DNA of 64,000 nt, from assembly GCF_003268635.1 (NCBI RefSeq), contig NZ_CP029639.1:5664001-5728000 (forward strand), in the 5' to 3' direction. The notes below the pieces were generated by a model. The model worked only from the letters and a program-made list of their open reading frames with translations, did not search any database and was not told where the DNA came from. The translations under genes and the position numbers were made by a program. Of this stretch, positions 1 to 64,000 are shown one piece after another. This DNA is from Paenibacillus sp. DCT19 (lineage in GTDB: Bacteria; Bacillota; Bacilli; Paenibacillales; Paenibacillaceae). Numbering within the stretch: position 1 is the stretch's first letter; every line of letters begins with the position of its first letter.

Positions 1-125
1 ATCTTCTGGTGTTGGTAGAAATCCGGGAACCATACGAGCTGAGCAATCACCGTGGTTCCGTACAGTAGGAGCAAGAACCCCGCCATCACCAGAAACAGCT
101 TCATCGTTACACCCGTACGTCTCAT
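1..125 (-). CDS. Sensor histidine kinase, N-terminal fragment (runs off window)
   Basis: Only the first 41 or so codons are inside the window. The ATG at 125 overlaps the stop codon of the upstream response regulator (ATGA overlap), the usual arrangement for a two-component pair. The visible residues are a short basic start (MRRTGVT) and one hydrophobic segment (residues 8-30) ending in aromatic and polar residues, which fits the first transmembrane helix of a membrane sensor kinase. Catalytic domains lie outside the window, so the kinase assignment rests on gene context and the membrane start. Confidence 0.7.
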   Translation of the reverse strand, partial: MRRTGVTMKLFLVMAGFLLLLYGTTVIAQLVWFPDFYQHQK

Positions 126-802
126 GCCTCAGCCTCAAATCGATAGCCGGTACCAATTACCGTTCGGATACATTTGGCTTCTTCACCAAGCTTGCTACGA
201 AGTTTCTTAATATGTGTATCAACCACCCGTGAATCCCCATCAAAATCATAGCCCCATACACGGTTTAGTATTGCATCACGGGATAACACAAGCCCCTGAT
301 TTCGAGTTAGGTAGAGTAATAGTTCATATTCTTTCGGTGCCAATTCAATCTCTACCCCGTTTCGCTCAAGCCTTCTCCCCCAAGGATCCAATGTTACGTG
401 TCCAAAGCGAATGACGCTCTGATCTTTACTAACGGCACCTTCGACCCTTTTCATTAATGTCTCTGCACGAGCCACAAGTACACGAGGACTGAACGGTTTG
501 GTTACATAATCATCCACGCCCAGCTGGAAACCGTGAATCTTGTCATCATCCTCCGATCGCGCAGTCAGCATGATAATAGGTACGGTCGATTGAGATCGAA
601 TATGACCACAAAGTGTCCATCCATCCATCTCCGGCATCAGCACATCTAGAATAACCAAATCCACTTCATGCTGTTCTAACTGTTCAAGTGCCTCGAATCC
701 GTGCTCGGCTTCTAGGACATTCCATTGTTCTTTTATAAAATAATCGGCCACAATCTCACGAATGCGGCTTTCGTCTTCCACCAGAAGCACTGTTCTGACC
801 AT
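122..802 (-). CDS. OmpR/PhoB-family response regulator
   Basis: A 226-residue two-component regulator. The receiver domain (about residues 1-120) shows the acidic pair LVEDES, the phosphoacceptor Asp in VILDVLMPEMDG, and the conserved Lys in TKPFSP. The C-terminal winged helix (about 130-226) has the OmpR-type pattern ELAPKEYELLLYL, the VDTHIKKLR recognition helix and the end IGTGYRFE. An AAGGAG site lies 8-9 bases before the ATG. It is translationally coupled to the kinase gene that starts at 125. The regulon cannot be told from the sequence. Confidence 0.93.
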   Translation of the reverse strand: MVRTVLLVEDESRIREIVADYFIKEQWNVLEAEHGFEALEQLEQHEVDLVILDVLMPEMDGWTLCGHIRSQSTVPIIMLTARSEDDDKIHGFQLGVDDYVTKPFSPRVLVARAETLMKRVEGAVSKDQSVIRFGHVTLDPWGRRLERNGVEIELAPKEYELLLYLTRNQGLVLSRDAILNRVWGYDFDGDSRVVDTHIKKLRSKLGEEAKCIRTVIGTGYRFEAEA

Positions 803-944
803 GGCCGACTCTCCTTTTTAATTTCTGATAATAACATAACGATTCGGTGTGTCGTTCATGTGTCCAACTTCCTCTTAAAGGCTGTTTGTGCCATGATATA
901 TACGCCTAACCCATACCAAATGTTACTATTTTTAAAAAATAACA

Positions 945-992
945 CAAAAAGGTGGCCATCAATGAGCCTTTCACCGCTCATTGACAACCACC
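945..992 (-). terminator. Rho-independent terminator after pdxK
   Basis: On the minus strand a GGTGG...CAATGAGC stem with a loop of about 8 bases is followed by TTTTTG. It begins about 50 bases after the pdxK stop codon. Confidence 0.7.
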
Positions 993-1042
993 ATGAAATT
1001 TAAAGACTTATCGTCTCTGGCATGAATCGCACCTGTCGCGAA

Positions 1043-1855
1043 TTAACGTTGATGCTCCAGGCGGTGTGCCGCATGCAGTGTCGGGCCAACAAAACGATTC
1101 AGTGGGAATCCACCCGCAATCGCTTTGGTAATAAAGGCTTTCCCTTCACGAACAGCCTCTTTCACGGTCAGACCGCGCGCCAAACCTGCGGTAATCGCTG
1201 CAGAGGTTGTGCATCCTGCCCCATGCGTGTAACCAGAGCCAACAACATCAGCTTCATACCATTCATAGTTTTTACCGTCATAGAGAAGATCCATCGCTTT
1301 ACCCGGATTGATTACACCACGATCTTTGATCAGGACATGTTTCGCCCCTTGGTCATGAATAATGGATGCAGCAGCTTCCATCTGTTCCTTCGAACGAATT
1401 GGGCCACTTTTCGCGAGTTGTGAAGCTTCAAACAGATTCGGAGTAACGAGATCTGCGCCTGGCAGCAAAAACTCAATCATCGCTTCTGTATTTTCAGGCT
1501 GCAGCACTTCATCCGTTCCTTTGCAGACCATTACCGGGTCGATAACAATCTGTGGAAGCCCGCTACGACGAATATGTTTCGCCACAAGCTCAATAATGTC
1601 TACAGAACCCAGCATGCCCGTCTTCATGGCATCAAATCCGATACCGTCTAGAACCGTACGAAGTTGTGCTTCCACTACATTTAATTCAACAGGAAATACC
1701 TGGTGATCCCACGTTTCAGGCTCCATTGCCACTACAGTGGTCAATACGGTCATCCCGTACACACCTAGCTCCTGAAAAGTTTTCAAATCGGCTTGAATTC
1801 CTGCACCGCCGCTTGTGTCTGAACCAGCTATCGTCAAAGTTTTTGGAATCGTCAT
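1043..1855 (-). CDS. pdxK: Pyridoxine/hydroxymethylpyrimidine kinase (PdxK/ThiD family)
   Basis: A ribokinase-fold enzyme of 270 residues that phosphorylates pyridoxal/pyridoxine or hydroxymethylpyrimidine with ATP for vitamin B6 or thiamine metabolism. It carries TIAGSDTSGGAGIQADLKTF at the start, DAMKTGML, VIDPVMVCKG, and the C-terminal anion-hole motif THGAGCT. The overall sequence is close to what I recall of Bacillus PdxK, so pyridoxine kinase is preferred over ThiD. The start chosen is the ATG at 1855, which has AAGGAG upstream; an in-frame ATG at 1876 has no ribosome site. No TPP riboswitch is visible upstream and it appears monocistronic. Confidence 0.88.
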   Translation of the reverse strand: MTIPKTLTIAGSDTSGGAGIQADLKTFQELGVYGMTVLTTVVAMEPETWDHQVFPVELNVVEAQLRTVLDGIGFDAMKTGMLGSVDIIELVAKHIRRSGLPQIVIDPVMVCKGTDEVLQPENTEAMIEFLLPGADLVTPNLFEASQLAKSGPIRSKEQMEAAASIIHDQGAKHVLIKDRGVINPGKAMDLLYDGKNYEWYEADVVGSGYTHGAGCTTSAAITAGLARGLTVKEAVREGKAFITKAIAGGFPLNRFVGPTLHAAHRLEHQR

Positions 1856-1961
1856 GGTAGTTGCATTCTCCTTCATGTCTCAGTTGACATTATCCTATCC
1901 CTTGTACGAGCGGATGTCAATGGCATCTGAAGCCATACCGGGTATGCTTTTGAGCAGGATT

Positions 1962-2668
1962 TCAGCTCACGTCTTTTGTCTCTAGACGAAGCAATGACAA
2001 CGATGCAATCCATATACCAATTGCCCCAAGGTTATAGGGATAATAATAATGGAGTTCACTGTCATGGAAGGCCCACCACCTCCTGAACAGACAATAAACA
2101 CTAGGATAATTGAAGCGACCAGCGTGGCTGTAACCGACTTCTTACGCATCCCGAAGTATAATGGAATAAGCGCCATAGCCGCTGCGGACAGCGAACTAAT
2201 ACTGTACTTCAATAACAATCTCCATGCTTCATTCACAGTTAATACATCTGCGATAAAAGGATAGTAGTGATTCACTGTCAGTAGGATTGCACCCATCAAT
2301 AGATTGGTGAACATGATCATACAGAAGGTAAATCCGAATATGATAATCAATTTGGCAGCGATAATTTTATGGCGTTTGATCGGATAGGTGAACATCACAT
2401 TCATTGTTTTATTTCGATACTCTTGGATAATGAACTTCGCTAACAGCGCCCCGGCAAATACGATAAAGGTCGCTCGCGCGCATACATCAATGAGCATAAA
2501 GGATACGGAATAATTCGAGTAAGCATAATCCTCCGCCCCCCGGTCGAGTACACCAATCATGACTAGGAATCCCAGAATAACAATGTTGGCAACGCCCGCT
2601 GCAATCAGATTTCTAGAAAAATGGTGTTTCCGCATCTCCAGTTCTATGAGCTTAAGCAACGTCCCCAT
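1962..2668 (-). pseudogene. ABC-2 type permease (BcrB-like), C-terminus frameshifted
   Basis: A membrane subunit with six or so hydrophobic segments and the N-terminal EMRKHHFSRNL seen in bacitracin/lantibiotic-type ABC-2 permeases. Its ATG at 2668 overlaps the ATPase gene by 17 bases. As read, the frame stops at 1982 with an atypical tail (GQLVYGLHRCHCFV). Adding one base in the CCCC run at 2024-2027 gives the expected last helix, GAIGIWIASLSLLRLETK, and moves the stop to 1962. The gene is therefore shown full length as one frameshifted unit; a sequencing undercall is the simplest cause. It should work with the neighbouring ATPase in export or self-protection. Confidence 0.85.
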
Positions 2669-3575
2669 CTCCCTTCACGAGATTCAGGAAGTGTTCTTCT
2701 AATGAATGTGATCGTTTGAAGATGGATTCAATCTGTACGCCATGCTCGATTAGCTGGCTGGTTAACTGCGAAGGAACAAGACCTGTATCATAGATCCGTA
2801 CTGTCTGCTCATCTACCAGCTTGAAGTTTTGGAGCCCAAGCTGATGTTCAATGACATACGTTGCTTTGCGAATATCCACAGCCTGTAACTCCACATACTC
2901 GCTGTGTCGGCCTCGGATACTCTCCATCGATACTTCCTCCACTAGCCTTCCTCCGCGAATGACGCCTACCGTATCGGCAATCTGCTCAATCTCCCCAAGA
3001 ATATGGCTTGAGATCAATAAGGTAATTCGATATTCCGTACTGAGACGTTTGAATAGATCTCGCATCTCCTTAATCCCTACAGGATCAAGCCCATTGATCG
3101 GTTCATCCAGAATGAGCAGTTCAGGGGTTGTAATGAGTGCCCTGGCAATACCGAGTCTTTGCTTCATCCCAAGTGAGAAGTCACGGACTGGTTTTTTTCC
3201 GGTATCCTTAAGTCCCACCTTTTCTATCATCTCGTTGATCACTTTCTTGTTGTGGAAGCCCATATATTCACAATGCAGCTCCAAGTTATCCCTAGCCGAC
3301 AATTTATCGTAGAAAAAGGGGTATTCGATAATACTTCCCATCCGTTTCAACACTTCGTAGGAGGTGGGCGTTAACTTTTCTCCAAACAATTCGATCTCGC
3401 CAAAGGTTGGCTTCACCAGGTTCGTCAGCATTTTCATGATCGTCGTTTTGCCCGCACCGTTCGGCCCTAAGAAACCGTATATTTCCCCTTGCTTAATATT
3501 CATGTTAACGTCGGACACCACTTCTATTCCCTCATATGTCTTGGACACACCTATCGTACGTGCAATATAAGTCAT
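2652..3575 (-). CDS. ABC transporter ATP-binding protein (BcrA-like)
   Basis: A 307-residue ATPase. Walker A is GPNGAGKTT (about residue 38), the signature is FSLGMKQRLGIA, Walker B is LLILDEPINGLDP, and the switch histidine lies in LISSH. The C-terminal extension of about 90 residues is typical of the BcrA/bacitracin-resistance subfamily. AAAGGAG precedes the ATG. It forms an operon with the overlapping permease and lies downstream of a regulator-kinase pair on the same strand, which suggests cell-envelope stress or peptide-antibiotic resistance. The substrate is not deducible. Confidence 0.92.
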   Translation of the reverse strand: MTYIARTIGVSKTYEGIEVVSDVNMNIKQGEIYGFLGPNGAGKTTIMKMLTNLVKPTFGEIELFGEKLTPTSYEVLKRMGSIIEYPFFYDKLSARDNLELHCEYMGFHNKKVINEMIEKVGLKDTGKKPVRDFSLGMKQRLGIARALITTPELLILDEPINGLDPVGIKEMRDLFKRLSTEYRITLLISSHILGEIEQIADTVGVIRGGRLVEEVSMESIRGRHSEYVELQAVDIRKATYVIEHQLGLQNFKLVDEQTVRIYDTGLVPSQLTSQLIEHGVQIESIFKRSHSLEEHFLNLVKGDGDVA

Positions 3576-3731
3576 ATCTCTTGTTCTCCTTTACGATCCC
3601 TTTTGTGGTGTTCAAGAACTGAACAATCACTACCGGGTTCTGATATCTGTATTGTAAAGAGAAATGTCTTCTTTTCTATTAATCATTTCTTACAAAAACC
3701 TTAATCCTGGTTTATTTTAGAAATTTTTCTT

Positions 3732-4667
3732 CTAACAAGGATTTAAAGAGATTGAAAATACCGTTCGGTGGTTAGGAATACTCCGTAATTCAATGTTGCC
3801 TCCCATGCGTTCAACCAGCCTTTTGGTAATGGTGAGACCTAGACCGCTCCCCTGATACTGTCGATTGCGAGAGTCCTCCAGCGTATACATTCGCTCAAAC
3901 ACGCGGCTGTGCTCACTTTCGGGAATGCCTTTGCCTTGATCCCATACTTCCAGCAGTACACCATCTTTCTCATTATGCCGAAGGGAAAGTCCTAACATTT
4001 TGCCGTCTGCGCCGTACTTCATGGCATTGGTTATGAGATTGTTCAGCACACGGTCGAGTGCCTCCTCATTCGCTTGCACGAAGATATTCCCTTCAGGGAT
4101 GTCCAGTTTTACTTCCAAACCAAGTCCAGTTAACATCTCATAAAAAGAAATCATCTTCAGTCGACATAGCTCACTTAGATTGACCCGCGTCATGGGCAGC
4201 TCCATATCACCAGACTCCAGCTTCGCCAGATCGAAGAAGGAGTGGATCAAACGCAGCACCTCTTGGGCTTTATCATGGATTTTGCCGATCATGGCCTCTC
4301 GCTCTTGCTGCGTCAATGTTGGGCTATGTAGTAGTGTCTCACTATATCCAAGTACAACGGTTAGCGGTGTTTTCAGATCATGTGAGATGTTGGACAGCAT
4401 ATTACGCATCTCTTTCTCCTGATTAGCATAACGCGCCCCAGTTAGGTGGGCGTAATCTAGAACTTGATTTATATCACGGAGAAGCTGCTGAATTGGAGCA
4501 TCGTTGCTGAACACCAACAGGCGCTCGTATGTCCCCTGATCCAATATATGCTCCAGTTTAAGATGAATATAGTTCAATTGCTGACTACGCCCGGCCAATT
4601 TGATAGCTAAGATCGCGACAACAATTGCTAATCCTCCCGTAGAAATGCCCAAAAGGACGAGCATCAT
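3732..4667 (-). CDS. Sensor histidine kinase with a single N-terminal membrane segment
   Basis: A 311-residue kinase. Residues 1-27 form one hydrophobic helix, followed by a short linker with no obvious extracellular sensor. HisKA has the phosphorylation motif SNISHDLKTPLTVVLGY (about 92-108). HATPase_c has the N box NNLITNAMKYG, the G1 box DQGKGIP and the G2 box GSGLGL. It overlaps the regulator gene by ATGA. Intramembrane-sensing kinases of this size often watch a neighbouring ABC exporter; here a BcrAB-like pair follows about 150 bases downstream. Confidence 0.92.
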   Translation of the reverse strand: MMLVLLGISTGGLAIVVAILAIKLAGRSQQLNYIHLKLEHILDQGTYERLLVFSNDAPIQQLLRDINQVLDYAHLTGARYANQEKEMRNMLSNISHDLKTPLTVVLGYSETLLHSPTLTQQEREAMIGKIHDKAQEVLRLIHSFFDLAKLESGDMELPMTRVNLSELCRLKMISFYEMLTGLGLEVKLDIPEGNIFVQANEEALDRVLNNLITNAMKYGADGKMLGLSLRHNEKDGVLLEVWDQGKGIPESEHSRVFERMYTLEDSRNRQYQGSGLGLTITKRLVERMGGNIELRSIPNHRTVFSISLNPC

Positions 4668-5413
4668 GTCTGATCCACCTCCAGCTTATATCCAATTCCC
4701 CACAACGTCTTAATGTATTGAGGCGCTGAAGGATCCAGTTCAATCTTCTCGCGTAGACGGCGCATATGTACGTTAATAATGTTCTCGTCCCCATAGTACT
4801 GATCATTCCATACCGCAGCATAGATCTGAGCCTTCGTGAACACTTTGCCAGGATGGGTCACTAACAATTTCAAAATACCAAATTCTTTAGAGGTCAATCG
4901 AATTGCAGCGCCCTCTCGTTCCACCTCATAGGTGTCCATGTTCATTACCAACCCTCCGAACTCCAGACGTTCATGCTGCACGGGTGCGTTGGTGGTTTCT
5001 GCAGGTTGTACTGTATAGTTGGCACGCCTGATTGCTGCTTTGATGCGAGCAGTCAGTTCAATTAGTGAGAAGGGTTTACTTAAATAATCATCTGCGCCAA
5101 ATCCTAGCCCTAGCGCCTTGTCTACCTCTCCATCCTTGGCCGATAAAATGAGTACGGGCACCAAGCTGACCGAGCGGATCGTCTGTAACACTTCCATGCC
5201 ATTTTTGCGAGGCAACATCAGGTCTAGAATAACGAGATCGTATGCTTGCGTAGCCTGTTTGAACTGCTCTTCAGCTTCATAACCATCATAGGCATATGAA
5301 ACGTCATAGCCCTCCTTTTCCAAATATGGCCCTACCATCTCACTAATTGAGCGATCATCTTCAACAAGCAACAATCGGTGACTTGACACAGCATTCCCCT
5401 CCAACATGTTCAT
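4664..5413 (-). CDS. OmpR-family response regulator linked to the BcrAB-like exporter
   Basis: A 249-residue regulator with the receiver motifs LVEDD, VILDLMLPRKNGMEV and SKPFSL and a C-terminal winged helix (LTSKEFGILKLL, INVHMRRLREKIE, IGYKLEV). The start is uncertain by a few codons: MNMLEGNAVSSHRLLLVEDD leaves a short tail before the receiver. It is the first gene of a minus-strand set (regulator, kinase, ATPase, permease), so it probably controls the exporter in response to the kinase. Confidence 0.92.
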   Translation of the reverse strand: MNMLEGNAVSSHRLLLVEDDRSISEMVGPYLEKEGYDVSYAYDGYEAEEQFKQATQAYDLVILDLMLPRKNGMEVLQTIRSVSLVPVLILSAKDGEVDKALGLGFGADDYLSKPFSLIELTARIKAAIRRANYTVQPAETTNAPVQHERLEFGGLVMNMDTYEVEREGAAIRLTSKEFGILKLLVTHPGKVFTKAQIYAAVWNDQYYGDENIINVHMRRLREKIELDPSAPQYIKTLWGIGYKLEVDQT

Positions 5414-5497
5414 TTATCTTTATTACCTCACATTTTGTTTCAATTGGCAATGAAAGGATACCTAGGGCTGACACCTCCCCATCACTGCTCAAACATC

Positions 5498-5573
5498 AAA
5501 AAAACCGGCAGAATACCTCTTGATCCAGCATTACATCGCAACTACTGCTGTACCTCAAGGGCTTCCTACCGGT
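5498..5573 (-). terminator. Terminator after degV-like gene
   Basis: On the minus strand a long imperfect stem runs from CCGGTAGGA near 5572 to its partner ending TTCTGCCGG, followed directly by seven T residues. It lies about 65 bases after the DegV stop. Confidence 0.65.
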
Positions 5574-5638
5574 ATATGGGATGAATTAATGATTATTTCT
5601 GACCTGATCTTAGGAATACATGTTATCTAGAATCTAAT

Positions 5639-6481
5639 CTAAACGTGCTCGTTTCTGAACCAGCATAGACCAATCGTGCCCGCGCCTGCATGAATACCGA
5701 CTACAGGGATAAAAGGCATAATCTCAGTCTTAAGCCGTGGTAACAATTCGGAAATCTGCTGTTTGATCGTCACCGCTTCATCTGGATTGTTGGCATGCAT
5801 GATGCATACATGCTTCACTTTCTCCATATCCACCTTCAGCACATCCAGCATACGCTGCTTCGCACGTCTGAATGTACGAATCTTCTCGTTCACCACGACT
5901 TTGCCTTCCTCAAATCGCAGCAGCAGATGAATCTTCAACAGTTGACTCAACACAAGCTGCGTTCCGGATACTCGCCCACTACGATGAAGATTCTGAAGGC
6001 TGGCCGGAATGAGGTAAAAGGACATATTCTCAATCATTTGTTCAATGTTAGCTTTGATCTCAGCTGCACTAGCGCCTTGTTTCTGCCATTCCAGACCTTG
6101 CAGGATCATCTCCCGATGAGGATATGCACCTGCCATTGAATCAATTGCAGTCACCTTCACACCTGCTATTTCCGCGGCCTGCATCGATGTGTGTAATGTA
6201 CCACTAAGCGCAGTGGAACAATGAATGGTTATGATCTCATCGTATTGATCCTTCAATGACTCATACAATTCAATGAACTCGCCGATTGGCGGCTGTGAGC
6301 TGCTCGCTTTGGATGCTGTCTCCAGCTTTTCATAGAATAGTTCCGGTGATATATCTTCTGATTCCCGATAACATTCCTCTCCAAATACAACACGCAGCGG
6401 TACAATATAAACATGATTTTGCTCAGCGAAAACAGGATCCAGTGTACTCGTACTATCGGTGACCCATGCAATTTTCTTCAT
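5639..6481 (-). CDS. DegV family protein (fatty-acid binding, FakB-like)
   Basis: A 280-residue DegV protein. The family binds a fatty acid and, in FakA-FakB systems, presents it for phosphorylation. Recognisable parts are the start KKIAWVTDSTSTL, the IHCSTALSGT segment and the helix with LHRSGRVSG. The start is set at the ATG at 6481, which has GAAGGA a few bases upstream; an upstream in-frame ATG at 6535 lacks one. The gene stands alone, and no fakA is visible in the window. Confidence 0.88.
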   Translation of the reverse strand: MKKIAWVTDSTSTLDPVFAEQNHVYIVPLRVVFGEECYRESEDISPELFYEKLETASKASSSQPPIGEFIELYESLKDQYDEIITIHCSTALSGTLHTSMQAAEIAGVKVTAIDSMAGAYPHREMILQGLEWQKQGASAAEIKANIEQMIENMSFYLIPASLQNLHRSGRVSGTQLVLSQLLKIHLLLRFEEGKVVVNEKIRTFRRAKQRMLDVLKVDMEKVKHVCIMHANNPDEAVTIKQQISELLPRLKTEIMPFIPVVGIHAGAGTIGLCWFRNEHV

Positions 6482-6549
6482 GACATCCTTCTCTCTTGCC
6501 GGATTGGTCGTTCTGTATCTCCATTGGTCAGGCACATGCCCGGCTTAAT

Positions 6550-6579
6550 ATTTTAATTTTAAATAGTTTAAGTTGTAAA
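6550..6579 (-). promoter_or_regulatory. Putative sigma-A promoter of degV-like gene
   Basis: On the minus strand TTTACA (6579-6574) and TAAAAT (6555-6550) are separated by 18 bases, about 70 bases upstream of the chosen start. The -35 box overlaps TGTAAACGTTTA, which resembles half of a CcpA cre site, though the end of the cre consensus is not kept. Confidence 0.4.
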
Positions 6580-6828
6580 CGTTTATGACATTACTTTCTT
6601 AATTATAAAGGAACAGACAGCCTGTTGTCTTGTGACGCACTCTTGAACAGGGGCATAAATGCCGAATTGTGGCAAAAAAATGTCTTCCCTGTGAAGGGAT
6701 TAATTGGTATTTGAAAGGATGGAGTCTTTGGTGATCTACCCATTTTGCAATAGATAGCCAAGGAGGCTGTTCAAATGCCGTTACAGACAAGGAGGACATG
6801 ACGTATGGTAGTAACGGAGGTGAGCCTC

Positions 6829-7505
6829 ATGCTTGTCAATAAACATATTCTTGCTTCATCCAGCGTTCATGCTACCCCTATTATGTTGTGCGTGGAGTGA
6901 ACCCTGGCCCGGTAATGCTGATTACCTCAGGAGTTCACGGCAATGAAACAGCCAGTATGGCTGCTGCACAGCAGTTCGTGGATGATTGTATTGCAGGTCG
7001 CCGCATCATTCAGCGCGGGCTTCTCATCATCATTCCACGGGTGCACCAACAGGCATATCGGAAGAAGATCCGAGGCAAACCAGATCTGAATCGCACCTTT
7101 CCACGCCGAATTTCAGGTAAAGCCAGGCACCCTCTAGCTTCAGCAGTCTTTCATCTCGCCCGTCAATATCAACCCGATTGGTGGTTAGATCTGCACGAAG
7201 CCAATGGGTTATCCCAGCTCAGTTCCCGTGTTCTTGGACAAACGCTGATCACTAATCCAGGCAGTCGTGCCGTTCCGGTATGCAAACGCATTATTAAACA
7301 AATGAATCGCTCTATCGCGATCCAGAACAGACACTTTAATCTGAAGCAGCATGAATTGCCAGGATCGGCACGCACAGCTGGTGCAAGGCTTCTGCAGGCG
7401 CGCACCGTCACTGTGGAGACATGTTGGAGCTTGAAACGCTCCGTGCGGATCAAGTATCAGCGCGAGATTGTACATCATTTTCTGCGGGAAGCGGGTCTGA
7501 TGTGA
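6829..7505 (+). pseudogene. Succinylglutamate desuccinylase/aspartoacylase-like (M14-type), frameshifted near start
   Basis: A zinc carboxypeptidase-fold amidohydrolase of the AstE/AspA type. The zinc site GVHGNE appears early and the catalytic region includes PDLNRTFP and DWWLDLHEANG. The open frame starts only at 6888, but a well-placed ATG at 6829 (GGAGGTG upstream) encodes a good N-terminus (LVNKHILASSSVHATP) in another frame. One extra base in the CCCC run at 6875-6878 joins the two as ATP-YYVVRGVNPGPV. I therefore treat this as one gene of about 226 residues with a one-base deletion, likely a sequencing error. A terminator follows at 7540. Confidence 0.8.
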
Positions 7506-7539
7506 ATGAACTCTGCATCGTATTGTAATGCAAACCAAT

Positions 7540-7578
7540 AGAACCTCTTCTCCAGAACGTTGGCAAAGGGGTTCTTTT
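7540..7578 (+). terminator. Terminator after the AspA/AstE-like gene
   Basis: AGAACCTCTT pairs with AAAGGGGTTCT across a loop of about 15 bases and is followed by TTTT. Confidence 0.6.
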
Positions 7579-7611
7579 CGATATTTCTATCTAAATGAAG
7601 TGGTATCCATG

Positions 7612-8037
7612 TCATTCTTCCGGCTTGGGAGAATCGTTCTCTTCCTCCGAGTTATTGCGGAAAGATTCTATATAAGTATGGATTTCGGATTCTGGCGTTA
7701 AAAGCAATGAAGCTAGAAGCGTCTGCATGTCCTTTAAGTTATTGATATGCTTTTGAATATCTGCAATTTGATCGCGAACCAGCACTCTCAGTGTCTCACT
7801 GTCCATATCCTCTTGGCTGAGTAAGTGTAACGTTTCTTTTATATCTTTCAAGGAGTAACCCAACGCTTGAGCATCCTTAATAAATTTAATTTTGACCACG
7901 TAATCCTCTGAATATTTACGGTATCCATTCGATGCACGGATCGGTGCAGGTAGCACCCCGCTATCTTCATAATACCGGAGAGTCGCCATACTGAGTCCAG
8001 TACGCTTGGCTAGCTCTCCTCTCGTCATCATGCTCAT
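7612..8037 (-). CDS. MerR-family transcriptional regulator
   Basis: A 141-residue MerR-type regulator. The N-terminal winged helix has RGELAKRTGLSMATLRYYEDSG and GYRKYSEDYV, followed by a dimerising coiled coil (about 80-115). The short C-terminus is acidic and has no cysteine cluster, which argues against metal sensing. A perfect palindromic operator lies 120 bases upstream in the position expected for autoregulation. Its true inducer is unknown. Confidence 0.88.
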   Translation of the reverse strand: MSMMTRGELAKRTGLSMATLRYYEDSGVLPAPIRASNGYRKYSEDYVVKIKFIKDAQALGYSLKDIKETLHLLSQEDMDSETLRVLVRDQIADIQKHINNLKDMQTLLASLLLTPESEIHTYIESFRNNSEEENDSPKPEE

Positions 8038-8156
8038 CTCAACTTCACCGTCCTTTTACACGAGTATACTCTTGCACTGATGCGGTCTCTTGCTTAGTTC
8101 TGATACTTTTGAGATGAACCTCTCCTCCATCATCCCTGGGATTACATATAAAATAA

Positions 8157-8178
8157 ACCTTGAAGTATACTTCAAGGT
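8157..8178 (-). promoter_or_regulatory. Palindromic MerR operator in a long-spacer promoter
   Basis: A perfect inverted repeat with 11-base arms: ACCTTGAAGTA joined directly to TACTTCAAGGT. On the minus strand it lies between a TTGACC -35 box and a TATTTT -10 box with a 20-base spacer, the over-long spacing typical of MerR-activated promoters. It faces the MerR gene at 8037, and no plus-strand gene follows. Confidence 0.65.
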
Positions 8179-8207
8179 CAAGGTTATTATTTCATTTTTC
8201 TTCAATA

Positions 8208-9728
8208 TTAAACACGCAAATCCCACTTACGAAGCTCTGTCAGTGTGCAGATTCCAGAAGAGAATGCCTTAATGCCGGTTGAATTCGGATCAGGATAAAT
8301 ACGCCCCGTCATCACCTGCTCCCCCTGCTGAATGAATACTTCGACCGAGCTGGCATCTACAAAAATCTGAAGTTCCAGTTTCCCGTCACGCAGTTCAACC
8401 TCAACAGCCCGTTCACCTCCAGGACCTTTCCCCGCACGTTCTCGGTCAAAACAAAGTCGGCTCTGAGCCACATCATAAGAGATGATGGTTTCCTCATTCT
8501 CGCCAGCACGCAATTTCAACCCGAATTGCTGTGCCTGCTCTGCTTCAAATACAGCATGTAATTCATAACGATCCCCGCTAATTGCTAGATCATGCTCTCC
8601 ATCAAACAAACGAATATCTTTGTACTCCATACCATCTAAACGATATTGTTTAAGCTCAGGCAGCGGTTGGAAGGTCAATCGGTCTCCCTTGCGGATGAGC
8701 TCACGTGGTAACGTCATCGCCCCAGCCCACTGATGTGCGTTCTGTGTTGGAATGTCCGTCTCCCATGTCTCCATCCAAGCGATCAATATTCGCCGTCCCT
8801 GCGCGTCAACCGTAGTCTGCGGAGCATAAAAATCAAATCCGCAATCAAGCGGATAATAATGTTCGTAGTCCAGTACACCCTGCTCCTCATTCAACGTTCC
8901 CATCATGTAAACTGTAGAGTGCAAATTACGATAATTGTCTCCTTGAGCCGGCATCCGTTGCGGGGACATGATTAATACATCTTTGTCTCCCATGGCAAAC
9001 AGATCAGGACATTCCCAATTATCGCCAAGGGTTCCGTCACTTTGCGCCATCACGTTGACGAAGCTCCATTGCTGTAAGTCTGTTGAACGGTACAGTAGTA
9101 TAAGTCCATTTCCTGCTGCATCATTTGATCCGAGTACACAGTAATACGTCCCGTTTCGTTCGAATACTTTGGGATCACGGAAATCCTTCTTACTCGTATG
9201 TGCCGGAATCAGATCCAGTGGAATGACGGGGTTATGTGTGCTTTTCACAAAATCAATGCCATTGTCAGATTCCGCGATATTTTGCGTTTGATAATAATCA
9301 TGATCCTTGTTAGGTCCGGTAACTACATGACCGGTGTACATCAGCGCAAGCTTGCCGTCCTTAATGACCGCACTCCCCGAGAAACAGCCATCAATGTCAT
9401 ACGTCTGATCAGGTGCAAGTGCTACAGGTTGATGTTCCCATGTGACCAAGTCGGAGCTCACGGCATGTCCCCAGTGCATCGGTCCCCACACCGGCGCGTA
9501 AGGATAGAATTGATAGAACAAATGATACGCTCCATTGAAATAAATGAATCCGTTGGGATCATTCATCCAACCCACCTGAGGCATGAGATGATATGCCAGT
9601 CTGTAGGTTGGGTCAACCTCATGTTGATGCTGCTTGATGTAGGTATTCGCCCGTTCCCGTGTATATTTCACTTCTGTTGTTGAATGGTTAAGCTCCTGTA
9701 TCGTTTCTCGTCCCTGCTCTTTATCCAT
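8208..9728 (-). CDS. GH32 beta-fructosidase (sucrose/fructan hydrolase)
   Basis: A 506-residue glycoside hydrolase family 32 enzyme that cleaves terminal fructose from sucrose or fructans. The nucleophile is in MNDPNG, the transition-state Asp in FRDPKVF, and the acid/base Glu in WECPDLF; a C-terminal beta-sandwich follows (about 370-506). There is no signal peptide, so it acts in the cytoplasm on imported sugar. The ATG at 9728 is preferred; the in-frame GTG at 9740 would sit on top of the AGGAG site. It is the last gene of a sugar ABC import operon, so an oligofructoside or sucrose substrate is likely. Confidence 0.92.
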   Translation of the reverse strand: MDKEQGRETIQELNHSTTEVKYTRERANTYIKQHQHEVDPTYRLAYHLMPQVGWMNDPNGFIYFNGAYHLFYQFYPYAPVWGPMHWGHAVSSDLVTWEHQPVALAPDQTYDIDGCFSGSAVIKDGKLALMYTGHVVTGPNKDHDYYQTQNIAESDNGIDFVKSTHNPVIPLDLIPAHTSKKDFRDPKVFERNGTYYCVLGSNDAAGNGLILLYRSTDLQQWSFVNVMAQSDGTLGDNWECPDLFAMGDKDVLIMSPQRMPAQGDNYRNLHSTVYMMGTLNEEQGVLDYEHYYPLDCGFDFYAPQTTVDAQGRRILIAWMETWETDIPTQNAHQWAGAMTLPRELIRKGDRLTFQPLPELKQYRLDGMEYKDIRLFDGEHDLAISGDRYELHAVFEAEQAQQFGLKLRAGENEETIISYDVAQSRLCFDRERAGKGPGGERAVEVELRDGKLELQIFVDASSVEVFIQQGEQVMTGRIYPDPNSTGIKAFSSGICTLTELRKWDLRV

Positions 9729-9753
9729 CTTAAATGTCACTCCTGTCTCTATC

Positions 9754-9947
9754 TATATAAGTTGAACTAAAGAATATTTACACTTGCCACTCCAATGACA
9801 GAACAATCTTCCGATCGCTGTTATCCCCAGATTTTTTGATTCTTCTTTCCTAAAGGGAAATCCGGGGATAAAGGCGAACGCTCCGCTTCTTCAGATTATT
9901 TCTGTCCTCTCCGTTCTCGTGTAAATGTTAAGTTCAATTTATATATA
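9754..9947. repeat. Foldback (MITE-like) repeat of about 194 bp, copy 1
   Basis: The ends form an imperfect inverted repeat: left end TATATAAGTTGAAC...ATTTACAC (9754-9783), right end GTGTAAATG...TTCAATTTATATA (9919-9947). Inner inverted pairs (GACAGAA with TTTCTGTC, TTATCCCC with GGGGATAA) would let almost the whole unit fold into one hairpin. It carries no coding frame and fills the gap between the second permease and the GH32 gene. Its right half recurs at 23434-23514. Confidence 0.7.
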
Positions 9948-9997
9948 CGTTGATGTCTATTTATGCCTGTTCCGAAAGGGCAGTGCTGCAGTGGTTT

Positions 9998-10828
9998 TTA
10001 TTTAATGGAGCCTTGCATTACACCTTGAATAATATACTTCTGTGCAAACAGATATACGACCAACACAGGCAATAATGTCAGTACAAGTCCAGCCATCAGC
10101 GGGCCGTAATCCACGGTGTAGGTACCGTAGAAATAGAACGTGGATAATGGCAATGTCCGCTGTTCGGAAGAAGTTAGCACCAAGGAAGGCAGCAGGAAGT
10201 CATTCCAGATCCACAGAACATTTAGCACCGCAATCGTAACACTTGTTGGCAGTAACACCGGTAACACGATGCGAAAGAAGGTCTGTACTCGTCCACACCC
10301 GTCCATGAGTGCCGCTTCTTCCAATTCCAGCGGAATGCTCTTGATAAACCCATGATAGATAAATACGGCAAGTGGGCTACCAAAACCGATATACATGTAA
10401 ATAAGCGACCATTTGTTATCAAGCAAGCTCAAGGAACCATAGATTTTTACGAGCGGAATCATAATTGCCTGAAAAGGAATAATCATCGCTGCAACCATCA
10501 GGAAGAACAGGTATTGATTCAGCTTGCTATTGTGCCGTACAAAATAATGAGCCGTCATCGCTGCGAACAACGCAATCAGTACTACACCCAACACCGTAAT
10601 CAGCAATGAATTGCCGAATGCAGATATATACCCCATTTTGTCGAAAGCGCTCACGTAATTATCCCATTGGAAGGATGCGGGTAGACCCAGCGGATCTGAC
10701 GTAATGGCCTGATTAGCCTTAAATGAATTCGAGATCAGTAGTAGAAATGGGAAAATGAAGACTATCATCGCTACGATTAAGGAACATAATTTAGCCATGC
10801 CCAGCATACGAGATTGTCCAGCCATCAT
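9998..10828 (-). CDS. Sugar ABC transporter permease (MalG-like)
   Basis: A 276-residue inner-membrane permease of the carbohydrate-uptake CUT1 group with about six hydrophobic helices. The EAA loop that docks on the ATPase is EEAALMDGCGRVQTFFRIVLPVLLP (about 170-195). It overlaps the end of the partner permease by four bases. No ATPase is encoded nearby, so a shared MsmX-type ATPase elsewhere is expected. Confidence 0.93.
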   Translation of the reverse strand: MMAGQSRMLGMAKLCSLIVAMIVFIFPFLLLISNSFKANQAITSDPLGLPASFQWDNYVSAFDKMGYISAFGNSLLITVLGVVLIALFAAMTAHYFVRHNSKLNQYLFFLMVAAMIIPFQAIMIPLVKIYGSLSLLDNKWSLIYMYIGFGSPLAVFIYHGFIKSIPLELEEAALMDGCGRVQTFFRIVLPVLLPTSVTIAVLNVLWIWNDFLLPSLVLTSSEQRTLPLSTFYFYGTYTVDYGPLMAGLVLTLLPVLVVYLFAQKYIIQGVMQGSIK

Positions 10829-11709
10829 GCCTCCACCTCCAACTTCTTACTGAAATACACCTGGAGCAATGTAATGGTGGCAACAAGAATAAACAGTACA
10901 AACGCTTCTGCTTGACCCAATCCGTAATCCCGTGCCAGGAATGCTTGCTCGTACACATGCATGGATACCATTTCCGTGCTTTTGAATGGTCCACCGCTCG
11001 TTAACGAGACGTTGAGATCGTAGACCATAAAGCCACGCTGGAGCGATAGGAAAATACATACGATGAACGATGGTACCATGAGTGGCAATACGATACGTCC
11101 CAACATCCTGCGGTTACTTGCCCCGTCTATGCTGGCCGCCTCCATCACGTCTTTGGGTACATTCATCAAGCCTGCAATGTAGATGACCATCATATAACCT
11201 GCATATTGCCATACCGTCACGATCACTAGTGCCCAGAAAGCTTTGTCCGGGTCTGCCAACCAGGAGGCTTGGAACAGGGGAAGGTTCATCTTTTGTCCAG
11301 CAAATACGAATACCTGGTTGAAAATAAACTGCCAAATAAAGCCCAGTACAATTCCGCCGACCAGATTAGGTAGGAAGAAGCCCGCCCGGAATAAGCCCTG
11401 TGCCTTAATTCCACGAGTTACCGCATAAGCGAGCAGAAATGCAACAGCATTGGTCAGCACCACGGTAATAAATACGTATTCCAGCGTCATCACAAATGAT
11501 TTCCAGAACACCGTGTCCTTGAACACGCCGATATAGTTATCCCAGCCCACGAGACTTTGCTCAACAGCAATCCCGTCCCAGTTCGTAAACGTCAGATATA
11601 TCCCATACAAGAACGGAATAATCATGACTGTACCAAACGCAAACAGCGTCGGGCCGGTAAAAATGAGCCGGGTGCGCAAGCGAGCCCATAATCCTTTTTC
11701 GGTCAGCAT
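10825..11709 (-). CDS. Sugar ABC transporter permease (MalF-like)
   Basis: A 294-residue CUT1 permease with six or so membrane helices and an EAA loop, MEAASIDGASNRRMLGRIVLP. The ATG at 11709 is chosen because GGAGG lies six bases upstream; the ATG at 11715 would abut that site and the longer in-frame start at 11775 has none. It lies between the binding-protein gene and the second permease on the same strand. Confidence 0.92.
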   Translation of the reverse strand: MLTEKGLWARLRTRLIFTGPTLFAFGTVMIIPFLYGIYLTFTNWDGIAVEQSLVGWDNYIGVFKDTVFWKSFVMTLEYVFITVVLTNAVAFLLAYAVTRGIKAQGLFRAGFFLPNLVGGIVLGFIWQFIFNQVFVFAGQKMNLPLFQASWLADPDKAFWALVIVTVWQYAGYMMVIYIAGLMNVPKDVMEAASIDGASNRRMLGRIVLPLMVPSFIVCIFLSLQRGFMVYDLNVSLTSGGPFKSTEMVSMHVYEQAFLARDYGLGQAEAFVLFILVATITLLQVYFSKKLEVEA

Positions 11710-11896
11710 CGTCATCCTCCACTCTATCCCAAGATGTTTACCGTTGGTTGGCCTAAGACGAATCCAAGTGAGCATAGATCACCCCTCACCTGAATCGTCC
11801 AAGGCATACCAACCACTCTCTATGTGTCAATCAGGTGCTCTGCGACAAAGAGGTAGAGAAATCACACCGTTCTCTGCTCTGCCCAAAAGCTCCTAT

Positions 11897-13219
11897 TTAT
11901 TTCACGTTAGTCCAGTAGCTCTGAATTTCTTTGGCAAGTGCATCACGATCAATCACGTCAGCCAAATATTTCTGCATGGAAGCACCCAGTTTCGACCAAT
12001 GATCGGCTGGTAGTGTGCTCATGGATTCCTCAATGTTGCCAGCTTTGATGTAGTCACTGATAGACTTACCAAGCGGGTCAGCCGGTTCCAGTGTAATATT
12101 GCTGAATGCCGGAATGATGCTCGCTTGATTCACAAGGAAATCCTGTCCTTTCGACTCATACACGATCCAGTCCAGGAATTTCTTCGCTGCTTCCTGCTGT
12201 GCTGGTGTGTTCTTTTCCTTGTCGATCAAAATGCGTTTGGATACCGCTGCAGAGATTTGCTTATTGCCAAAATCGTCTGGATTGTTACTCACAGGCACTG
12301 GCAAGAAGCCATACTGTCCGTCTGCTGTGTCAAAGCTGTCGATCTGTGGCCATGCCCAGTTCCCTTGGAACCAGATACCGACCTCGCCTTTTCCTAACAC
12401 TTCAGGTCCACGCTCATATGTACCGGAGAGTGGAGAAGCTTTGTCGATATTGTTGGCTTTCATAAGATCAAACGTATCCATCAGGCCGTTAAAGACCGCA
12501 TTGGAAGCCAAGTCCACTGTACCCGCTTTCAAATCAAGAATGAATTGATCGACTTTGGCACGATCCGGCGACTGTCCACCATAAGCAAGTGCAAGGTAGT
12601 GCGCTCCAAGCGACCAATCCATTGGTGAAACAATGAGAGGTGATTTGCCGGTCGCTGCAATTTTCTGGAACAGCTCATTAAGCTGTGCAGTTGTTTGTAC
12701 CGTTTGTGGGTCAAATGTGCCGCCTACAGCCTCATCCAACACTTTCTGGTTGTAGATGAAACCATATCCCTCAATGGAGAGTGGAAAGGCATAGTTTTTG
12801 CCATCAAATGTCGTTGCTGCTGTGCTGTTCTCAACGGCATCCTTCATCCATTTTTCAGAGGTAAGATCCAGAACACGGTCCTTAAATTTCTCTACATCCC
12901 CTGTATCCAGCATCATCATCGTTGTTGGATTGCCGGAAGCGTATAAAGCGGATGCTTTCTCGAATGGCGACTGTCCGTTACCTACAGGTACAATCTCCAC
13001 CGTAATGTTAGGGTTATCTGTCTGAAAGTCTTTTGCCGCCTGCTCTAGCTGGCTATTTATCTCTGTCTTAGAATTCAAAAACGTAATCTTCACGTTGTCA
13101 CCAGATCCACTGGATGCATCTGTTCCCGATCCTGATTGTGTACCGCCACATGCCGAAAGAATGACCACCATAACTAGTGATAATATGGATAACTTCGCCC
13201 ATTTCCGCTCTCTTCTCAT
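11897..13219 (-). CDS. Extracellular sugar-binding lipoprotein of ABC importer
   Basis: A 440-residue family 1 solute-binding protein. The lipobox is in VVILSACGG after a basic start (MRRERKWAK), so it should be lipid-anchored outside the membrane. A low-complexity Ser/Gly linker follows the cysteine, then the two-lobed domain (NPNITVEIVPVG, YERGPEVLGKGEVGIWFQGNWAWP). GGGGGG precedes the ATG. It is the first gene of the importer operon, with two abutting LacI-type operators just upstream. Sugar specificity is inferred from the linked GH32 enzyme. Confidence 0.93.
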   Translation of the reverse strand: MRRERKWAKLSILSLVMVVILSACGGTQSGSGTDASSGSGDNVKITFLNSKTEINSQLEQAAKDFQTDNPNITVEIVPVGNGQSPFEKASALYASGNPTTMMMLDTGDVEKFKDRVLDLTSEKWMKDAVENSTAATTFDGKNYAFPLSIEGYGFIYNQKVLDEAVGGTFDPQTVQTTAQLNELFQKIAATGKSPLIVSPMDWSLGAHYLALAYGGQSPDRAKVDQFILDLKAGTVDLASNAVFNGLMDTFDLMKANNIDKASPLSGTYERGPEVLGKGEVGIWFQGNWAWPQIDSFDTADGQYGFLPVPVSNNPDDFGNKQISAAVSKRILIDKEKNTPAQQEAAKKFLDWIVYESKGQDFLVNQASIIPAFSNITLEPADPLGKSISDYIKAGNIEESMSTLPADHWSKLGASMQKYLADVIDRDALAKEIQSYWTNVK

Positions 13220-13279
13220 CTGTTATTCCCCCCGTTTATGAGTATGCATGAAAGAAACCGCTTACAGGACTGATTATAA

Positions 13280-13311
13280 TGTCAAAGGTTTGACATGTCA
13301 ATCGTTTGACA
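13280..13311 (-). promoter_or_regulatory. Two abutting LacI-type operators
   Basis: TGTCAAAGGTTTGACA (13280-13295) and TGTCAATCGTTTGACA (13296-13311) touch end to end. Each is a 16-base dyad with a TGTCAAW half-site. They lie 60-90 bases upstream of the binding-protein start and just past the end of the LacI-family gene, whose product is the obvious candidate binder. Confidence 0.75.
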
Positions 13312-13312
13312 T

Positions 13313-13342
13313 AAATAAAAAAACGACCCGATCAGGTCGTCT
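13313..13342 (-). terminator. Terminator overlapping the end of the LacI-family gene
   Basis: On the minus strand ACGACC-tgatcg-GGTCGT is followed by a run of T residues. The stop codon of the regulator at 13332 lies inside the hairpin loop. Confidence 0.75.
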
Positions 13343-14312
13343 CTCTCTCCACCAGGGTCACTGGCAAAATGTTCTCGATCGTCATTTCTTCTTCTGCAAT
13401 TTGACGACGAATCAGCTCCACCGCAAGTTCAGCCATGCGTTCCACAGGTTGCCTAATCGTCGTAATGCCTGGCAGCACATAACTCGCCGCACGAATGTCA
13501 TCATATCCAATGATAGAAATATCCTCTGGAACTTTGCGCCCACGAGCAATAATTTGTTTTAGCGCATGAATTGCAATCAGGTCACTAGTCACAAACAAAC
13601 CGTCTACTTCAGGATGCTCCACCAGTAATTGTTCAACCAATTCCGTATATTGCTCCTGACTGAACACGTTCAGATTCGTTTCATGTGTAGCGATTGGTTT
13701 GATGCCGTGTGCCTCCAGCTTGTCCACAAATCCTGCTGTTCTACGATTGGAGAGCATCTGCAATCCTAGATTACCGCAGATATGAGCCACCTTCCTTCTG
13801 CCTTTTGCAAGAAGTAATTCAGCAGCCATAACCCCTCCCTGATAATTATCGGAGGAAATAAACGGAATATCCGTACCAATCTGACGGTCAAAGGTAACAA
13901 TAGGCGAATGCAGATTCATATACTCGTCTACTTCAAGTGTATGGCTACCCATAATAATGCCATCTACCCGGTTTCCTTTAAGCATTTCCACATACTCTCG
14001 CTCTTTGGAGGGCTCCATATGGGAGTTACATAGCATAATCTTGAACCCATGCTGATACGCATAATACTCAATATAATTGGCCATCTCACCAAAAAACGGA
14101 TGGGATACATCAGGAATAATTAAACCGATGACATTGGACTGTTTACGCAAAAGAGAACGGGCAATCTCATTTGGGCGATAATTCAATTCACTCATCGTCT
14201 GATACACTTTATCCCGGGTTTTCTGACTGATATAACCCCGGTTATTTAATACACGCGAGACGGTAGTTACGGACACTCCTGCTCTGAGTGCAACATCATG
14301 AATTGTTGCCAT
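13332..14312 (-). CDS. LacI-family transcriptional repressor of the fructoside operon
   Basis: A 326-residue regulator. The N-terminal helix-turn-helix and hinge read TIHDVALRAGVSVTTVSRVLNN, followed by a periplasmic-binding-like sugar domain (GLIIPDVSHPFFGE, GYDDIRAASYVLPGITTIRQP). The ATG at 14312 has AGAGG five bases upstream, and the open frame continues to 14372 without a ribosome site. It precedes the importer and GH32 genes on the same strand but has its own terminator; it most likely represses them through the double operator at 13280. Confidence 0.93.
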   Translation of the reverse strand: MATIHDVALRAGVSVTTVSRVLNNRGYISQKTRDKVYQTMSELNYRPNEIARSLLRKQSNVIGLIIPDVSHPFFGEMANYIEYYAYQHGFKIMLCNSHMEPSKEREYVEMLKGNRVDGIIMGSHTLEVDEYMNLHSPIVTFDRQIGTDIPFISSDNYQGGVMAAELLLAKGRRKVAHICGNLGLQMLSNRRTAGFVDKLEAHGIKPIATHETNLNVFSQEQYTELVEQLLVEHPEVDGLFVTSDLIAIHALKQIIARGRKVPEDISIIGYDDIRAASYVLPGITTIRQPVERMAELAVELIRRQIAEEEMTIENILPVTLVERETT

Positions 14313-14408
14313 AACAACCTCTTTTCCTACAACTTTATTAAGTTCATTAATATCATTAAATAGTATAAACACATTTCGCGCCCTGAACCAATGACTGCTA
14401 CACCCGCA

Positions 14409-14852
14409 TTATTTCACTTCAACATTCTTTCTCGGCATACTGTGCATGGACCCATGTGTTACATGAGCTTGAACTACATAGGAGCCGTGCTCTTCAAATG
14501 TATACTCTACCTCGTAGATGCCATCTTCCACTTCGCTAGCCGTCAAAGCCCCTTGTTCCTCCAGCTTCTCAACGGTCATATAACCTTCTTCAGGTGACAC
14601 CTGAGCAGGCTCATTAAGTTTGTTCCAGATCTGGAACTGCACTTGATCCGCATCGCTAACTGGTGCATCGCCCTGTGTAAGCTTCAGCTGTAATGACACA
14701 GGCTCATTAGGTGATGCCTGTTCCGGAACCATAAGCTGTACTTTGATCATGACTGGCATCTCGCCCGATGCATTCTGCTCCTGATAAGAGCAACCCGCGG
14801 TCAGTATAATTAACATGATAAAAGACATACACCTCAGAAAACGTCCGCTCAT
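14409..14852 (-). CDS. YtkA-like lipoprotein
   Basis: A 147-residue secreted lipoprotein. The signal peptide ends in the lipobox ILTAGCSY. The mature part matches the YtkA/FixH-like beta-sandwich pattern (QFQIWNK, GIYEVEYTFEEHGSYVVQAHVT) and ends in a His/Met-containing stretch (VTHGSMHSMP), which may bind copper. It precedes no metal gene directly but follows a BdbC homologue on the same strand. Function is inferred from family resemblance only. Confidence 0.75.
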   Translation of the reverse strand: MSGRFLRCMSFIMLIILTAGCSYQEQNASGEMPVMIKVQLMVPEQASPNEPVSLQLKLTQGDAPVSDADQVQFQIWNKLNEPAQVSPEEGYMTVEKLEEQGALTASEVEDGIYEVEYTFEEHGSYVVQAHVTHGSMHSMPRKNVEVK

Positions 14853-14873
14853 TAACTATCTACCCTTTCTTAA

Positions 14874-14910
14874 CAGAGGTTGTTCAAAAGGTTCCTTTTG
14901 AACACACACT
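14874..14910. repeat. Short GTTCAAAAGG palindrome of the dispersed repeat family
   Basis: AGAGGTTGTTCAAAAGG followed by a mirror arm CCTTTTGAAC makes a hairpin with 10-base arms and a 2-base loop between the bdbC stop and the lipoprotein gene. The AGAGGTTGTTCAAAA start is shared with units at 31029, 33037 and 62088. Without a T tract it is not a good terminator. Confidence 0.6.
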
Positions 14911-15362
14911 TACAAAGAAGATTTGGATGCTTTGCCAATGCCCCATAGCGCTACAATAATGATAATAAAGGCGATCAGAGCGAGCAATGGAATCGTAATG
15001 AAGCCGAACCAATTCAGATAATCGGTGTAACAAGGAACCTTACCACAAGCCACGGCATTGCCCGTAGCCGAGAAGATACGCTGAATCGTAACGTGATATA
15101 ACGATATTCCGCCACCAACAAAGCTAAGCGGCAGTACATATTTGGCAATGCCCACATCGTCCTTGAAGTAAGCAATGCCGAGCACAATCGTTAGCGGATA
15201 CATGAAAATGCGCTGGAACCAACACAGATCGCAAGGAATGTACCCCTTAATTTCACTAAAATATAAACTGCCTCCTGTCGCAATGACAGAAACGGCCCAA
15301 GCAATAAATAACCGCGTGTCCACATTTCTCGCCGAACGCTCCGGTTTGGAAGATGTACTCAT
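14910..15362 (-). CDS. bdbC: Disulfide-bond formation protein (BdbC/DsbB family)
   Basis: A 150-residue, four-helix membrane quinone oxidoreductase that reoxidises a thiol-disulfide oxidase. The first redox pair is in PCDLCWFQRIFMYP and the second in VACGKVPCYTDYLNWFGFITIP, both characteristic. The ATG at 15362 has AAGGGG upstream; the frame is open to 15410. The usual BdbD partner is not seen in the window. Confidence 0.9.
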   Translation of the reverse strand: MSTSSKPERSARNVDTRLFIAWAVSVIATGGSLYFSEIKGYIPCDLCWFQRIFMYPLTIVLGIAYFKDDVGIAKYVLPLSFVGGGISLYHVTIQRIFSATGNAVACGKVPCYTDYLNWFGFITIPLLALIAFIIIIVALWGIGKASKSSL

Positions 15363-15559
15363 TCCACTGTCCCCTTTGAATTTGCTCATACTAAATAGAT
15401 CATACATCATTGTAGGCTACATCGGCTATCCAAGCTGTTATGTAAGTCATTACTTGATGATTATACCAAATATTTGAATTTATTTGGATTTATTCGTGGT
15501 CACATTGAATATGTCCATCCTACTCCATAGTTTATCATCGAAACGAAATTGGTATATAA

Positions 15560-15602
15560 CAAAGCTGCCCACTACATCCCAAAGCAGCATGTAGTGGGCA
15601 GC
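15560..15602 (-). terminator. Strong terminator of the stalk-domain protein gene
   Basis: A perfect 14-base stem (GCTGCCCACTACAT with its complement) around an 11-base loop, followed on the minus strand by TTTGTTATA. Confidence 0.75.
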
Positions 15603-15656
15603 ACAATAATATTAGATGATGATTACCAGCTAAGTTCTTGTATTCACTTTTCAGAA

Positions 15657-17297
15657 TTACATGGATTTGGTCAGTGTAATGGAACCGTCTTTTTGTGCCC
15701 ATTTCACATCCCAGTTCAGCAACTCAGCAATGAAGCGCAGTGGTACTTGCGTACGACCATCTTTGTTGACAAATACAGTGGACCCTACGTTTTTCTTCAC
15801 ACCATTAACTTCCATCACATTGTTGTTCACCCAGAATTCGAGCGTATCGTTGCCAGCCATGACCGTGACTTGCTGTGCTTTTTTATCCCATTTCACGGTT
15901 GCACCAATACCTTCACTCAGGAAACGCAGTGGAATGTAGGTTGTGTTTTTCCAAAGTACTGGAGTTGTATCCATATTGGTTGTTTTGTCGTTAATTTTCA
16001 GCATTTTGCTGTTCACTTGCATCCATACCGTTGTCATATCTGGAGCTGGTGCAGGCGTTGTTGGGGCTGCTGGCTCTTGGAACTTATCGTTGAATTGAGT
16101 CACAATCGCGTTACCCAACGCTTGACCTACACCGAACATCACTTTGAAGCCTTCACGATTCGTGGTGTAAGAAGCATCATAATTGCCTGCTGCATATTGG
16201 TCGAGGACTTTTTGCACTTGATCTTCATGAGTTGTTAGAGCCTGTTGTGCTGCTGCTTTTGGCAGATTACCGGCTGTTGCAGAATCCAGGAATGATGCGA
16301 ACTCGGTTGTGAATCCATCAATACGTTTCTGTACGGCTGCACGAGCCGTCGCATCGTTGTTTTTAACGGCTTTTACATAATCACTCTGTGCATTAACATG
16401 GTTGGTTACCCAAATTTTCTCGAACGCGTTGGCACCATCGTTTCCGTAAATGGAAGCAATGGCTGCTTTGAAATCAGCGGTGTTTCCAGCTTCAGATGTA
16501 ACCAGTGCGTTGGAAGCTGCTGTGCGTCCATCGTATTCTTCCTGCATTTGCAGAGCAGAGAGCGCAAAGTGTTCGGATGCCAAGTGGTTGAGTGCAGATC
16601 TCAGATCAGCTGCTTTTGTATCCGCTTTGGTGTTATTGAATTTCTCAGGCATTTGGGTCGTGATGGCAGTGGAAAGTGCTTTACTTACATCAAACATCTC
16701 CTTGAACCCTTCACGATATGCTTTATAGGCATCGCTATAATCTCCAGCTACGTATTCATCAAATACTTTTTGCACGAGATCTTCATGAACTTGCAAAGCC
16801 TGTTTGGCTGCTGCCTTTGGCAATTTACCTTCAGTCGCTGTACTGAGGAATGTAGAGAATTCATCCACAAAACCGTTGATGTTTGCTTGAGCTTGCTTGA
16901 TGCCAGCTTGGTTACCCATTTTGGTTGCCTTCACCAGGTCATCGGTGTATTTGTTATGTGCACGGAAGATACGTTCGAATTCCTTCGCACCAGCATCACC
17001 ATATAGGGAAGCGATCGCTGGCTGCATATCCAATGCATTCTGATCTAATGCTTTGTATGCTGCATCGGCATCCTTTGCTCCATCATAGGCTTTGGCCATC
17101 GCGGTTACGGCGAGTGCAAAGTGTTCAGACAATAGGTGATCCAGGTTCGCTCTAAGGTCAGCGGCAGGTGTATTCACCGATGCTTTCATCATTGTCATTG
17201 GTGTCTGTGGTGCGGGAGCGGCTCCTGCAATCCCTGGCATCAACAGTGTCAAACTAAGTACAGGTGCGATAAACTTCTTCATTTTCATCTTCATCAT
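15657..17297 (-). CDS. Secreted protein: two helical repeats plus copper-amine-oxidase-N stalk domain
   Basis: A 546-residue exported protein. A signal peptide (KKFIAPVLSLTLLMPGIAGA) is followed by two copies of a helical module of about 190 residues, each beginning ADLRxxLxHLxSEHFAL and holding a matching YGDAGAxxFExI / YGNDGAxxFEKI stretch and HEDxVQKVxDxY. The C-terminal 110 residues are the stalk (CuAO N-terminal) domain with two IPLRF-like repeats. The repeated His in HLxSEHF and the HED motif could bind metal, which is inference. The start at 17297 has AGGAGTG upstream. Role unknown; such stalk domains are common in Paenibacillus surface proteins. Confidence 0.8.
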   Translation of the reverse strand: MMKMKMKKFIAPVLSLTLLMPGIAGAAPAPQTPMTMMKASVNTPAADLRANLDHLLSEHFALAVTAMAKAYDGAKDADAAYKALDQNALDMQPAIASLYGDAGAKEFERIFRAHNKYTDDLVKATKMGNQAGIKQAQANINGFVDEFSTFLSTATEGKLPKAAAKQALQVHEDLVQKVFDEYVAGDYSDAYKAYREGFKEMFDVSKALSTAITTQMPEKFNNTKADTKAADLRSALNHLASEHFALSALQMQEEYDGRTAASNALVTSEAGNTADFKAAIASIYGNDGANAFEKIWVTNHVNAQSDYVKAVKNNDATARAAVQKRIDGFTTEFASFLDSATAGNLPKAAAQQALTTHEDQVQKVLDQYAAGNYDASYTTNREGFKVMFGVGQALGNAIVTQFNDKFQEPAAPTTPAPAPDMTTVWMQVNSKMLKINDKTTNMDTTPVLWKNTTYIPLRFLSEGIGATVKWDKKAQQVTVMAGNDTLEFWVNNNVMEVNGVKKNVGSTVFVNKDGRTQVPLRFIAELLNWDVKWAQKDGSITLTKSM

Positions 17298-17609
17298 GTA
17301 TTCACTCCTAGTGTCGTTTTGGGTATCATTTCTTTCCTTGTCGTCATGTTCATAGGGTGTAACGTATGCATTGCAGATTCGGATCACTCCAAATTCAAAA
17401 AAAAATCGCAACCCCCATGAAAGAGAGTCGCGAAAGCCCGTCAGGACAAGGATTATTCAACCTTTTAAATTTGAAATTTTCTTTCCTAAAATCAATGATT
17501 AATCCAGGATAAGGGCACTCCCCCTTCCTTTTTTTGTATGATACAATGATGTCATATGGTAAATCGCCAATTATTGTAATTCATTAAATTAACAGAAAGG
17601 CGCCTTCAA
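17298..17609. other. Intergenic region between divergent genes
   Basis: A 312-base gap between divergently transcribed genes, AT-rich towards 17460-17600. A TATGAT/TACAAT pair near 17540 could serve as a -10 box for the plus-strand gene at 17610, but no convincing -35 partner was found. No other feature seen. Confidence 0.4.
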
Positions 17610-17810
17610 ATGATTTTGACTATTGCCATTATCTTCAGTCTCGTTGGATTACTTATGTTAATTGCTCCATCTGTTCTGTGGGTTATCACGGAAAAGTGGA
17701 AAACTTCTGACGCTACGGAACCTTCTGCTCTTTATAGATTTTCCGTTCGAATCGGTGGGGCTGCCTGTTTAGTTATTGCGGCTTATGCAACATACGTATT
17801 ATTTGTATAA
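17610..17810 (+). CDS. Small two-helix membrane protein
   Basis: A 66-residue protein with two hydrophobic helices (residues 2-27 and 44-65) separated by a short charged loop (TEKWKTSDATEPSALYRFSVRIGG). The layout matches a group of small uncharacterised Firmicute membrane proteins. The ribosome site is weak (AGAAAGG). A second small membrane protein follows on the same strand. No function can be assigned. Confidence 0.6.
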   Translation: MILTIAIIFSLVGLLMLIAPSVLWVITEKWKTSDATEPSALYRFSVRIGGAACLVIAAYATYVLFV

Positions 17811-17863
17811 CGACATATGTACTGATTCATATCTATTATTTCAAAAGGGAGGTCGAGCATACG

Positions 17864-18064
17864 TTGTTGCCTTATATCTTAGTTATTGCGATCGCTTTAT
17901 TTGGTGGAATTGCTACGCTGGTTATTGGTAATTCGAAAGCGAATCAAACTAGCAATCCGGATTATGACCGCAAAACCAAGCAAAATCTGAGCCGGCTTTC
18001 GTATGTATATGTTTTTGCAATCGTGTTTGGCGTAGGTGGATTAATCCTTTATTTAGTGAACTAA
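17864..18064 (+). CDS. Small membrane protein (TTG start)
   Basis: A 66-residue protein starting with TTG, with AAAGGGAGG about 12 bases upstream. It has an N-terminal helix (LPYILVIAIALFGGIATLVIG), a polar middle rich in Asn, Lys and Asp, and a C-terminal helix (YVYVFAIVFGVGGLILYLV). It is 53 bases after the preceding small membrane gene, probably in one transcript. No known family recognised. Confidence 0.6.
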   Translation: MLPYILVIAIALFGGIATLVIGNSKANQTSNPDYDRKTKQNLSRLSYVYVFAIVFGVGGLILYLVN

Positions 18065-18106
18065 ATCTTTCTCAGCCAGCAATTGATTCTCTCTACCACT
18101 CTGAAT

Positions 18107-18993
18107 TCAACTCATTACCATCTGACATTTACCGAGAAACGCTAGATTCCGCTCGACATAGGGAATTGTTGGAGCAATGATTCCCTTCTCTCTTATAATG
18201 GCTAGCAATCCACGAATAACCCATAGATGGATCTGTTCGTATAGAATCACCCGATTAACGTCGCGCCCTTCAGAGCGATATCCACGTTCCAATTGAACCA
18301 TTCGCTCCTCCAGCTCGCACACTGTGATTGAGGAAGAACAAGTAGAAGACAGTATAGCTGCTAGATCAAAATGATGGTTCCCACTCCGTACTTCTCCGAC
18401 ATCAATGATATACATATCACTCTCCGTGAATAGCACATTCCACAGTCCAAGGTCCCCATGTATTACAGCCGTATGCGTCGATTGATACACGCTGCACTCC
18501 TCCACATGATCTGCCAATCGCCGTATTATCTCTGATGATGAATCCAGCACTTCCCACTTACCGCTTCCCATAATAAAGCTAGAGCAAACCGATCCTCCTG
18601 ACCAAGTCTCGTCATATCCAGATGCATAATACGTTGATGGAAACGTGCAATCACTTCACCTAACTCAACATAATTCAGGCTTAGCGAGTGCTGTGGCACT
18701 ACTTTATCAATATAAGTCTGAACATTATAAATCATATGCCCAAGGGTAATATAAGATAGACCTTCCTTTGTACACTGGATGCTTGGTGATAGTTTTGCAG
18801 GTGCCAGTGCCTGGTACACTTCATATTCGGCCAAAGCCTGTCGTTCATCCCTAAGCTGGCGCAACACATAGCTACCTGACGTGGTCTGCAGCAACATGGC
18901 CGTTGAACTTGTTCCTTGCTGCATCGTTGTGCAATTCATAATCTCCCCCATCACATACTGTGACGCTATATACCTCAGATCCATGTTGATCAT
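18107..18993 (-). pseudogene. Aminoglycoside-phosphotransferase-like kinase, frameshifted
   Basis: Two overlapping frames make one kinase of about 295 residues. The N-terminal part (18993 to about 18570) carries the small lobe (GSYVLRQLRDERQALAEYEVYQ). The C-terminal part carries the catalytic loop VIHGDLGLWNVLF and the metal site IIDVGE. The break is near 18560-18575 (ALALL in one frame, GSGKWEVLDSSSEI in the other); a single missing base is enough. Neighbouring genes give no clue to the substrate. It belongs to the APH/choline-kinase superfamily, so the phosphate acceptor could be an antibiotic or a sugar or amino alcohol. Confidence 0.75.
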
Positions 18994-19198
18994 ATTCCCC
19001 TCTTCCTTTCGTTCATCGTTTTGTTTGCTCTCTCTTTAAGATCATCATAACCTTTCCCTCATCGTTAACCATGACGCATATGTTTACAAGTTGGAGATAA
19101 TTCAGAATTATTCTGGATATGTTCGAGGTTTAATATAAAGCCATAAGGGACAGCGAGCCCACAAGATACCAACCAATTTTAACTCTAAGGAGAGATAG

Positions 19199-20308
19199 AT
19201 GATGAAAAAAAACATGAAGAAATCCGTAGCAACGATGATGGTACTGGGAATGACGTTAACTGGTGCAACGGGAGTATTTGCAGGTACACAATTGGAGAAA
19301 ATCTCCGCCTATCTTAACCACGGAATCAGCTTCAACGTCGATGGTGCCGCTTACTCACCTACAGATGGCAATGGTAACAAACTAGCTCCAATCACATATA
19401 ACAATTCCACGTATCTGCCTGTACGCGCACTGGCTGATGCACTGCATGTACCCGTATCATATGACAGCCAAAAAGGACAAGTGATTATCGGTCAAGCGAC
19501 TAACAATCCAACAGCTCTCACCAATGTAACGTATACTTCAGCGCAAAAAGAAGCGATCCAAAAAGCCTTTGCCCAATTTGACGGTTTCGAGACTGCTTAT
19601 GCACCACAACAAATGACTACAGGCGACACGTTCAAAAGCGTAGGTGCTGGTGGCGACGGTGTCAGCTTTGTATTCAATCATATGAAGGTTGATATCTCAC
19701 CAAGAGATTATTCAGACGGCTATTCTAGCAAAAATGTGAAACTGTCCAACGGAGTTACTGCTAAATGGTACACTCCAGACAAAACCGGTATGCTGACTTT
19801 CCAACTGGATGATCGTTACGTTACCATTAGCTCCCCAGACCACAAGCTGACGCAAGCGCAGTTGCAACAAGTTGCGGTCTCTGTTCAGAAAACCAACAGC
19901 AACAATGATCAAGGCATCACGGCCTTCGCAGATGTGAATTACACCAAGCAACAACAAGATAACATCCGTAAGGCATTTGCGAAGTTCGACGGATTCAAAA
20001 CCGCGTATGCGCCGCAGCATATGGTTGCCGGAGATGCATTCAAGAGTTTAGGCGCTGGTGGTGATGGTGTAAACTTTGTATTCAATCGCATGAACGTAAC
20101 AGTATCACCCAAAGACTATTCATTCAGCTATGATGGCAAAACGGTTAAATTACCAAATGGCGTATCTGCCAAGTGGTATACTCCTGATCAAACCGATCTA
20201 CTGACCTTCCAACTGGATGATTGTTATGTAACGGTAAGCTCGCCGAACAACCAATTAACTCACGCTCAACTGGAGCAAATGGCAGTCTCTGTGCAGAAGC
20301 TGAAATAA
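19199..20308 (+). CDS. Secreted stalk-domain protein with two tandem repeats
   Basis: A 369-residue exported protein: basic start and hydrophobic signal (SVATMMVLGMTLTGATGVFA), one CuAO-N stalk domain (about 35-97, with YLPVRALADAL), then two near-identical repeats of about 125 residues (about 108-232 and 244-368). Each repeat runs KAFAxFDGFxTAYAPQxM, FKSxGAGGDGVxFVFN, AKWYTPDxTxxLTFQLDD, xYVTxSSP. The repeat is not a family I can name. AAGGAGAG lies upstream of the ATG, and a terminator follows at 20361. Confidence 0.8.
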   Translation: MMKKNMKKSVATMMVLGMTLTGATGVFAGTQLEKISAYLNHGISFNVDGAAYSPTDGNGNKLAPITYNNSTYLPVRALADALHVPVSYDSQKGQVIIGQATNNPTALTNVTYTSAQKEAIQKAFAQFDGFETAYAPQQMTTGDTFKSVGAGGDGVSFVFNHMKVDISPRDYSDGYSSKNVKLSNGVTAKWYTPDKTGMLTFQLDDRYVTISSPDHKLTQAQLQQVAVSVQKTNSNNDQGITAFADVNYTKQQQDNIRKAFAKFDGFKTAYAPQHMVAGDAFKSLGAGGDGVNFVFNRMNVTVSPKDYSFSYDGKTVKLPNGVSAKWYTPDQTDLLTFQLDDCYVTVSSPNNQLTHAQLEQMAVSVQKLK

Positions 20309-20360
20309 GCTTGGGTTGATATTCGATACAAGGCTATCCTTTTCGAAATAGAATCATAGA

Positions 20361-20413
20361 AAGCCATACCCGTAGGAACGGATGATGTCCTTCTCGGGTA
20401 TGGCTTCTGTTTT
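20361..20413 (+). terminator. Terminator after the stalk-repeat protein
   Basis: AAGCCATACCCG pairs with CGGGTATGGCTT, with extra pairing inside, followed by CTGTTTT. Confidence 0.7.
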
Positions 20414-20479
20414 AGATTTAGGTTTTAGGTACAGTTGGTGCTACGTATATTCTGCCTTGTTACACCATCTAGAGCCAGA

Positions 20480-21529
20480 CTAGGACTCAGCAACCTCTGT
20501 TAAACGGATCATTCTCCTGTAGTGCATACAATCCATCAGATCCTCCCAGTCCAGATCACTCGCATTGGCATCACGATAAAATACGGTAGCGGCGGGAAGA
20601 AAGCCCACTAATGGCCCCATACCTCCACAGATCATGGAGCCACCGTCTCCACCTTTTGGCTGCATCTCTCCATCGTCATCCAGCGTAAGTTCGTACGTAT
20701 ATGGATCACCGACAAATTGCACGCCAAAAAAGTTGGGTAGCTCCAGATCATAAGGTCTGTCAGACTGATCTACTAAGGCAGTTAGAGGTTCAGTGGAATC
20801 ATCCATGGGGTCGTCCGCTTCCTGTAAGTCACCAAAGTGTTTTAATTTTAAGGTGTAATCGAAGCTGTCGCCCCAAGGAAATAACGTACGGCATCCGCCT
20901 CCATACAAATACTCCCACTCATCCTCAGTTAGCACACCAAACCCCGCTTCCGCTTCTTCCTCCAGTAGATCCTCAAGAGCCAAATCCTCATTGAACCAAA
21001 AGATCCGGATATCTTCACCCTGGCGAACTAAGCGAAACTGTTGGTATTGTTCGTATTCGTTCAGCTTACCGTGCCTGAACCCCTCCAACGCTGCTGCAAA
21101 ATCAGTATCATCCTGCTCTACTGCCTCTTCTTCTGTCACTTCGGTCCAGCCAAGGGAATGAGTGCGGCACTCTACCAGCATCGGGGCAATCTCTACCTCC
21201 CTTACAGGCGACATCTGATCGCTCAGAAACGAGTCTACATCCTCTACGCCATACTCACTCACCGTTTCAAGCATGTCGGCAGACGTTTCTTCGTTCATCC
21301 CCTCCTGCCAGCCATCCCAACCAAGCGTTACCCGATCTCCTGGCACAAATACAAACTGTTGCCCACCACAGACGAATACACCGGTCTCTGTTCGCTGACC
21401 GTAGCGTTCAAATGTCTGTAGACCTTCATATCTCATCTGCTCTGGTAGCTGACGAGCAATTGTGTGCATCCATTCCTCTTTCTCTAGAGCGGATAGACCT
21501 TCCCACACGCTTCGCTGTAACGATTCCAT
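20480..21529 (-). CDS. Uncharacterised acidic protein with sulfatase-modifying-like segment
   Basis: A 349-residue, strongly acidic cytoplasmic protein. One stretch, TEDEWEYLYGGGCRTLFPWGD, resembles the core of formylglycine-generating (SUMF1/FGE-sulfatase) domains, and the C-terminus (FGVQFVGDPYTYEL, GDGGSMICGG) is glycine-rich like those proteins, but the catalytic residues cannot be confirmed. The start is the ATG at 21529 behind AAGGAGG. It lies 34 bases after the large gene upstream, so the two are probably co-transcribed. No firm function. Confidence 0.6.
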   Translation of the reverse strand: MESLQRSVWEGLSALEKEEWMHTIARQLPEQMRYEGLQTFERYGQRTETGVFVCGGQQFVFVPGDRVTLGWDGWQEGMNEETSADMLETVSEYGVEDVDSFLSDQMSPVREVEIAPMLVECRTHSLGWTEVTEEEAVEQDDTDFAAALEGFRHGKLNEYEQYQQFRLVRQGEDIRIFWFNEDLALEDLLEEEAEAGFGVLTEDEWEYLYGGGCRTLFPWGDSFDYTLKLKHFGDLQEADDPMDDSTEPLTALVDQSDRPYDLELPNFFGVQFVGDPYTYELTLDDDGEMQPKGGDGGSMICGGMGPLVGFLPAATVFYRDANASDLDWEDLMDCMHYRRMIRLTEVAES

Positions 21530-21563
21530 TCTCTCATCCTCCTTGGTTGGCAAGCTTAACCGT

Positions 21564-23264
21564 TTATTTCCCCGCAGCTTGCAACAGTTCAAGCAGTAAC
21601 TCTTTGCGTCTTCCATCCGCCTTACGAGCCAGTGTGGCTAATTTCTCCACCTTGCCCCAGATTGGATACAGCACATGCTCAACCTCATAAGGCTTTAGAC
21701 CGTTCATCTGCTGCACAAGCAGAGCCAGCTTGTCTTCACTTTCCAGATCAGGAAGAATCTTCAGCTTTAAGCTATCCGTAGCACGGCGCAGACAATCAAC
21801 TAATATAGGTGCAGAGTGGGTAGTTACACCATATTTCTCGGCAAACGCAGTGATGAATTTATCCTGCACCAGCTGGTGCTCATCATCTACATGATTCATG
21901 TAGTACGCTACCAATGGAAAACACTGCTCATCCGTGAGTCCCAGTCCAAAAGTTGCGTAGCTGCCCGTCATACAGTTCTTTTCCCCTTCTGTATCTGCAT
22001 AGAATTCGAATTGTTCGATGGCTACACGAGCATATTGTTCAAGAAGCGAATGCAGACCTGCATATTGCAGGGCATTAGCGAAGAAGCGATGTGTATCGGA
22101 CTTGGCAAGTCCTTTGATCGGTAAATATTGCTTATCACTAGATTTCAATTTGATTTTATAATGTTTCGGGAATCCCCGTTTCAGTAAGTGAATAATAAAT
22201 GTAAGAGCTTGTTCATAGGCAGATGCTTCTTCCTGGCGTATGTGGATGGTGATGAGCGAATATACATCGTTTGCTTTGCACTCAACCTGTTTATTTTTGA
22301 CACAGATTTCTTCCTTATTAAAAGTTCCACTACCTTCATCCATCATACGTATTGCTCTTTTACTGCCCAATTGCACAGCAAGCTCCATGAAGGTAAGACC
22401 TCTAGGTTTACTGTAGCTCGGTTCGTACCGAAGAATCATAACCGCTCCATATAACAGCAGATCAATCGGTTGCGAGAGCTGTTCTAGGTTTTCATTTTCA
22501 TCCAGTTGCCAGGTCTCCTGCTGCTCTAGAACTGCACCTGGCTTGAGCGTATACTCATTCGCACGGTAGGTAGAAGTTTGAATATCATAATATTTCGGCA
22601 AAAATTGATTCTCAGCCCAATCGGTTAGAGCATGGATCATGTTCATACGATGCTCCGCGAGTGCCTCCGGACGGCTCTTATTCAACTCCTGAATCCGATT
22701 ATAGATCGCTATCGTTCGTGCTACATCTAATTCAGGAAACAAGTTCACGTCAAGAAGATGCCGTGTTAAGAAGAACGATTCCAGTGGCTTCGTGGGATAT
22801 GTACCATTCTCCACCTTATTGACTACATAGGAATACACACGTTCAAGTAATTGCTGTCTCTTCTCTTCATGGAGGTAGTCCAGCAACGTTAAGTGCAGCT
22901 TGCCTTCGGTTGTTGGGAATTTCCCGCGAAAGGTAAAATGGTAATCAATCATCGGAGTATGTACCCATTGCTCCAACTTGCCTTTGACCACCTCCACAAG
23001 CTGCGGTTGAATCACCGAACGTACCTCTTCCGGGGTGAAGAAGCCTGCATTCTTCGATGTAAAGCTATCGTCCAAGTCCAGGTCTGCACTATCTATCGTT
23101 GTTCGCCCAGGTTTATAATCTAGCAAAATATCGTTGAAAATACCCACTTGCAACGTAGTTCGTTGCACAATGCTGTCCAGATCTGTGCGTTTCGCCTGTT
23201 CATCGAACCATTCATGTATCTCCGCAACCATCTCTTCAACAGCTTCACTAATTGTTGTAGTCAC
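21564..23264 (-). CDS. Large uncharacterised cytoplasmic protein (possibly DUF6138)
   Basis: A 566-residue protein with a GTG start and AGGAG six bases upstream. It is mostly helical with many charged residues and shows no signal peptide or membrane segment. Recognisable stretches are TPMIDYHFTFRGKFPTTEGKLHLTLLDYLHEEKRQQLLERVY and PRGLTFMELAVQLGSKRAIRMMDEGSGTF (residues given in part). The second looks like ankyrin-type self-association but is not a repeat array. From memory it may belong to the DUF6138 group of Bacillales; this is not verified. Likely in an operon with the acidic protein downstream. Confidence 0.55.
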   Translation of the reverse strand: MTTTISEAVEEMVAEIHEWFDEQAKRTDLDSIVQRTTLQVGIFNDILLDYKPGRTTIDSADLDLDDSFTSKNAGFFTPEEVRSVIQPQLVEVVKGKLEQWVHTPMIDYHFTFRGKFPTTEGKLHLTLLDYLHEEKRQQLLERVYSYVVNKVENGTYPTKPLESFFLTRHLLDVNLFPELDVARTIAIYNRIQELNKSRPEALAEHRMNMIHALTDWAENQFLPKYYDIQTSTYRANEYTLKPGAVLEQQETWQLDENENLEQLSQPIDLLLYGAVMILRYEPSYSKPRGLTFMELAVQLGSKRAIRMMDEGSGTFNKEEICVKNKQVECKANDVYSLITIHIRQEEASAYEQALTFIIHLLKRGFPKHYKIKLKSSDKQYLPIKGLAKSDTHRFFANALQYAGLHSLLEQYARVAIEQFEFYADTEGEKNCMTGSYATFGLGLTDEQCFPLVAYYMNHVDDEHQLVQDKFITAFAEKYGVTTHSAPILVDCLRRATDSLKLKILPDLESEDKLALLVQQMNGLKPYEVEHVLYPIWGKVEKLATLARKADGRRKELLLELLQAAGK

Positions 23265-23433
23265 TTGTTCTCCTGCCTTTCGCTATCTGTTATGTACTCT
23301 TCTCTTGCAGTATCTACATTCTCTTATACAATCAGATTGGCCCTAGGCCATCCTTGATATCTGCGTGTTAACATACGTCTACCACCTATTATTCTACTAG
23401 TACAAGCCTGATCGAAACAATGAGACTTACGAA

Positions 23434-23514
23434 CGGTTGTTTAGGCGAACGCTTCGCTTCTTCTGGTTATTTCTGTCCTTTCCATTATCGTGTAGATATA
23501 GTTCAACTTATATA
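23434..23514. repeat. Partial second copy of the foldback repeat
   Basis: AGGCGAACGCTTCGCTTCTT (about 23452) and ATTTCTGTCCTT...CGTGTAGATATAGTTCAACTTATATAT match the right half of the unit at 9754-9947 with several substitutions. The matching left half is not present upstream, so this is a broken copy. It lies in a 438-base gap (23265-23702) that otherwise shows nothing recognisable. Confidence 0.65.
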
Positions 23515-23702
23515 TTGAATCAACAATGATATCGCTTACATTTATTTTCATGAATAGGTATGCTTTCTCTTTCCACCGGCATGCTCCTCCTTATGGAACC
23601 GGGAAGGGATGACGTTTGATGCTTCTTTCCTATTCGAATTACAGCTTCAGGGTTTAAGCTTGTCCCACGGCAGCGTTCGAACCAGCCAGATTCAGATTAG
23701 AC

Positions 23703-23948
23703 CTAAATGGGCGAACTGCACATCCTACTTGTCTGTTTGTTCTTACAACGTTTCTCATGATGAGGAAGCGTGCTCGATGTTTTTTTCATACGGGTCGCCT
23801 GGTTATATTCATTGATTAGTTCATCCAAGACCATAGACTGGCGAATCACCTCGGGATGCCATAGATCCGGGTATTGATTCGCAATCTGATAGAGTCGCTG
23901 TCTCGCCTTTTCAATACATTCCTGAATGGTTTCCGGATTCTGCACCAT
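23703..23948 (-). CDS. Spo0E-family aspartyl-phosphate phosphatase
   Basis: An 81-residue protein with a Spo0E-like helical hairpin in the first 50 residues: IEKARQRLYQIANQ, then VIRQSMVLDELINEYN, close to the family signature in which S-x-x-LD is conserved. The family removes phosphate from Spo0A~P or related regulators and delays sporulation. The tail is basic and unlike the family core. GGGGGCGGGAG precedes the ATG. A stand-alone gene. Confidence 0.8.
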   Translation of the reverse strand: MVQNPETIQECIEKARQRLYQIANQYPDLWHPEVIRQSMVLDELINEYNQATRMKKTSSTLPHHEKRCKNKQTSRMCSSPI

Positions 23949-24114
23949 ACTCCCGCCCCCTGTTGTCCTTCAGTATTGTTCATCCAAAAAAGACCATCTA
24001 TTATAATATTCGGAATACTGATCGTTTTGGATTACCCCAAAATCGAATTTTTGTATTATTTTTCTTTTTAAGGGCGAAATACGCACTAAATATGTACATT
24101 GGCTGTAGAGTGTA

Positions 24115-24150
24115 AAATAAAAAAACAGATAGGCGCTTATGCCTATCTGT
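24115..24150 (-). terminator. Terminator of the C39-like operon
   Basis: ACAGATAGGC and its complement flank a six-base loop; on the minus strand this is followed by TTTTTTTATTTT, about 20 bases after the stop at 24170. Confidence 0.85.
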
Positions 24151-24169
24151 TCTTGCTTTATGCATCTGT

Positions 24170-25189
24170 TTATCTCAATCCAATATCCGCAAAACGATTA
24201 CCAATCGTTTCGGGGAAGGCCTGTTTAATGGCATCAATTGCCTTTTGCTCTCTGACCCCTGCCCGCTGAATCTGCTCAATTACCTCTTGTACACTTTGCG
24301 GTTCTCTTGCATCCCAAGCGGCTGAGTCATCTATCACCTCAACGATGTTGGAGTAATGATCAGCCAGCAAGGCATACTCCCGAATGACCCGATCCATATG
24401 TACCGACAGATGCTCCAACGCTGCAACATATAACGCGATATCCTGTCTGGACTTGGCGTAATAGCGTAGGACAATTTCCGCCTCAACGGTGTCATACGTT
24501 CCTGACTGAAGCGCTGCAGCAATGGTCGTATAGGCTTCTGCTCCGCAGGCATAATCTTGGGGTGGCAGCATGTAATCATGGGTTTCCCATTTGTAGACAG
24601 CCTGGATTAACGATTCCTTGCAGACTTCCCATACATCGACCGATTGATGAGCTTCTAGTACTTGATAATACCAATATGGGGATTCATTTTGTCCAAAAGA
24701 ATGATATGGCAAGGGAAGCATCTCCTGTCCCTCACGATTACAAATATAGATCACTTGCTCGGTATCATCATACCCAGCAGCAATGACAAATTGATTATGC
24801 CACACAATAGCTCCCACGCCGCGGTTAATACTTGCCTTGATATCATGCAACGCCTGCTTCTGATATAGCGGAAAGGTGGGTTCAAACGAAAAACCTGCCG
24901 CCTGGCTCGCCGTTACACCTATGAAGTCAGCAGCTACAAAATTCTCTGCCATCCAATTGTATGCCGAGATTGACTCTGCGGTTAGACGCCGATCAACCAC
25001 CAATCGAAAACTACTTGCTGTCATTCCCGCAATCGTATCATGAGTGAAATCATTCCATCGTTGATGCTTCAAAATTCGATATAACACATCCGAATATGAG
25101 CTTTTGACCCGCGACCGTCTCTGATCATCTGATATGTGCCGTTGCTGTGAATGATCTATTAATCCGTTCAATAGGACCCTTGATTCCAT
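24170..25189 (-). CDS. C39/BtrH-like protein, second of a tandem pair
   Basis: A 339-residue soluble protein related to its upstream neighbour. The N-terminal half follows a BtrH_N/C39-like papain-fold pattern (KHQRWNDFTHDTIAGMTASSF, then GVGAIVWHNQFVIAAGYDD and an aromatic strand IYICNREG), but no cysteine stands at the expected N-terminal catalytic position. The C-terminal half is helical (YACGAEAYTTIAAALQ...AEIVLRYYAKSRQDIALYVAAL). The ATG at 25189 follows GGAGGGAGG. It is 16 bases behind the paralogue, clearly one transcript. Function unknown. Confidence 0.6.
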   Translation of the reverse strand: MESRVLLNGLIDHSQQRHISDDQRRSRVKSSYSDVLYRILKHQRWNDFTHDTIAGMTASSFRLVVDRRLTAESISAYNWMAENFVAADFIGVTASQAAGFSFEPTFPLYQKQALHDIKASINRGVGAIVWHNQFVIAAGYDDTEQVIYICNREGQEMLPLPYHSFGQNESPYWYYQVLEAHQSVDVWEVCKESLIQAVYKWETHDYMLPPQDYACGAEAYTTIAAALQSGTYDTVEAEIVLRYYAKSRQDIALYVAALEHLSVHMDRVIREYALLADHYSNIVEVIDDSAAWDAREPQSVQEVIEQIQRAGVREQKAIDAIKQAFPETIGNRFADIGLR

Positions 25190-25205
25190 CGCTACCACCT
25201 CCCTC

Positions 25206-26204
25206 CTATCTGGCTGAATGGGCTCCCCATCTGGGTACTGTAGAGCGTTTACGATCAGGGTATTGGGATGAGATCATTCGAAAATAATCGATGGCTTGCT
25301 CCTCCAGCCTCTTCGCCTTCAATAATAGCTGTGCCAGTTCATTAGTAGTGTCTTGGCGTAAGATCCATCTACCCTCTTGCTGAACGATGCACACTTTCAT
25401 CTCGTGGATTAATACGCCAATCTGGTGATAACATGCGTGAGCCTGATCCAGTTCGTTCCATAATTCTCGTACATTCTGCAAATACATCTGAATCTCAGTG
25501 CGGGACTGACAATAGACGTCCAAAATATAAGCCGCTCCTGATGCATCATAATCTGTACGTTGCAGCGCCTGCACCCACACATCGTAAGCCAGCTTACCAG
25601 AAGTAATATTACGATCCGGCAGCAGACGATACGGAGTATCCCAATCCTCTATCGCTATCCGTAAGGATTCCAACACCATCTCCTGTTCTGCAATGTGGAC
25701 TTGATCTCCGAATATCTGACAATACCAGAAGCCAGTGAAATTCAGCCCAAAATTGTCATACAATACAATTTGTGATTCCTCACTCCACCCATCCTGCACA
25801 TAGAAGATTCGGTCATTGTCATCATAACCGTGAATGACACCGAATTCAGGAATCCAGTAGATCACACCTCTACCTTCATCCAGACTACGTTTCACCCAAT
25901 TCACAGCATCCTGTTGGTAATAACTGAACGTAGAATGTCGTGTACGTCCACCATCCCAGATGGTGAAGGTACCCAAGTTATCAATGCCAGGACGATGCGC
26001 TTCTCCCCACTGTCCGTAGGCTGTTACCGACATAGGAAGTAACTTCTGATGCACCGCCAGTTTAAAAGCCATGCCAGTGTATCCAGCAAGCATATATTTT
26101 GAGCCTTGAAACTGACCCGTATGAGTCAATATGGCATGCAGGCTATCCACATACGATTTGGATTCCCGTTTCATCATGAGTTTATCTAATATGACTTCAG
26201 CCAA
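25206..26204 (-). CDS. C39/BtrH-like protein, first of a tandem pair
   Basis: A 332-residue soluble protein with a TTG start and AAGGAGG eight bases upstream. Pattern shared with the downstream copy: FQGSKYMLAGYTGMAFKLAV near the start, EGRGVIYWIPEFGVIHGYDDNDRIFYVQDG in the middle (quoted in part), and a helical C-terminal half (SGKLAYDVWVQALQ...YILDVYCQSRTEIQMYLQNV). The fold suggestion (BtrH_N/C39-like) comes from this layout and is tentative. A WYL-type regulator gene lies 24 bases upstream on the same strand and may control the pair. Confidence 0.6.
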   Translation of the reverse strand: MAEVILDKLMMKRESKSYVDSLHAILTHTGQFQGSKYMLAGYTGMAFKLAVHQKLLPMSVTAYGQWGEAHRPGIDNLGTFTIWDGGRTRHSTFSYYQQDAVNWVKRSLDEGRGVIYWIPEFGVIHGYDDNDRIFYVQDGWSEESQIVLYDNFGLNFTGFWYCQIFGDQVHIAEQEMVLESLRIAIEDWDTPYRLLPDRNITSGKLAYDVWVQALQRTDYDASGAAYILDVYCQSRTEIQMYLQNVRELWNELDQAHACYHQIGVLIHEMKVCIVQQEGRWILRQDTTNELAQLLLKAKRLEEQAIDYFRMISSQYPDRKRSTVPRWGAHSAR

Positions 26205-26228
26205 GACACGACCTCCTTTCTACGCTGT

Positions 26229-27148
26229 CTATTCCACGTTTGCTTCCCGCTGAACCGCTAATCTATCCAATAAGTGCTCTGCGCGTTGCTGAAGCTTTCT
26301 CCTGAGCCAACCTGGCGACAACAGCTCCTCCCACTCGCTACGGAACAAATGCTGGAGGAACGCGTCGGTATCATGAAATTCAATAAAATAAATCTGATCC
26401 TGTCGATCCCGAATCGCATATCCATGCCACAGTTCAAGTTGTTGTATTTCCTTCAAGCGAATCTTCGCTACGAACGGTTTGCGGACTGGCAATGGCTCTT
26501 CCCACCCACCAAGCAGAGCATCCGCCTTGTATTCGAACCTCTCCTCCGAGATTGACATATGAACGATGCCTTCCAACCGAATGCTCATTTGCTGCACAGG
26601 GTCTGCTTCATAAGCAATCACATAATCGGCATTAAACTGTGAGATCAATTTGAGAGGGCACAAAGAAAGCTGCCTTTCTCCGGCATGATCCCTATAATGA
26701 ATGTGTACTCGGCATGAATCGGCTATGGCATGGGTTAACAATTCAACCCATTGCAGTTGTTTCGGTTGCGCTGCAAATACGGGAAGTTCCCTATTCCCAT
26801 AGATTGTTCCTCCAACGTAAAACGCTCAAGCAGATGTGCGACACGTTTCACTGACTCTGCCTGCTCATAATCATAATGCCGATAACGATGTGCCAGATAT
26901 TTTAACACTTGCTGCTCTTCCTCTGTCATATATAAATGGGGCAGACGATAAGTCTGATCCTCGTAACAATATCCACGGTACTTCGCCATATATAGCAAAG
27001 GAGCACGTAGGGAGATCGCCATATATTCAATATCCCGCTGCGCTTGTCGACGCGAAATTTCGAACTCTCTTGCGAGCCAGCCACTATTAGGAAAACGCCC
27101 ACTCCGAATTTGCTCGTCAAACCAGTGAATACGATGCATATTGCTCAT
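26229..27148 (-). pseudogene. HTH-WYL transcriptional regulator (YafY-type), frameshifted
   Basis: Two frames form one regulator of about 306 residues. The N-terminal part (27148 to about 26798) holds the winged helix FPNSGWLAREFEISRRQAQRDIEYM. The C-terminal part holds the WYL-type effector domain (RVHIHYRDHAGERQLSLCPL, QIYFIEFHD). One extra base in the CCC run at 26796-26798 joins them as SMGNRELPVFAAQPKQLQW, matching how such proteins normally read. AAGGAGG precedes the ATG. It heads the operon with the two C39-like genes. WYL domains often respond to nucleic acids or small ligands; here the trigger is unknown. Confidence 0.82.
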
Positions 27149-27263
27149 CTTCCCACCTCCTTTTCACTTAAGCTCACTGCTTCTATTATAAGAGCATTCC
27201 GCTGAATTCCAATCCTGTCTGGTACACCAACAGAGCCTGTTCAATCGAACAGGCTGCGCTGCG

Positions 27264-27452
27264 TTATACAGTCACCTGATCCACTCTGGACTGTACTGCT
27301 TTCGAACATTTCTTGCATACTTTCAACATCGTGCCATCTGTCTTGGTTTGGGAATACAACAATTTGATACGTGTACTGCTACATACCGGACATGTTCCGC
27401 GTCCTCTGGATGGAAGACTCCACAGCACGCGTCCTCTTTTGGTTTTTGCCAA
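27264..27452 (-). CDS. Small zinc-ribbon protein
   Basis: A 62-residue basic protein with two CxxC pairs (TCPVCSS and VCKKCSK) that should bind one zinc ion. The first residues AKTKRGRVLWSLPSRGRG are highly basic. The TTG at 27452 is preferred because AGAGG lies upstream; the open frame reaches 27473. I recall similar short proteins in other Paenibacillus genomes, with no assigned role. An inverted repeat (AGCCTGTTC with GAACAGGCT) follows the stop and may act as a weak terminator. Confidence 0.65.
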   Translation of the reverse strand: MAKTKRGRVLWSLPSRGRGTCPVCSSTRIKLLYSQTKTDGTMLKVCKKCSKAVQSRVDQVTV

Positions 27453-27599
27453 CGTTTGTGAACCTCTTTTCAATAAGTTTTGGTGTGTTCACCGTTATTA
27501 TAGAGGTCATGGTACGACACAGAATGTCGCAGCAGTTTGTGAAAACGCGGTGCAGGATGCCCTTAAGCGAGATTGAAGACACGCCCTGATTAGATGCAA

Positions 27600-27633
27600 T
27601 AAAAAATGCCCCCTCTTCAGCTTGAAGAAAGGA
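27600..27633 (-). terminator. Terminator of the ArsR-family gene
   Basis: On the minus strand CCTTTCTTC-aagct-GAAGAGGGGG is followed by ATTTTTT, just after the stop codon at 27640. Confidence 0.6.
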
Positions 27634-27639
27634 CAAATT

Positions 27640-27963
27640 CTAGGCGTGGTCGCTATTCGTTTGAGCTGCTGCCTGTAATAAAGGCTCTAAGAGCCCTGGG
27701 AAACGTTGTTCCAGATCTTCCGATCTTAAGGTCAGGAAATGCTGCGTTCCCTGTACTCTAACTCGAATTACGCCCGCTTCTCTCAACGTTCGGATGTGGT
27801 GCGACATGGTCGATTTCACAACAGGTGCATGGAAATGACTACAAGGCTGTTCTCCACTTCTCGCTGCCTCTGCGACAATACCAAGCCGTGTTGGATCACT
27901 CAAGGCATACAACACGGAAGAAAGCTCGATATCCTTCACTTGAGGATGATGCAATATTTTCAT
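27640..27963 (-). CDS. ArsR-family repressor
   Basis: A 107-residue winged-helix repressor. Helices read VLYALSDPTRLGIVAEAA and the recognition helix KSTMSHHIRTLREAGVIRVR. The segment between them holds CSHFHAPVVKS, the position of the metal-binding cysteines in ArsR, though only one Cys is present, so a thiol or organic signal is as likely as a metal. ATG at 27963 behind AAGGAG. It is divergent from an MFS exporter gene, with an ArsR-like palindrome between, so it probably represses both. Confidence 0.87.
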   Translation of the reverse strand: MKILHHPQVKDIELSSVLYALSDPTRLGIVAEAARSGEQPCSHFHAPVVKSTMSHHIRTLREAGVIRVRVQGTQHFLTLRSEDLEQRFPGLLEPLLQAAAQTNSDHA

Positions 27964-28025
27964 ACTGTAGTCTCCTTTTTTCAGACTATCCATTGTATTT
28001 TAGCACAGATTCATGATATATTTCT

Positions 28026-28049
28026 AAAGTTCGATACCAATCGAACTTT
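28026..28049. promoter_or_regulatory. ArsR-type operator
   Basis: AAAGTTCGAT and ATCGAACTTT form perfect 10-base arms around a 4-base spacer (ACCA). TTCGA-x-TCGAA dyads are typical ArsR-family sites. It lies 62 bases before the ArsR start and about 120 before the MFS start. Confidence 0.7.
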
Positions 28050-28170
28050 ATTTATTCATTACGTTAATGTACCCATGCGGTTAGGCAGGGGTTAACATCA
28101 TATCACATTTTGCAAATGTTACATGTAGTTTCTGAAATGTTGCGAAATACTAATTTATAGGAGGTTTTAT

Positions 28171-29541
28171 ATGAACAGCACGGTCACTGCATCATCCGGA
28201 GAACAAACCTCCGGACTACAAGAAAGGTTACTCGTCAGCTTGCTTGGCTTCACGGTTGTACTCGTCGTGATGAACACGATGATGTTCAATCTGGCATTGC
28301 CCAAGATCGCAGCCGAATTCACGCTCTCATCCGTTGCTTCTTCCTGGATTGTTACAGGTTACTCTATTGTCTTTGCCATCTCTTCCATTACATTCTCACG
28401 TCTATCGGATTTTGTGCCGATTCGCACCTTGTTTACAACTGGACTTACCTTGCTCGGCGCTGCGTCGGTTCTCGGTTTTTTCAGTAACCACTTTATCGTG
28501 CTACTCGTTGCGCGTTTGATTCAAGCGATGGGTGCGGCATCCATTCCGGGACTGGCTATCGTTCTTATTACTCGCTATATCCCAAGTGATCGCCGTGGTA
28601 AATCGATGGCTGTTATTATGTCTGCCAGCTCTCTTGGTCTTGGACTTGGGCCGGTCATCGGCGGAAGCATCACACAGTTTTTAGGTTGGCATGATCTGTT
28701 TATCGTTACTGGACTATCTCTATTCCTAATCCCTGTATTCTTCAGACTGCTCCCAAGTGAGATGCCGAAAAAAGGTTCGTTTGACTTACTCGGTGCGCTT
28801 CTACTTGCCATTGGGACAACAGGCATTCTGTTATTCCTCACCTCAAGAGAGTGGATAACCATTGTCGTTGGGGTTGTTGCATTATTGCTATTCTGGTTAC
28901 GGATTCGCCGTGCAGTGGATCCATTCGTACAGCCTGCACTGTTCCGTGACAAAAAATATATGGTTCTCAGCTCACTAGGCATTGTATCGTACATTAATAA
29001 CTTCTCGACCTTGTTCCTATTGCCGCAGATTCTGGCTCATTTATATGCACTGACTCCTGCTCAATCTGGATTAGTTATCTTCCCGGGTGCAGTTGTATCG
29101 ATGCTGCTGTCCAATCGAATTGGCCGCATGATTGACCGACATGGAAATACACTCTTGCTGCGATTTGCACCGTGGTTGTTGTTGGCGGCCGCTGGCTTGT
29201 TCGCCCTATTTGCACATAGCAGCATTTACGCCATCATGGCGGTATACATTTTGCTTAGTGTGGGCTTCTCCGCTCTGACAACCAGCGTGTCCAATGAACT
29301 GTCAGGCAATCTAACGATGGATCAGGTTGGTGCAGGCATGGGGCTGTTCCAATTAAGCCAGTTCTTCAGCGGCGCCTTCAGCGTAGCTGTGACGGGTGTT
29401 GCCTTGACGGCTATGCAACAATGGACACTGTCCTCAGCATATAGCATTATTTTCTGGGGCATGACAGTTGTTGCACTTGCAGCGGTTATATTCTCTCAGT
29501 TGTACTTACGGATGCAATCGCGCAAGAAAACGACAGCTTGA
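28171..29541 (+). CDS. MFS drug/efflux transporter
   Basis: A 456-residue major facilitator protein with about 12-14 membrane helices. It has the antiporter motif C (GLGLGPVIGGSITQFLGW), the DHA2-like start NTMMFNLALPKIAAEF and the loop SRLSDFVPIRTLF. AGGAGG lies seven bases before the ATG. Divergent from the ArsR-type repressor; induction on loss of repression is expected. Its substrate is unknown; family members export antibiotics, dyes and sugars. Confidence 0.88.
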   Translation: MNSTVTASSGEQTSGLQERLLVSLLGFTVVLVVMNTMMFNLALPKIAAEFTLSSVASSWIVTGYSIVFAISSITFSRLSDFVPIRTLFTTGLTLLGAASVLGFFSNHFIVLLVARLIQAMGAASIPGLAIVLITRYIPSDRRGKSMAVIMSASSLGLGLGPVIGGSITQFLGWHDLFIVTGLSLFLIPVFFRLLPSEMPKKGSFDLLGALLLAIGTTGILLFLTSREWITIVVGVVALLLFWLRIRRAVDPFVQPALFRDKKYMVLSSLGIVSYINNFSTLFLLPQILAHLYALTPAQSGLVIFPGAVVSMLLSNRIGRMIDRHGNTLLLRFAPWLLLAAAGLFALFAHSSIYAIMAVYILLSVGFSALTTSVSNELSGNLTMDQVGAGMGLFQLSQFFSGAFSVAVTGVALTAMQQWTLSSAYSIIFWGMTVVALAAVIFSQLYLRMQSRKKTTA

Positions 29542-29590
29542 TTCTAGAACGTGTTCACAGGTGAGCAGGATTACAGCACAAGACATCCTA

Positions 29591-29628
29591 AGTCAGGGAA
29601 TTCCACATGGGAATTCACCTGGCTTTTT
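29591..29628 (+). terminator. Terminator of the MFS gene
   Basis: GTCAGGGAATTCC with a matching GGGAATTC...CTGGC arm and then TTTTT, 50 bases after the stop. Confidence 0.75.
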
Positions 29629-29659
29629 GCAATGGTGCAGGTAATCGCACATTAACATA

Positions 29660-29710
29660 CAAAACAAAACGCCATAAGTACATATCATGCACTCATGGCG
29701 TCTTTATTTT
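29660..29710 (-). terminator. Terminator of the NTF2-like gene (bidirectional)
   Basis: GACGCCATGAGTGCA pairs with TGTACTTATGGCGT with a few mismatches. On the minus strand TTTTG follows and on the plus strand TCTTTATTTT follows. Confidence 0.65.
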
Positions 29711-29752
29711 CCTAATTCAATTGAACAATCAAATGAAGGTTAGATATTGAAC

Positions 29753-30202
29753 CTATTCAAACATATCCAGACGAAGGCGTTTCAGACTTGTGTGCTGAAT
29801 GTACCATTCCCCGTCGATCTTCACAAATGTCTCATGGTAATGCCCGAACCCGTGAAAAGATGTATTTTCATTACCTTCAGGGAAAGTTACCCAATCCTCC
29901 ATCGGAGAGATAACTTTGGCTTCGTTCTCGGATACAAATTCTACTTCGGCGCTATGTACGTGATGCACCGTTACCGCTACATCGACAAGATCACGGAATA
30001 CTTGTACGATCGTGTCGCGGCCGTTCAATACAGGAATAGGGTTACCTTCTGTGCTAAAATCGGCTACAGCATCTGGAGCGAAAACCCCGCCCAGTGCGTC
30101 CCACTGTTTTGTATCAATAAAGCGGCAATAACGTGCTTTGGTGTTTCTAATGCTCTCCAGTGCAAGCAGTCGTTCCAGTCCAGTGATGGTTGATTGGCTC
30201 AT
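29753..30202 (-). CDS. NTF2-like (SnoaL-type) protein
   Basis: A 149-residue protein with the cone-shaped NTF2-like fold pattern: helical start with ARYCRFIDTKQWDALGGVFAPDAVADF, VLNGRDTIVQVF, VTVHHVHSAEVEF, and a C-terminal YHETFVKIDGEWYIQHTSLKRLR. Members are hydrolases, isomerases or ligand binders. The ATG at 30202 follows GGAGG; the longer frame to 30394 has no ribosome site. It lies downstream of an Rrf2 regulator on the same strand. No specific reaction can be given. Confidence 0.82.
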   Translation of the reverse strand: MSQSTITGLERLLALESIRNTKARYCRFIDTKQWDALGGVFAPDAVADFSTEGNPIPVLNGRDTIVQVFRDLVDVAVTVHHVHSAEVEFVSENEAKVISPMEDWVTFPEGNENTSFHGFGHYHETFVKIDGEWYIQHTSLKRLRLDMFE

Positions 30203-30472
30203 GTGTTGTTCCTCCAGAGATGTAAGATATGTTCGTAAATACTTCGTGCTATGTATGCAATAAAACTCTAATTCATTGTACCATCCTGTTCTTACCAGGC
30301 ACAACAACAGACCATACGTTTGAATATTACCCATCTGAGGTATGTATTGAAACACCTTATCTTCCCTACAAAAAAAGTCCAAGAGCAACAGCACACTTTA
30401 TCTGTTTACGCTTAGACCTTGTTTGTTAGGACTTGTATTGGTTTGTAATCAACGACCCATCTTGTCCAGATT

Positions 30473-30892
30473 CTACTTCTCTGTGTGGGAAGAATGCCAT
30501 GCCTTCATCTCAGCAGCCAACTCAGACATTTTGCGATTATTCAGATAGTCCTCCATCTGCTCCTCCGCATGCACCATCACCCTTTGGATCAAACAACTGC
30601 TGTTATGGTTCTGTGTACATTCAAACAAAGAAGCCTTTCCTTCAATTGCATGGATAATCTCAAGAAAAGAAGGGTCTGGATTTTTACGACTCAGACGGTA
30701 ACCTCCATTCGCTCCCGAGGTCGATTCGATCATACCTGCTTTGACCAGTTTGGTGAGGATTTTGGATAGATAAGTAGGCGATACCTTCTGTAGCTCTGCG
30801 AGCTGATGTACGCTAACCAACTGCTCTGGCTCGGTAATTACAAGATGCAGCATCGTATGCAAGGCATAGTTCGTAGCTTTTGAATATTTCAT
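30473..30892 (-). CDS. Rrf2-family transcriptional regulator
   Basis: A 139-residue Rrf2 protein: MKYSKATNYALHTMLHL, HQLAELQKVSPTYLSKILTKLVKAGMIES, then the wing GANGGYRLSR. Cysteines in FECTQNHNSSCLIQRV sit in the Rrf2 ligand region, though only two are present, so an iron-sulfur cluster is not assured. Probably controls the NTF2-like gene downstream and itself. It resembles B. subtilis YwnA or CymR-type proteins more than IscR. Confidence 0.87.
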   Translation of the reverse strand: MKYSKATNYALHTMLHLVITEPEQLVSVHQLAELQKVSPTYLSKILTKLVKAGMIESTSGANGGYRLSRKNPDPSFLEIIHAIEGKASLFECTQNHNSSCLIQRVMVHAEEQMEDYLNNRKMSELAAEMKAWHSSHTEK

Positions 30893-31028
30893 GAGGGCAC
30901 CTCATTATATACGGATTTAATTTATCCATAATAGACCTGATTAAACGTAGTGTCAAACTTCTCATCTTCTCCAGCTAGCACTCCCTAATTTCGGCTGAAT
31001 TCTATATTCGACGCTGTGATGCTGCCAG

Positions 31029-31070
31029 ACATCCTTCGTATTCAAAAACGGACTTTTTGAACAACCTCTT
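31029..31070. repeat. Dispersed GTTCAAAAAGTCCG repeat, inverted copy
   Basis: ACATCCTTCGTA followed by TTCAAAAACGGACTTTTTGAACAACCTC (given here in two parts) is the reverse complement of the unit at 62088, with few changes. It lies upstream of the Rrf2 gene, beside the stop of the AraC gene. Confidence 0.6.
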
Positions 31071-31075
31071 TCATT

Positions 31076-31912
31076 CTAACTATGGTACAAGCCTCGGTAA
31101 TCTGTAGGTGTCATGCCTTCTCTTGCCATAAACTGACGGTTAAAATAACTGGCATTCGGATACCCCGCCTCTTCTGCAATCTGTCCAATATTAGCTGTTG
31201 GCCGCTCCAATAACCATTGCTTCGCCATCTGTAACCGGGAACGTGTAATAAACTCCATCGGTGTCATCTCTACAGCGCTCTTGAACAATTTGCAAAAGTA
31301 GTACGAGCTTACTCCCGCCAGATCAGCCCAATCCTGTAGCAAGAATGGCTGACAAGCTTCCTGCTGCATCTGTGGAAGTAAGGCTAGCACACGGCTTTCG
31401 GCGTTGCTTGTACGTGTGTTTTTCAGTGGAACCGCATGCTGAACGAACTCAGCCAATACTGCATAGGTGAGCGTGGACAACTGGGCTGGCCGCAGCATTC
31501 GATTCTGTTCCGCTTCCGTGAGCAGTGCCAGATGTGCTTCTTCCCACGGGGCCTGCTGACGCAGCGTCCATAACAGGTTACGGTGCAGACCTCGCTCAAT
31601 CATATAATCATGCAACCGATCACCATAAAAATGAACCCAACGCACATCCCATGGATCGTCTTCGCTACTGAAGTATCGCTGCTGCTGCTGCGGAAAATAC
31701 AGGACAGCCTGTCCAGCTCGAAGCTCATGCACGACACCGTCTGCTTCAACGTATCCTTTGCCTGCGGCAACGTAGTGAATGTTGAAGTTGTTGAGCGCAC
31801 CTGCTTCACGCCAAACGTTATGTTGGATGTGTTCTGTATAGTGTCCAATCGACTCGGGATAACAAAAATAAGGAATATTTTGAAGGGTCAGCAGCGTTGT
31901 CTGTCTTAACAT
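31076..31912 (-). CDS. AraC-family regulator
   Basis: A 278-residue regulator with an N-terminal cupin-like sensing part (NFNIHYVAAGKGYVEADG, LRAGQAVLYFPQQQQRYFSS) and two C-terminal helix-turn-helices (DWADLAGVSSYYFCKLFKSAV and IAEEAGYPNASYFNRQFMAREGMTPTDYR, quoted in part). The ATG at 31912 follows GGGAG. It is divergent from a Gfo/Idh/MocA oxidoreductase gene and may activate it in response to a sugar. Confidence 0.9.
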   Translation of the reverse strand: MLRQTTLLTLQNIPYFCYPESIGHYTEHIQHNVWREAGALNNFNIHYVAAGKGYVEADGVVHELRAGQAVLYFPQQQQRYFSSEDDPWDVRWVHFYGDRLHDYMIERGLHRNLLWTLRQQAPWEEAHLALLTEAEQNRMLRPAQLSTLTYAVLAEFVQHAVPLKNTRTSNAESRVLALLPQMQQEACQPFLLQDWADLAGVSSYYFCKLFKSAVEMTPMEFITRSRLQMAKQWLLERPTANIGQIAEEAGYPNASYFNRQFMAREGMTPTDYRGLYHS

Positions 31913-32031
31913 AAACCGTTTCTCCCTACTTAACAATTTTGTGTTAACTATAATCAATATATTATCATTTTAATTCATTCATGTATCTCATATAATCACA
32001 ATATACATTCATATACAGGAGGAATACAACT

Positions 32032-33036
32032 ATGAATTCAGATCGTAAATTGCGTTGGGGCATTCTTGGTAGCGCTAGCATTGCTGTACGCTCCGTTATT
32101 CCGGGTCTGCAACAATCCGAGCTTAACGTAGTCACTGCCATTGCCAGTCGGGATGAAGAAAAAGCGAAACAGACTGCCGACCAACTAGGTATAGATCAAG
32201 CATACGGCAGTTATGAAGCATTACTTGCTGATGACTCCATCGATGCTGTATACATCCCCCTTCCAAACCATCTGCACCGGGAATGGACAATTCGCGCCGC
32301 AGAAGCAGGCAAGCACATTCTGTGCGAGAAACCACTCGCGCTGACTGCGAAGGAAGCCGAGGAAATGGTTCAAGCATGTGCGGATGCTAAGGTAAAACTT
32401 GCGGAAGCACTCATGTATCGCCATCACCCTCGTTATGATCAGATTAAAGAGATTATCGCTAGCGGTGAAATTGGTACAGTTCGCGGAATTCACAGTACAT
32501 TTTCATTCAACAATTCCGGTTCGGATGGTAACGTTCGATTCAAACGGGAATGGGGCGGCGGAGCTCTATATGATATCGGCTGTTATTCCATCAGTGCTGC
32601 ACGTCTAATCTTAGGGCAAGAGCCTATTGCAGCAACGGTAATCGGCCTGTTCTCTCCTGAACATGACCATGTGGATATGATGGCTTCAGGATTGCTGGAG
32701 TTCGATGGCCAAGTTGGTGTTACGTTTGACAGCAGCATGTGGGCTGCATTCCGTAATACGCTGGAGGTTCTCGGATCAGATGGTCTAATTGAAGTACCTT
32801 CTGCTTATATAAGCAATCCAGATGCAGGATCTAACTTCTACGTTACTTCAGGTGGAGATCGTAGAGAGGTTGTTGTTCCGCAAGTGAATCACTATTCCCT
32901 TCAGGGAGATGATATGGCACGTGCTGTACTTCATGGTGAGGCACTGCGCTTCGCGCCTGCCGATGCCGTATCCAACATGAAGGTGCTCGAAGCTTGTCTG
33001 CGCTCAGCAGAAGAACGTACACGAATCACACTTTAA
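32032..33036 (+). CDS. Gfo/Idh/MocA family oxidoreductase
   Basis: A 334-residue NAD(P)-dependent sugar or polyol dehydrogenase-like enzyme. The Rossmann start is RWGILGSASIAV, the catalytic-region EKP motif is in HILCEKPLALTAKEAEEM, and the C-terminal beta-sheet domain includes RFKREWGGGALYDIGCYSI. AGGAGG precedes the ATG. It is divergent from an AraC gene and 110 bases before an aldo-keto reductase, suggesting a small sugar-derivative pathway. Substrate unknown. Confidence 0.9.
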   Translation: MNSDRKLRWGILGSASIAVRSVIPGLQQSELNVVTAIASRDEEKAKQTADQLGIDQAYGSYEALLADDSIDAVYIPLPNHLHREWTIRAAEAGKHILCEKPLALTAKEAEEMVQACADAKVKLAEALMYRHHPRYDQIKEIIASGEIGTVRGIHSTFSFNNSGSDGNVRFKREWGGGALYDIGCYSISAARLILGQEPIAATVIGLFSPEHDHVDMMASGLLEFDGQVGVTFDSSMWAAFRNTLEVLGSDGLIEVPSAYISNPDAGSNFYVTSGGDRREVVVPQVNHYSLQGDDMARAVLHGEALRFAPADAVSNMKVLEACLRSAEERTRITL

Positions 33037-33090
33037 GAGGTTGTTCAAAAAGTTCGCTTTTGATTACGAAGCATGCCTAACGGCATCACA
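33037..33090. repeat. Dispersed GTTCAAAAAGTTCGCTTTTG repeat
   Basis: AGAGGTTGTTCAAAAAGTTCG then CTTTTGATTACGAAGCATGCC directly after the oxidoreductase stop (written in two parts). It matches the unit at 62088 over about 45 bases. No T tract, so not a normal terminator. Confidence 0.65.
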
Positions 33091-33146
33091 GTATAAATAT
33101 GGGATTCAGCCAGAACACGAACTATATATAAGGACGGTGTGTAAAT

Positions 33147-34097
33147 ATGGAATATATTACGATTGATGGTGCAGGTAAACGCATCTCCCGGTTAATTAAA
33201 GGCACGGACTATTTTGTACATGACGCCTATGAAAAAGTTGCAGCGAATATGGATGCATTCCTGTCCATCGGTGGAAACACCGTGGATACGGCTCATATCT
33301 ATTGCGGAGGACAGAGTGAAGAAGTGCTTGGACGTTACATGCAGGAGCGCGGCAATCGTGATGAGATTGTCATTCTGACCAAGGGTGCTCACCACAACCA
33401 GGACGGCCCACGGGTTAATCCTGATGCCATTCGCAGCGACCTACTGACGAGTCTGGAACGACTCCAGACCCCTCATGTCGAGTTATATGCCTTGCACCGC
33501 GATGACCCGAATGTTGCCGTTGGTGTGATTCTTGAAGCGCTGAACGAGCATATTGAAGCAGGCAAAATTGGTGCGATTGGTGCATCCAACTGGACTTGGC
33601 AACGCTTAGAAGAAGCCAATGCCTATGCCGCAGCCCATGGTCTGAAAGGATTTACATTCAGCAGCCCGAACCTCAGTCTTGCCAAAGCAAATGAACCGTT
33701 TTGGGCAGGCTGTGTATCCGCAGATGCAGAGACGCTGGCTTGGCACGAACGCACACAATTGCCTTTGCTGTCCTGGTCTTCCCAGGCTCGTGGTTTCTTC
33801 ACAGGTCGCTTCACACCAGAAGTACGGGATAATGCAGATCTGGTGCGTGTGTTCTATAGCGATGGCAACTGGGAACGACTGCACAGAGCTGAACAGCTGG
33901 CTGCAGCCAAGAAAACAACACCAATTCAGATTGCCCTTGCGTATGTCTTGAATCAATCCTTCCCAACGTGTGCGCTGATCGGCGCTCAAAACCAGGCAGA
34001 ACTGCTGTCCTGCGACGAAGGATCACGCATCTCCCTATCCACTCAAGAAGTGAATTGGTTAGATCTTGGCAGTGATGAGAAGCCTTCATCTCTGTAG
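33147..34097 (+). CDS. Aldo/keto reductase
   Basis: A 316-residue (alpha/beta)8 oxidoreductase that uses NADPH. The catalytic tetrad can be placed: Asp and Tyr in NTVDTAHIYCGGQSEE, Lys in VILTKGAHH, His in YALHRDD. The cofactor region reads GAIGASNWTWQRLEEA, and IQIALAYVLNQSFPTCALIGAQ lies near the C-terminus. Downstream of the Gfo/Idh/MocA gene on the same strand; probably acts on the same sugar-derived substrate. Confidence 0.9.
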   Translation: MEYITIDGAGKRISRLIKGTDYFVHDAYEKVAANMDAFLSIGGNTVDTAHIYCGGQSEEVLGRYMQERGNRDEIVILTKGAHHNQDGPRVNPDAIRSDLLTSLERLQTPHVELYALHRDDPNVAVGVILEALNEHIEAGKIGAIGASNWTWQRLEEANAYAAAHGLKGFTFSSPNLSLAKANEPFWAGCVSADAETLAWHERTQLPLLSWSSQARGFFTGRFTPEVRDNADLVRVFYSDGNWERLHRAEQLAAAKKTTPIQIALAYVLNQSFPTCALIGAQNQAELLSCDEGSRISLSTQEVNWLDLGSDEKPSSL

Positions 34098-34125
34098 TTG
34101 TGTCATTGTAAAGATTATCTATTGA

Positions 34126-34172
34126 AACGAAAAGGCTCACTCCCAGATCTACTGGAAGTGAGCCTTTTCGAT
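34126..34172. terminator. Bidirectional terminator
   Basis: GAAAAGGCTCACT pairs with AGTGAGCCTTTTC around a loop of about 16 bases with partial pairing. It lies between the convergent aldo-keto reductase and minus-strand oxidoreductase genes and can serve both. Confidence 0.8.
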
Positions 34173-34256
34173 ATATTTCAGGACATAAATGATATAGGGG
34201 ATAAACGATCATGAATGCCTTTTTCTTTTTTCAGCTATTATAACGTATTTACAGTA

Positions 34257-35276
34257 TTACAGTTTTACGATCTGACCTGTTTTCTCCGATTCGAAGGCAG
34301 CCAGAATGACTTGTAGGGAACGCAGGCCCTCTTCACCAGAGATGCTTGGAGGTGTGTTCGTAACAATAGATTCTACGAATGCATCGATGACACCACTTGG
34401 TACTTGCTTCTCATTCGTAGCCATAGCGCCTACTTTGTAAGTTTCAACTGTACCATTCGTCAGTTCAACGATAACCTCGTCACCATCGACTGTACCAATC
34501 TTCATCACACCATTCTCGCACCATAGAACAGTACTGTTGTCCCCTGCGCGATATTGCGTCCAGCTAGCTACCAAAGTACCGATTGCACCGCTCTTCATGC
34601 GCAGCAGGCATGTTGCGTTATCGTCTACTTTCGTACCTTCTTTGTGCAATGTGCTGATGAATCCAGCCACTTCGGATACTTCATCACTCAGCAAGTAACG
34701 GATAAAGTCGGATTTGTGTACGCCCAGGTCGCCCATCGCACCCATGATCGCTTCTTCTTTACGGAAGAACCAGCTTTCAGCGCCATCCACACTCCAAGCC
34801 TCTGGTCCAGGGTGACCAAAGGAAGTACGGAAATTCAATACTTTACCCAGTCTACCGGAATCCAGAATTTCCTTCGCTTTCACGTGAGGAGGCATCAGAC
34901 GTTGATTGTGTCCAACCATAAGGAATACGTTATTTTTCTTAGCAGCTTCAATCATCTGCTCGCCTTCTTCAGTAGATACAGCCATCGGTTTTTCTACCAA
35001 TACATGCTTACCAGCGTTCGCCGCAGCAATAGCCATCGGAGCATGCAGGTAGTTCGGTGTACATACACTTACCGCGTCAACCGTTTCGTTAGCAAGCAAT
35101 TCTTCATAGCTGGAGTATGCCTTACCACCGTAAGTTTCAGCCATTTTCTCTGCACGCTCCACAATCGGATCGGCAAAAGCGACAAGCTCAACATGTTCAT
35201 TATCAGCGTATTCTGGAATATGTCTGCGCTCGGCAATGGCTCCACAGCCGAATACAGCAACTTTAATTTTACTCAT
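34257..35276 (-). CDS. Gfo/Idh/MocA family oxidoreductase
   Basis: A 339-residue NAD(P)-dependent dehydrogenase-like enzyme. Rossmann start KIKVAVFGCGAIAERRHIPE, EKP motif in HVLVEKPMAVSTEEGEQM, and DLGVHKSDFIRYLL in the C-terminal domain, where the His/Asp pair forms the usual active site. The ATG at 35276 follows AAAGGAG. It forms an operon with the TIM-barrel epimerase gene upstream, typical of inositol- or keto-sugar-processing clusters. Confidence 0.92.
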   Translation of the reverse strand: MSKIKVAVFGCGAIAERRHIPEYADNEHVELVAFADPIVERAEKMAETYGGKAYSSYEELLANETVDAVSVCTPNYLHAPMAIAAANAGKHVLVEKPMAVSTEEGEQMIEAAKKNNVFLMVGHNQRLMPPHVKAKEILDSGRLGKVLNFRTSFGHPGPEAWSVDGAESWFFRKEEAIMGAMGDLGVHKSDFIRYLLSDEVSEVAGFISTLHKEGTKVDDNATCLLRMKSGAIGTLVASWTQYRAGDNSTVLWCENGVMKIGTVDGDEVIVELTNGTVETYKVGAMATNEKQVPSGVIDAFVESIVTNTPPSISGEEGLRSLQVILAAFESEKTGQIVKL

Positions 35277-35343
35277 GTACAAATGTCTCCTTTGACAAGT
35301 AGATTAGCTTTGCATCTTCTGTTATGAATGCTTAATGCTCTGA

Positions 35344-36120
35344 TTAAAATTGGTTCAAGTAGTTCTGTTTCAGCCAGTTGTAGCTGTTGGCTACGCTTTC
35401 AAGAGGTGGATTCTGACATACATCCTGTTCTACAATCAGCCACTCTACGCCTGCATTGGTAGCTGCCTCAATCACGGCTGGCAGATCAACTGAACCTTGT
35501 CCCAGTTCCAGTGTTTTCATCTGACCCTGTTCGTCTTTGCTGAAATCCTTCAAGTGAAGCAGCGGCAAACGTCCCGCATATTTATTAATATACTCGATTG
35601 GATTTTGTCCCGCAAACTGAACCCAGCATACGTCCATCTCAACCTGTACGGACTCTGGTGTCGTTTGAGTAAACATCGCGTCAAAGGCATTCTCATCGCC
35701 AACTTGGCCGTGGAATTCAAAATCATGGTTGTGGTAACCAAAGATCAAGCCTTGTTTTGTAACCTCTTCCCCATATCCTTGAAGCTCAGCAAACAGTTTC
35801 TTCCAGCCTTCTGCGTCCTCTGGACGATCTTCTGGCATCAAGTAAGGGCAGATCATATATTGAGCCCCAATCGTTTTGAGGTAATCGATTTGTTGTTGTA
35901 GGTTCTCACGCATTGCATGCAGTGAAACGTGGCTGCTGAATCCTTTCAAACCTAGTTCGTCTAGTAGCGCTTTCATTTCTTCGGCAGGAATATCTCCATA
36001 TCCAGCAAACTCCACGCCTTCATAACCAAGCTCAGCTACTTTGCGCAAAGTTCCACGGAAATCTGCTGCAGTCTCATCGCGGAGTGTGAACAATTGCAAT
36101 CCAATATTACGTTTTCCCAT
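35344..36120 (-). CDS. Sugar phosphate isomerase/epimerase (xylose-isomerase-like TIM barrel)
   Basis: A 258-residue TIM-barrel protein of the AP-endonuclease 2 superfamily. Metal ligands appear in LIFGYHNHDFEF, VQVEMDVCWVQFAG, LPLLHLKDF and EWLIVEQDV (Glu, Asp and His residues). The family epimerises keto-sugars or acts on inosose. First gene of a two-gene operon with the Gfo/Idh/MocA enzyme; divergent from an AraC regulator that probably activates it. Confidence 0.9.
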   Translation of the reverse strand: MGKRNIGLQLFTLRDETAADFRGTLRKVAELGYEGVEFAGYGDIPAEEMKALLDELGLKGFSSHVSLHAMRENLQQQIDYLKTIGAQYMICPYLMPEDRPEDAEGWKKLFAELQGYGEEVTKQGLIFGYHNHDFEFHGQVGDENAFDAMFTQTTPESVQVEMDVCWVQFAGQNPIEYINKYAGRLPLLHLKDFSKDEQGQMKTLELGQGSVDLPAVIEAATNAGVEWLIVEQDVCQNPPLESVANSYNWLKQNYLNQF

Positions 36121-36363
36121 GATATCTACACCTCTGCTCTAGAATTTGCTTTCATTGCTCTATCTGGTTTCATCCTACCGCAAAACAGGCTAGAATGAAC
36201 ATATACAATATCGTCAAACCATGAACTATTTGATCAAATTTTTCTGACGTGGGTTAACATGAATTTCCATGTTAAATTCCAATCACGAAATATACGGTAT
36301 GACCGTGAATGAATCGTATTGTTGAGCATCATGCTACACCTACATACAGGAGGATTACATCCA

Positions 36364-37182
36364 ATGGAAACTACAGTACTGATCTGCGACTACTCCTACC
36401 ATTACAAAGCATTTAATCATAATATGAGGGGCAACCTACAGAGCTTTTTGTTCCGCCTCCAGACCGAAGGTACATGCAAGATCTATATCCAAGATGAGGA
36501 ATTTACCATGACCAGTGGGGATCTCCTCTTACTTAAGCCTGGGGATGATTATCGTCTTGTCGTAGAAGAGCCACATAAAGAGGGACGTTTGTCGAGTGGG
36601 GATTATTATTTATTTTGCGAGGGAAGCTGGATTGAACAATGGTGGGGGCAAACAGCACGACCTACCCTCAGCCGCATCGGCTTAGATGACAAATTGGTTA
36701 GTCTATGGCGAAACATGCTACTGGAGAAGCGGCGCGGCCCCCTAGAAGAAAATGCCGAGCTAAACGATGCACTCCTTCGTGGCTTGTGCTTATACATTGA
36801 CCGAGCGATCAAAGAAAACATTCAGACCGACCGTGCCGTCTCCTCGGCCTTGAAGCTGAAACGTTTCATCGAGGAGCATGCCACCGTAACGTTCAAACTG
36901 GAAGAGGCAGCACGATACGCAGGACTAAGCCTGTCACGTGCAGTACGTTTGTTCAAGGAGCACTATGGTCAGACTATGATTCAATATGCCATCGAAATTC
37001 GTCTGAATGCTGCGCTGGAGCGTATGAAATACAGTGAAATGACATTGGAACATATTGCTGAATCCTGTGGATTTGCAAGCTATTCCTATTTTCATCGGGT
37101 CTTCCGTACACACTTCGGGATGTCACCTGCGGAATATCGGGAATCGCAGTCCCATCCACCAATGGATCTAGAGCACGTTTGA
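36364..37182 (+). CDS. AraC-family regulator of the epimerase operon
   Basis: A 272-residue regulator. N-terminal cupin-like domain (FRLQTEGTCKIYIQDEEF, GDLLLLKPGDDYRLVV), C-terminal two-helix-turn-helix domain (LEEAARYAGLSLSRAVRLFKEHYG, then HIAESCGFASYSYFHRVFRTHFGMSPAEYR, quoted in part). GGAGG precedes the ATG at 36364; the in-frame start at 36319 has none. Divergent from the isomerase/oxidoreductase operon. Confidence 0.9.
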   Translation: METTVLICDYSYHYKAFNHNMRGNLQSFLFRLQTEGTCKIYIQDEEFTMTSGDLLLLKPGDDYRLVVEEPHKEGRLSSGDYYLFCEGSWIEQWWGQTARPTLSRIGLDDKLVSLWRNMLLEKRRGPLEENAELNDALLRGLCLYIDRAIKENIQTDRAVSSALKLKRFIEEHATVTFKLEEAARYAGLSLSRAVRLFKEHYGQTMIQYAIEIRLNAALERMKYSEMTLEHIAESCGFASYSYFHRVFRTHFGMSPAEYRESQSHPPMDLEHV

Positions 37183-37368
37183 ATGAAGTGGTTAAGAAAC
37201 ATATTTTCGGACACACCAAGGAGCCTTACTCCTCTAGACCTGGCTTAATCACATAAGCTAAAGTTTAGAAGGGCAGGGCTAGGTGTCGTCTTCTCCTATT
37301 GTTATAGCGCTCACTCTAACGATAGAATTAGATATTTTTCCAGTTGAATTCTTTCTCAAACTAGATAT

Positions 37369-37902
37369 TTACACACTCTCCACTTGTTGAACATGTGTAG
37401 GATATCTGAAGCAGATCGCACCGAACTCATCATTCCCAATATGGTAGTCCGGATCTTCTTCAAAACCAAATCGTCGATACAACGCTACGGCATTAAGCAT
37501 ACTAGGACTTGTATACAGATAAACATAATCACGATTGAACTCTTTGGAAGATTCGACGCAACGATCAAGCAATGCCCGCGCAACACCATGCCCCCGCCAG
37601 TCTGGATGAACAGCAAGTAAGCGAATAAACGGGTAATCAATTGGCGACTCGAAGCCGGCATACGCTTTTTGAGCCGTCTCAAACAATTGGACTGTGCCCA
37701 CAATGCTTTCTTCTATTCGAGCTACCCATAATTGTGCAATAGACGGGTTATGAAGTGATTCTCTAATTTCCCCAATATACTTATCCCAGCGCTCCTTATC
37801 GTTAAACGCACTTTCATATTCGGTGTAACTCGTCACAAGCACATCTACAATCTCCGCATAATCTTTCTCATGCGCCAGCTCCACAGTTATGTTGGTTGTC
37901 AA
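37369..37902 (-). CDS. GNAT-family N-acetyltransferase
   Basis: A 177-residue GNAT enzyme that transfers an acetyl group from acetyl-CoA. The CoA-binding motif A is IRLLAVHPDWRGHGVARALLD and motif B includes YLYTSPSMLNAVALYRRFGF. The start is uncertain: a TTG at 37902 with GAGGGGG seven bases upstream is preferred over the start at 37947. Substrate unknown. Stands alone between two unrelated genes. Confidence 0.82.
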   Translation of the reverse strand: MTTNITVELAHEKDYAEIVDVLVTSYTEYESAFNDKERWDKYIGEIRESLHNPSIAQLWVARIEESIVGTVQLFETAQKAYAGFESPIDYPFIRLLAVHPDWRGHGVARALLDRCVESSKEFNRDYVYLYTSPSMLNAVALYRRFGFEEDPDYHIGNDEFGAICFRYPTHVQQVESV

Positions 37903-37947
37903 TGTTAACCCCCCTCTATAATTACACAGGATCAATAAGTCGTTCAT

Positions 37948-38253
37948 CGTTCATTCGTGATTAAGTTCCAGATTAAAAAAAGAGTACTCTCATAAAAACT
38001 TTAAAAATCCTAGTTATCAACTACGGATTATATGTTTTCGTCATTGTAGCATGCATCTTTCACAGTTGATGATTAATTGTTTCTATTCTTAGATTGATAT
38101 TTTCTATAGAGGTAGAATATATCATCTTTATTTTCGCCAAAAGTATGCGGTTCTACAATTGTCCAAGAAATAGAACGCGCTAATTCGACACATAATTCCA
38201 AAATGTTCCTTATGTGATATAGTATAAAATACCTATATTAGAGGAGTTGTTGC
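37948..38253. other. AT-rich intergenic region
   Basis: A 306-base gap between divergent genes, visibly AT-rich. A weak TATAGT/TATAAAAT -10-like element lies about 40 bases before the plus-strand start at 38254. No repeat, terminator or RNA pattern recognised. Confidence 0.4.
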
Positions 38254-39438
38254 ATGTTGAAATGGACGTTTATTAAATCGTTGCTTATTGCCAGTCTGAT
38301 TAGCCCACTATTGGTACTAGGCAATTCCGCTGAGGCGAAAGACCTTCCGGAGCCCGAATGGGTGTACAACATTGACAAGGGGGAATGGAGTCTTCCTTGG
38401 AATATAATCCCTGGGGTCGTTGTGGATTCCCGAGGTAATCAGAGCCTACTTGGTTATAAAATGGTTGGAGGGAAACGTTATTTAGAAAATATAGATCCCT
38501 TATCGGGAACTCTCCGATGGTCTATCCTTGAAAATTTTGATTTTGTCCCTTCAGAAGACGGGTACATTTTCATGTTCGACAAGAACAACAAAGTCAGTGC
38601 CATGAACTTAGCAAGCGGTAAGAAAACATGGACGGGTACTCTACCCTTCAACAAAGATGTTGCATATCATTCCTATGAGAGTGACATGTATCCGGGTAAG
38701 GACGGAAGTCTGTATGTCGCTTCGCATTCAAAAGATTATAAAGCCACCTTATATCACTATGATTCTAATGGCCGGAGAACCAAAAAATATACATTGCCGT
38801 ATTCCATCGTTGGCATAGAAGGTGATTATGTATTTGCCAAAACCTATAGTGATGACCCTAATACATATATTTTAAATCTTGCTACAGGAAAAAAAATCGT
38901 AACGGTGAAGAACGGAATATCATACATTCCCGTCAATGTACTAGGGGATGGTACTTTCGTTACTCAAAACGTTGTCAAAAATGCGGTAACACTCAAAGCC
39001 TACAATCCTAAAGGGCAGTTAAAATGGACAAAAAAACTTCCATATGTAAGCGAACGGACGGAGACCTACACACTCCAGGATCGTCTGCTCTTTATGGATG
39101 GTAAAAACAATTCATTAAAGCTGTATGCTTCAGATGGTAAACTGCTGGCAAGCAAATCATACAAACCCATCGCTACAGGTTATAACCGTTTCATGCGACT
39201 GATCGAGGTTTCAAAGGATCAGCAAAGTATCATGTTCACCGTTAAAAAAGGAAAGGATTACGAAATCAACATATTGGATTCAACCAATCTGAATGTAATT
39301 AAAGCCTTCACTGAAACAGAACGAGATTTCTATAGTAATGCAAACTACGAGCTCCTCAATAACAGAACCCATTTTATTGTAGTGGACTATACGGGAAAAT
39401 CGATCGTGAATTATGACCTGACACGAATAGATTACTAA
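38254..39438 (+). CDS. Secreted PQQ-like beta-propeller protein
   Basis: A 394-residue exported protein with a signal peptide (KSLLIASLISPLLVLGNSAEA, cleaved near residue 28). The mature part holds repeats of the type LxxxNAxSGxxxW seen in PQQ-like (YVTN/WD-like) propellers: DPLSGTLRWSI, NLASGKKTWTG, NLATGKKIVTV, YNPKGQLKWTK, YASDGKLLASK. No catalytic residues recognised; likely a scaffold or binding protein outside the cell. A terminator follows at 39468. Confidence 0.75.
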   Translation: MLKWTFIKSLLIASLISPLLVLGNSAEAKDLPEPEWVYNIDKGEWSLPWNIIPGVVVDSRGNQSLLGYKMVGGKRYLENIDPLSGTLRWSILENFDFVPSEDGYIFMFDKNNKVSAMNLASGKKTWTGTLPFNKDVAYHSYESDMYPGKDGSLYVASHSKDYKATLYHYDSNGRRTKKYTLPYSIVGIEGDYVFAKTYSDDPNTYILNLATGKKIVTVKNGISYIPVNVLGDGTFVTQNVVKNAVTLKAYNPKGQLKWTKKLPYVSERTETYTLQDRLLFMDGKNNSLKLYASDGKLLASKSYKPIATGYNRFMRLIEVSKDQQSIMFTVKKGKDYEINILDSTNLNVIKAFTETERDFYSNANYELLNNRTHFIVVDYTGKSIVNYDLTRIDY

Positions 39439-39467
39439 CAAGTTATGAATTAGCAATATCGTTAGAG

Positions 39468-39528
39468 AAGCCGCCATCTCCTCGGAAAATGTATCTACGA
39501 TACACACTCCGACAGGTGGTGGTTTTTC
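39468..39528 (+). terminator. Terminator of the beta-propeller gene
   Basis: AAGCCGCCATCT pairs with AGGTGGTGG, with an inner GTATC/GATAC pairing, followed by TTTTT. Confidence 0.65.
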
Positions 39529-39680
39529 CTTTGCGCGAACGTTGAAGTCTTCAAACTCCCCCATGACGCTTCTTCAACAAACCTGTATAGTTAACCATAG
39601 TACGCTAACACCAACCTTTGATTAATTCTTATTTATACATAGCAGAGCCATTCATATTTTTTCGAACTGGAGCGATAGCC

Positions 39681-40379
39681 ATGGAATCTAAACGCAAAGT
39701 TCTCATTATTGAAGATGAACAGGATATTTCACGCATTCTGCGAGACTATTTGATCAAGAACAACTACGAAGCTGCGATTGCGAGTAACGGTCAAGATGGA
39801 TTGCACATCATGGATATGCTGCAGCCAGACTACATCATTCTGGACATTATGCTCCCAGATCTGGACGGCATCGAGGTCTGCCGTGAGATTCGGCGCCGTA
39901 ACAATATTCCGATATTAATATTAAGCGCGAGGGGCAGCGATACGGATAAAGTGCTGGGGTTAGGCTTTGGCGCTGATGATTATATGACCAAACCCTTCTC
40001 GCTCAGTGAGTTACTCGCTCGGATCAACGCACACTTCCGCAGATATGATCGTCTGACAACGGAACGTGTCTCTACCGATCTGTTGAGGCTGTCTAACCTC
40101 GTCATTGATAAGAAGGGATACAAAGTAACGTTAGATGATCAAGAGATCTCACTCTCTGCCAAAGAATTTGAGTTACTTCACTATCTGGCAAGCAACAAAA
40201 ATCAGGTTTTCTCGAAGTCACAGCTTCTAGATGCGATCTGGGGTTACACCGCTTATGGAGATGAGAATACCGTTACCGTGTATATACGCAGATTGAGAGA
40301 GAAAATTGAAGCAAACCCTTCCGAGCCGCTTCTACTGAAAACCGTTTGGGGTGTCGGCTACAAGTTCAACCATGAGTAA
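39681..40379 (+). CDS. OmpR-family response regulator of an FtsX-type exporter module
   Basis: A 232-residue regulator with LIIEDEQD, the phospho-Asp in IILDIMLPDLDGIEV, and TKPFSL; winged helix with LSAKEFELLHYL and VTVYIRRLREKIE ending VGYKFNHE. The ATG at 39681 is preferred over the in-frame start at 39618. First gene of a plus-strand set: regulator, kinase, ATPase, permease. Confidence 0.92.
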   Translation: MESKRKVLIIEDEQDISRILRDYLIKNNYEAAIASNGQDGLHIMDMLQPDYIILDIMLPDLDGIEVCREIRRRNNIPILILSARGSDTDKVLGLGFGADDYMTKPFSLSELLARINAHFRRYDRLTTERVSTDLLRLSNLVIDKKGYKVTLDDQEISLSAKEFELLHYLASNKNQVFSKSQLLDAIWGYTAYGDENTVTVYIRRLREKIEANPSEPLLLKTVWGVGYKFNHE

Positions 40380-40398
40380 GCCAAAGGGAGGCACCGAA

Positions 40399-41841
40399 AT
40401 GTCACTACATATGTGGTCCAAACGTTGGCTACGCACATCCTTCATTCTGCTAATGATTTTGATCACATGCAGTCTGATGCTTTTCGTGAATCTGCTTATG
40501 GACAGGCAAAACAACACCTCCAATCTATCCATTAGTCAGGTGCGGCTTACGGTTAACCCCCTTCTTCTTGAACTTGGACAAAAACAGCAGCAGTTAACGG
40601 ATCCGGCAACGCAGGATCATTTACGATCTATCGCGCAAGAGAATGGGATTGAGCTGACCTATCTTGGATTAGATGGTGTTGTGGTCGTATCTTCTAGCCC
40701 TTCCTTGGAGGGCACGCGGCTGAATCTGCAATCTGTACTGCATTATGATCTGAATCAAGCGGCACAGGTTAGGGATGAAAACAAATCACTCCACATCGCC
40801 TTTCCAGTCATCGATGAACGACAAGGAAGCCAGATCGGCAATGCCATCTTTACAGTTCCCCTATCTATGGTTGTTGTTGAGCAGCCGCTCACTTTCGCCT
40901 TTTGGGTCATGCTTGCATTAGCTGGTGTCTCCCTCGTGTTAGGCGCTTGTCTGATCGCTATGAAACGAAAGGTTAAGAAGAACCTGCTCTCTCCGATCAA
41001 TCAATTGAAAGAACACGCAGCGTCTATTCTCAAAGGGAAGTACGATCAGCCCATTCAATACACCAGAGTAGATGAAATGGGTGAATTATACGCCATACTT
41101 GATCTGATGCGCGCGGAGATCATGCATCTGAGTGCAGAGCGTATCCGGCAGGAACAAGCACAGAAAGAACTGATCACTAATATATCGCACGATCTCAAAA
41201 CACCCATTACAACAGTTAAGGCATACATAGAGGCAATTCTCGAAGGTTTATGTTCTGATGAACAAACGTTGATGGAGTATATGGAGATCATGCGAACACA
41301 TACGGATAAAACGGCTAGATTGGTTGAAGATCTGCTCGTTCACGCTTTGCAGGAGCTAGGTCAGATCTCGGTCGAGCCTCGCGAAGTGTATAGCCTTGCC
41401 ACCTTTCAACATATGTTACAGCCCATTGCACACATGGTGGAGATGCGAGGTCTGAATTATGAAGAACCGGCATTGATCCCTAATGTGCTTATGCGGATTG
41501 ACTCAACGAGAATGGAGCAGGTTCTATCCAATATCGTATTCAATGCCCTTAAACATACCTTTCCTGGAGATACGATTCGGATTATGACCGAGCTGAATGC
41601 TGAACAATTTATACTGACTATTGCCGATACGGGGCAAGGTATTCAGCCTCAGGATATGCCTTTTATATTTGAACGATATTTTAAGGGCGCATCTTCACCT
41701 TCTAATTCGTATGTGCAGGAGGGAACGGGTCTAGGTCTATCCATCTGCAAAAGCATTGTTGAAGCACATGGAGGTCAGATCACCTTTTCGAGTAAAGAAG
41801 GACAAGGTACGATTTTTCAGATTCATCTGCCCATCTGTTAA
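40399..41841 (+). CDS. Sensor histidine kinase with extracellular domain
   Basis: A 480-residue membrane kinase. TM1 about residues 9-32, an extracellular loop of about 145 residues with a PAS/Cache-like look (IAQENGIELTYLGLDGVVVVSSS), TM2 about 168-190, a HAMP linker, HisKA motif TNISHDLKTPITTVKAY, and HATPase with NIVFNALKH, DTGQGI and GTGLGLS. GGGAGG lies eight bases before the ATG at 40399. Follows its regulator by 19 bases. Confidence 0.92.
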   Translation: MSLHMWSKRWLRTSFILLMILITCSLMLFVNLLMDRQNNTSNLSISQVRLTVNPLLLELGQKQQQLTDPATQDHLRSIAQENGIELTYLGLDGVVVVSSSPSLEGTRLNLQSVLHYDLNQAAQVRDENKSLHIAFPVIDERQGSQIGNAIFTVPLSMVVVEQPLTFAFWVMLALAGVSLVLGACLIAMKRKVKKNLLSPINQLKEHAASILKGKYDQPIQYTRVDEMGELYAILDLMRAEIMHLSAERIRQEQAQKELITNISHDLKTPITTVKAYIEAILEGLCSDEQTLMEYMEIMRTHTDKTARLVEDLLVHALQELGQISVEPREVYSLATFQHMLQPIAHMVEMRGLNYEEPALIPNVLMRIDSTRMEQVLSNIVFNALKHTFPGDTIRIMTELNAEQFILTIADTGQGIQPQDMPFIFERYFKGASSPSNSYVQEGTGLGLSICKSIVEAHGGQITFSSKEGQGTIFQIHLPIC

Positions 41842-41940
41842 CCTGCTGACCATGTAATACTTTATTCATAATTAGATAAGGTTTCCTCAAGGTGTCTCCC
41901 TTAGAATTGACACTAATATGAATCATAGGGAGTGATCTTC

Positions 41941-42699
41941 TTGGTCAAGTCAGCCATTATACGCGCTCAAAACTTATGTAAAACCTACAATACGGGTAGC
42001 GAGCAGTATCATGCGATACGTAATGTTGATCTGGATATATACGAAGGTGATTTTACCGTAATCATGGGCAACTCGGGTTCAGGCAAATCTACCCTATTGT
42101 ACCTGTTAAGCGGCTTAGATCAGGTAACCGCAGGCGAAGTTTATTTCCGGGATCAACGCATTGACGCTTATACGGAACGGGAAATGTCTGAATTCCGCAC
42201 CCGCCGAATCGGTTACATCTATCAAAGTATCAACCTTGTCCCAGACCTCTCCATTCAACAAAATATTGCATTACCTGGCTATATCGCCGGTTCCAAGAGG
42301 AGTGAGGTCGCCGCCAGAGCTAGTCAATTGATGACAGCCATGGATATCAATGAACAGCATCATCGCCTTCCCTCTGAAACTTCCGGTGGACAGCAACAAC
42401 GAGCAGCCATTGCACGCGCACTAATTAACTCACCAGATATGTTATTTGCTGATGAACCTACAGGTAGTTTGAGCTATGAGCACGGCCAGGCTGTCCTTGA
42501 TATCTTGACCGATATCAACCGCAAGGGACAATCGGTCGTTATGGTCACTCATGATATCAAGGCTGCATGTCGTGCAGACCGCCTTATTTTTATCCGAGAT
42601 GGTAAGGTAGCAGGTATTCTTGAATTCAGCAAATATGACGAAGAGCAGATCCACGATCGTGAATCGATGATCTTCAATTTTGTGTCGAGGAAGGAATAA
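41941..42699 (+). CDS. ABC transporter ATP-binding protein (MacB/LolD-type)
   Basis: A 252-residue ATPase of the family that drives FtsX-like mechanotransmission exporters. Walker A is GNSGSGKST, Walker [12 protein letters not shown], switch His in VMVTHDIK; the signature is altered to [17 protein letters not shown]. The start is a TTG at 41941 with AGGGAG upstream; the GTG at 41932 overlaps that site. Ends five bases before the permease ATG. Confidence 0.9.
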
Positions 42700-42703
42700 G
42701 ACT

Positions 42704-45106
42704 ATGGCGATCATGTGGCGATTGAGCCTTTCTTACCTCAGACAAAACAAAACGCAAAATGGATTTAGCACGCTTCTCATTCTCTTATCCACACTACTTG
42801 TAGCAACAGCCGTCATTATTCTGGCGAATACCGGCAATTTATTCAAAGAAATGCATGATCGTACCCATGGCTCCCACCAGATTCTTAGCTTTGAGAAAAA
42901 CCTGAATGACCCTGAGGCTGTGTATCGTTGGTGGCAAGCACAAGAACACGTTGATGTCTCCCCTTTACTAAAATACAGGACACTGTCAGGGATTACGTTT
43001 GACGGACTGGATATTCCAAATCTCTATCTTTACATGATAGATACGCCTGCTCCCCCATGGGATGTGGATCAACTCGTTTTTGCCAGCGGATTGCAACCAA
43101 CTTTGCCTGAACAAGGTTCGGTCTGGATCCCTACCTCCATGGCGAACTCATACCATATCGCCATTGGCGATACGATAAGCTTCAGAGCAGGCTCCACTAA
43201 CCTCAATCTGACGGTTTCCGATATTGTCGTAGATGTTCCTTACGGTGCCCCATTTACCAATACTGCACGGGTCTGGATGAATCCAACGGATTATCAACAT
43301 GATGTTCAGACACTCGCAGGAAATGACAATTATATGTTCGGCATTCATTTTGACTATTACAGTACGAATTCACAGTATTGGGAGAAGTATAATCTTGAAC
43401 ATGATGTCCCTTTTCTGGAGAACAAGATGGAATTTGAGAGCATATCCTCCTTCTATCTAATTATTAATCAGATTATCGGGTTCATTATGATCTTCCTCGG
43501 CGTAGTGATGCTAGTCATCGCTCTCGTTACGATTGGGTTCACCATTTCCGATGCAATCTTGGCTAACTATAGAACGATAGGGATCCTCAAATCACTAGGC
43601 TTGACTTCCCATAAGATGATTGGCACATATGTTATACAGTACGCTATGTTATCGCTAGTCGCCATTCTTCCTGGGCTTATGTTAAGTATATGGATATCCA
43701 AACCGTTAATCAGCATCTCTGTATCCTCGCTCAGAGCTGATAGTGGTGATATTCCAATGCAGGGAATTGGCGCAGCACTGCTTGTAGGAGCCTTGCTCTT
43801 CGCTATGGTCATCTTGTTCGTTATCCTGTACGCCAACAAAGCACGTCATATCGAACCTGTGCAGGCCATTCGTTATGGAATGTCTGAAGCCGATCATATC
43901 CGTACTGCTCATCGAATGAATACACCGTTCTTTAATTCGATTGGGTTCTCACGATACCCTGTATCGGTCGTTATTGCCTTTCGCAACCTGATGAAGAATA
44001 TCCGTAGCTCTGCTCTTATCCTGCTGCTCACGATGATGGCATCAGCTGTACTCGTTCTTGGTTATGTCGTTGTGACGAGTGTCAGCGGAATATATCAGAC
44101 AGCCGCTAAATGGGGTTATGATAATGCCAACATCGCAGCCGTCGTGGTCAATAAGGGTAGCTTTTCCAGAGAACAACTAGAACAAGTCTTAGAACAAGAT
44201 CCCCGCATTCAGAATGTGGGCTGGCAAGGCAATACCTCCGGCGTCATCCATCCTGACACTTTAGTCGATACGCAAAGTCAATCCACGAGTCTGTTTCTAA
44301 GTGTCTTGGACGGGAGCTATGATGAGCTTGGGTTTGAAAATCTAAGAGGAGCTAATCCACGGCTGGAGAATGAAATTTCGATTGGGATAAACATAGCCAG
44401 AACGTATCATAAGGATCTCGGTGATCTCATTGAACTCAACATTGAAGGACAGAAGCGCACTTTTGTGATCACAGGTATCTATCAAGCCATTGCCAACATG
44501 TCCGTCTCCGGACGAATTACTATGGATGCGATGCATAGCGTGAACTCCAACTACAATGATGTGGATGTTGCTTTTATTAATGTGAATGATTCGGTTCAGG
44601 TAGAACCTGTTGTGCATGAGTTGAACGAGCAATTCAAGGATTCTACTTCTGTTGTGACCCAGAAAACGCTGCTTGATTCAGTATATGCTGAAGCCGCTGG
44701 CATTCTGGTCTATCCGATGGCTCTGATCGGACTGCTGTTTATTCTGGTTACGTTTATCATTATCTTTAGTACCTGCCGGATCAGCATTCGCAAGGAAAGC
44801 AGAACGTATGGTATTTACAAATCCATTGGCTTGACGTCAAACCAAATCCGCTGGTCGATTGCGATGGGCATTGTGGTGTTGTCGTTCATTGGTGCTTTAT
44901 TAGGCATTGTCATAGGCATATATGTGCTACCAGTCCTTCTGGAGCTTGTCCTTTCTGGATACGGAATCGTAGAGCTTCCCCTTATTCTGAACTGGGCTGG
45001 AATCCTATTATTCGCCTGCCTGACCGCACTTGCTGCAGCATATGGTTCTTGGGTATCTTCCCGAGTTATCCGTCATTCCTCTCCGCGCAATCTGGTTATC
45101 GAATAA
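42704..45106 (+). CDS. FtsX-like ABC permease
   Basis: An 800-residue membrane protein with two FtsX units, about eight helices: TM1 near 18-42, three helices around 250-385, a fifth at about 435-457, three more at 665-790. Two large extracytoplasmic domains lie between (about 45-245 and 460-660). Conserved FtsX turns are TIGFTISDAILANYRTIGILKSLGLT and SIRKESRTYGIYKSIGLT (first quoted in part). With the adjoining ATPase and two-component pair it forms a peptide-sensing or exporting module, probably for envelope stress or antimicrobial peptides; the substrate is not known. Confidence 0.88.
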   Translation: MAIMWRLSLSYLRQNKTQNGFSTLLILLSTLLVATAVIILANTGNLFKEMHDRTHGSHQILSFEKNLNDPEAVYRWWQAQEHVDVSPLLKYRTLSGITFDGLDIPNLYLYMIDTPAPPWDVDQLVFASGLQPTLPEQGSVWIPTSMANSYHIAIGDTISFRAGSTNLNLTVSDIVVDVPYGAPFTNTARVWMNPTDYQHDVQTLAGNDNYMFGIHFDYYSTNSQYWEKYNLEHDVPFLENKMEFESISSFYLIINQIIGFIMIFLGVVMLVIALVTIGFTISDAILANYRTIGILKSLGLTSHKMIGTYVIQYAMLSLVAILPGLMLSIWISKPLISISVSSLRADSGDIPMQGIGAALLVGALLFAMVILFVILYANKARHIEPVQAIRYGMSEADHIRTAHRMNTPFFNSIGFSRYPVSVVIAFRNLMKNIRSSALILLLTMMASAVLVLGYVVVTSVSGIYQTAAKWGYDNANIAAVVVNKGSFSREQLEQVLEQDPRIQNVGWQGNTSGVIHPDTLVDTQSQSTSLFLSVLDGSYDELGFENLRGANPRLENEISIGINIARTYHKDLGDLIELNIEGQKRTFVITGIYQAIANMSVSGRITMDAMHSVNSNYNDVDVAFINVNDSVQVEPVVHELNEQFKDSTSVVTQKTLLDSVYAEAAGILVYPMALIGLLFILVTFIIIFSTCRISIRKESRTYGIYKSIGLTSNQIRWSIAMGIVVLSFIGALLGIVIGIYVLPVLLELVLSGYGIVELPLILNWAGILLFACLTALAAAYGSWVSSRVIRHSSPRNLVIE

Positions 45107-45140
45107 GAAGAGAAGAGATAAAAGAACGGAACAAAAACAG

Positions 45141-45184
45141 AAGAAGCCCTCTCGTCTCCTTAAAAGGAACGAAAGGGCTTCTTC
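45141..45184. terminator. Bidirectional terminator between the permease and gerKC
   Basis: AAGAAGCCCTCTCGT pairs with ACGAAAGGGCTTCTT. It lies between two convergent genes and can serve both. Confidence 0.8.
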
Positions 45185-45191
45185 GTATGAT

Positions 45192-46394
45192 CTACTCTGT
45201 TGAAGAACCAGGACTCGTAATATTGATCTTCACCTTATACGTAATCGGCACGGTACTGAAGATTTCATCCCAGTCATCCTTGACCTTCTTCCACACTTTC
45301 GGATATTTGATCCGTAAACTATCCCGGAAATCGGCAACATCTACTTTGTAGGTATGTTGAAGTTTGTGGAGCACCTGACCAATTTGTTGTTCCGCCATAT
45401 CCGTGAAATTTTGTTCTAACTCTCTAAGGTAGGCTCCCTTCTCTTCTTCTTCAGGTGCACGCCAATCCTCCATCAGCCAACCTTCGGATTCTGCCTTTAC
45501 GTCAAATGAAATTTCGTTACCAACTACTTTAGGTGTGATTTTGGTTTTTTTCTTCTTGATTTCATATAACACAGTGAAACCTTGTTTGTTGTATGTCTTG
45601 ACCACACCACCGCGTTCTTTGGCCATGAGCCACGATAATCCCTCCAGATCTGTTTGGTTCAGCTCACCAATGAACTTCGTTGTATCTCCCTTAAAAATGC
45701 TAGCTCCAGAGAATTTGTCCTCGCCTTTAAAACTAAGTACATTCTGTAACAGAAAGCTAGAACCCGATTGCATCTGAGCATCTAACTTGGTTAACGGAAC
45801 AGGCTCCATAATTTTATTGGACAAGTACGAGTTATTACTGATGCCCGTGAGGTAAAAAGCTGGAATTCGTGTGGGATCATCTGACGTAAGCACATCAACA
45901 GCACGTCGATGGCTAATTAATACCAGGCAATTAGGGCGAATATCATTATCCCGCAGTACAAAATCAAGCAGTTGGTCCAGGCCATACTTTTTGGCAATGT
46001 CCTTCGATATGACAATGACCTTCAGATGATGTCCGATGAGCGGACGATCTCGCCGTAATGCAAACTGACGAAAGATCTGCAACATCGAATCCCCTGTTAG
46101 CTGTTCATTGGAATACGAAGTTTTACCCGCAGCGGGAGAGCCCGATTGTCCACTTTTTTGACCACTCGCATACCCGGGGGCGATCTGAACCGTTGCAGTG
46201 ACAACTTTCTCCTTAGCATAATCGCCCCCTTGAGCTGCGACGTTCTTTTCAAACTCTGTCTCTTGGGCGACATCAATGCCTAGACCCACATATAGACTTA
46301 GCTCCTCAATTTCTCTACTGCTCCAACAACCAGATACCAATAACAGAATGCATAAGCTAGTTATTGTACGTACAAACATACGGAATCGAATCAT
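45192..46394 (-). CDS. gerKC: Spore germination protein, Ger(x)C lipoprotein subunit
   Basis: A 400-residue lipoprotein of the GerAC/GerKC family, the third subunit of a nutrient germinant receptor in the inner spore membrane. Lipobox LLLVSGCWSSREIEELSLYVGLGID is typical (quoted in part: LVSGCWSSREIEEL). Conserved segments are RRDRPLIGHHLKVIVI and the C-terminal ALYRVSFD-like region. Start overlaps the end of the permease-like subunit gene. GerK is named by family order; the true receptor class is not settled. Confidence 0.88.
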   Translation of the reverse strand: MIRFRMFVRTITSLCILLLVSGCWSSREIEELSLYVGLGIDVAQETEFEKNVAAQGGDYAKEKVVTATVQIAPGYASGQKSGQSGSPAAGKTSYSNEQLTGDSMLQIFRQFALRRDRPLIGHHLKVIVISKDIAKKYGLDQLLDFVLRDNDIRPNCLVLISHRRAVDVLTSDDPTRIPAFYLTGISNNSYLSNKIMEPVPLTKLDAQMQSGSSFLLQNVLSFKGEDKFSGASIFKGDTTKFIGELNQTDLEGLSWLMAKERGGVVKTYNKQGFTVLYEIKKKKTKITPKVVGNEISFDVKAESEGWLMEDWRAPEEEEKGAYLRELEQNFTDMAEQQIGQVLHKLQHTYKVDVADFRDSLRIKYPKVWKKVKDDWDEIFSTVPITYKVKINITSPGSSTE

Positions 46395-47497
46395 GCATGT
46401 TTGCCTCCTTTTTTGCGAATCAGACTTAATACCAGCAGCACCAGAGGTAAGATAGCAAACAAGAATACAGATGCATTGCCCAGCATATCCCCTAATGCAA
46501 AGGTCTGATCCACATTTTTGGGCATCAATGCTGTGATATAGATAAATGGAAGCAGTGCATACATAATAACTGGCATCTTCTTCGCACGAAATAAATCACG
46601 TATCCCCACCGAAGCGCAGTAATGAGTAATAACTGTTGTCGAGAAAATTTGCATAATCCAGATCACGAGCAATAAGGATTCGAAACGCTCAAAAATTAGA
46701 CCTTGGATCTCGAAGCTTCTCACCAAATCCAGTGTTGGCCATGTTCTCGTCTTAATACCATCCAGAGACAGACTACCCACAACCATAACAACGGTGATTA
46801 AGTAAACAATGGTAGAAGTCATCAATCCCCAGGTCATTGCCTTATTGCTTTTTTTCGGATTATGCATATATGCCGTTATGACCAGCATCACCTCGTAGCC
46901 GGTATACGATAGCAAAGAAGGCTTCAACCCTTTAAGCACTGGCATAATCCCATCTCCGAGTACAGGGCGTAGATTGCCAATCTCGAACAACTGATTACTA
47001 AGCAGAATTTCCATCACAAAAATAATCAGCGTAATTGGCAATATAATCTCAAACACACGCACAATAACGGCAAGTCCACCAGTAATCAGATAGATGCCTA
47101 CCCACATAAAAACCATTACGATCGCCCAAGTCGGCGTACGCTCAAGCAGATACATTCCCGTTACATCCGCCATAACTCTAATTTCGAATGCAGCGATAAC
47201 CGTGAAATACACAATCATGGCACAGCCCAATATGTAAGCAATCCAGCTCCCCGTGATCTCGCGGGTGAACTGGAAAACGGTTTTCCCTGGAAAGCGACGA
47301 CACAAAGTGACCAGAATAATGCCAATGCCTGTAACGATCAGCCCAGCCAAAATAATGGAAATCCAGACATCTGGTGTTCCGACCGCTTTACTGGTTGTTC
47401 GAGGTAACGTTAAGATCCCGGCACCCAGCATGTAATTGACAATAATTACAACGGCCTGTGTCGTCGTAATTTTGCCTAGAGGGCTTTCTCCATTCAA
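46391..47497 (-). CDS. gerKB: Spore germination protein, GerAB/GerKB permease-like subunit
   Basis: A 368-residue membrane protein with about ten helices of the amino-acid-permease-like GerAB family (MLGAGILTLPRTTSKAVGTPD near the start). It is thought to bind the germinant. Start is a TTG at 47497 preceded by GGAGGTG. It follows the A subunit by 33 bases and overlaps the C subunit gene by four bases. Confidence 0.9.
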   Translation of the reverse strand: MNGESPLGKITTTQAVVIIVNYMLGAGILTLPRTTSKAVGTPDVWISIILAGLIVTGIGIILVTLCRRFPGKTVFQFTREITGSWIAYILGCAMIVYFTVIAAFEIRVMADVTGMYLLERTPTWAIVMVFMWVGIYLITGGLAVIVRVFEIILPITLIIFVMEILLSNQLFEIGNLRPVLGDGIMPVLKGLKPSLLSYTGYEVMLVITAYMHNPKKSNKAMTWGLMTSTIVYLITVVMVVGSLSLDGIKTRTWPTLDLVRSFEIQGLIFERFESLLLVIWIMQIFSTTVITHYCASVGIRDLFRAKKMPVIMYALLPFIYITALMPKNVDQTFALGDMLGNASVFLFAILPLVLLVLSLIRKKGGKHA

Positions 47498-47530
47498 TGC
47501 AATTCACCTCCAGCCCTTTTGTAAATGAAC

Positions 47531-49243
47531 CTATTTTTTACGATCCTCGTCTATAGGATTAGTCATAATCGGACGTTTTCTCATCATATTTAACGGAGCA
47601 CGGATGAAGAAATCCTTCCATTCACCCAGGTGATACGGGACGGCTGGCGCAACATAAGGTACCCCGAAACTTGAGAGTCGTGACAGATGTGTACACACAA
47701 GCAAAAAGAACATAACCACCCCGAATAATCCGAGTACCGCTGCACTAAACATCGCCACAAACCTTAGAATACGTAGTGTTAACCCTGCACTATACACAGG
47801 AATCGTAAAGGACGATATCGCCGTAACCGCTACAACAATGACGAGGAACTGACTGATAATTCCGGCCTGTACTGCAGCTTGACCAATAATTAGACCTCCT
47901 ACGATTCCCATCGCAGGTCCAATTGGCTTAGGTAAACGAATTCCTGCTTCCCTCAGAATCTCAATGGAGAGCTCCATAATCAATACTTCAATTAGAGAAG
48001 GAAATGGTACCCCTGTCCGTGTCTCAATTATCGTCAATACCAGTTTGGTTGGAATAAGCCCCGGATGGAATGAAATAAAAGAGATATAGAGAGCAGGAGC
48101 GAGCAAAGCAAGCATTGCAGACATAAAACGCAGCATTCTTAGAAAAGTGCCCGGAATCCACCGTTCGTAATAATCCTCAGGCGATTGTAGCAGCATGCTA
48201 AAGGTCACAGGCACAACCAATACAAAAGGTGTCCCATCCAGCAAAATAGCTACCCGACCCTCAAGCAAAGCGCCCATGACCCGGTCAGGTCTTTCTGTAT
48301 TCAGAATCTGTTGAAACGGACTAAGGGTACTATCTTCAATCAGTTGCTCCACATAACCCGATTCGAGCATATCATCCATATCCATCTCTTGAATTCGCTT
48401 CTGCACTTCAGCTACAAGCTTAGGGTCAGCAATATCCTGAATATAGGCAATCGCCAAATCTTTTTTGACACGTGAGCCAACTTCGAATTTTTCAATAAAT
48501 AAACTCTGATTACTACCATGGCGACGCAAAATACCTGTATTATCACTTAACTCCTCTGTGAAACCGATCCGGGGGCCACGAAGTAGCCCTTCGGATAAAG
48601 GTTCATCGACACCACGCGTTTTTCCCTTCGCTGTGCCAATTAACATGGCCCCAGGTAACCCATCCACCAATAATGCATTCTTGCCTAACAGCACAGCAAT
48701 GGACAGCTCCTGAAGAGATTGTGTCTCCTGCACCTGACTTACAGGAAGCAGTTGTTCCTTCAAATACGACGTCAGGAAGTCAGCGTTATTATCTTGCACG
48801 AACTCCCCCTGAGTCTGCTCAGGCACACCTTCGAACATCAATGATTTAATAAGGTACTCATCCATTAAATTCATATCTGTGAGTCCTTCGGTAAACATGA
48901 CCGCAGCCCGTGTATTCGTACCTCTAATCGTGAACTCGCGAAGATGCACATCTGCATTTTTACCAAAGGTTTCTTTAATACTAATCAGATCCGTATCATA
49001 GTTACCGGTTATTTTAATATTGGCATAGTGCCCTGTCTCCGTTCCGCTTCCTACTCCCGCAGCGGCAGGTGAGATGTCCTTTGGGGATATCAACGGTTTG
49101 GTGGAGCGGGTGAAGCTACCACGCTTGATTGAAGTATTGATCCATCGTGTGATCAAGGTAATGCCAATGGGAATGATAATGACCAAGAAGGCCTGAATCC
49201 ATACTGGCCATTTGGGCACATAGGAAACGATGGTAGACCACAT
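47531..49243 (-). CDS. gerKA: Spore germination protein, GerAA/GerKA subunit
   Basis: A 570-residue subunit of a germinant receptor. Conserved parts are the N-terminal domain with NTRAAVMFTEGLTD and the membrane domain with VAILLDGTPFVLVVPVTF, PEDYYERW, FIPTKLVLTIIETRTGVPFPSLIEVLIMELSIEILREAGIRLPKPIG (only fragments quoted elsewhere). Four or five helices lie in the last 200 residues. The ATG at 49243 is used: GGGGTG precedes it, and the frame upstream to 49402 crosses a terminator hairpin. Confidence 0.9.
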   Translation of the reverse strand: MWSTIVSYVPKWPVWIQAFLVIIIPIGITLITRWINTSIKRGSFTRSTKPLISPKDISPAAAGVGSGTETGHYANIKITGNYDTDLISIKETFGKNADVHLREFTIRGTNTRAAVMFTEGLTDMNLMDEYLIKSLMFEGVPEQTQGEFVQDNNADFLTSYLKEQLLPVSQVQETQSLQELSIAVLLGKNALLVDGLPGAMLIGTAKGKTRGVDEPLSEGLLRGPRIGFTEELSDNTGILRRHGSNQSLFIEKFEVGSRVKKDLAIAYIQDIADPKLVAEVQKRIQEMDMDDMLESGYVEQLIEDSTLSPFQQILNTERPDRVMGALLEGRVAILLDGTPFVLVVPVTFSMLLQSPEDYYERWIPGTFLRMLRFMSAMLALLAPALYISFISFHPGLIPTKLVLTIIETRTGVPFPSLIEVLIMELSIEILREAGIRLPKPIGPAMGIVGGLIIGQAAVQAGIISQFLVIVVAVTAISSFTIPVYSAGLTLRILRFVAMFSAAVLGLFGVVMFFLLVCTHLSRLSSFGVPYVAPAVPYHLGEWKDFFIRAPLNMMRKRPIMTNPIDEDRKK

Positions 49244-49334
49244 ATTCTCACCCCAACATTTCTCTGCATCGTTAGCTGCAGGTATTCGAGAGTATTGTTT
49301 CCCCGTTTCCACACAAACATTCCCGTTTTTGTAA

Positions 49335-49366
49335 ACAAAAAAAACGGTTCCCCTTAAGGAACCGCA
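49335..49366 (-). terminator. Terminator upstream of the gerK operon
   Basis: On the minus strand CGGTTCC and GGAACCG flank a six-base loop, followed by eight T residues. It ends the transcript of the upstream chemoreceptor-like gene, so the gerK operon has its own promoter within 49244-49335. Confidence 0.8.
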
Positions 49367-49477
49367 TCCAACTTTAAACGGATATACATTTATGCAATTC
49401 ATTTATGTAGCTCATAGGAACCCCAGATATAAGATATGGCATGATTCAACCTGCAATCTGAAACTGCCAGCAATTCA

Positions 49478-50395
49478 TCACACGATTTTGGTTACTTGCT
49501 GCGCCTTGGCATCGAGTAACTGAGCAGCTGCGGCAATCGACGTGAAGTCATTCAAAGCGATCTCTATCCGCTCTTTACTCTGTCCCACGTATTCCTCAAC
49601 CTTTTGTGTACCGCCCGAGATATTTCCGATCTCTTTGGTAATTCCGGTAACGCTATCACGAATTTCATTAATCGAATTCTCTACAATCCCGGATAGCTTT
49701 TTCACTTCTTTGGCAACAATATCGAATCCTCGCCCATACTCCCCGCGTGTGCAGCTTCAATCGCAGCATTCAAAGCGAGTAACTGCGTTTGTGATGCAAT
49801 TTCCCGGATCGTCTGTACCACCCTTGAATCGATCCAGCTTGTTCCTGCAAATGAGTCAACGTTGTGCGATTATGAGCGGACACCTCTGAAATGATTGAAA
49901 TACTGGACATTAATTCCCGACTCCGTCCAATTCCCCGTCTGCTTGCTCGCTCAGCTCATGAGACATCGTTTTCAATTCATTTACGACTGTAGATATATTC
50001 GTTTGACGGTTGGTGATGTTGGTCGCTATTTTTGACACACCGAGTATTTTTTGATTGTTTTCATCATAAACAGGCATATACGTAGCCTCAAGCCACACGG
50101 AATTGCCATTTGCATCCTTACGTTCTACCTTATCCTGAAAGCTTACTCCACTGAAAATACTGCTCCAGAATGCTTCATATTCCACACTGTTCACAAAGTG
50201 ATCAAAGCAAAACTGTTCATGCTGCATACCGTACATCTCTTCTTTTTGATAGCCCATCGTTGTGGCAAATACATCATTCACATATGTAACCTTGCGTTTC
50301 ATATCGAATCGAATAATCGCCAAACTTTTCTCCATCGCTTTGATAACCAAGTCATCTGTCACAACATCTTTTTTCATTACATCCACTATAGACAC
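49478..50395 (-). pseudogene. Soluble PAS-chemoreceptor (MCP) signalling protein, broken by three frameshifts
   Basis: Reading across frames gives a protein of about 306 residues without membrane helices: a PAS domain (AIIRFDMKRKVTYVNDVFATTMG, GVSFQDKVERKDANGNSVWLEATY, in part) and an MCP signalling hairpin (IASQTQLLALNAAIEAAHAGEYG, KEVKKLSGIVENSINEIRD, ISGGTQKVEEYVGQS). The frame is lost at three G/C runs: 49916-49918 (CCC), 49821-49823 (CCC) and 49741-49744 (CCCC). Adding one base at each restores the canonical hairpin. It would couple an internal signal, perhaps redox or a bound cofactor, to CheA/CheW. No che genes in the window. Confidence 0.8.
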
Positions 50396-50697
50396 GCCAT
50401 ATCCCCCACTCTAAACCATGATAGAAACCTCTTGCAATAACAGGCTAGGCTAAATAACACTTCATATAATATGTATCTCTATTAATTCAAGATAACTATA
50501 TTAATGATACCCGGATTCGGGACTTTTGGATCACTAATTCGAACATAAATAATCATTGGCTTGATCATACAATAGCATTTCGATTTGTACCATACTTTAA
50601 TTCGCACATTCTCTTAAATAATGTAGGAGAATAACCGACAATAAAAAAAGGGGATTTCTGTGATAAATCTCACTTTTTGGTCAGGAGGAATAGGTAT
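50396..50697. other. Intergenic region
   Basis: A 302-base gap upstream of the beta-helix gene and the divergent chemoreceptor-like gene. AT-rich with a poly-A/G stretch near 50640 before the ribosome site. No hairpin, operator or repeat recognised. Confidence 0.35.
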
Positions 50698-51897
50698 ATG
50701 TTTAAGGGTTTAAAGAGAACAGTTCGGCTTGGCCTGCTGCTTCTTGTCTCTACTGCCTTTGTTGTTCAAGGAGCTACGGTTGGGACTCCAGTAGTTCAGG
50801 CAGCGGACAATGTGATTAAAGCAACCGATTTGGGAGTCAAAGCGAATTCAAAAAACGCTCAAACCAAGGAAATTCAAAATGCATTAAAGTATTTCTATGA
50901 TCGAGGAATGGAAGGAACCGTTTATTTTTCAAAAGGTACATACTATGTCGATGAATCTATTCGTTTATACGCTGGTGTTAGTCTAACCGGTGATGGAATG
51001 GGACAAACCATTTTCAAAAAGACAGGCTCTTCTAGCCAATATGTCATCGGTAACCCAATTCTTCGTAATCAATCCAATCGAATCAATGTGAAGATATCTA
51101 ATCTGACGATTGATGCCGATCGTGAAAATCGGGAAGCTCGCGGTGCTAGTCAGGTAGGTGGGATCATTATCGATGTTCCTGTCTCCCACCTCATCCTTGA
51201 CCAGATTGAGATTCGGGATACCACCATTGGAGCCTTGCTACGTAGAACGAAAGATTCCGAGATCACCAACAGTCGCTTTGACCGAAACAATGGACATGCC
51301 ATTGCCACAGGACACGAAAGCTTCCCTGCTGGTGAGTTTAGCAACGTCAAAATCTTAAATAATCAGATTACGAATTCGGGCAGCGGCAGCGGAATTAACC
51401 TTTCTCGTGCGACCTATACCACCGTGTCCGGCAATCAAATCATTAACCGTACCCACCAATCAGACGGCTATGCTGGTATTCGTATCCCTAATGACGGTGC
51501 CAACAACACCATTACAAACAATGTGATTGAGAACTATCCGCGGGGTATCTTTGTACTGACAGGAGCAACCGGAAATCATGTTTACGGCAATACGATCAAA
51601 AATGCTTCTCTTCAAGGTCTGCTGGTGCAAGCAAGTGGCAATACCTTTACAGACAATGAATTTATTCAAACGAATACTTCGCTTAAACCAGATGCTGTTA
51701 TTCGTCTAGATGGCTCCAACCAGAATAAAGTGATTGGTAATGAGATGACAACCCATTCCGGTTTCTCCATTACCGGTATCCGTCTTACCAACTCTAGCTC
51801 GAATGAAATTAAGAACAATATTACCGATACTTCAGGCAAGTCCATCAGTATTGAAGGTGGAAATGGCAACGTAAATACAGGTAACCGTAATCGCTAA
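50698..51897 (+). CDS. Secreted right-handed parallel beta-helix protein
   Basis: A 399-residue exported protein: signal peptide (LGLLLLVSTAFVVQGATVG) cleaved near residue 38, then a pectate-lyase-like beta-helix with repeated NxIxN-type turns (NNQITNSGSGSGI, SGNQIINRTH, TNNVIENYPRGI, YGNTIKNASLQG, TDNEFIQTNTS, SNEIKNNITD). The N-terminal cap ALKYFYDRGMEGTVYFSKGTYYVDESI resembles polysaccharide-degrading enzymes. No catalytic Asp/Arg set can be assigned with confidence. Start at 50698 behind AGGAGG. Confidence 0.8.
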   Translation: MFKGLKRTVRLGLLLLVSTAFVVQGATVGTPVVQAADNVIKATDLGVKANSKNAQTKEIQNALKYFYDRGMEGTVYFSKGTYYVDESIRLYAGVSLTGDGMGQTIFKKTGSSSQYVIGNPILRNQSNRINVKISNLTIDADRENREARGASQVGGIIIDVPVSHLILDQIEIRDTTIGALLRRTKDSEITNSRFDRNNGHAIATGHESFPAGEFSNVKILNNQITNSGSGSGINLSRATYTTVSGNQIINRTHQSDGYAGIRIPNDGANNTITNNVIENYPRGIFVLTGATGNHVYGNTIKNASLQGLLVQASGNTFTDNEFIQTNTSLKPDAVIRLDGSNQNKVIGNEMTTHSGFSITGIRLTNSSSNEIKNNITDTSGKSISIEGGNGNVNTGNRNR

Positions 51898-52046
51898 GCT
51901 AAGGAACAGACGTAATTTAGAGAGTATTATAGTAAACAGAGAGCAAAATAGCAGAATATTAACCAAAGAGTAATACAGAAATATTAGAATATGCATCAGA
52001 TACTGATGTGAGTAGCGAATAGCCTGAACAACAAGTAACTTATGTC

Positions 52047-52089
52047 AAAATCCCCTCTGCTACCTTTATGGAAGCAGGGGATTTTTTTA
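52047..52089 (+). terminator. Terminator of the beta-helix gene
   Basis: AAATCCCCTCTGCT pairs with AGCAGGGGATTT and is followed by TTTTTTT, about 150 bases after the stop. Confidence 0.8.
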
Positions 52090-52179
52090 TTGTTTCATTT
52101 GGTGAATTCATCAATAACAATAATATAAGTATCAAATATGGTAAAATTAAACTATACATACATGAGAGGGGAGATTATA

Positions 52180-52686
52180 ATGATACTCCAATTAAAAAGG
52201 GCTTTATTGGCGATGCTTATCGTACTGCTTACCGTAGTTACGGGATGCGACAATTCTAAAGAGGTGAACCAGGCAATTCAAGCCGGCGAAGCCTACAAAA
52301 ATGTGGAGTACACCGTTTCATATCATGAGGATATTTTCTCAGAGCAGTCTGTAATTGAACGAAACAAGTTAATTAAGCCGTACCTCACAGAAGAGTATTA
52401 TGCCAAGGCTGAGCTTAACCGTTACACAACGATGCCCTTTAACATTGTACAAAAGCAACAGTTATCCCTAGAGCCTGAAAATATTGCGTTCGAACCGCTT
52501 AATCAACCAACTGAAGATACGTATGACCTACATTATACATTAGACTTTGTATTGCTTGATCAGGATGGAAACGAGGTTAAACGGGTTCCGAGTAAAGGAC
52601 TGCTCACGATGATGAAAGTGGACGGCAAATGGCTTGTTCAAGCCGATGAACCCGATTGGAAAGTCTCTGCGGAACTTAGTCAATGA
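52180..52686 (+). CDS. Small lipoprotein of unknown function
   Basis: A 168-residue lipoprotein: signal with LLAMLIVLLTVVTGCDNS and a predicted lipid Cys. The mature part (NVEYTVSYHEDIFSEQSVIERNKLIKPYLTEEYYAK; short pieces quoted) is acidic and ends FVLLDQDGNEVKRVPSKGLLTMMKVDGKWLVQADEPDW, a pattern of small nuclear-transport-factor-like domains seen in secreted Bacillales lipoproteins. GGGGAG lies six bases before the ATG. Role unknown. Confidence 0.65.
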   Translation: MILQLKRALLAMLIVLLTVVTGCDNSKEVNQAIQAGEAYKNVEYTVSYHEDIFSEQSVIERNKLIKPYLTEEYYAKAELNRYTTMPFNIVQKQQLSLEPENIAFEPLNQPTEDTYDLHYTLDFVLLDQDGNEVKRVPSKGLLTMMKVDGKWLVQADEPDWKVSAELSQ

Positions 52687-52703
52687 CTCATACATGCCTA
52701 TCG

Positions 52704-53084
52704 TTAGTGTTTCCCAAAACCATCCTCACACGTAATGTTTGATCTAAGAATATCGTTAAGACTTTGTTTCGCATGTTCTAATTTTTGCTGAGCCTCTTCG
52801 ATTTCAGATATTTTCCCCTGAATGATAACACTTTGTTCGTTTTCGGAGAAACCGTTCTTCGAGATCATGGACTCTATATCCTGAATTGTAAAGCCAACGG
52901 CCAAGCATTGCTTAACCACTTCCAAGTGCTGAATGATGCCTGGCGTGTATATCCGATAATTGTTCTGGTCTCTCAGCACATACTCATCGGTAATAATCCC
53001 AACCTTCTCATAGTAACGGATCGTTGATATGGGGAGGTTTATTATTTTAGAAACTTCATTAATTTTCACTTGAGTCACCTTCAT
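52704..53084 (-). CDS. MerR-family regulator
   Basis: A 126-residue MerR regulator: KINEVSKIINLPISTIRYYEKVGIITDEYV followed by IQHLEVVKQCLAVGFTIQDIESMI and a coiled coil, ending with one Cys (NITCEDGFGKH). Divergent from a nitroreductase gene, which it probably regulates, as in known MerR/nitroreductase pairs. A near-palindrome CTATAAAGTATACTTCATAG lies in the shared promoter region. Confidence 0.85.
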   Translation of the reverse strand: MKVTQVKINEVSKIINLPISTIRYYEKVGIITDEYVLRDQNNYRIYTPGIIQHLEVVKQCLAVGFTIQDIESMISKNGFSENEQSVIIQGKISEIEEAQQKLEHAKQSLNDILRSNITCEDGFGKH

Positions 53085-53096
53085 TTCTTTTGCTTG

Positions 53097-53116
53097 CTAT
53101 AAAGTATACTTCATAG
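53097..53116. promoter_or_regulatory. Probable MerR operator
   Basis: CTATAAAGTATACTTCATAG is a near-perfect dyad (CTAT-AAGTATACTT-ATAG) 13 bases before the MerR start and 75 before the nitroreductase start, with the AAGTATACTT core also found in the operator at 8157. Confidence 0.55.
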
Positions 53117-53189
53117 TTTAGACTCCTCATAGTGAGATAATTACAAAGTAACCACCTCACTATTATGCGTATAGAGGAGAGAAACCTAC

Positions 53190-53840
53190 ATGAATACAAC
53201 GACTGACCACTTTAGCAAAACAAATGATTTTAATTCGATCGTCCTAGAACGTCGTTCAGTGAAAGAATACGATCCCGAAGTAAAAATTAGCCGCGAAGAA
53301 ATGACGGAAATCTTGTCGAAGGCTTCCCGCGCTCCATCCGCCATTAACATGCAGCCATGGCGTTTCCTTGTCATCGACAGTGCTGAAGGGAAACAGAAAA
53401 TGGCACCTCTAGCCTCGTTTAACCAGACGCAGGCACTAACCTCTTCGGCCCTTATTGCCGTATTCTATGATGCCCACAACACCGAATACATGGAAGAAAT
53501 TTTCAGTAAATCTGTGGAGCTTGGTTATATGCCGCAAGAGATCAAGGAGATGCAGATGGGGCAGGCAAAACCGTATTATGATAGCCTGAGCACATCTGCT
53601 CTGCGTGATATCAACCTGATTGACTCTGGACTCATAGCCATGCAGCTCATGCTTATTGCCCGTGCTCACGGTTACGACACCAACCCTATGGCTGGTTATG
53701 ATAAAGATCAGATCGCCGAAGTCTTCGGCCTAGACAAAGCCAGATTTCAGCCTGTCATGCTGATCTCCATCGGTAAAGCAGCCAAAGCAGGTTATCCTTC
53801 CTATCGTCTCCCCGTTGATACGATTACAACTTGGGCTTGA
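53190..53840 (+). CDS. Nitroreductase-family oxidoreductase
   Basis: A 216-residue FMN-dependent enzyme. The start LERRSVKEYDPEVKISREEM and the flavin-contact ASRAPSAINMQPWRFLVI are typical; the C-terminal GLDKARFQPVMLISIGKA fits. It reduces nitro groups or quinones with NAD(P)H. Divergent from the MerR regulator. AGGAGAG precedes the ATG. Confidence 0.9.
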   Translation: MNTTTDHFSKTNDFNSIVLERRSVKEYDPEVKISREEMTEILSKASRAPSAINMQPWRFLVIDSAEGKQKMAPLASFNQTQALTSSALIAVFYDAHNTEYMEEIFSKSVELGYMPQEIKEMQMGQAKPYYDSLSTSALRDINLIDSGLIAMQLMLIARAHGYDTNPMAGYDKDQIAEVFGLDKARFQPVMLISIGKAAKAGYPSYRLPVDTITTWA

Positions 53841-54105
53841 ATCAAGATTACTTTTGATTAAAAGGAGCTCTTGATCAAGGCTAGTCTTGATTCATCCTTC
53901 TCTTGATTAGACCTACACTCTTCATACCGAGTTACTAATTTACTTTCACTTATAAAGACAAAAAAGACAAAAAAGACAACCTAGCCTCATTGCTCATAGA
54001 AGTAATAAATAATTAATCATATGATTAATACAAAACTACTTTTCGTATTTTACCTTTTTTTATAACTTTTAATAATTACATCAATTCATGGAATTCATAA
54101 TTAAG

Positions 54106-54148
54106 GGCTGTTCTTAGAAGTAATACTGACTTGGGACAGCCCCTTCTT
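54106..54148. repeat. GGGCTGT foldback repeat
   Basis: GGGCTGTTC near 54106 and GGGACAGCCCC near 54134 pair across about 22 bases. The ends resemble the terminal inverted repeats of IS1182-like elements (GGGCTGTCCC), but no transposase accompanies them. It sits just past the 3' end of the intron remnant. A terminator is an alternative. Confidence 0.45.
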
Positions 54149-54151
54149 CTC

Positions 54152-54910
54152 AAACGAGTAGGAAACTGACCATAAATTAAGTAGCTACCTTTCACACCAT
54201 AATCCGTACTATTTAATGTAAGCACCTCTACAAGGAAAGAAAATCGCATTCACTGCTGTATCACCCAATAGACGGTCGAAATGCCCTATTTCAAATGCCA
54301 CTTCCAACTGTTTTGGGAATCGCCTTACGCTTTACTAGACTTGGCTTAACAACGATAAGCACCGTTTCGCTAATAAACCCAGTTCAGATTTTCTCTGTTC
54401 AGTATGGATGACATCAGCTAGCCTATGCACTGTCTCTTTCTCTACCTTCGTGAGTATCCATACTTTTGCGCTCCTACTTCCACGCGATCTTTTGAGCTAT
54501 TCCTTTTGGTAGTATGCTTTCATCACATTGATGCTCTTTTAGATCTGTACTTGAGACAAAGTGATTGTTCCATCCTCTGACCTCTACTGACTTCTAAACA
54601 CAAGCATTACTTCATCTTTCAAAATTTATTTTCCTATCTAACTTCAGTTAGATCTCCCCGTATAATAGATATATCTTTCCCATCCATCTGGCATATCTAT
54701 ACGAATTGAAACCGAATTAGATTTTGTTTTTATGTAGATGTATTCCACTAATTATTTCTTATATGTGATTTTTGTTCGCAGCTAGGTTTCCCTCTGGCTT
54801 CTTTAAATCCCACCTCACGACCGAAAGTCTGCCCTTGTCTAACACTAGATTCTGTCAAGTCTGTAGCGTACTCTCTCTCCTCCAATTATGACCTATGTCC
54901 GGCTCATCAC
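54152..54910 (-). ncRNA. Degraded class C group II intron (reverse transcriptase largely lost)
   Basis: On the minus strand the element starts GTGATGAGCCGG directly after the T tract of a terminator (54911-54950), the normal target of bacterial class C introns. Landmarks in order match class C ribozymes as I know them: AGGGAAACCTAGCTGCGAAC (about 54774-54790), TACGGGGAGATCT (54650-54662), AAGTCAGTAGAGGTCAGAG (about 54575-54593), a GCGTGGAAGTAGGAGCGC hairpin near 54475, and at the 3' end GGTGTGAAAGG and CCTACTCG (about 54155). The intron-encoded protein is reduced to short frames and domain V looks decayed, so it should be inactive. Length about 760 bases against roughly 1.9 kb for an intact one. 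Confidence 0.7.
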
Positions 54911-54950
54911 AAAAAAGCTCGAATGAGTGAACTCATTCAAGCATTTTTTT
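54911..54950 (-). terminator. Terminator of the ATPase-methylase operon
   Basis: GCTTGAATGAGT and ACTCATTCGAGC form the stem on the minus strand, followed by TTTTTT; the plus strand also has a T tract. It lies 160 bases after the methylase stop. Confidence 0.8.
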
Positions 54951-55108
54951 ATCACTTTTTTTACAACAAATAATTTTTGAGTAACAGACAAATGATAATT
55001 ATGGTTTATTTATAACGTAACCCAGTCCCAGAGAAAAGTAATATATTCCACCAATTGCAGTTCGATTATGACATTTTTTTAGCATATAGACAATCCTAAG
55101 ATATAGAA

Positions 55109-55981
55109 TTATTCTAATACATCCACAACAACTTTCTCAAAAGATTCTATTTTTGTATGCTGACTACAAAACAACAGTTCCTTTTCTTTCCTTTTATTCT
55201 GCGCTGAATAAGTTATATAGTACTGATAATTAGGAACACTTGAGTAAAGATCAATAAGTTGTTTTTGATAATCATATGTTGTAATCCAGTAATAATCATT
55301 TAAATTTATGATAGCATCTCTAAGTAAAATATGATCCTCATGTTCAAACGAATTAGTGTATAGATTTTTACCTTGAACATAGTAAGGTGGATCAAAAAAT
55401 ATAAACGAATTTTTAGGATTTAAATTCCTTATTATTTCTCTAGTCATAACTTTCGCATCGAGATTATAAAGAATTATTTGAGATTTTTTCCTTCCTATTT
55501 TTTCTATCTTTTCAATTAGTGATTTTTTATTGAATCTACAATCAATTTTATATTTACCATTCTGTTTTAAACCGCCTATTACACCACCTGATATAATACC
55601 GCTTCTGTTGGTTCTATTAAGATAAAATGTAGCGAAACCATTAGCTAATGAATGTGGATCATTCTTATATTTTTCAAGTATTTGCTTCTGAGCATGCCAA
55701 CTTTCGATAGTGACAGGGGTCTCAAGTATTTTTTCAATGAATTCATCATTCATGTTCAAAATTGAATACCAAAAAGCATGAATAGATGGATCAATATCAT
55801 TGATAATAATACGTTTAACTACATCATTTAATATCAAGTTAATAGAGATTCCGGAACCTCCAGAGAATGGTTCAATATACGTTAGATCTACTAAGCCATT
55901 TATCGATATTAAATTCTTTACAAATTTTGTTAATTGAGATTTTCCTCCAGGATACCTTAATGGGCTATCAGTTATTGGCAT
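55109..55981 (-). CDS. D12-class (Dam-like) DNA adenine methyltransferase
   Basis: A 290-residue N6-adenine methyltransferase of the DpnM/Dam group. Motifs: RYPGGKS (residues 9-15), SAM-binding EPFSGGSG (36-43), NDIDP (61-65), the family segment YLNRTNRSGIISGG, catalytic DPPYYVQG (about 190), and ITYSAQNKRKEKELLF near the end. The ATG at 55981 overlaps the ATPase stop by 14 bases, so translation is coupled. In defence loci such an enzyme either protects the host or marks self DNA; the sequence it recognises is not deducible. Base composition is much more AT-rich than in glmS or the operons around. Confidence 0.9.
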   Translation of the reverse strand: MPITDSPLRYPGGKSQLTKFVKNLISINGLVDLTYIEPFSGGSGISINLILNDVVKRIIINDIDPSIHAFWYSILNMNDEFIEKILETPVTIESWHAQKQILEKYKNDPHSLANGFATFYLNRTNRSGIISGGVIGGLKQNGKYKIDCRFNKKSLIEKIEKIGRKKSQIILYNLDAKVMTREIIRNLNPKNSFIFFDPPYYVQGKNLYTNSFEHEDHILLRDAIINLNDYYWITTYDYQKQLIDLYSSVPNYQYYITYSAQNKRKEKELLFCSQHTKIESFEKVVVDVLE

Positions 55982-57767
55982 ATTCAACACTCTCAAACAA
56001 TTTTTTTTTATTCTTCCATACAGATGCTGGGATACTGTAAGCAACTCTTGTTTTCTTGAACATAGAAAACAAATTATTATAAAAGAACTGAACTTCAGTC
56101 TGATTTCTTTTATCCTTTAGCCACTCTATAAAAACAACAGAAAAAAAGGAATCATATTTACGATATAACTCTTTATTTTTTTCCCTTCTTTTGCCCTTTT
56201 TTGAAGGTAACTTTTCTAAATAAACTGAAATAGCTTCTATTTCTGCTCTTATTTCTTTAGCTTTATCATATGAATAACCATCACGAACATGTGGCTTTTT
56301 ATTGCTCCAGAACTCAGCATAATCTTCACTCTCAATAAGAATATTTAAATAATCAAATATCAGTTGTTCAGGATTTGTTTTACCAGGCAAAGTAATAATA
56401 TTAGATTCTAGTTGATTTTTAGCATCCCCATCTAGAACACAAATTGCTTTAATAATATTATTAGTAAGTATTTCATCACGGAAAATACTTTGTAAATTAC
56501 TAGATCCAACATTAGAATCGACAAAATGGAATACTTCCCTTACCTTAAGAATTTGAGGATCCCAATCTCCGAGAACCATAAAAATATCATTAAGAAGTTT
56601 TCTAGCTTCGGCGTCTTCCGTAAATATAGGTATCTTATTGCTTTCCCTTAATTCAGAAGATGTAACTTGTTCTAGGTACATTCTTATAGTAAACATATCT
56701 ATTTCTTCACATACACTAACTTTGTTTTGTTCATTTAAAAGGTAAAGAACATTAGCTTTTTTGTTTATTCCGTGTTCAATAAGTGAAAAACTATGTGTTG
56801 TGAACACAATCTGGATCGAATAATCTTCTGAATATGTTTTTAATAGATTGTATAACTTCAATTGGTATGATGGATGTAGAGTTGCATCTATTTCGTCTAT
56901 CAACAATAAACTACTAATATGATGGTTTTCATCTACTCCAACCTCCTTCTGTAATTCATCATAATAATATTTAAGCGATACTAACGCCGTAATGATAATG
57001 TATAAATTATCCTCTCCGGCTGAAATAGTATTTGAATCAATACCATCTATGCTAGTTTTAAACTCAGCCCTTTTTTTCATACCAATATTACTGTAGGATT
57101 CATGAGTTACATCTATATTCGTAAAAGACGAGTAGATTTGGTTAATTGTGTTAATGTATTCTAATGGTAATGAACTTTTTATTTGGCTAATATAACTATC
57201 TTTTAATTCCCTTTTTAATATGTTTTTTATTTTAGTTAATGTCTGATTATCTAGTTCTAAACTTTTGCTTAATTTTTCACTTATTTTTTCCAAGTGAAGT
57301 TCTTGATACTCCCCATATGATAATAAACGGGATAAACCTAAATATATTACTGGCATTTCTGGAAGAGATTCGTTTTTTCCACGAGCATAGTTTGGTTTTA
57401 TTGAATATCTTGAATTTTTTGGAGAATTGTGTTTTCTGAATTCCAACTTACTATTATCAAAATATGTAACTTCTAAAATTGAACCTTTTTTCCCGTTAGT
57501 AGGGTCATTAAATTGTTTATCTCCTCGACTCAATGTTTCTATTTTTGGATTCATAATACTATTAATACTATTAATAGTATTAATACAATTTTTTAAGTTC
57601 CCAGAAGTGTTAGAAGCATTTCTTTGCTTATACGAGTTGGAAAGCAAGTATAAGATTGAACTCTTACAAGTTCCATTAGTTCCAGAGACCAAATTCAAAT
57701 TAGGACTTAATTCTAAAGAAATATCAATTAGTTTTCGATAACTTTTTATATCTAATTTTCTACTCAT
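55968..57767 (-). CDS. OLD-like AAA ATPase with TOPRIM-like C-terminal half
   Basis: A 599-residue protein. The ABC-type ATPase half has a Walker A at residues 29-36, GTNGTCKS, with Cys in place of the usual Gly before Lys; a signature-like SAGEDNL (about 246); Walker B SSLLLIDEIDATLHP (about 290); and switch His TTHSFSL. The C-terminal half has TOPRIM-like acidic sites, FTEDAEARKLL (Glu about 382) and CVLDGDAKN (DGD about 446), followed by LPGKTNPEQLIFDYL and a basic tail (KKGKRREKNKEL). This is the OLD nuclease layout used in several phage-defence systems. GAGGAG precedes the ATG. First gene of a two-gene operon with the adenine methylase; foreign base composition. Confidence 0.85.
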   Translation of the reverse strand: MSRKLDIKSYRKLIDISLELSPNLNLVSGTNGTCKSSILYLLSNSYKQRNASNTSGNLKNCINTINSINSIMNPKIETLSRGDKQFNDPTNGKKGSILEVTYFDNSKLEFRKHNSPKNSRYSIKPNYARGKNESLPEMPVIYLGLSRLLSYGEYQELHLEKISEKLSKSLELDNQTLTKIKNILKRELKDSYISQIKSSLPLEYINTINQIYSSFTNIDVTHESYSNIGMKKRAEFKTSIDGIDSNTISAGEDNLYIIITALVSLKYYYDELQKEVGVDENHHISSLLLIDEIDATLHPSYQLKLYNLLKTYSEDYSIQIVFTTHSFSLIEHGINKKANVLYLLNEQNKVSVCEEIDMFTIRMYLEQVTSSELRESNKIPIFTEDAEARKLLNDIFMVLGDWDPQILKVREVFHFVDSNVGSSNLQSIFRDEILTNNIIKAICVLDGDAKNQLESNIITLPGKTNPEQLIFDYLNILIESEDYAEFWSNKKPHVRDGYSYDKAKEIRAEIEAISVYLEKLPSKKGKRREKNKELYRKYDSFFSVVFIEWLKDKRNQTEVQFFYNNLFSMFKKTRVAYSIPASVWKNKKKLFESVEYANN

Positions 57768-58007
57768 ATCTTCTCCTCTAATACGCTTTTTGTAGCGTTA
57801 TTTCAATGAATACTAAATCAGGATTTCTGAAAGTTTAGCCTTCCACGAGGTAAATCCAGCTTTAAAGACAACACTCATTTTCACTGAATCTCTACATCCT
57901 ACTATATAAAGGCTAGCTCCAAATATTGATTTTAAAATAGAATCGCATTTAAGTTACTATAACAATAACTTCTTAAAAATTCAATTTAATTAACGATAAA
58001 TAAACAC
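57768..58007. other. AT-rich edge of the island next to glmS
   Basis: A 240-base gap between the ATPase start and the glmS terminator. It should hold the promoter of the operon, but no consensus pair is convincing. No transposon end (5' TGT with repeats) recognised. Confidence 0.35.
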
Positions 58008-58054
58008 AGAAAAGTTGAGCAGATCTCAGGGAATTTATCCTAGTTCTGCTCAAC
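58008..58054 (-). terminator. glmS terminator
   Basis: GTTGAGCAGA and TCTGCTCAAC pair across about 21 bases; on the minus strand the hairpin is followed by TTTTCTG. About 45 bases after the glmS stop. Confidence 0.7.
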
Positions 58055-58095
58055 ATAAATTTGATTATACTCTCCTCAGATTTTACGTCTACGAA

Positions 58096-58135
58096 TTACT
58101 CAACCGTTACACTCTTCGCCAAGTTACGTGGTTTA
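58096..58135 (-). other. attTn7-like target sequence at the 3' end of glmS
   Basis: The codons for PRNLAKSVTVE-stop (minus strand, AACTTGGCGAAGAGTGTAAC and GGTTGAG) match the well-conserved site used by Tn7-type elements, which insert just downstream of glmS. Here the AT-rich defence-like island begins on that side. Confidence 0.5.
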
Positions 58136-59928
58136 TCCACATCGTGTCCCAGTGCAAGAGATGCGTAGTATGCAAGCAATTGCAGAGCTACAACGGACAG
58201 AGCTGGGCTCAGCAATGGCAACGTCTTAGGAATAGCAAACGCTTGATCCACGGATTTCAGCAAGCTTGCTACATGCTCTTCATACGTAATTGCCAGTACA
58301 TCTGCGCCACGCGCTTTAACTTCCTTGATGTTGCTCACTGTTTTCTCAAGCACGTTCTCCTGTGTTGCCAGGGCAATAACAGGGATTCCGTCCTCGATCA
58401 ATGCGAGCGTACCATGCTTCAACTCACCCGCAGCATAAGCTTCGGAGTGGATGTAGGAGATCTCTTTCAGCTTCAACGAACCTTCTTGTGCTACAGCGTA
58501 GTCCAGACCACGGCCGATGAAGAAGAGATGTTGATGTTTCGAGATTTGCTCTGCATATCCTTTGATTGCATCAGCTTGCTCCAACATGGATTCTACTTGC
58601 TCAGGCAGAGCTTGCATTGCAGCAAGCATGTGCTCGATTTCTTCTGCAGTTTGTGTACCACGTACTTGTGCCAGATACAGACCAAGCAGGTTGAACGCGA
58701 TCAGTTGTGATGTGTATGCTTTTGTGGAAGCAACCGCGATTTCCGGTCCTGCCAATGTTGCAATAACATCATTGGCATCACGAGCGATGGAGCTGCCCAC
58801 AACGTTTGTTACGGCCAACACGTGTGCACCATTGGACTGTGCTTCACGAAGTGCAGCCAGTGTATCCGCAGTTTCACCAGATTGGCTCACAACGATGACC
58901 AGTGTATCTTTGTTCACGATTGGTGAACGATAACGGTACTCGGAAGCAACATCTGTTTCTACCGGAATGCGTACCAGTTGTTCAATGATTGTACGTCCAA
59001 CCAGACCTGCGTGGTATGCAGTACCACAAGCAATGATCTGAATGTTACGGATATTTTTAATTTGCTCTTCCGTCATGCTCAGCTCAGGAAGTTGAACTTT
59101 TTTGCCGTCTGTGTCAATGCGACCCAGCATTGTATCACGGTATGCTTTTGGTTGCTCATGAATTTCTTTCAGCATGAAGTGCTCGAATCCGCCTTTTTCT
59201 GCGGTTACAGCATCCCAATCGACACGAATCATTTCCCGAGAAATAAAGTTACCTTCAATCGTCATCAATTCGACAGCATCATGTGTCAGAACAGCCATTT
59301 CACCATCATTCAGAATGTACACGTCACGTGTATGTTCCAGAATTGCCGGGATATCGGAACCAATGAAGTTCTCGCCTTCACCAATACCAATAATCAATGG
59401 ACTAGCTTGACGTACAGCTACGAGTTTCTCAGGCTCATGCTCTGTCAAAACACCCAGTGCGAATGCGCCACGCAACAACGTGATCACCTTTTGCACTGTT
59501 TTAACGATATCACCATTGTATTCACGTGCAATAAGGTGAGAGATAACTTCAGTATCTGTCTCAGAAGTGAACGTTTGGCCTTGAGCCATCAATTCGTCCT
59601 TCAGCTCCAAGTAGTTCTCAATAATACCGTTATGCACAACAGAGAACTTCTGACTTACATCCGTGTGTGGATGGGAGTTCTCATCCGATGGTTTACCATG
59701 AGTCGCCCAACGTGTGTGTCCGATTCCGGCATTACCTACCAGTGGTGCACCATCCAGCTTAGCCTCAAGATTTGCAAGACGTCCAAGCGCTTTGGTGATT
59801 TGCAGACCTTCAGGTGTAAATACAGCAATACCCGCAGAGTCATAACCACGATACTCGAGCTTCTTCAGACCTTCGACCAATACCGATTGAGTGTTCTTAT
59901 TACCAATATATCCAACAATACCGCACAT
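58096..59928 (-). CDS. glmS: Glutamine-fructose-6-phosphate aminotransferase
   Basis: A 610-residue enzyme that makes glucosamine-6-phosphate, the first step of amino-sugar and peptidoglycan precursor synthesis. The glutaminase domain starts at the catalytic Cys (MCGIVGYIGN), contains GNAGIGHTRWATHG, and the two SIS isomerase domains contain VSQSGETADT and the C-terminal DKPRNLAKSVTVE. AGGAGG precedes the ATG. Controlled by the ribozyme in its leader. Lies downstream of glmM on the same strand. The 3' end also carries the conserved sequence that TnsD-type proteins bind. Confidence 0.97.
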   Translation of the reverse strand: MCGIVGYIGNKNTQSVLVEGLKKLEYRGYDSAGIAVFTPEGLQITKALGRLANLEAKLDGAPLVGNAGIGHTRWATHGKPSDENSHPHTDVSQKFSVVHNGIIENYLELKDELMAQGQTFTSETDTEVISHLIAREYNGDIVKTVQKVITLLRGAFALGVLTEHEPEKLVAVRQASPLIIGIGEGENFIGSDIPAILEHTRDVYILNDGEMAVLTHDAVELMTIEGNFISREMIRVDWDAVTAEKGGFEHFMLKEIHEQPKAYRDTMLGRIDTDGKKVQLPELSMTEEQIKNIRNIQIIACGTAYHAGLVGRTIIEQLVRIPVETDVASEYRYRSPIVNKDTLVIVVSQSGETADTLAALREAQSNGAHVLAVTNVVGSSIARDANDVIATLAGPEIAVASTKAYTSQLIAFNLLGLYLAQVRGTQTAEEIEHMLAAMQALPEQVESMLEQADAIKGYAEQISKHQHLFFIGRGLDYAVAQEGSLKLKEISYIHSEAYAAGELKHGTLALIEDGIPVIALATQENVLEKTVSNIKEVKARGADVLAITYEEHVASLLKSVDQAFAIPKTLPLLSPALSVVALQLLAYYASLALGHDVDKPRNLAKSVTVE

Positions 59929-60214
59929 AATTTAAGTTCCTCCGATTGTATATGAATACTGTGTCACGAAGAAAGACGCCTCGGCGCGGCATAGCGGAAA
60001 AATGAATGATTGCCTAACGGTTCATGAATACTCGCTACTTATTCAATTATCAATGATCAGAGCAGCCTCTTGCCGCTCCGCTGTCATCATAAGCTGTTAT
60101 GAATGTTATAACTGCAATCATGAATGTACATCATTTTCCCGTGCGCGCACCCATAGTGCTCTTCGTGCACATTCATTTGTATTTTTATTTATATCCTGCA
60201 CCCACCGACGCGTT

Positions 60215-60412
60215 GTGTGGACAGTCACCCATCCATTTTCCGCAAAATCCGGTTCACGGCTCTGATGCATCACCGGGAGGTCCCCGCCGAACAATCCGAA
60301 CACCTCCACCTCGTCAGCTTGATTGCCGTTGATCCTGTTCATCCATACTCTATGTTCAAATAGATATGGTGACACAAGATACTTCCCGCGCAACTTCAAG
60401 CTCTGGCGCTTG
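60215..60412 (-). ncRNA. glmS ribozyme: glmS ribozyme riboswitch
   Basis: A self-cleaving ribozyme in the glmS leader activated by glucosamine-6-phosphate. On the minus strand the cleavage core AGCGCCAGAG lies at 60410-60401, with cleavage expected between A at 60410 and G at 60409. Downstream are GACGAGGTGGAGG, TTCGGCGGGGACCTCCCGG, GCCGTGAACCGG and the P4 hairpin with GGATGGGTGACTGTCC, all in the order of the known class. The 3' part is about 290 bases before the glmS start, a long leader for this RNA. Confidence 0.88.
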
Positions 60413-60699
60413 TGTAACTGATACCTTACGATCCTCACTTTCTGTGTCTGAATGACGACTCCACTCATTATATGCAGGTCAGGTTCATTTTGCAATGGAG
60501 CAAAGTACCTGTAACAATTTCAGCATATTTACCCACATGCCAGACCAGTTAAACAGACCGATGGTCTCACCGGTCTAGGATGTGAGTTTATGAATGTAAT
60601 ACTCTATTATATCACAATATGGGCGATACTTCGGGACTATACGCTTAGATCCATATATTGATCAAAATACTCCCAGTAATCGTATATCCGCTGTGTGAC

Positions 60700-62040
60700 T
60701 TATACTAATTCTTTTTGTACTACATCAGCAATTTGCGCTACAAATTGCTCCAGCTCTACCTTATCCGGTCCTTCCGCCATGACACGAATCAATGACTCGG
60801 TACCTGAGGCACGAACAAGTACGCGGCCGTTATCGCCAAGTTGCTTCTCAACAACGGCAATAGCTTCGCCGATTGCAGTATTTCCTTCATATTTGCTCTT
60901 ATCCTGAACACGCACATTGACCAACACCTGTGGGTACTGAGTCATAAGTGATTTCAGTTCGCTAAGCTTTTTGCCAGATGCCTTAAGTGTGTCCACGAGT
61001 TGAATCGCAGTCAGCATGCCGTCACCTGTTGTGTTGTAATCCAGGAAAATAACGTGACCAGACTGCTCTCCGCCCAGATTGTACCCACCGCGGCGCATCT
61101 CCTCCATTACATAACGGTCACCTACTGCTGTCTTAGCTGTTTTGAGTGCCAGTTTCTCTGTGGCTTTGTAGAATCCGATATTACTCATTACCGTGGATAC
61201 AACAGTACTATCCTTCAGCTTGCCGGCACGGTTCATCGCATCCCCACAGATACACAGGATGAAGTCCCCATCCACTTCTGCACCTGTCTCATCAATCGCA
61301 ATCAGTCGATCCGCATCACCGTCAAAAGCAAGACCAAGATCTGCCTTATGTTTGAGCACCTCTTGTTTCAAATGCTCTGGATGTGTAGAGCCACATTGCT
61401 CATTAATGTTCAGGCCATTAGGCTCAGCACCAATCGCAATGACTTCGGCACCTAGTTCGCTGAACAATTTTGGCGCCAGCTCATAGGCAGCTCCGTTCGC
61501 ACAGTCTAGTACAACTTTGAGTCCTGAGAACGATTCATTAACGGTTTTTTTCAAGAAATCCAAATAACGGAATCGTGATTGCTCATCAACAGTCACTGTA
61601 CCTAGACCGCCACCTACAGGACGTGGCAATTCGTCTGTCTCAGCATCCATTAGCTCTTCGATCCGGTTCTCCGTCTCATCAGATAGCTTGAAGCCATCTC
61701 CGCCAAAGAATTTAATTCCGTTATCCTCAACTGGATTGTGAGAAGCAGAGATCATAACGCCAGCATCTGCCTTCAATACACGTGTAAGATATGCCACACC
61801 TGGAGTGGATACAACACCAATTCGAATGACATCCGCTCCAATGGATAACAGACCTGCCACAAGTGCGGATTCAAGCATAAGTCCCGAGATCCGAGTATCC
61901 ATACCGATTACCACTTTAGGTCTTTCCACGCCACCTGCAAGCACGTAGCCTCCGCATCGTCCAATGCTATATGCAAGTTCTGCTGTTAATTCTTTATTAG
62001 CAACCCCTCTTACACCGTCTGTACCAAAATATTTCCCCAT
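60700..62040 (-). CDS. glmM: Phosphoglucosamine mutase
   Basis: A 446-residue enzyme converting glucosamine-6-phosphate to glucosamine-1-phosphate. The phosphoserine loop is [13 protein letters not shown] (Ser about 100), the magnesium site DGDADRLI, the sugar-binding GGEQSGH, and the phosphate-contact RASGTE near the end. AGGAG precedes the ATG. Between cdaR and glmS on the same strand, as in other Bacillales. Confidence 0.97.
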
Positions 62041-62087
62041 GATCTAACTCCTTTTATTCGCATCATATAAGAGCATAAAATGTAATA

Positions 62088-62157
62088 GAGGTTATTCAAA
62101 AAGTCCGCTTTTGATTACGAAGGATGCCTCGGCATCTACCTTTTGAACACGCACTAA
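62088..62157. repeat. Dispersed GTTCAAAAAGTCCGCTTTTG repeat, longest copy
   Basis: AGAGGTTATTCAAAAAGTCCG, then CTTTTGATTACGAAGGATGCC, then CCTTTTGAACACGCAC (three consecutive pieces) between glmM and cdaR. The ends GTTCAAAA... and ...TTTTGAAC can pair and the middle GATGCC/GGCATC can also pair, so the unit folds back on itself. Related units lie at 14874, 31029 and 33037. Confidence 0.7.
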
Positions 62158-62181
62158 TATTCAAATTGACGATTCGAATCA

Positions 62182-63668
62182 CTATGGATTCGATCCACTA
62201 CTGTTTGCGTTACTATTGCTATTCGTATTTCCCCGATTCGGTACGTTGCCTTGTTGATTCTGCTCCTGTGTTTCCGTATTCGATTCGGTTTCTTCCTCCT
62301 CAGGAACTGGCTCCGTATTACCGTTCTCCACTTCTGCAGGTGAAGGCTCCGGTCCCACTGTATCTTCGTCCGTAGCATCCTCGCTAGGAGTAACTGTGGT
62401 TTCATCCGCATTTTCCGTAATTTTTACCGTGGCACTCAAATTATCGGAAGATTCATCGAGTTCAGCAAATCGTGGCAGATCGGCGGATACCTCAACCTCG
62501 TGATTGCCCACCGCTAAACCACGAAGATCTGCGGATAGTTTGATATCATCACTACTCAGACCTTCGAGCATACTTGAAGAACCCTTGAGCGTAATATTCA
62601 ACCCGCCACTCTTGGGTGTAACCAATTCGCTTTCCAACCCGTTTCCGATCCCTGTGAGGGTGATGGGTACGTTTGGAAAGACTTTGGTCGTCTCTTCTTT
62701 TTCATCGTACGGTGCTACAGTTACCTTAAGCTGAATCGAACTAGGCTCGATTTTCTCAAAACCGGGAGGCGGCGTCAAGTCCAGGTTAACTGTCGATTCA
62801 CCAGTCTGTTCAAACTGAGTGAGATCCAGGGTTAGTTGGTCGTAGGACTGGATACCCGCAAGCGCCTCCTCTGTACCATAAACCGAGACTTCTTTCACGT
62901 TAGGTTCTACCTTAGACAGAACCAATCCTTCCGGGAGCTGTCCCGAATATTTGATCCTCAAGGGCACAGTTGTATAGGGCTGATTAACCGGAATCCGCAC
63001 TTCCACCGTTTCTGGTGAAACCACTGCATTATCGATTACCTTGCCTTCCGCATCATATGCCTGAAGCTTCACTTTTTTCTGAGTGATATCACCTTTCGCA
63101 TCCTTCACGCTCACACTGCCCTGTACCTTCGCTACAGCCTCCAACTGTCCTTCGGGAGAGTGACCTTAACTGCACCTGAAGGCTCAACCACAGGCGTCCC
63201 AGCGCTGTATCCAGCGGCAGGTTCTCCTTCGGGTACAATATTCACATTGAAGGATTTGGTGCCCAGCTTTTCAACATTCACGGTGACCATCGAAGGCTCC
63301 ATGCTGACAACCTCGACGCCGGATGGCAGATCGGGTACAAGTGGCAAGGTGTTCGAACCATCCTTGACCTCGCTGAGATCTACAAGCACTTTGTAATCAT
63401 CATTAGTGAATATTGATGTCAGCATAGAACGCTGTCCCTTGATCTCCAAACGAACTTCATCCGTGCTCAAGGACGTAAGTACATACGAATTGCTGTCTAG
63501 CCCATAAGGCTGCACAGGTACCGTACGCTCCACAATGCGACTCGTTGAACCTGTTGCAATGGTTGGCGTCGTTGGCACCTCATCGAGATGAATCATGAAC
63601 CAGAGTAGCAAACTAACCGCTAATGCAAGAATTTTCGCAAAGTTATTGTTATTGAACCATTTATCCAT
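62182..63668 (-). pseudogene. cdaR: CdaR (YbbR) regulator of c-di-AMP cyclase, frameshifted
   Basis: A membrane-anchored YbbR-domain protein that binds and adjusts the c-di-AMP cyclase CdaA. The N-terminal helix (AKILALAVSLLLWFMIHLD) is followed by YbbR repeats (about 60-430) and a low-complexity Glu/Asn/Thr-rich tail. Two frames overlap at 63132-63144. One extra base in the GGG run at 63154-63156 restores VTLPEGQLEAVAKVQG. GGGGGG precedes the ATG at 63668. Because this gene is well conserved in Bacillales and its neighbours are intact, a sequencing undercall is the likely cause. Confidence 0.88.
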
Positions 63669-64000
63669 TGTTACGTCCCCCCTTCCGTTTCCAGAAGGTA
63701 GTCCAGCCATTCTTTTTGTTCAGATTGGATGTAGGGCGCAGCTCCTCGTACAGTTTGGCAATAAGTGATTCTTCCTTGATGTCACGCACCACTTGTCCAT
63801 TCATCGCCAGCGACACTTGGCCAGTCTCCTCAGAGACAACTAAACATATCGCATCTGCAACCTCGGTAATACCGATCGCTGCACGGTGACGAGTGCCTAG
63901 TTCTTTGCTGATAAACGGATTCTCGGATAAAGGCAAATAACAGGCTGCCGCGGAGATCTGTTTACCCTGAATAATAACCGCACCATCATGTAATGGTGTA
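63661..64000 (-). CDS. cdaA: Diadenylate cyclase CdaA, C-terminal part (runs off window)
   Basis: The catalytic DAC domain of the membrane c-di-AMP synthase. Within the window are the DGA motif (PLHDGAVIIQG) near 63990 and the RHR motif (GTRHRAAIGITE) near 63885, then VVSEETGQVSLAMNG and a basic tail. The frame is open to the window edge; the N-terminal membrane helices lie outside. It overlaps the cdaR start by eight bases. Confidence 0.93.
   Translation of the reverse strand, partial: TPLHDGAVIIQGKQISAAACYLPLSENPFISKELGTRHRAAIGITEVADAICLVVSEETGQVSLAMNGQVVRDIKEESLIAKLYEELRPTSNLNKKNGWTTFWKRKGGRNNG

What the first reader, a model, noticed from the sequence alone, without database searches (positions are those of the whole stretch)
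55109..57767. Two-gene OLD-like ATPase-TOPRIM plus Dam-type methylase operon as candidate defence system
The sequence shows an AAA ATPase with a TOPRIM-like C-terminal half overlapping by 14 bases with a D12-class adenine methyltransferase, in visibly AT-rich DNA unlike glmS and the metabolic genes around it. OLD-family nucleases act in phage defence alone or with partners such as a UvrD-like helicase (Gabija), a reverse transcriptase or an anti-restriction sensor (PARIS). I do not recognise a named system in which the partner is a stand-alone Dam-like methylase with no restriction endonuclease. The model that the methylase marks self DNA and the ATPase-nuclease attacks unmarked DNA is inference.
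Basis: partly seen in the sequence, partly recalled or inferred. Interest (0 to 1): 0.75.

Follow-up and report, generated by a model that had tools for sequence, protein, structure and literature searches.

The report
Methylase paired with OLD-like nuclease
Two overlapping genes in a Paenibacillus genome encode a DNA-marking enzyme and a probable ATP-driven nuclease; relatives of the marking enzyme sit beside several different partners, one of which is proven to stop phages, so this looks like an unnamed restriction-like defence.

Summary
Window 55109-57767 (minus strand) encodes a 599-aa OLD-like ATPase with a TOPRIM-like C-terminal half, overlapping by 14 bases a 290-aa D12-class adenine methylase, in 28.6% GC DNA (window 44%). 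The ATPase falls in no named defence family. The methylase is PADLOC's PD-Lambda-5_B (371 bits); its experimentally proven partner, PD-Lambda-5_A, was not found in this genome.

Linkage is near obligate: of 34 full-length family ATPases with enough flank, 30 have a D12 methylase within 300 bp, two have PD-Lambda-5_A in between and two have HerA-NurA in between. Starting from the methylase, 64 of 66 non-redundant loci have an effector within 2.5 kb: PD-Lambda-5_A 30, OLD-type ATPase 23, both 4, HerA-NurA 5, DruE 2. On the methylase tree the partner label changes at least 35 times.

Best reading: a restriction-like defence in which one methylase module marks self DNA and interchangeable effectors act on unmarked DNA; here the effector is the OLD-like ATPase-TOPRIM. 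Marking versus guarding is unresolved. It is a new variant of a known kind: sibling, not member, of PD-Lambda-5. My searches found no paper naming this pair.

The parts
55968..57767 (-). OLD-like ABC-type ATPase with C-terminal TOPRIM-like domain, 599 aa
   Evidence: ORF; Pfam AAA_15/AAA_21; Foldseek matches of the whole model to retron Eco8 effector, GajA and Thermus OLD
57657..57683 (-). Walker A (residues 29-37, GTNGTCKSS)
   Evidence: G29, G32, K35 in 60 of 60 aligned family members; C34 in 58 of 60
57003..57023 (-). ABC signature SAGEDNL (residues 249-255)
   Evidence: S249 and G251 in 60 of 60
56892..56906 (-). Walker B LLIDE (residues 288-292)
   Evidence: D291 and E292 in 60 of 60
55971..56666 (-). 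TOPRIM-like C-terminal half (residues 368-599)
   Evidence: model pLDDT 93.3; second-look matches AriB, OLD nucleases, retron Eco2
56616..56618 (-). TOPRIM glutamate E384
   Evidence: same in 60 of 60
56424..56432 (-). TOPRIM DxD motif D446-G-D448
   Evidence: D446 and D448 the same in 60 of 60
55109..55981 (-). D12-class N6-adenine DNA methyltransferase of the PD-Lambda-5_B family, 290 aa
   Evidence: Pfam; PADLOC PDLC04018 371 bits over residues 1-283
55382..55393 (-). methylase catalytic motif DPPY (residues 197-200)
   Evidence: invariant in A2, 35 sequences
55850..55873 (-). methylase SAM-binding motif region (residues 37-44, EPFSGGSG; motif name recalled)
   Evidence: E37, G41, G42 invariant in A2
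55968..55981 (-). 14-base overlap of the two genes
54917..54942 (-). intrinsic-terminator-like hairpin downstream of the pair
   Evidence: 11-pair stem then T run; one of 3 terminator-like sites in 54800-58150, shuffled mean 0.6
55002..55060 (.). degenerate copy (about 74%, 2-base gap) of glmS 3' coding sequence at 58129-58185, direct orientation
   Evidence: suggestive only

Best explanation
The two genes form a horizontally acquired restriction-like defence unit. The methylase puts an N6-adenine mark at specific sites of the cell's DNA. The OLD-like ATPase-TOPRIM protein is the effector: its ABC-type head uses ATP to sense DNA, and its TOPRIM half cuts nucleic acid when the DNA lacks the mark. 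The pair is one of several interchangeable 'methylase plus effector' combinations built round one methylase family, of which PD-Lambda-5 is the experimentally proven one. Shown here: the genes, the conserved motifs, the near-obligate linkage, the partner exchange. Inferred: methylation as the self signal, cutting as the effect, phage as the target.
For: (1) Linkage: of 34 full-length family ATPases in genome loci with at least 2.5 kb on both sides (33 after removing one near copy), 30 have a D12 methylase within 300 bp and 2 more within 3 kb; those 2 (L006, L050) have PD-Lambda-5_A in the gap, and the remaining 2 (L038, L039) read methylase-HerA-NurA-ATPase. Among 46 adjacent pairs, testable or not, order and orientation vary: 36 methylase downstream, 6 upstream, 3 convergent, 1 divergent, so adjacency has survived rearrangement. 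20 loci with only remote AAA matches (L065-L084) show no methylase match at E 1e-5. (2) Methylase family: PD-Lambda-5_B, 371 bits; PD-Lambda-5 was tested against 10 phages and affected plaquing or plaque size of all but one (PMC9519451, section 7). (3) Partner exchange: 64 of 66 non-redundant methylase-bait loci have an effector, while 9 loci with weaker methylases (151-204 bits) have none of these effectors, so the link is a property of this methylase family; at least 35 label changes on the methylase tree; methylases of L100, L182 and L185 are 77-82% identical yet sit with a family ATPase, another OLD-type ATPase and PD-Lambda-5_A. Two partners, HerA-NurA and DruE, match DNA translocase/nuclease and helicase families, which fits a DNA mark as the shared currency. 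(4) Same genus: G000 and G053 carry methylase plus ATPase and no PD-Lambda-5_A found; G062 and G068 carry the methylase near PD-Lambda-5_A and no family ATPase. (5) Acquired: in G064, with flanks about 94% identical, 1.5 kb without similarity stands where the window has 4.25 kb; 2 of 75 genus genomes carry the true ATPase, 7 more having only weak matches.
Confidence: 0.52

Rival explanations
1. Guard or back-up model: the ATPase-TOPRIM protein does not read the mark. It watches for phage anti-restriction proteins or for a blocked methylase, as AriA of PARIS senses the DNA mimic Ocr, and then cuts tRNA or DNA so that the infected cell stops growing.
For: The TOPRIM half resembles AriB most; PtuA and AriA heads are among the structures matched by the ATPase half; OLD-type ATPases are found in loci that also hold PD-Lambda-5_A (14 of 120) or HerA-NurA (L038, L039). 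Such back-up roles for OLD ATPases beside BREX are proposed in PMC12839542 (passages).
Against: In many family loci the ATPase is the only labelled effector beside the methylase (43 of 120 labelled A1 alone, a set largely gathered with the ATPase as bait), and the same methylase family works with unrelated partners, which a protein-protein guard would have to re-evolve each time.
Confidence: 0.28
2. The methylase is an immunity gene that protects the carrier from a constitutively active nuclease; the pair is mainly a selfish addiction module of mobile elements, with phage defence as a by-product.
For: Related pairs lie beside the integrase gene of a Streptococcus phage (L002), in a Peduoviridae phage (L003) and beside TnsC-like, TnsD and TnsE genes (L005).
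Against: PD-Lambda-5, with the same methylase family, was picked by phage selection and protects (PMC9519451); partner exchange without loss of the methylase suggests a shared recognition function.
Confidence: 0.1
3. A member of PD-Lambda-5 with a diverged A protein.
For: Methylase matches PD-Lambda-5_B strongly.
Against: The ATPase matches no PD-Lambda-5_A model among the best 25 of 84 families, the weakest of which scores 34.6 bits; two A proteins scored 475 and 569 bits; a profile of A proteins finds nothing in this genome but finds them in 5 of 7 genomes given, none of the five used to build it; both kinds of protein occur side by side in 14 of 120 loci.
Confidence: 0.03
4. Chance neighbours: an orphan Dam-like methylase beside a stray OLD gene.
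For: None found.
Against: Linkage in 34 of 34 testable loci, counting the four with an effector in between, while a methylase of this family was found in 16 of 397 other Bacillota genomes (E 1e-40 or better).
Confidence: 0.01

Closest known systems
PD-Lambda-5 (Vassallo et al. 2022, PMC9519451)
   Same: Methylase of the same family (371 bits); methylase plus effector gene; found in mobile elements
   Different: The partner here is an OLD-like ATPase-TOPRIM, not PD-Lambda-5_A; 14 of 120 loci elsewhere carry an OLD-type ATPase and the A protein together
PARIS (AriA-AriB; AriAB fusions)
   Different: No DUF4435 Pfam match, AriA model only 42 bits, and a methylase partner
Gabija (GajA-GajB)
   Same: One protein with ABC head and TOPRIM; GajA among top Foldseek matches
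   Different: No UvrD-like GajB next to it; a methylase instead
Class 1 OLD and class 3 (retron Eco8) OLD nucleases
   Same: Same domain order; Eco8 effector and Thermus OLD among top Foldseek matches
   Different: Neither stand-alone nor with a reverse transcriptase next to it
Type II restriction-modification
   Same: Methylase plus presumed nuclease gene, overlapping
   Different: Effector is an ATPase-TOPRIM; no endonuclease domain matched by Pfam

Membership tests
PD-Lambda-5 | PD-Lambda-5_B methylase | tested here: met
   PDLC04018, 371.4 bits, residues 1-283 of 290
PD-Lambda-5 | PD-Lambda-5_A next to it | tested here: not met
   Profile of 21 A proteins finds none in the genome, with positives in 5 of 7 genomes; the ATPase is not an A protein. 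A single PADLOC model also found nothing but had no positive control, so it counts for little
OLD-like ATPase-TOPRIM proteins | N-terminal ABC ATPase with Walker A, signature, Walker B | tested here: met
OLD-like ATPase-TOPRIM proteins | C-terminal TOPRIM fold with E and DxD | tested here: met
Gabija | GajB UvrD-like helicase partner | tested here: not met
   Neighbours are glmS on one side and, after about 1.3 kb without an ORF of 60 aa or more, a nitroreductase gene on the other
PARIS | AriB with DUF4435 | tested here: inconclusive
   No Pfam DUF4435 hit but best fold match of the C-terminal half is AriB
Dam (GATC methylases) | NCBIfam Dam model above cut-off | tested here: not met
   61.5 bits against 114.85
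Restriction-modification | Methylation of a site that blocks cutting of that site | not testable with these tools
   needs methylome and restriction assay

The most novel reading that the evidence does not exclude
One D12 methylase family is a general-purpose self-marking module of bacterial and prophage immunity that swaps freely among at least four unrelated effector modules (PD-Lambda-5_A, OLD-like ATPase-TOPRIM, HerA-NurA, DruE-like helicase) and also stacks them in three- and four-gene loci; the window holds the minimal OLD-TOPRIM form, a new kind of ATP-dependent restriction system with no classical endonuclease.
Probability: 0.45. Interest if true: 0.78.

Novelty: new variant of a known kind. 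Interest (0 to 1): 0.62.

Why it matters
OLD-family nucleases have been sorted by partner: none, UvrD-like helicase, retron, or split ATPase/TOPRIM (review PMC10568477, passages). A methylase partner would add a class in which self versus non-self could be written in DNA marks, making an open question directly testable: how an OLD nuclease is kept off host DNA. The repeated exchange of effectors round one methylase family also suggests that annotation rules asking for PD-Lambda-5_A plus B miss much of a larger modular family.

Tried and rejected
Orphan Dam gene: rejected by linkage and by the Dam cut-off. PD-Lambda-5 proper: rejected, no A protein. Gabija: rejected, no GajB beside it. Pfam search for TOPRIM in 29 family members: none among the 25 families listed of 32. 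A second look by VIA-align with the whole model covered only residues 1-367, so the C-terminal half was folded alone; Foldseek alone gave no E-value under 0.001 for that half, so the TOPRIM call rests on VIA-align ranks, whole-model Foldseek matches and invariant residues. Tn7-type cargo in the window: the pair lies just downstream of glmS, the classical Tn7 target (recalled), and a relative (L005) has it next to TnsC-like, TnsD and TnsE genes, but I saw no transposon gene or clear end at the window's pair. The degenerate glmS-end repeat was first seen in a repeat scan of 4.5 kb; scored afterwards it reached 23 against a null mean of 12.4 and maximum of 18 in 300 simulations under one scoring, but only 32 against a maximum of 31 under the other, and none of seven relatives showed a like repeat, so it stays a hint. 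Nature of PD-Lambda-5_A: an EGNRR...ALK motif recalled as ParB-like; Pfam shows only weak ParB_N (1 of 21 members) and GmrSD_N (2 of 21); not pursued.

Rows dropped before counts; besides the 34, two testable loci with short ORFs were left out, of which one (L060) has no intact methylase, and 23 loci cut by contig ends, of which 7 show no methylase. L036 and L037 are near copies; L023's methylase is a more distant D12 protein on the other strand, still counted among the 30; methylases under 240 bits to profile A2 (among them L023, L085, L038, L039) and duplicate short-flank loci L001, L107, L115-L131, L148-L157 were left out; 141 remained, 120 after removing near copies, 118 with an effector; 57 of the 120 came with the ATPase as bait or as phage and plasmid hits picked because both genes were there (L002-L004), so they hold an ATPase by construction. 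Its 'methylase-bait' group was faulty (it held L168, found by the ATPase, and had lost near copies of ATPase-bait loci), so I recounted: 106 methylase-bait loci, 38 under 240 bits left out, 68 left, 66 non-redundant, 64 with an effector; the two without, L191 and L147, are cut by a contig edge. Of the 38 left out, the nine at 151-204 bits have none of the effectors; the other 29 were not labelled. Effector labels come from profiles that I built from these same loci; ten neighbour proteins were checked against PADLOC and Pfam. The tree is a quick one with 30 of 116 inner branches drawn open. In the genus, 14 of 75 genomes have a methylase match at E 1e-30; I looked at partners in four.

Full report
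Observation. The window is bases 5664001-5728000 of a 6.67 Mb single-contig genome; the nearest named proteins are from Paenibacillus. At 55109-57767, minus strand, a 599-aa ORF and a 290-aa ORF overlap by 14 bases. GC of the pair is 0.286 against 0.44 for the window and 0.468 for glmS. A terminator-like hairpin follows at 54942-54917.

The methylase. MethyltransfD12 by Pfam, with LRYPGGK and DPPY invariant in 35 aligned sequences. PADLOC names it PD-Lambda-5_B with 371 bits. It is not Dam by NCBIfam (61.5 bits, cut-off 114.85). The nearest solved structure by sequence is 7m6b (E 4e-29).

Linkage. I scanned GTDB genomes and IMG/VR with the ATPase alignment. Of 34 full-length family ATPases in genome loci with at least 2.5 kb on both sides, 30 have a methylase within 300 bp and 2 within 3 kb; in the remaining 2 it is 3.7-3.8 kb away. 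The four exceptions explain themselves: L006 and L050 have PD-Lambda-5_A between ATPase and methylase, and L038 and L039 have HerA- and NurA-like genes between them. All 22 viral loci returned have a methylase within 300 bp, many of them near copies. The 20 loci with only remote AAA matches (L065-L084) show no methylase match. The methylase was found in 16 of 397 other Bacillota genomes and in 10 of 397 other genomes of the same class, so adjacency by chance can be set aside.

Partner exchange. Taking the methylase as bait, ten neighbour proteins were identified with PADLOC and Pfam: PD-Lambda-5_A in L140 and L143 (475 and 569 bits), NurA in L135, HerA in L138 and L146, DruE in L145 (1420 bits), OLD-like ATPases in L132, L136, L139 and L144. 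Extended with profiles, 66 non-redundant methylase-bait loci divide into PD-Lambda-5_A alone 30, OLD-type ATPase alone 23 (4 of them the window's family), both 4, HerA-NurA 5, DruE 2, none 2, the last two cut by contig edges. Nine further loci whose methylase scores only 151-204 bits have none of these effectors, so the link belongs to this methylase family and not to Dam-like methylases at large. With the ATPase-bait loci added, 118 of 120 have an effector, and 14 hold an OLD-type ATPase and PD-Lambda-5_A together, in several gene orders. On a methylase tree of 119 rows the labels need at least 35 changes, against 63 on average for shuffled labels and a least possible 5: clustered, but exchanged often. 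The methylases of L100, L182 and L185 are 77-82% identical and sit with three different effectors. Within the window's own genus, G000 and G053 have methylase plus ATPase and no PD-Lambda-5_A found, while G062 and G068 have PD-Lambda-5_A near the methylase and no family ATPase.

Mobility. True homologues of the ATPase occur in 2 of 75 genomes of the genus; 7 more have weak matches only. In G064, whose flanks are about 94% identical, glmS and the nitroreductase gene are separated by 1.5 kb without similarity instead of 4.25 kb, and other relatives have other genes after glmS. In Paenibacillus sp. NAIST15-1 (L005) the pair follows TnsC-like, TnsD and TnsE genes. In a Streptococcus phage a related pair sits between a cI-like repressor gene and the integrase gene. 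A degenerate direct repeat of glmS 3' coding sequence lies beyond the methylase (55002-55060), as site-specific integration might leave, but the statistics are mixed.

Mechanism. PD-Lambda-5 comes from an E. coli P2-like prophage (PMC10482375, passage), affected all but one of ten phages, and was tested in a host lacking the mrr region; [quoted passage not shown] Because the same methylase family accompanies unrelated effectors, two of them DNA helicase or translocase modules by family, the simplest common denominator is the methyl mark. I therefore favour a restriction-like model with the ATPase-TOPRIM protein as effector (0.52). A PARIS-like guard role is the main rival (0.28): the TOPRIM half is most like AriB, which cleaves tRNA (PMC12409363, listing), and OLD-type ATPases also occur in loci that already have another effector.

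Literature. Searches found, in listings and in the passages I opened, no paper that names an OLD-like ATPase-TOPRIM plus D12 methylase pair. The library holds open-licence papers only. An earlier survey of ABC-ATPase conflict systems by Aravind and colleagues is cited in PMC12839542 (passages) as describing TOPRIM-linked OLD ATPases and their neighbourhoods; I did not see it, and it may mention such pairs. PMC3710099 (passages) notes HEPN proteins in operons with ParB nuclease and DNA methylase genes, which may touch PD-Lambda-5_A.

Verdict. A real, conserved, laterally moving pair; a sibling of PD-Lambda-5 with a different effector; function in phage defence likely, mechanism not shown.

Noticed in passing
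55002-55060 and 58129-58185: Direct repeat of about 59 bp, 74% identical: the second copy is 3' coding sequence of glmS, the first lies beyond the methylase; could be an integration scar.
   Followed up: partly
53841-55108: About 1.3 kb without an ORF of 60 aa or more between the nitroreductase gene and the methylase; no similarity at this place in G064.
   Followed up: partly
L006, L050, L011, L021, L036, L040, L051, L061, L161, L194, L144: Three-gene loci with OLD-type ATPase, PD-Lambda-5_A and the methylase in several orders.
   Followed up: partly
L038:1222-7737, L039:1174-7695: Four-gene loci methylase-HerA-NurA-family ATPase.
   Followed up: partly
L145:12-4829, L162:1-5323: The same methylase family directly after a DruE-like helicase gene; I did not look for other Druantia genes.
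   Followed up: no
L060:6046-6854: ATPase fragment running into a methylase tail, apparently a deletion remnant of such a pair.
   Followed up: no
L005:766-5814: TnsC-like, TnsD and TnsE genes directly upstream of the pair in a relative.
   Followed up: partly
alignment A4 (PD-Lambda-5_A proteins): Conserved EGNRR...ALK stretch that resembles ParB-like domains (recalled); Pfam support is weak.
   Followed up: partly
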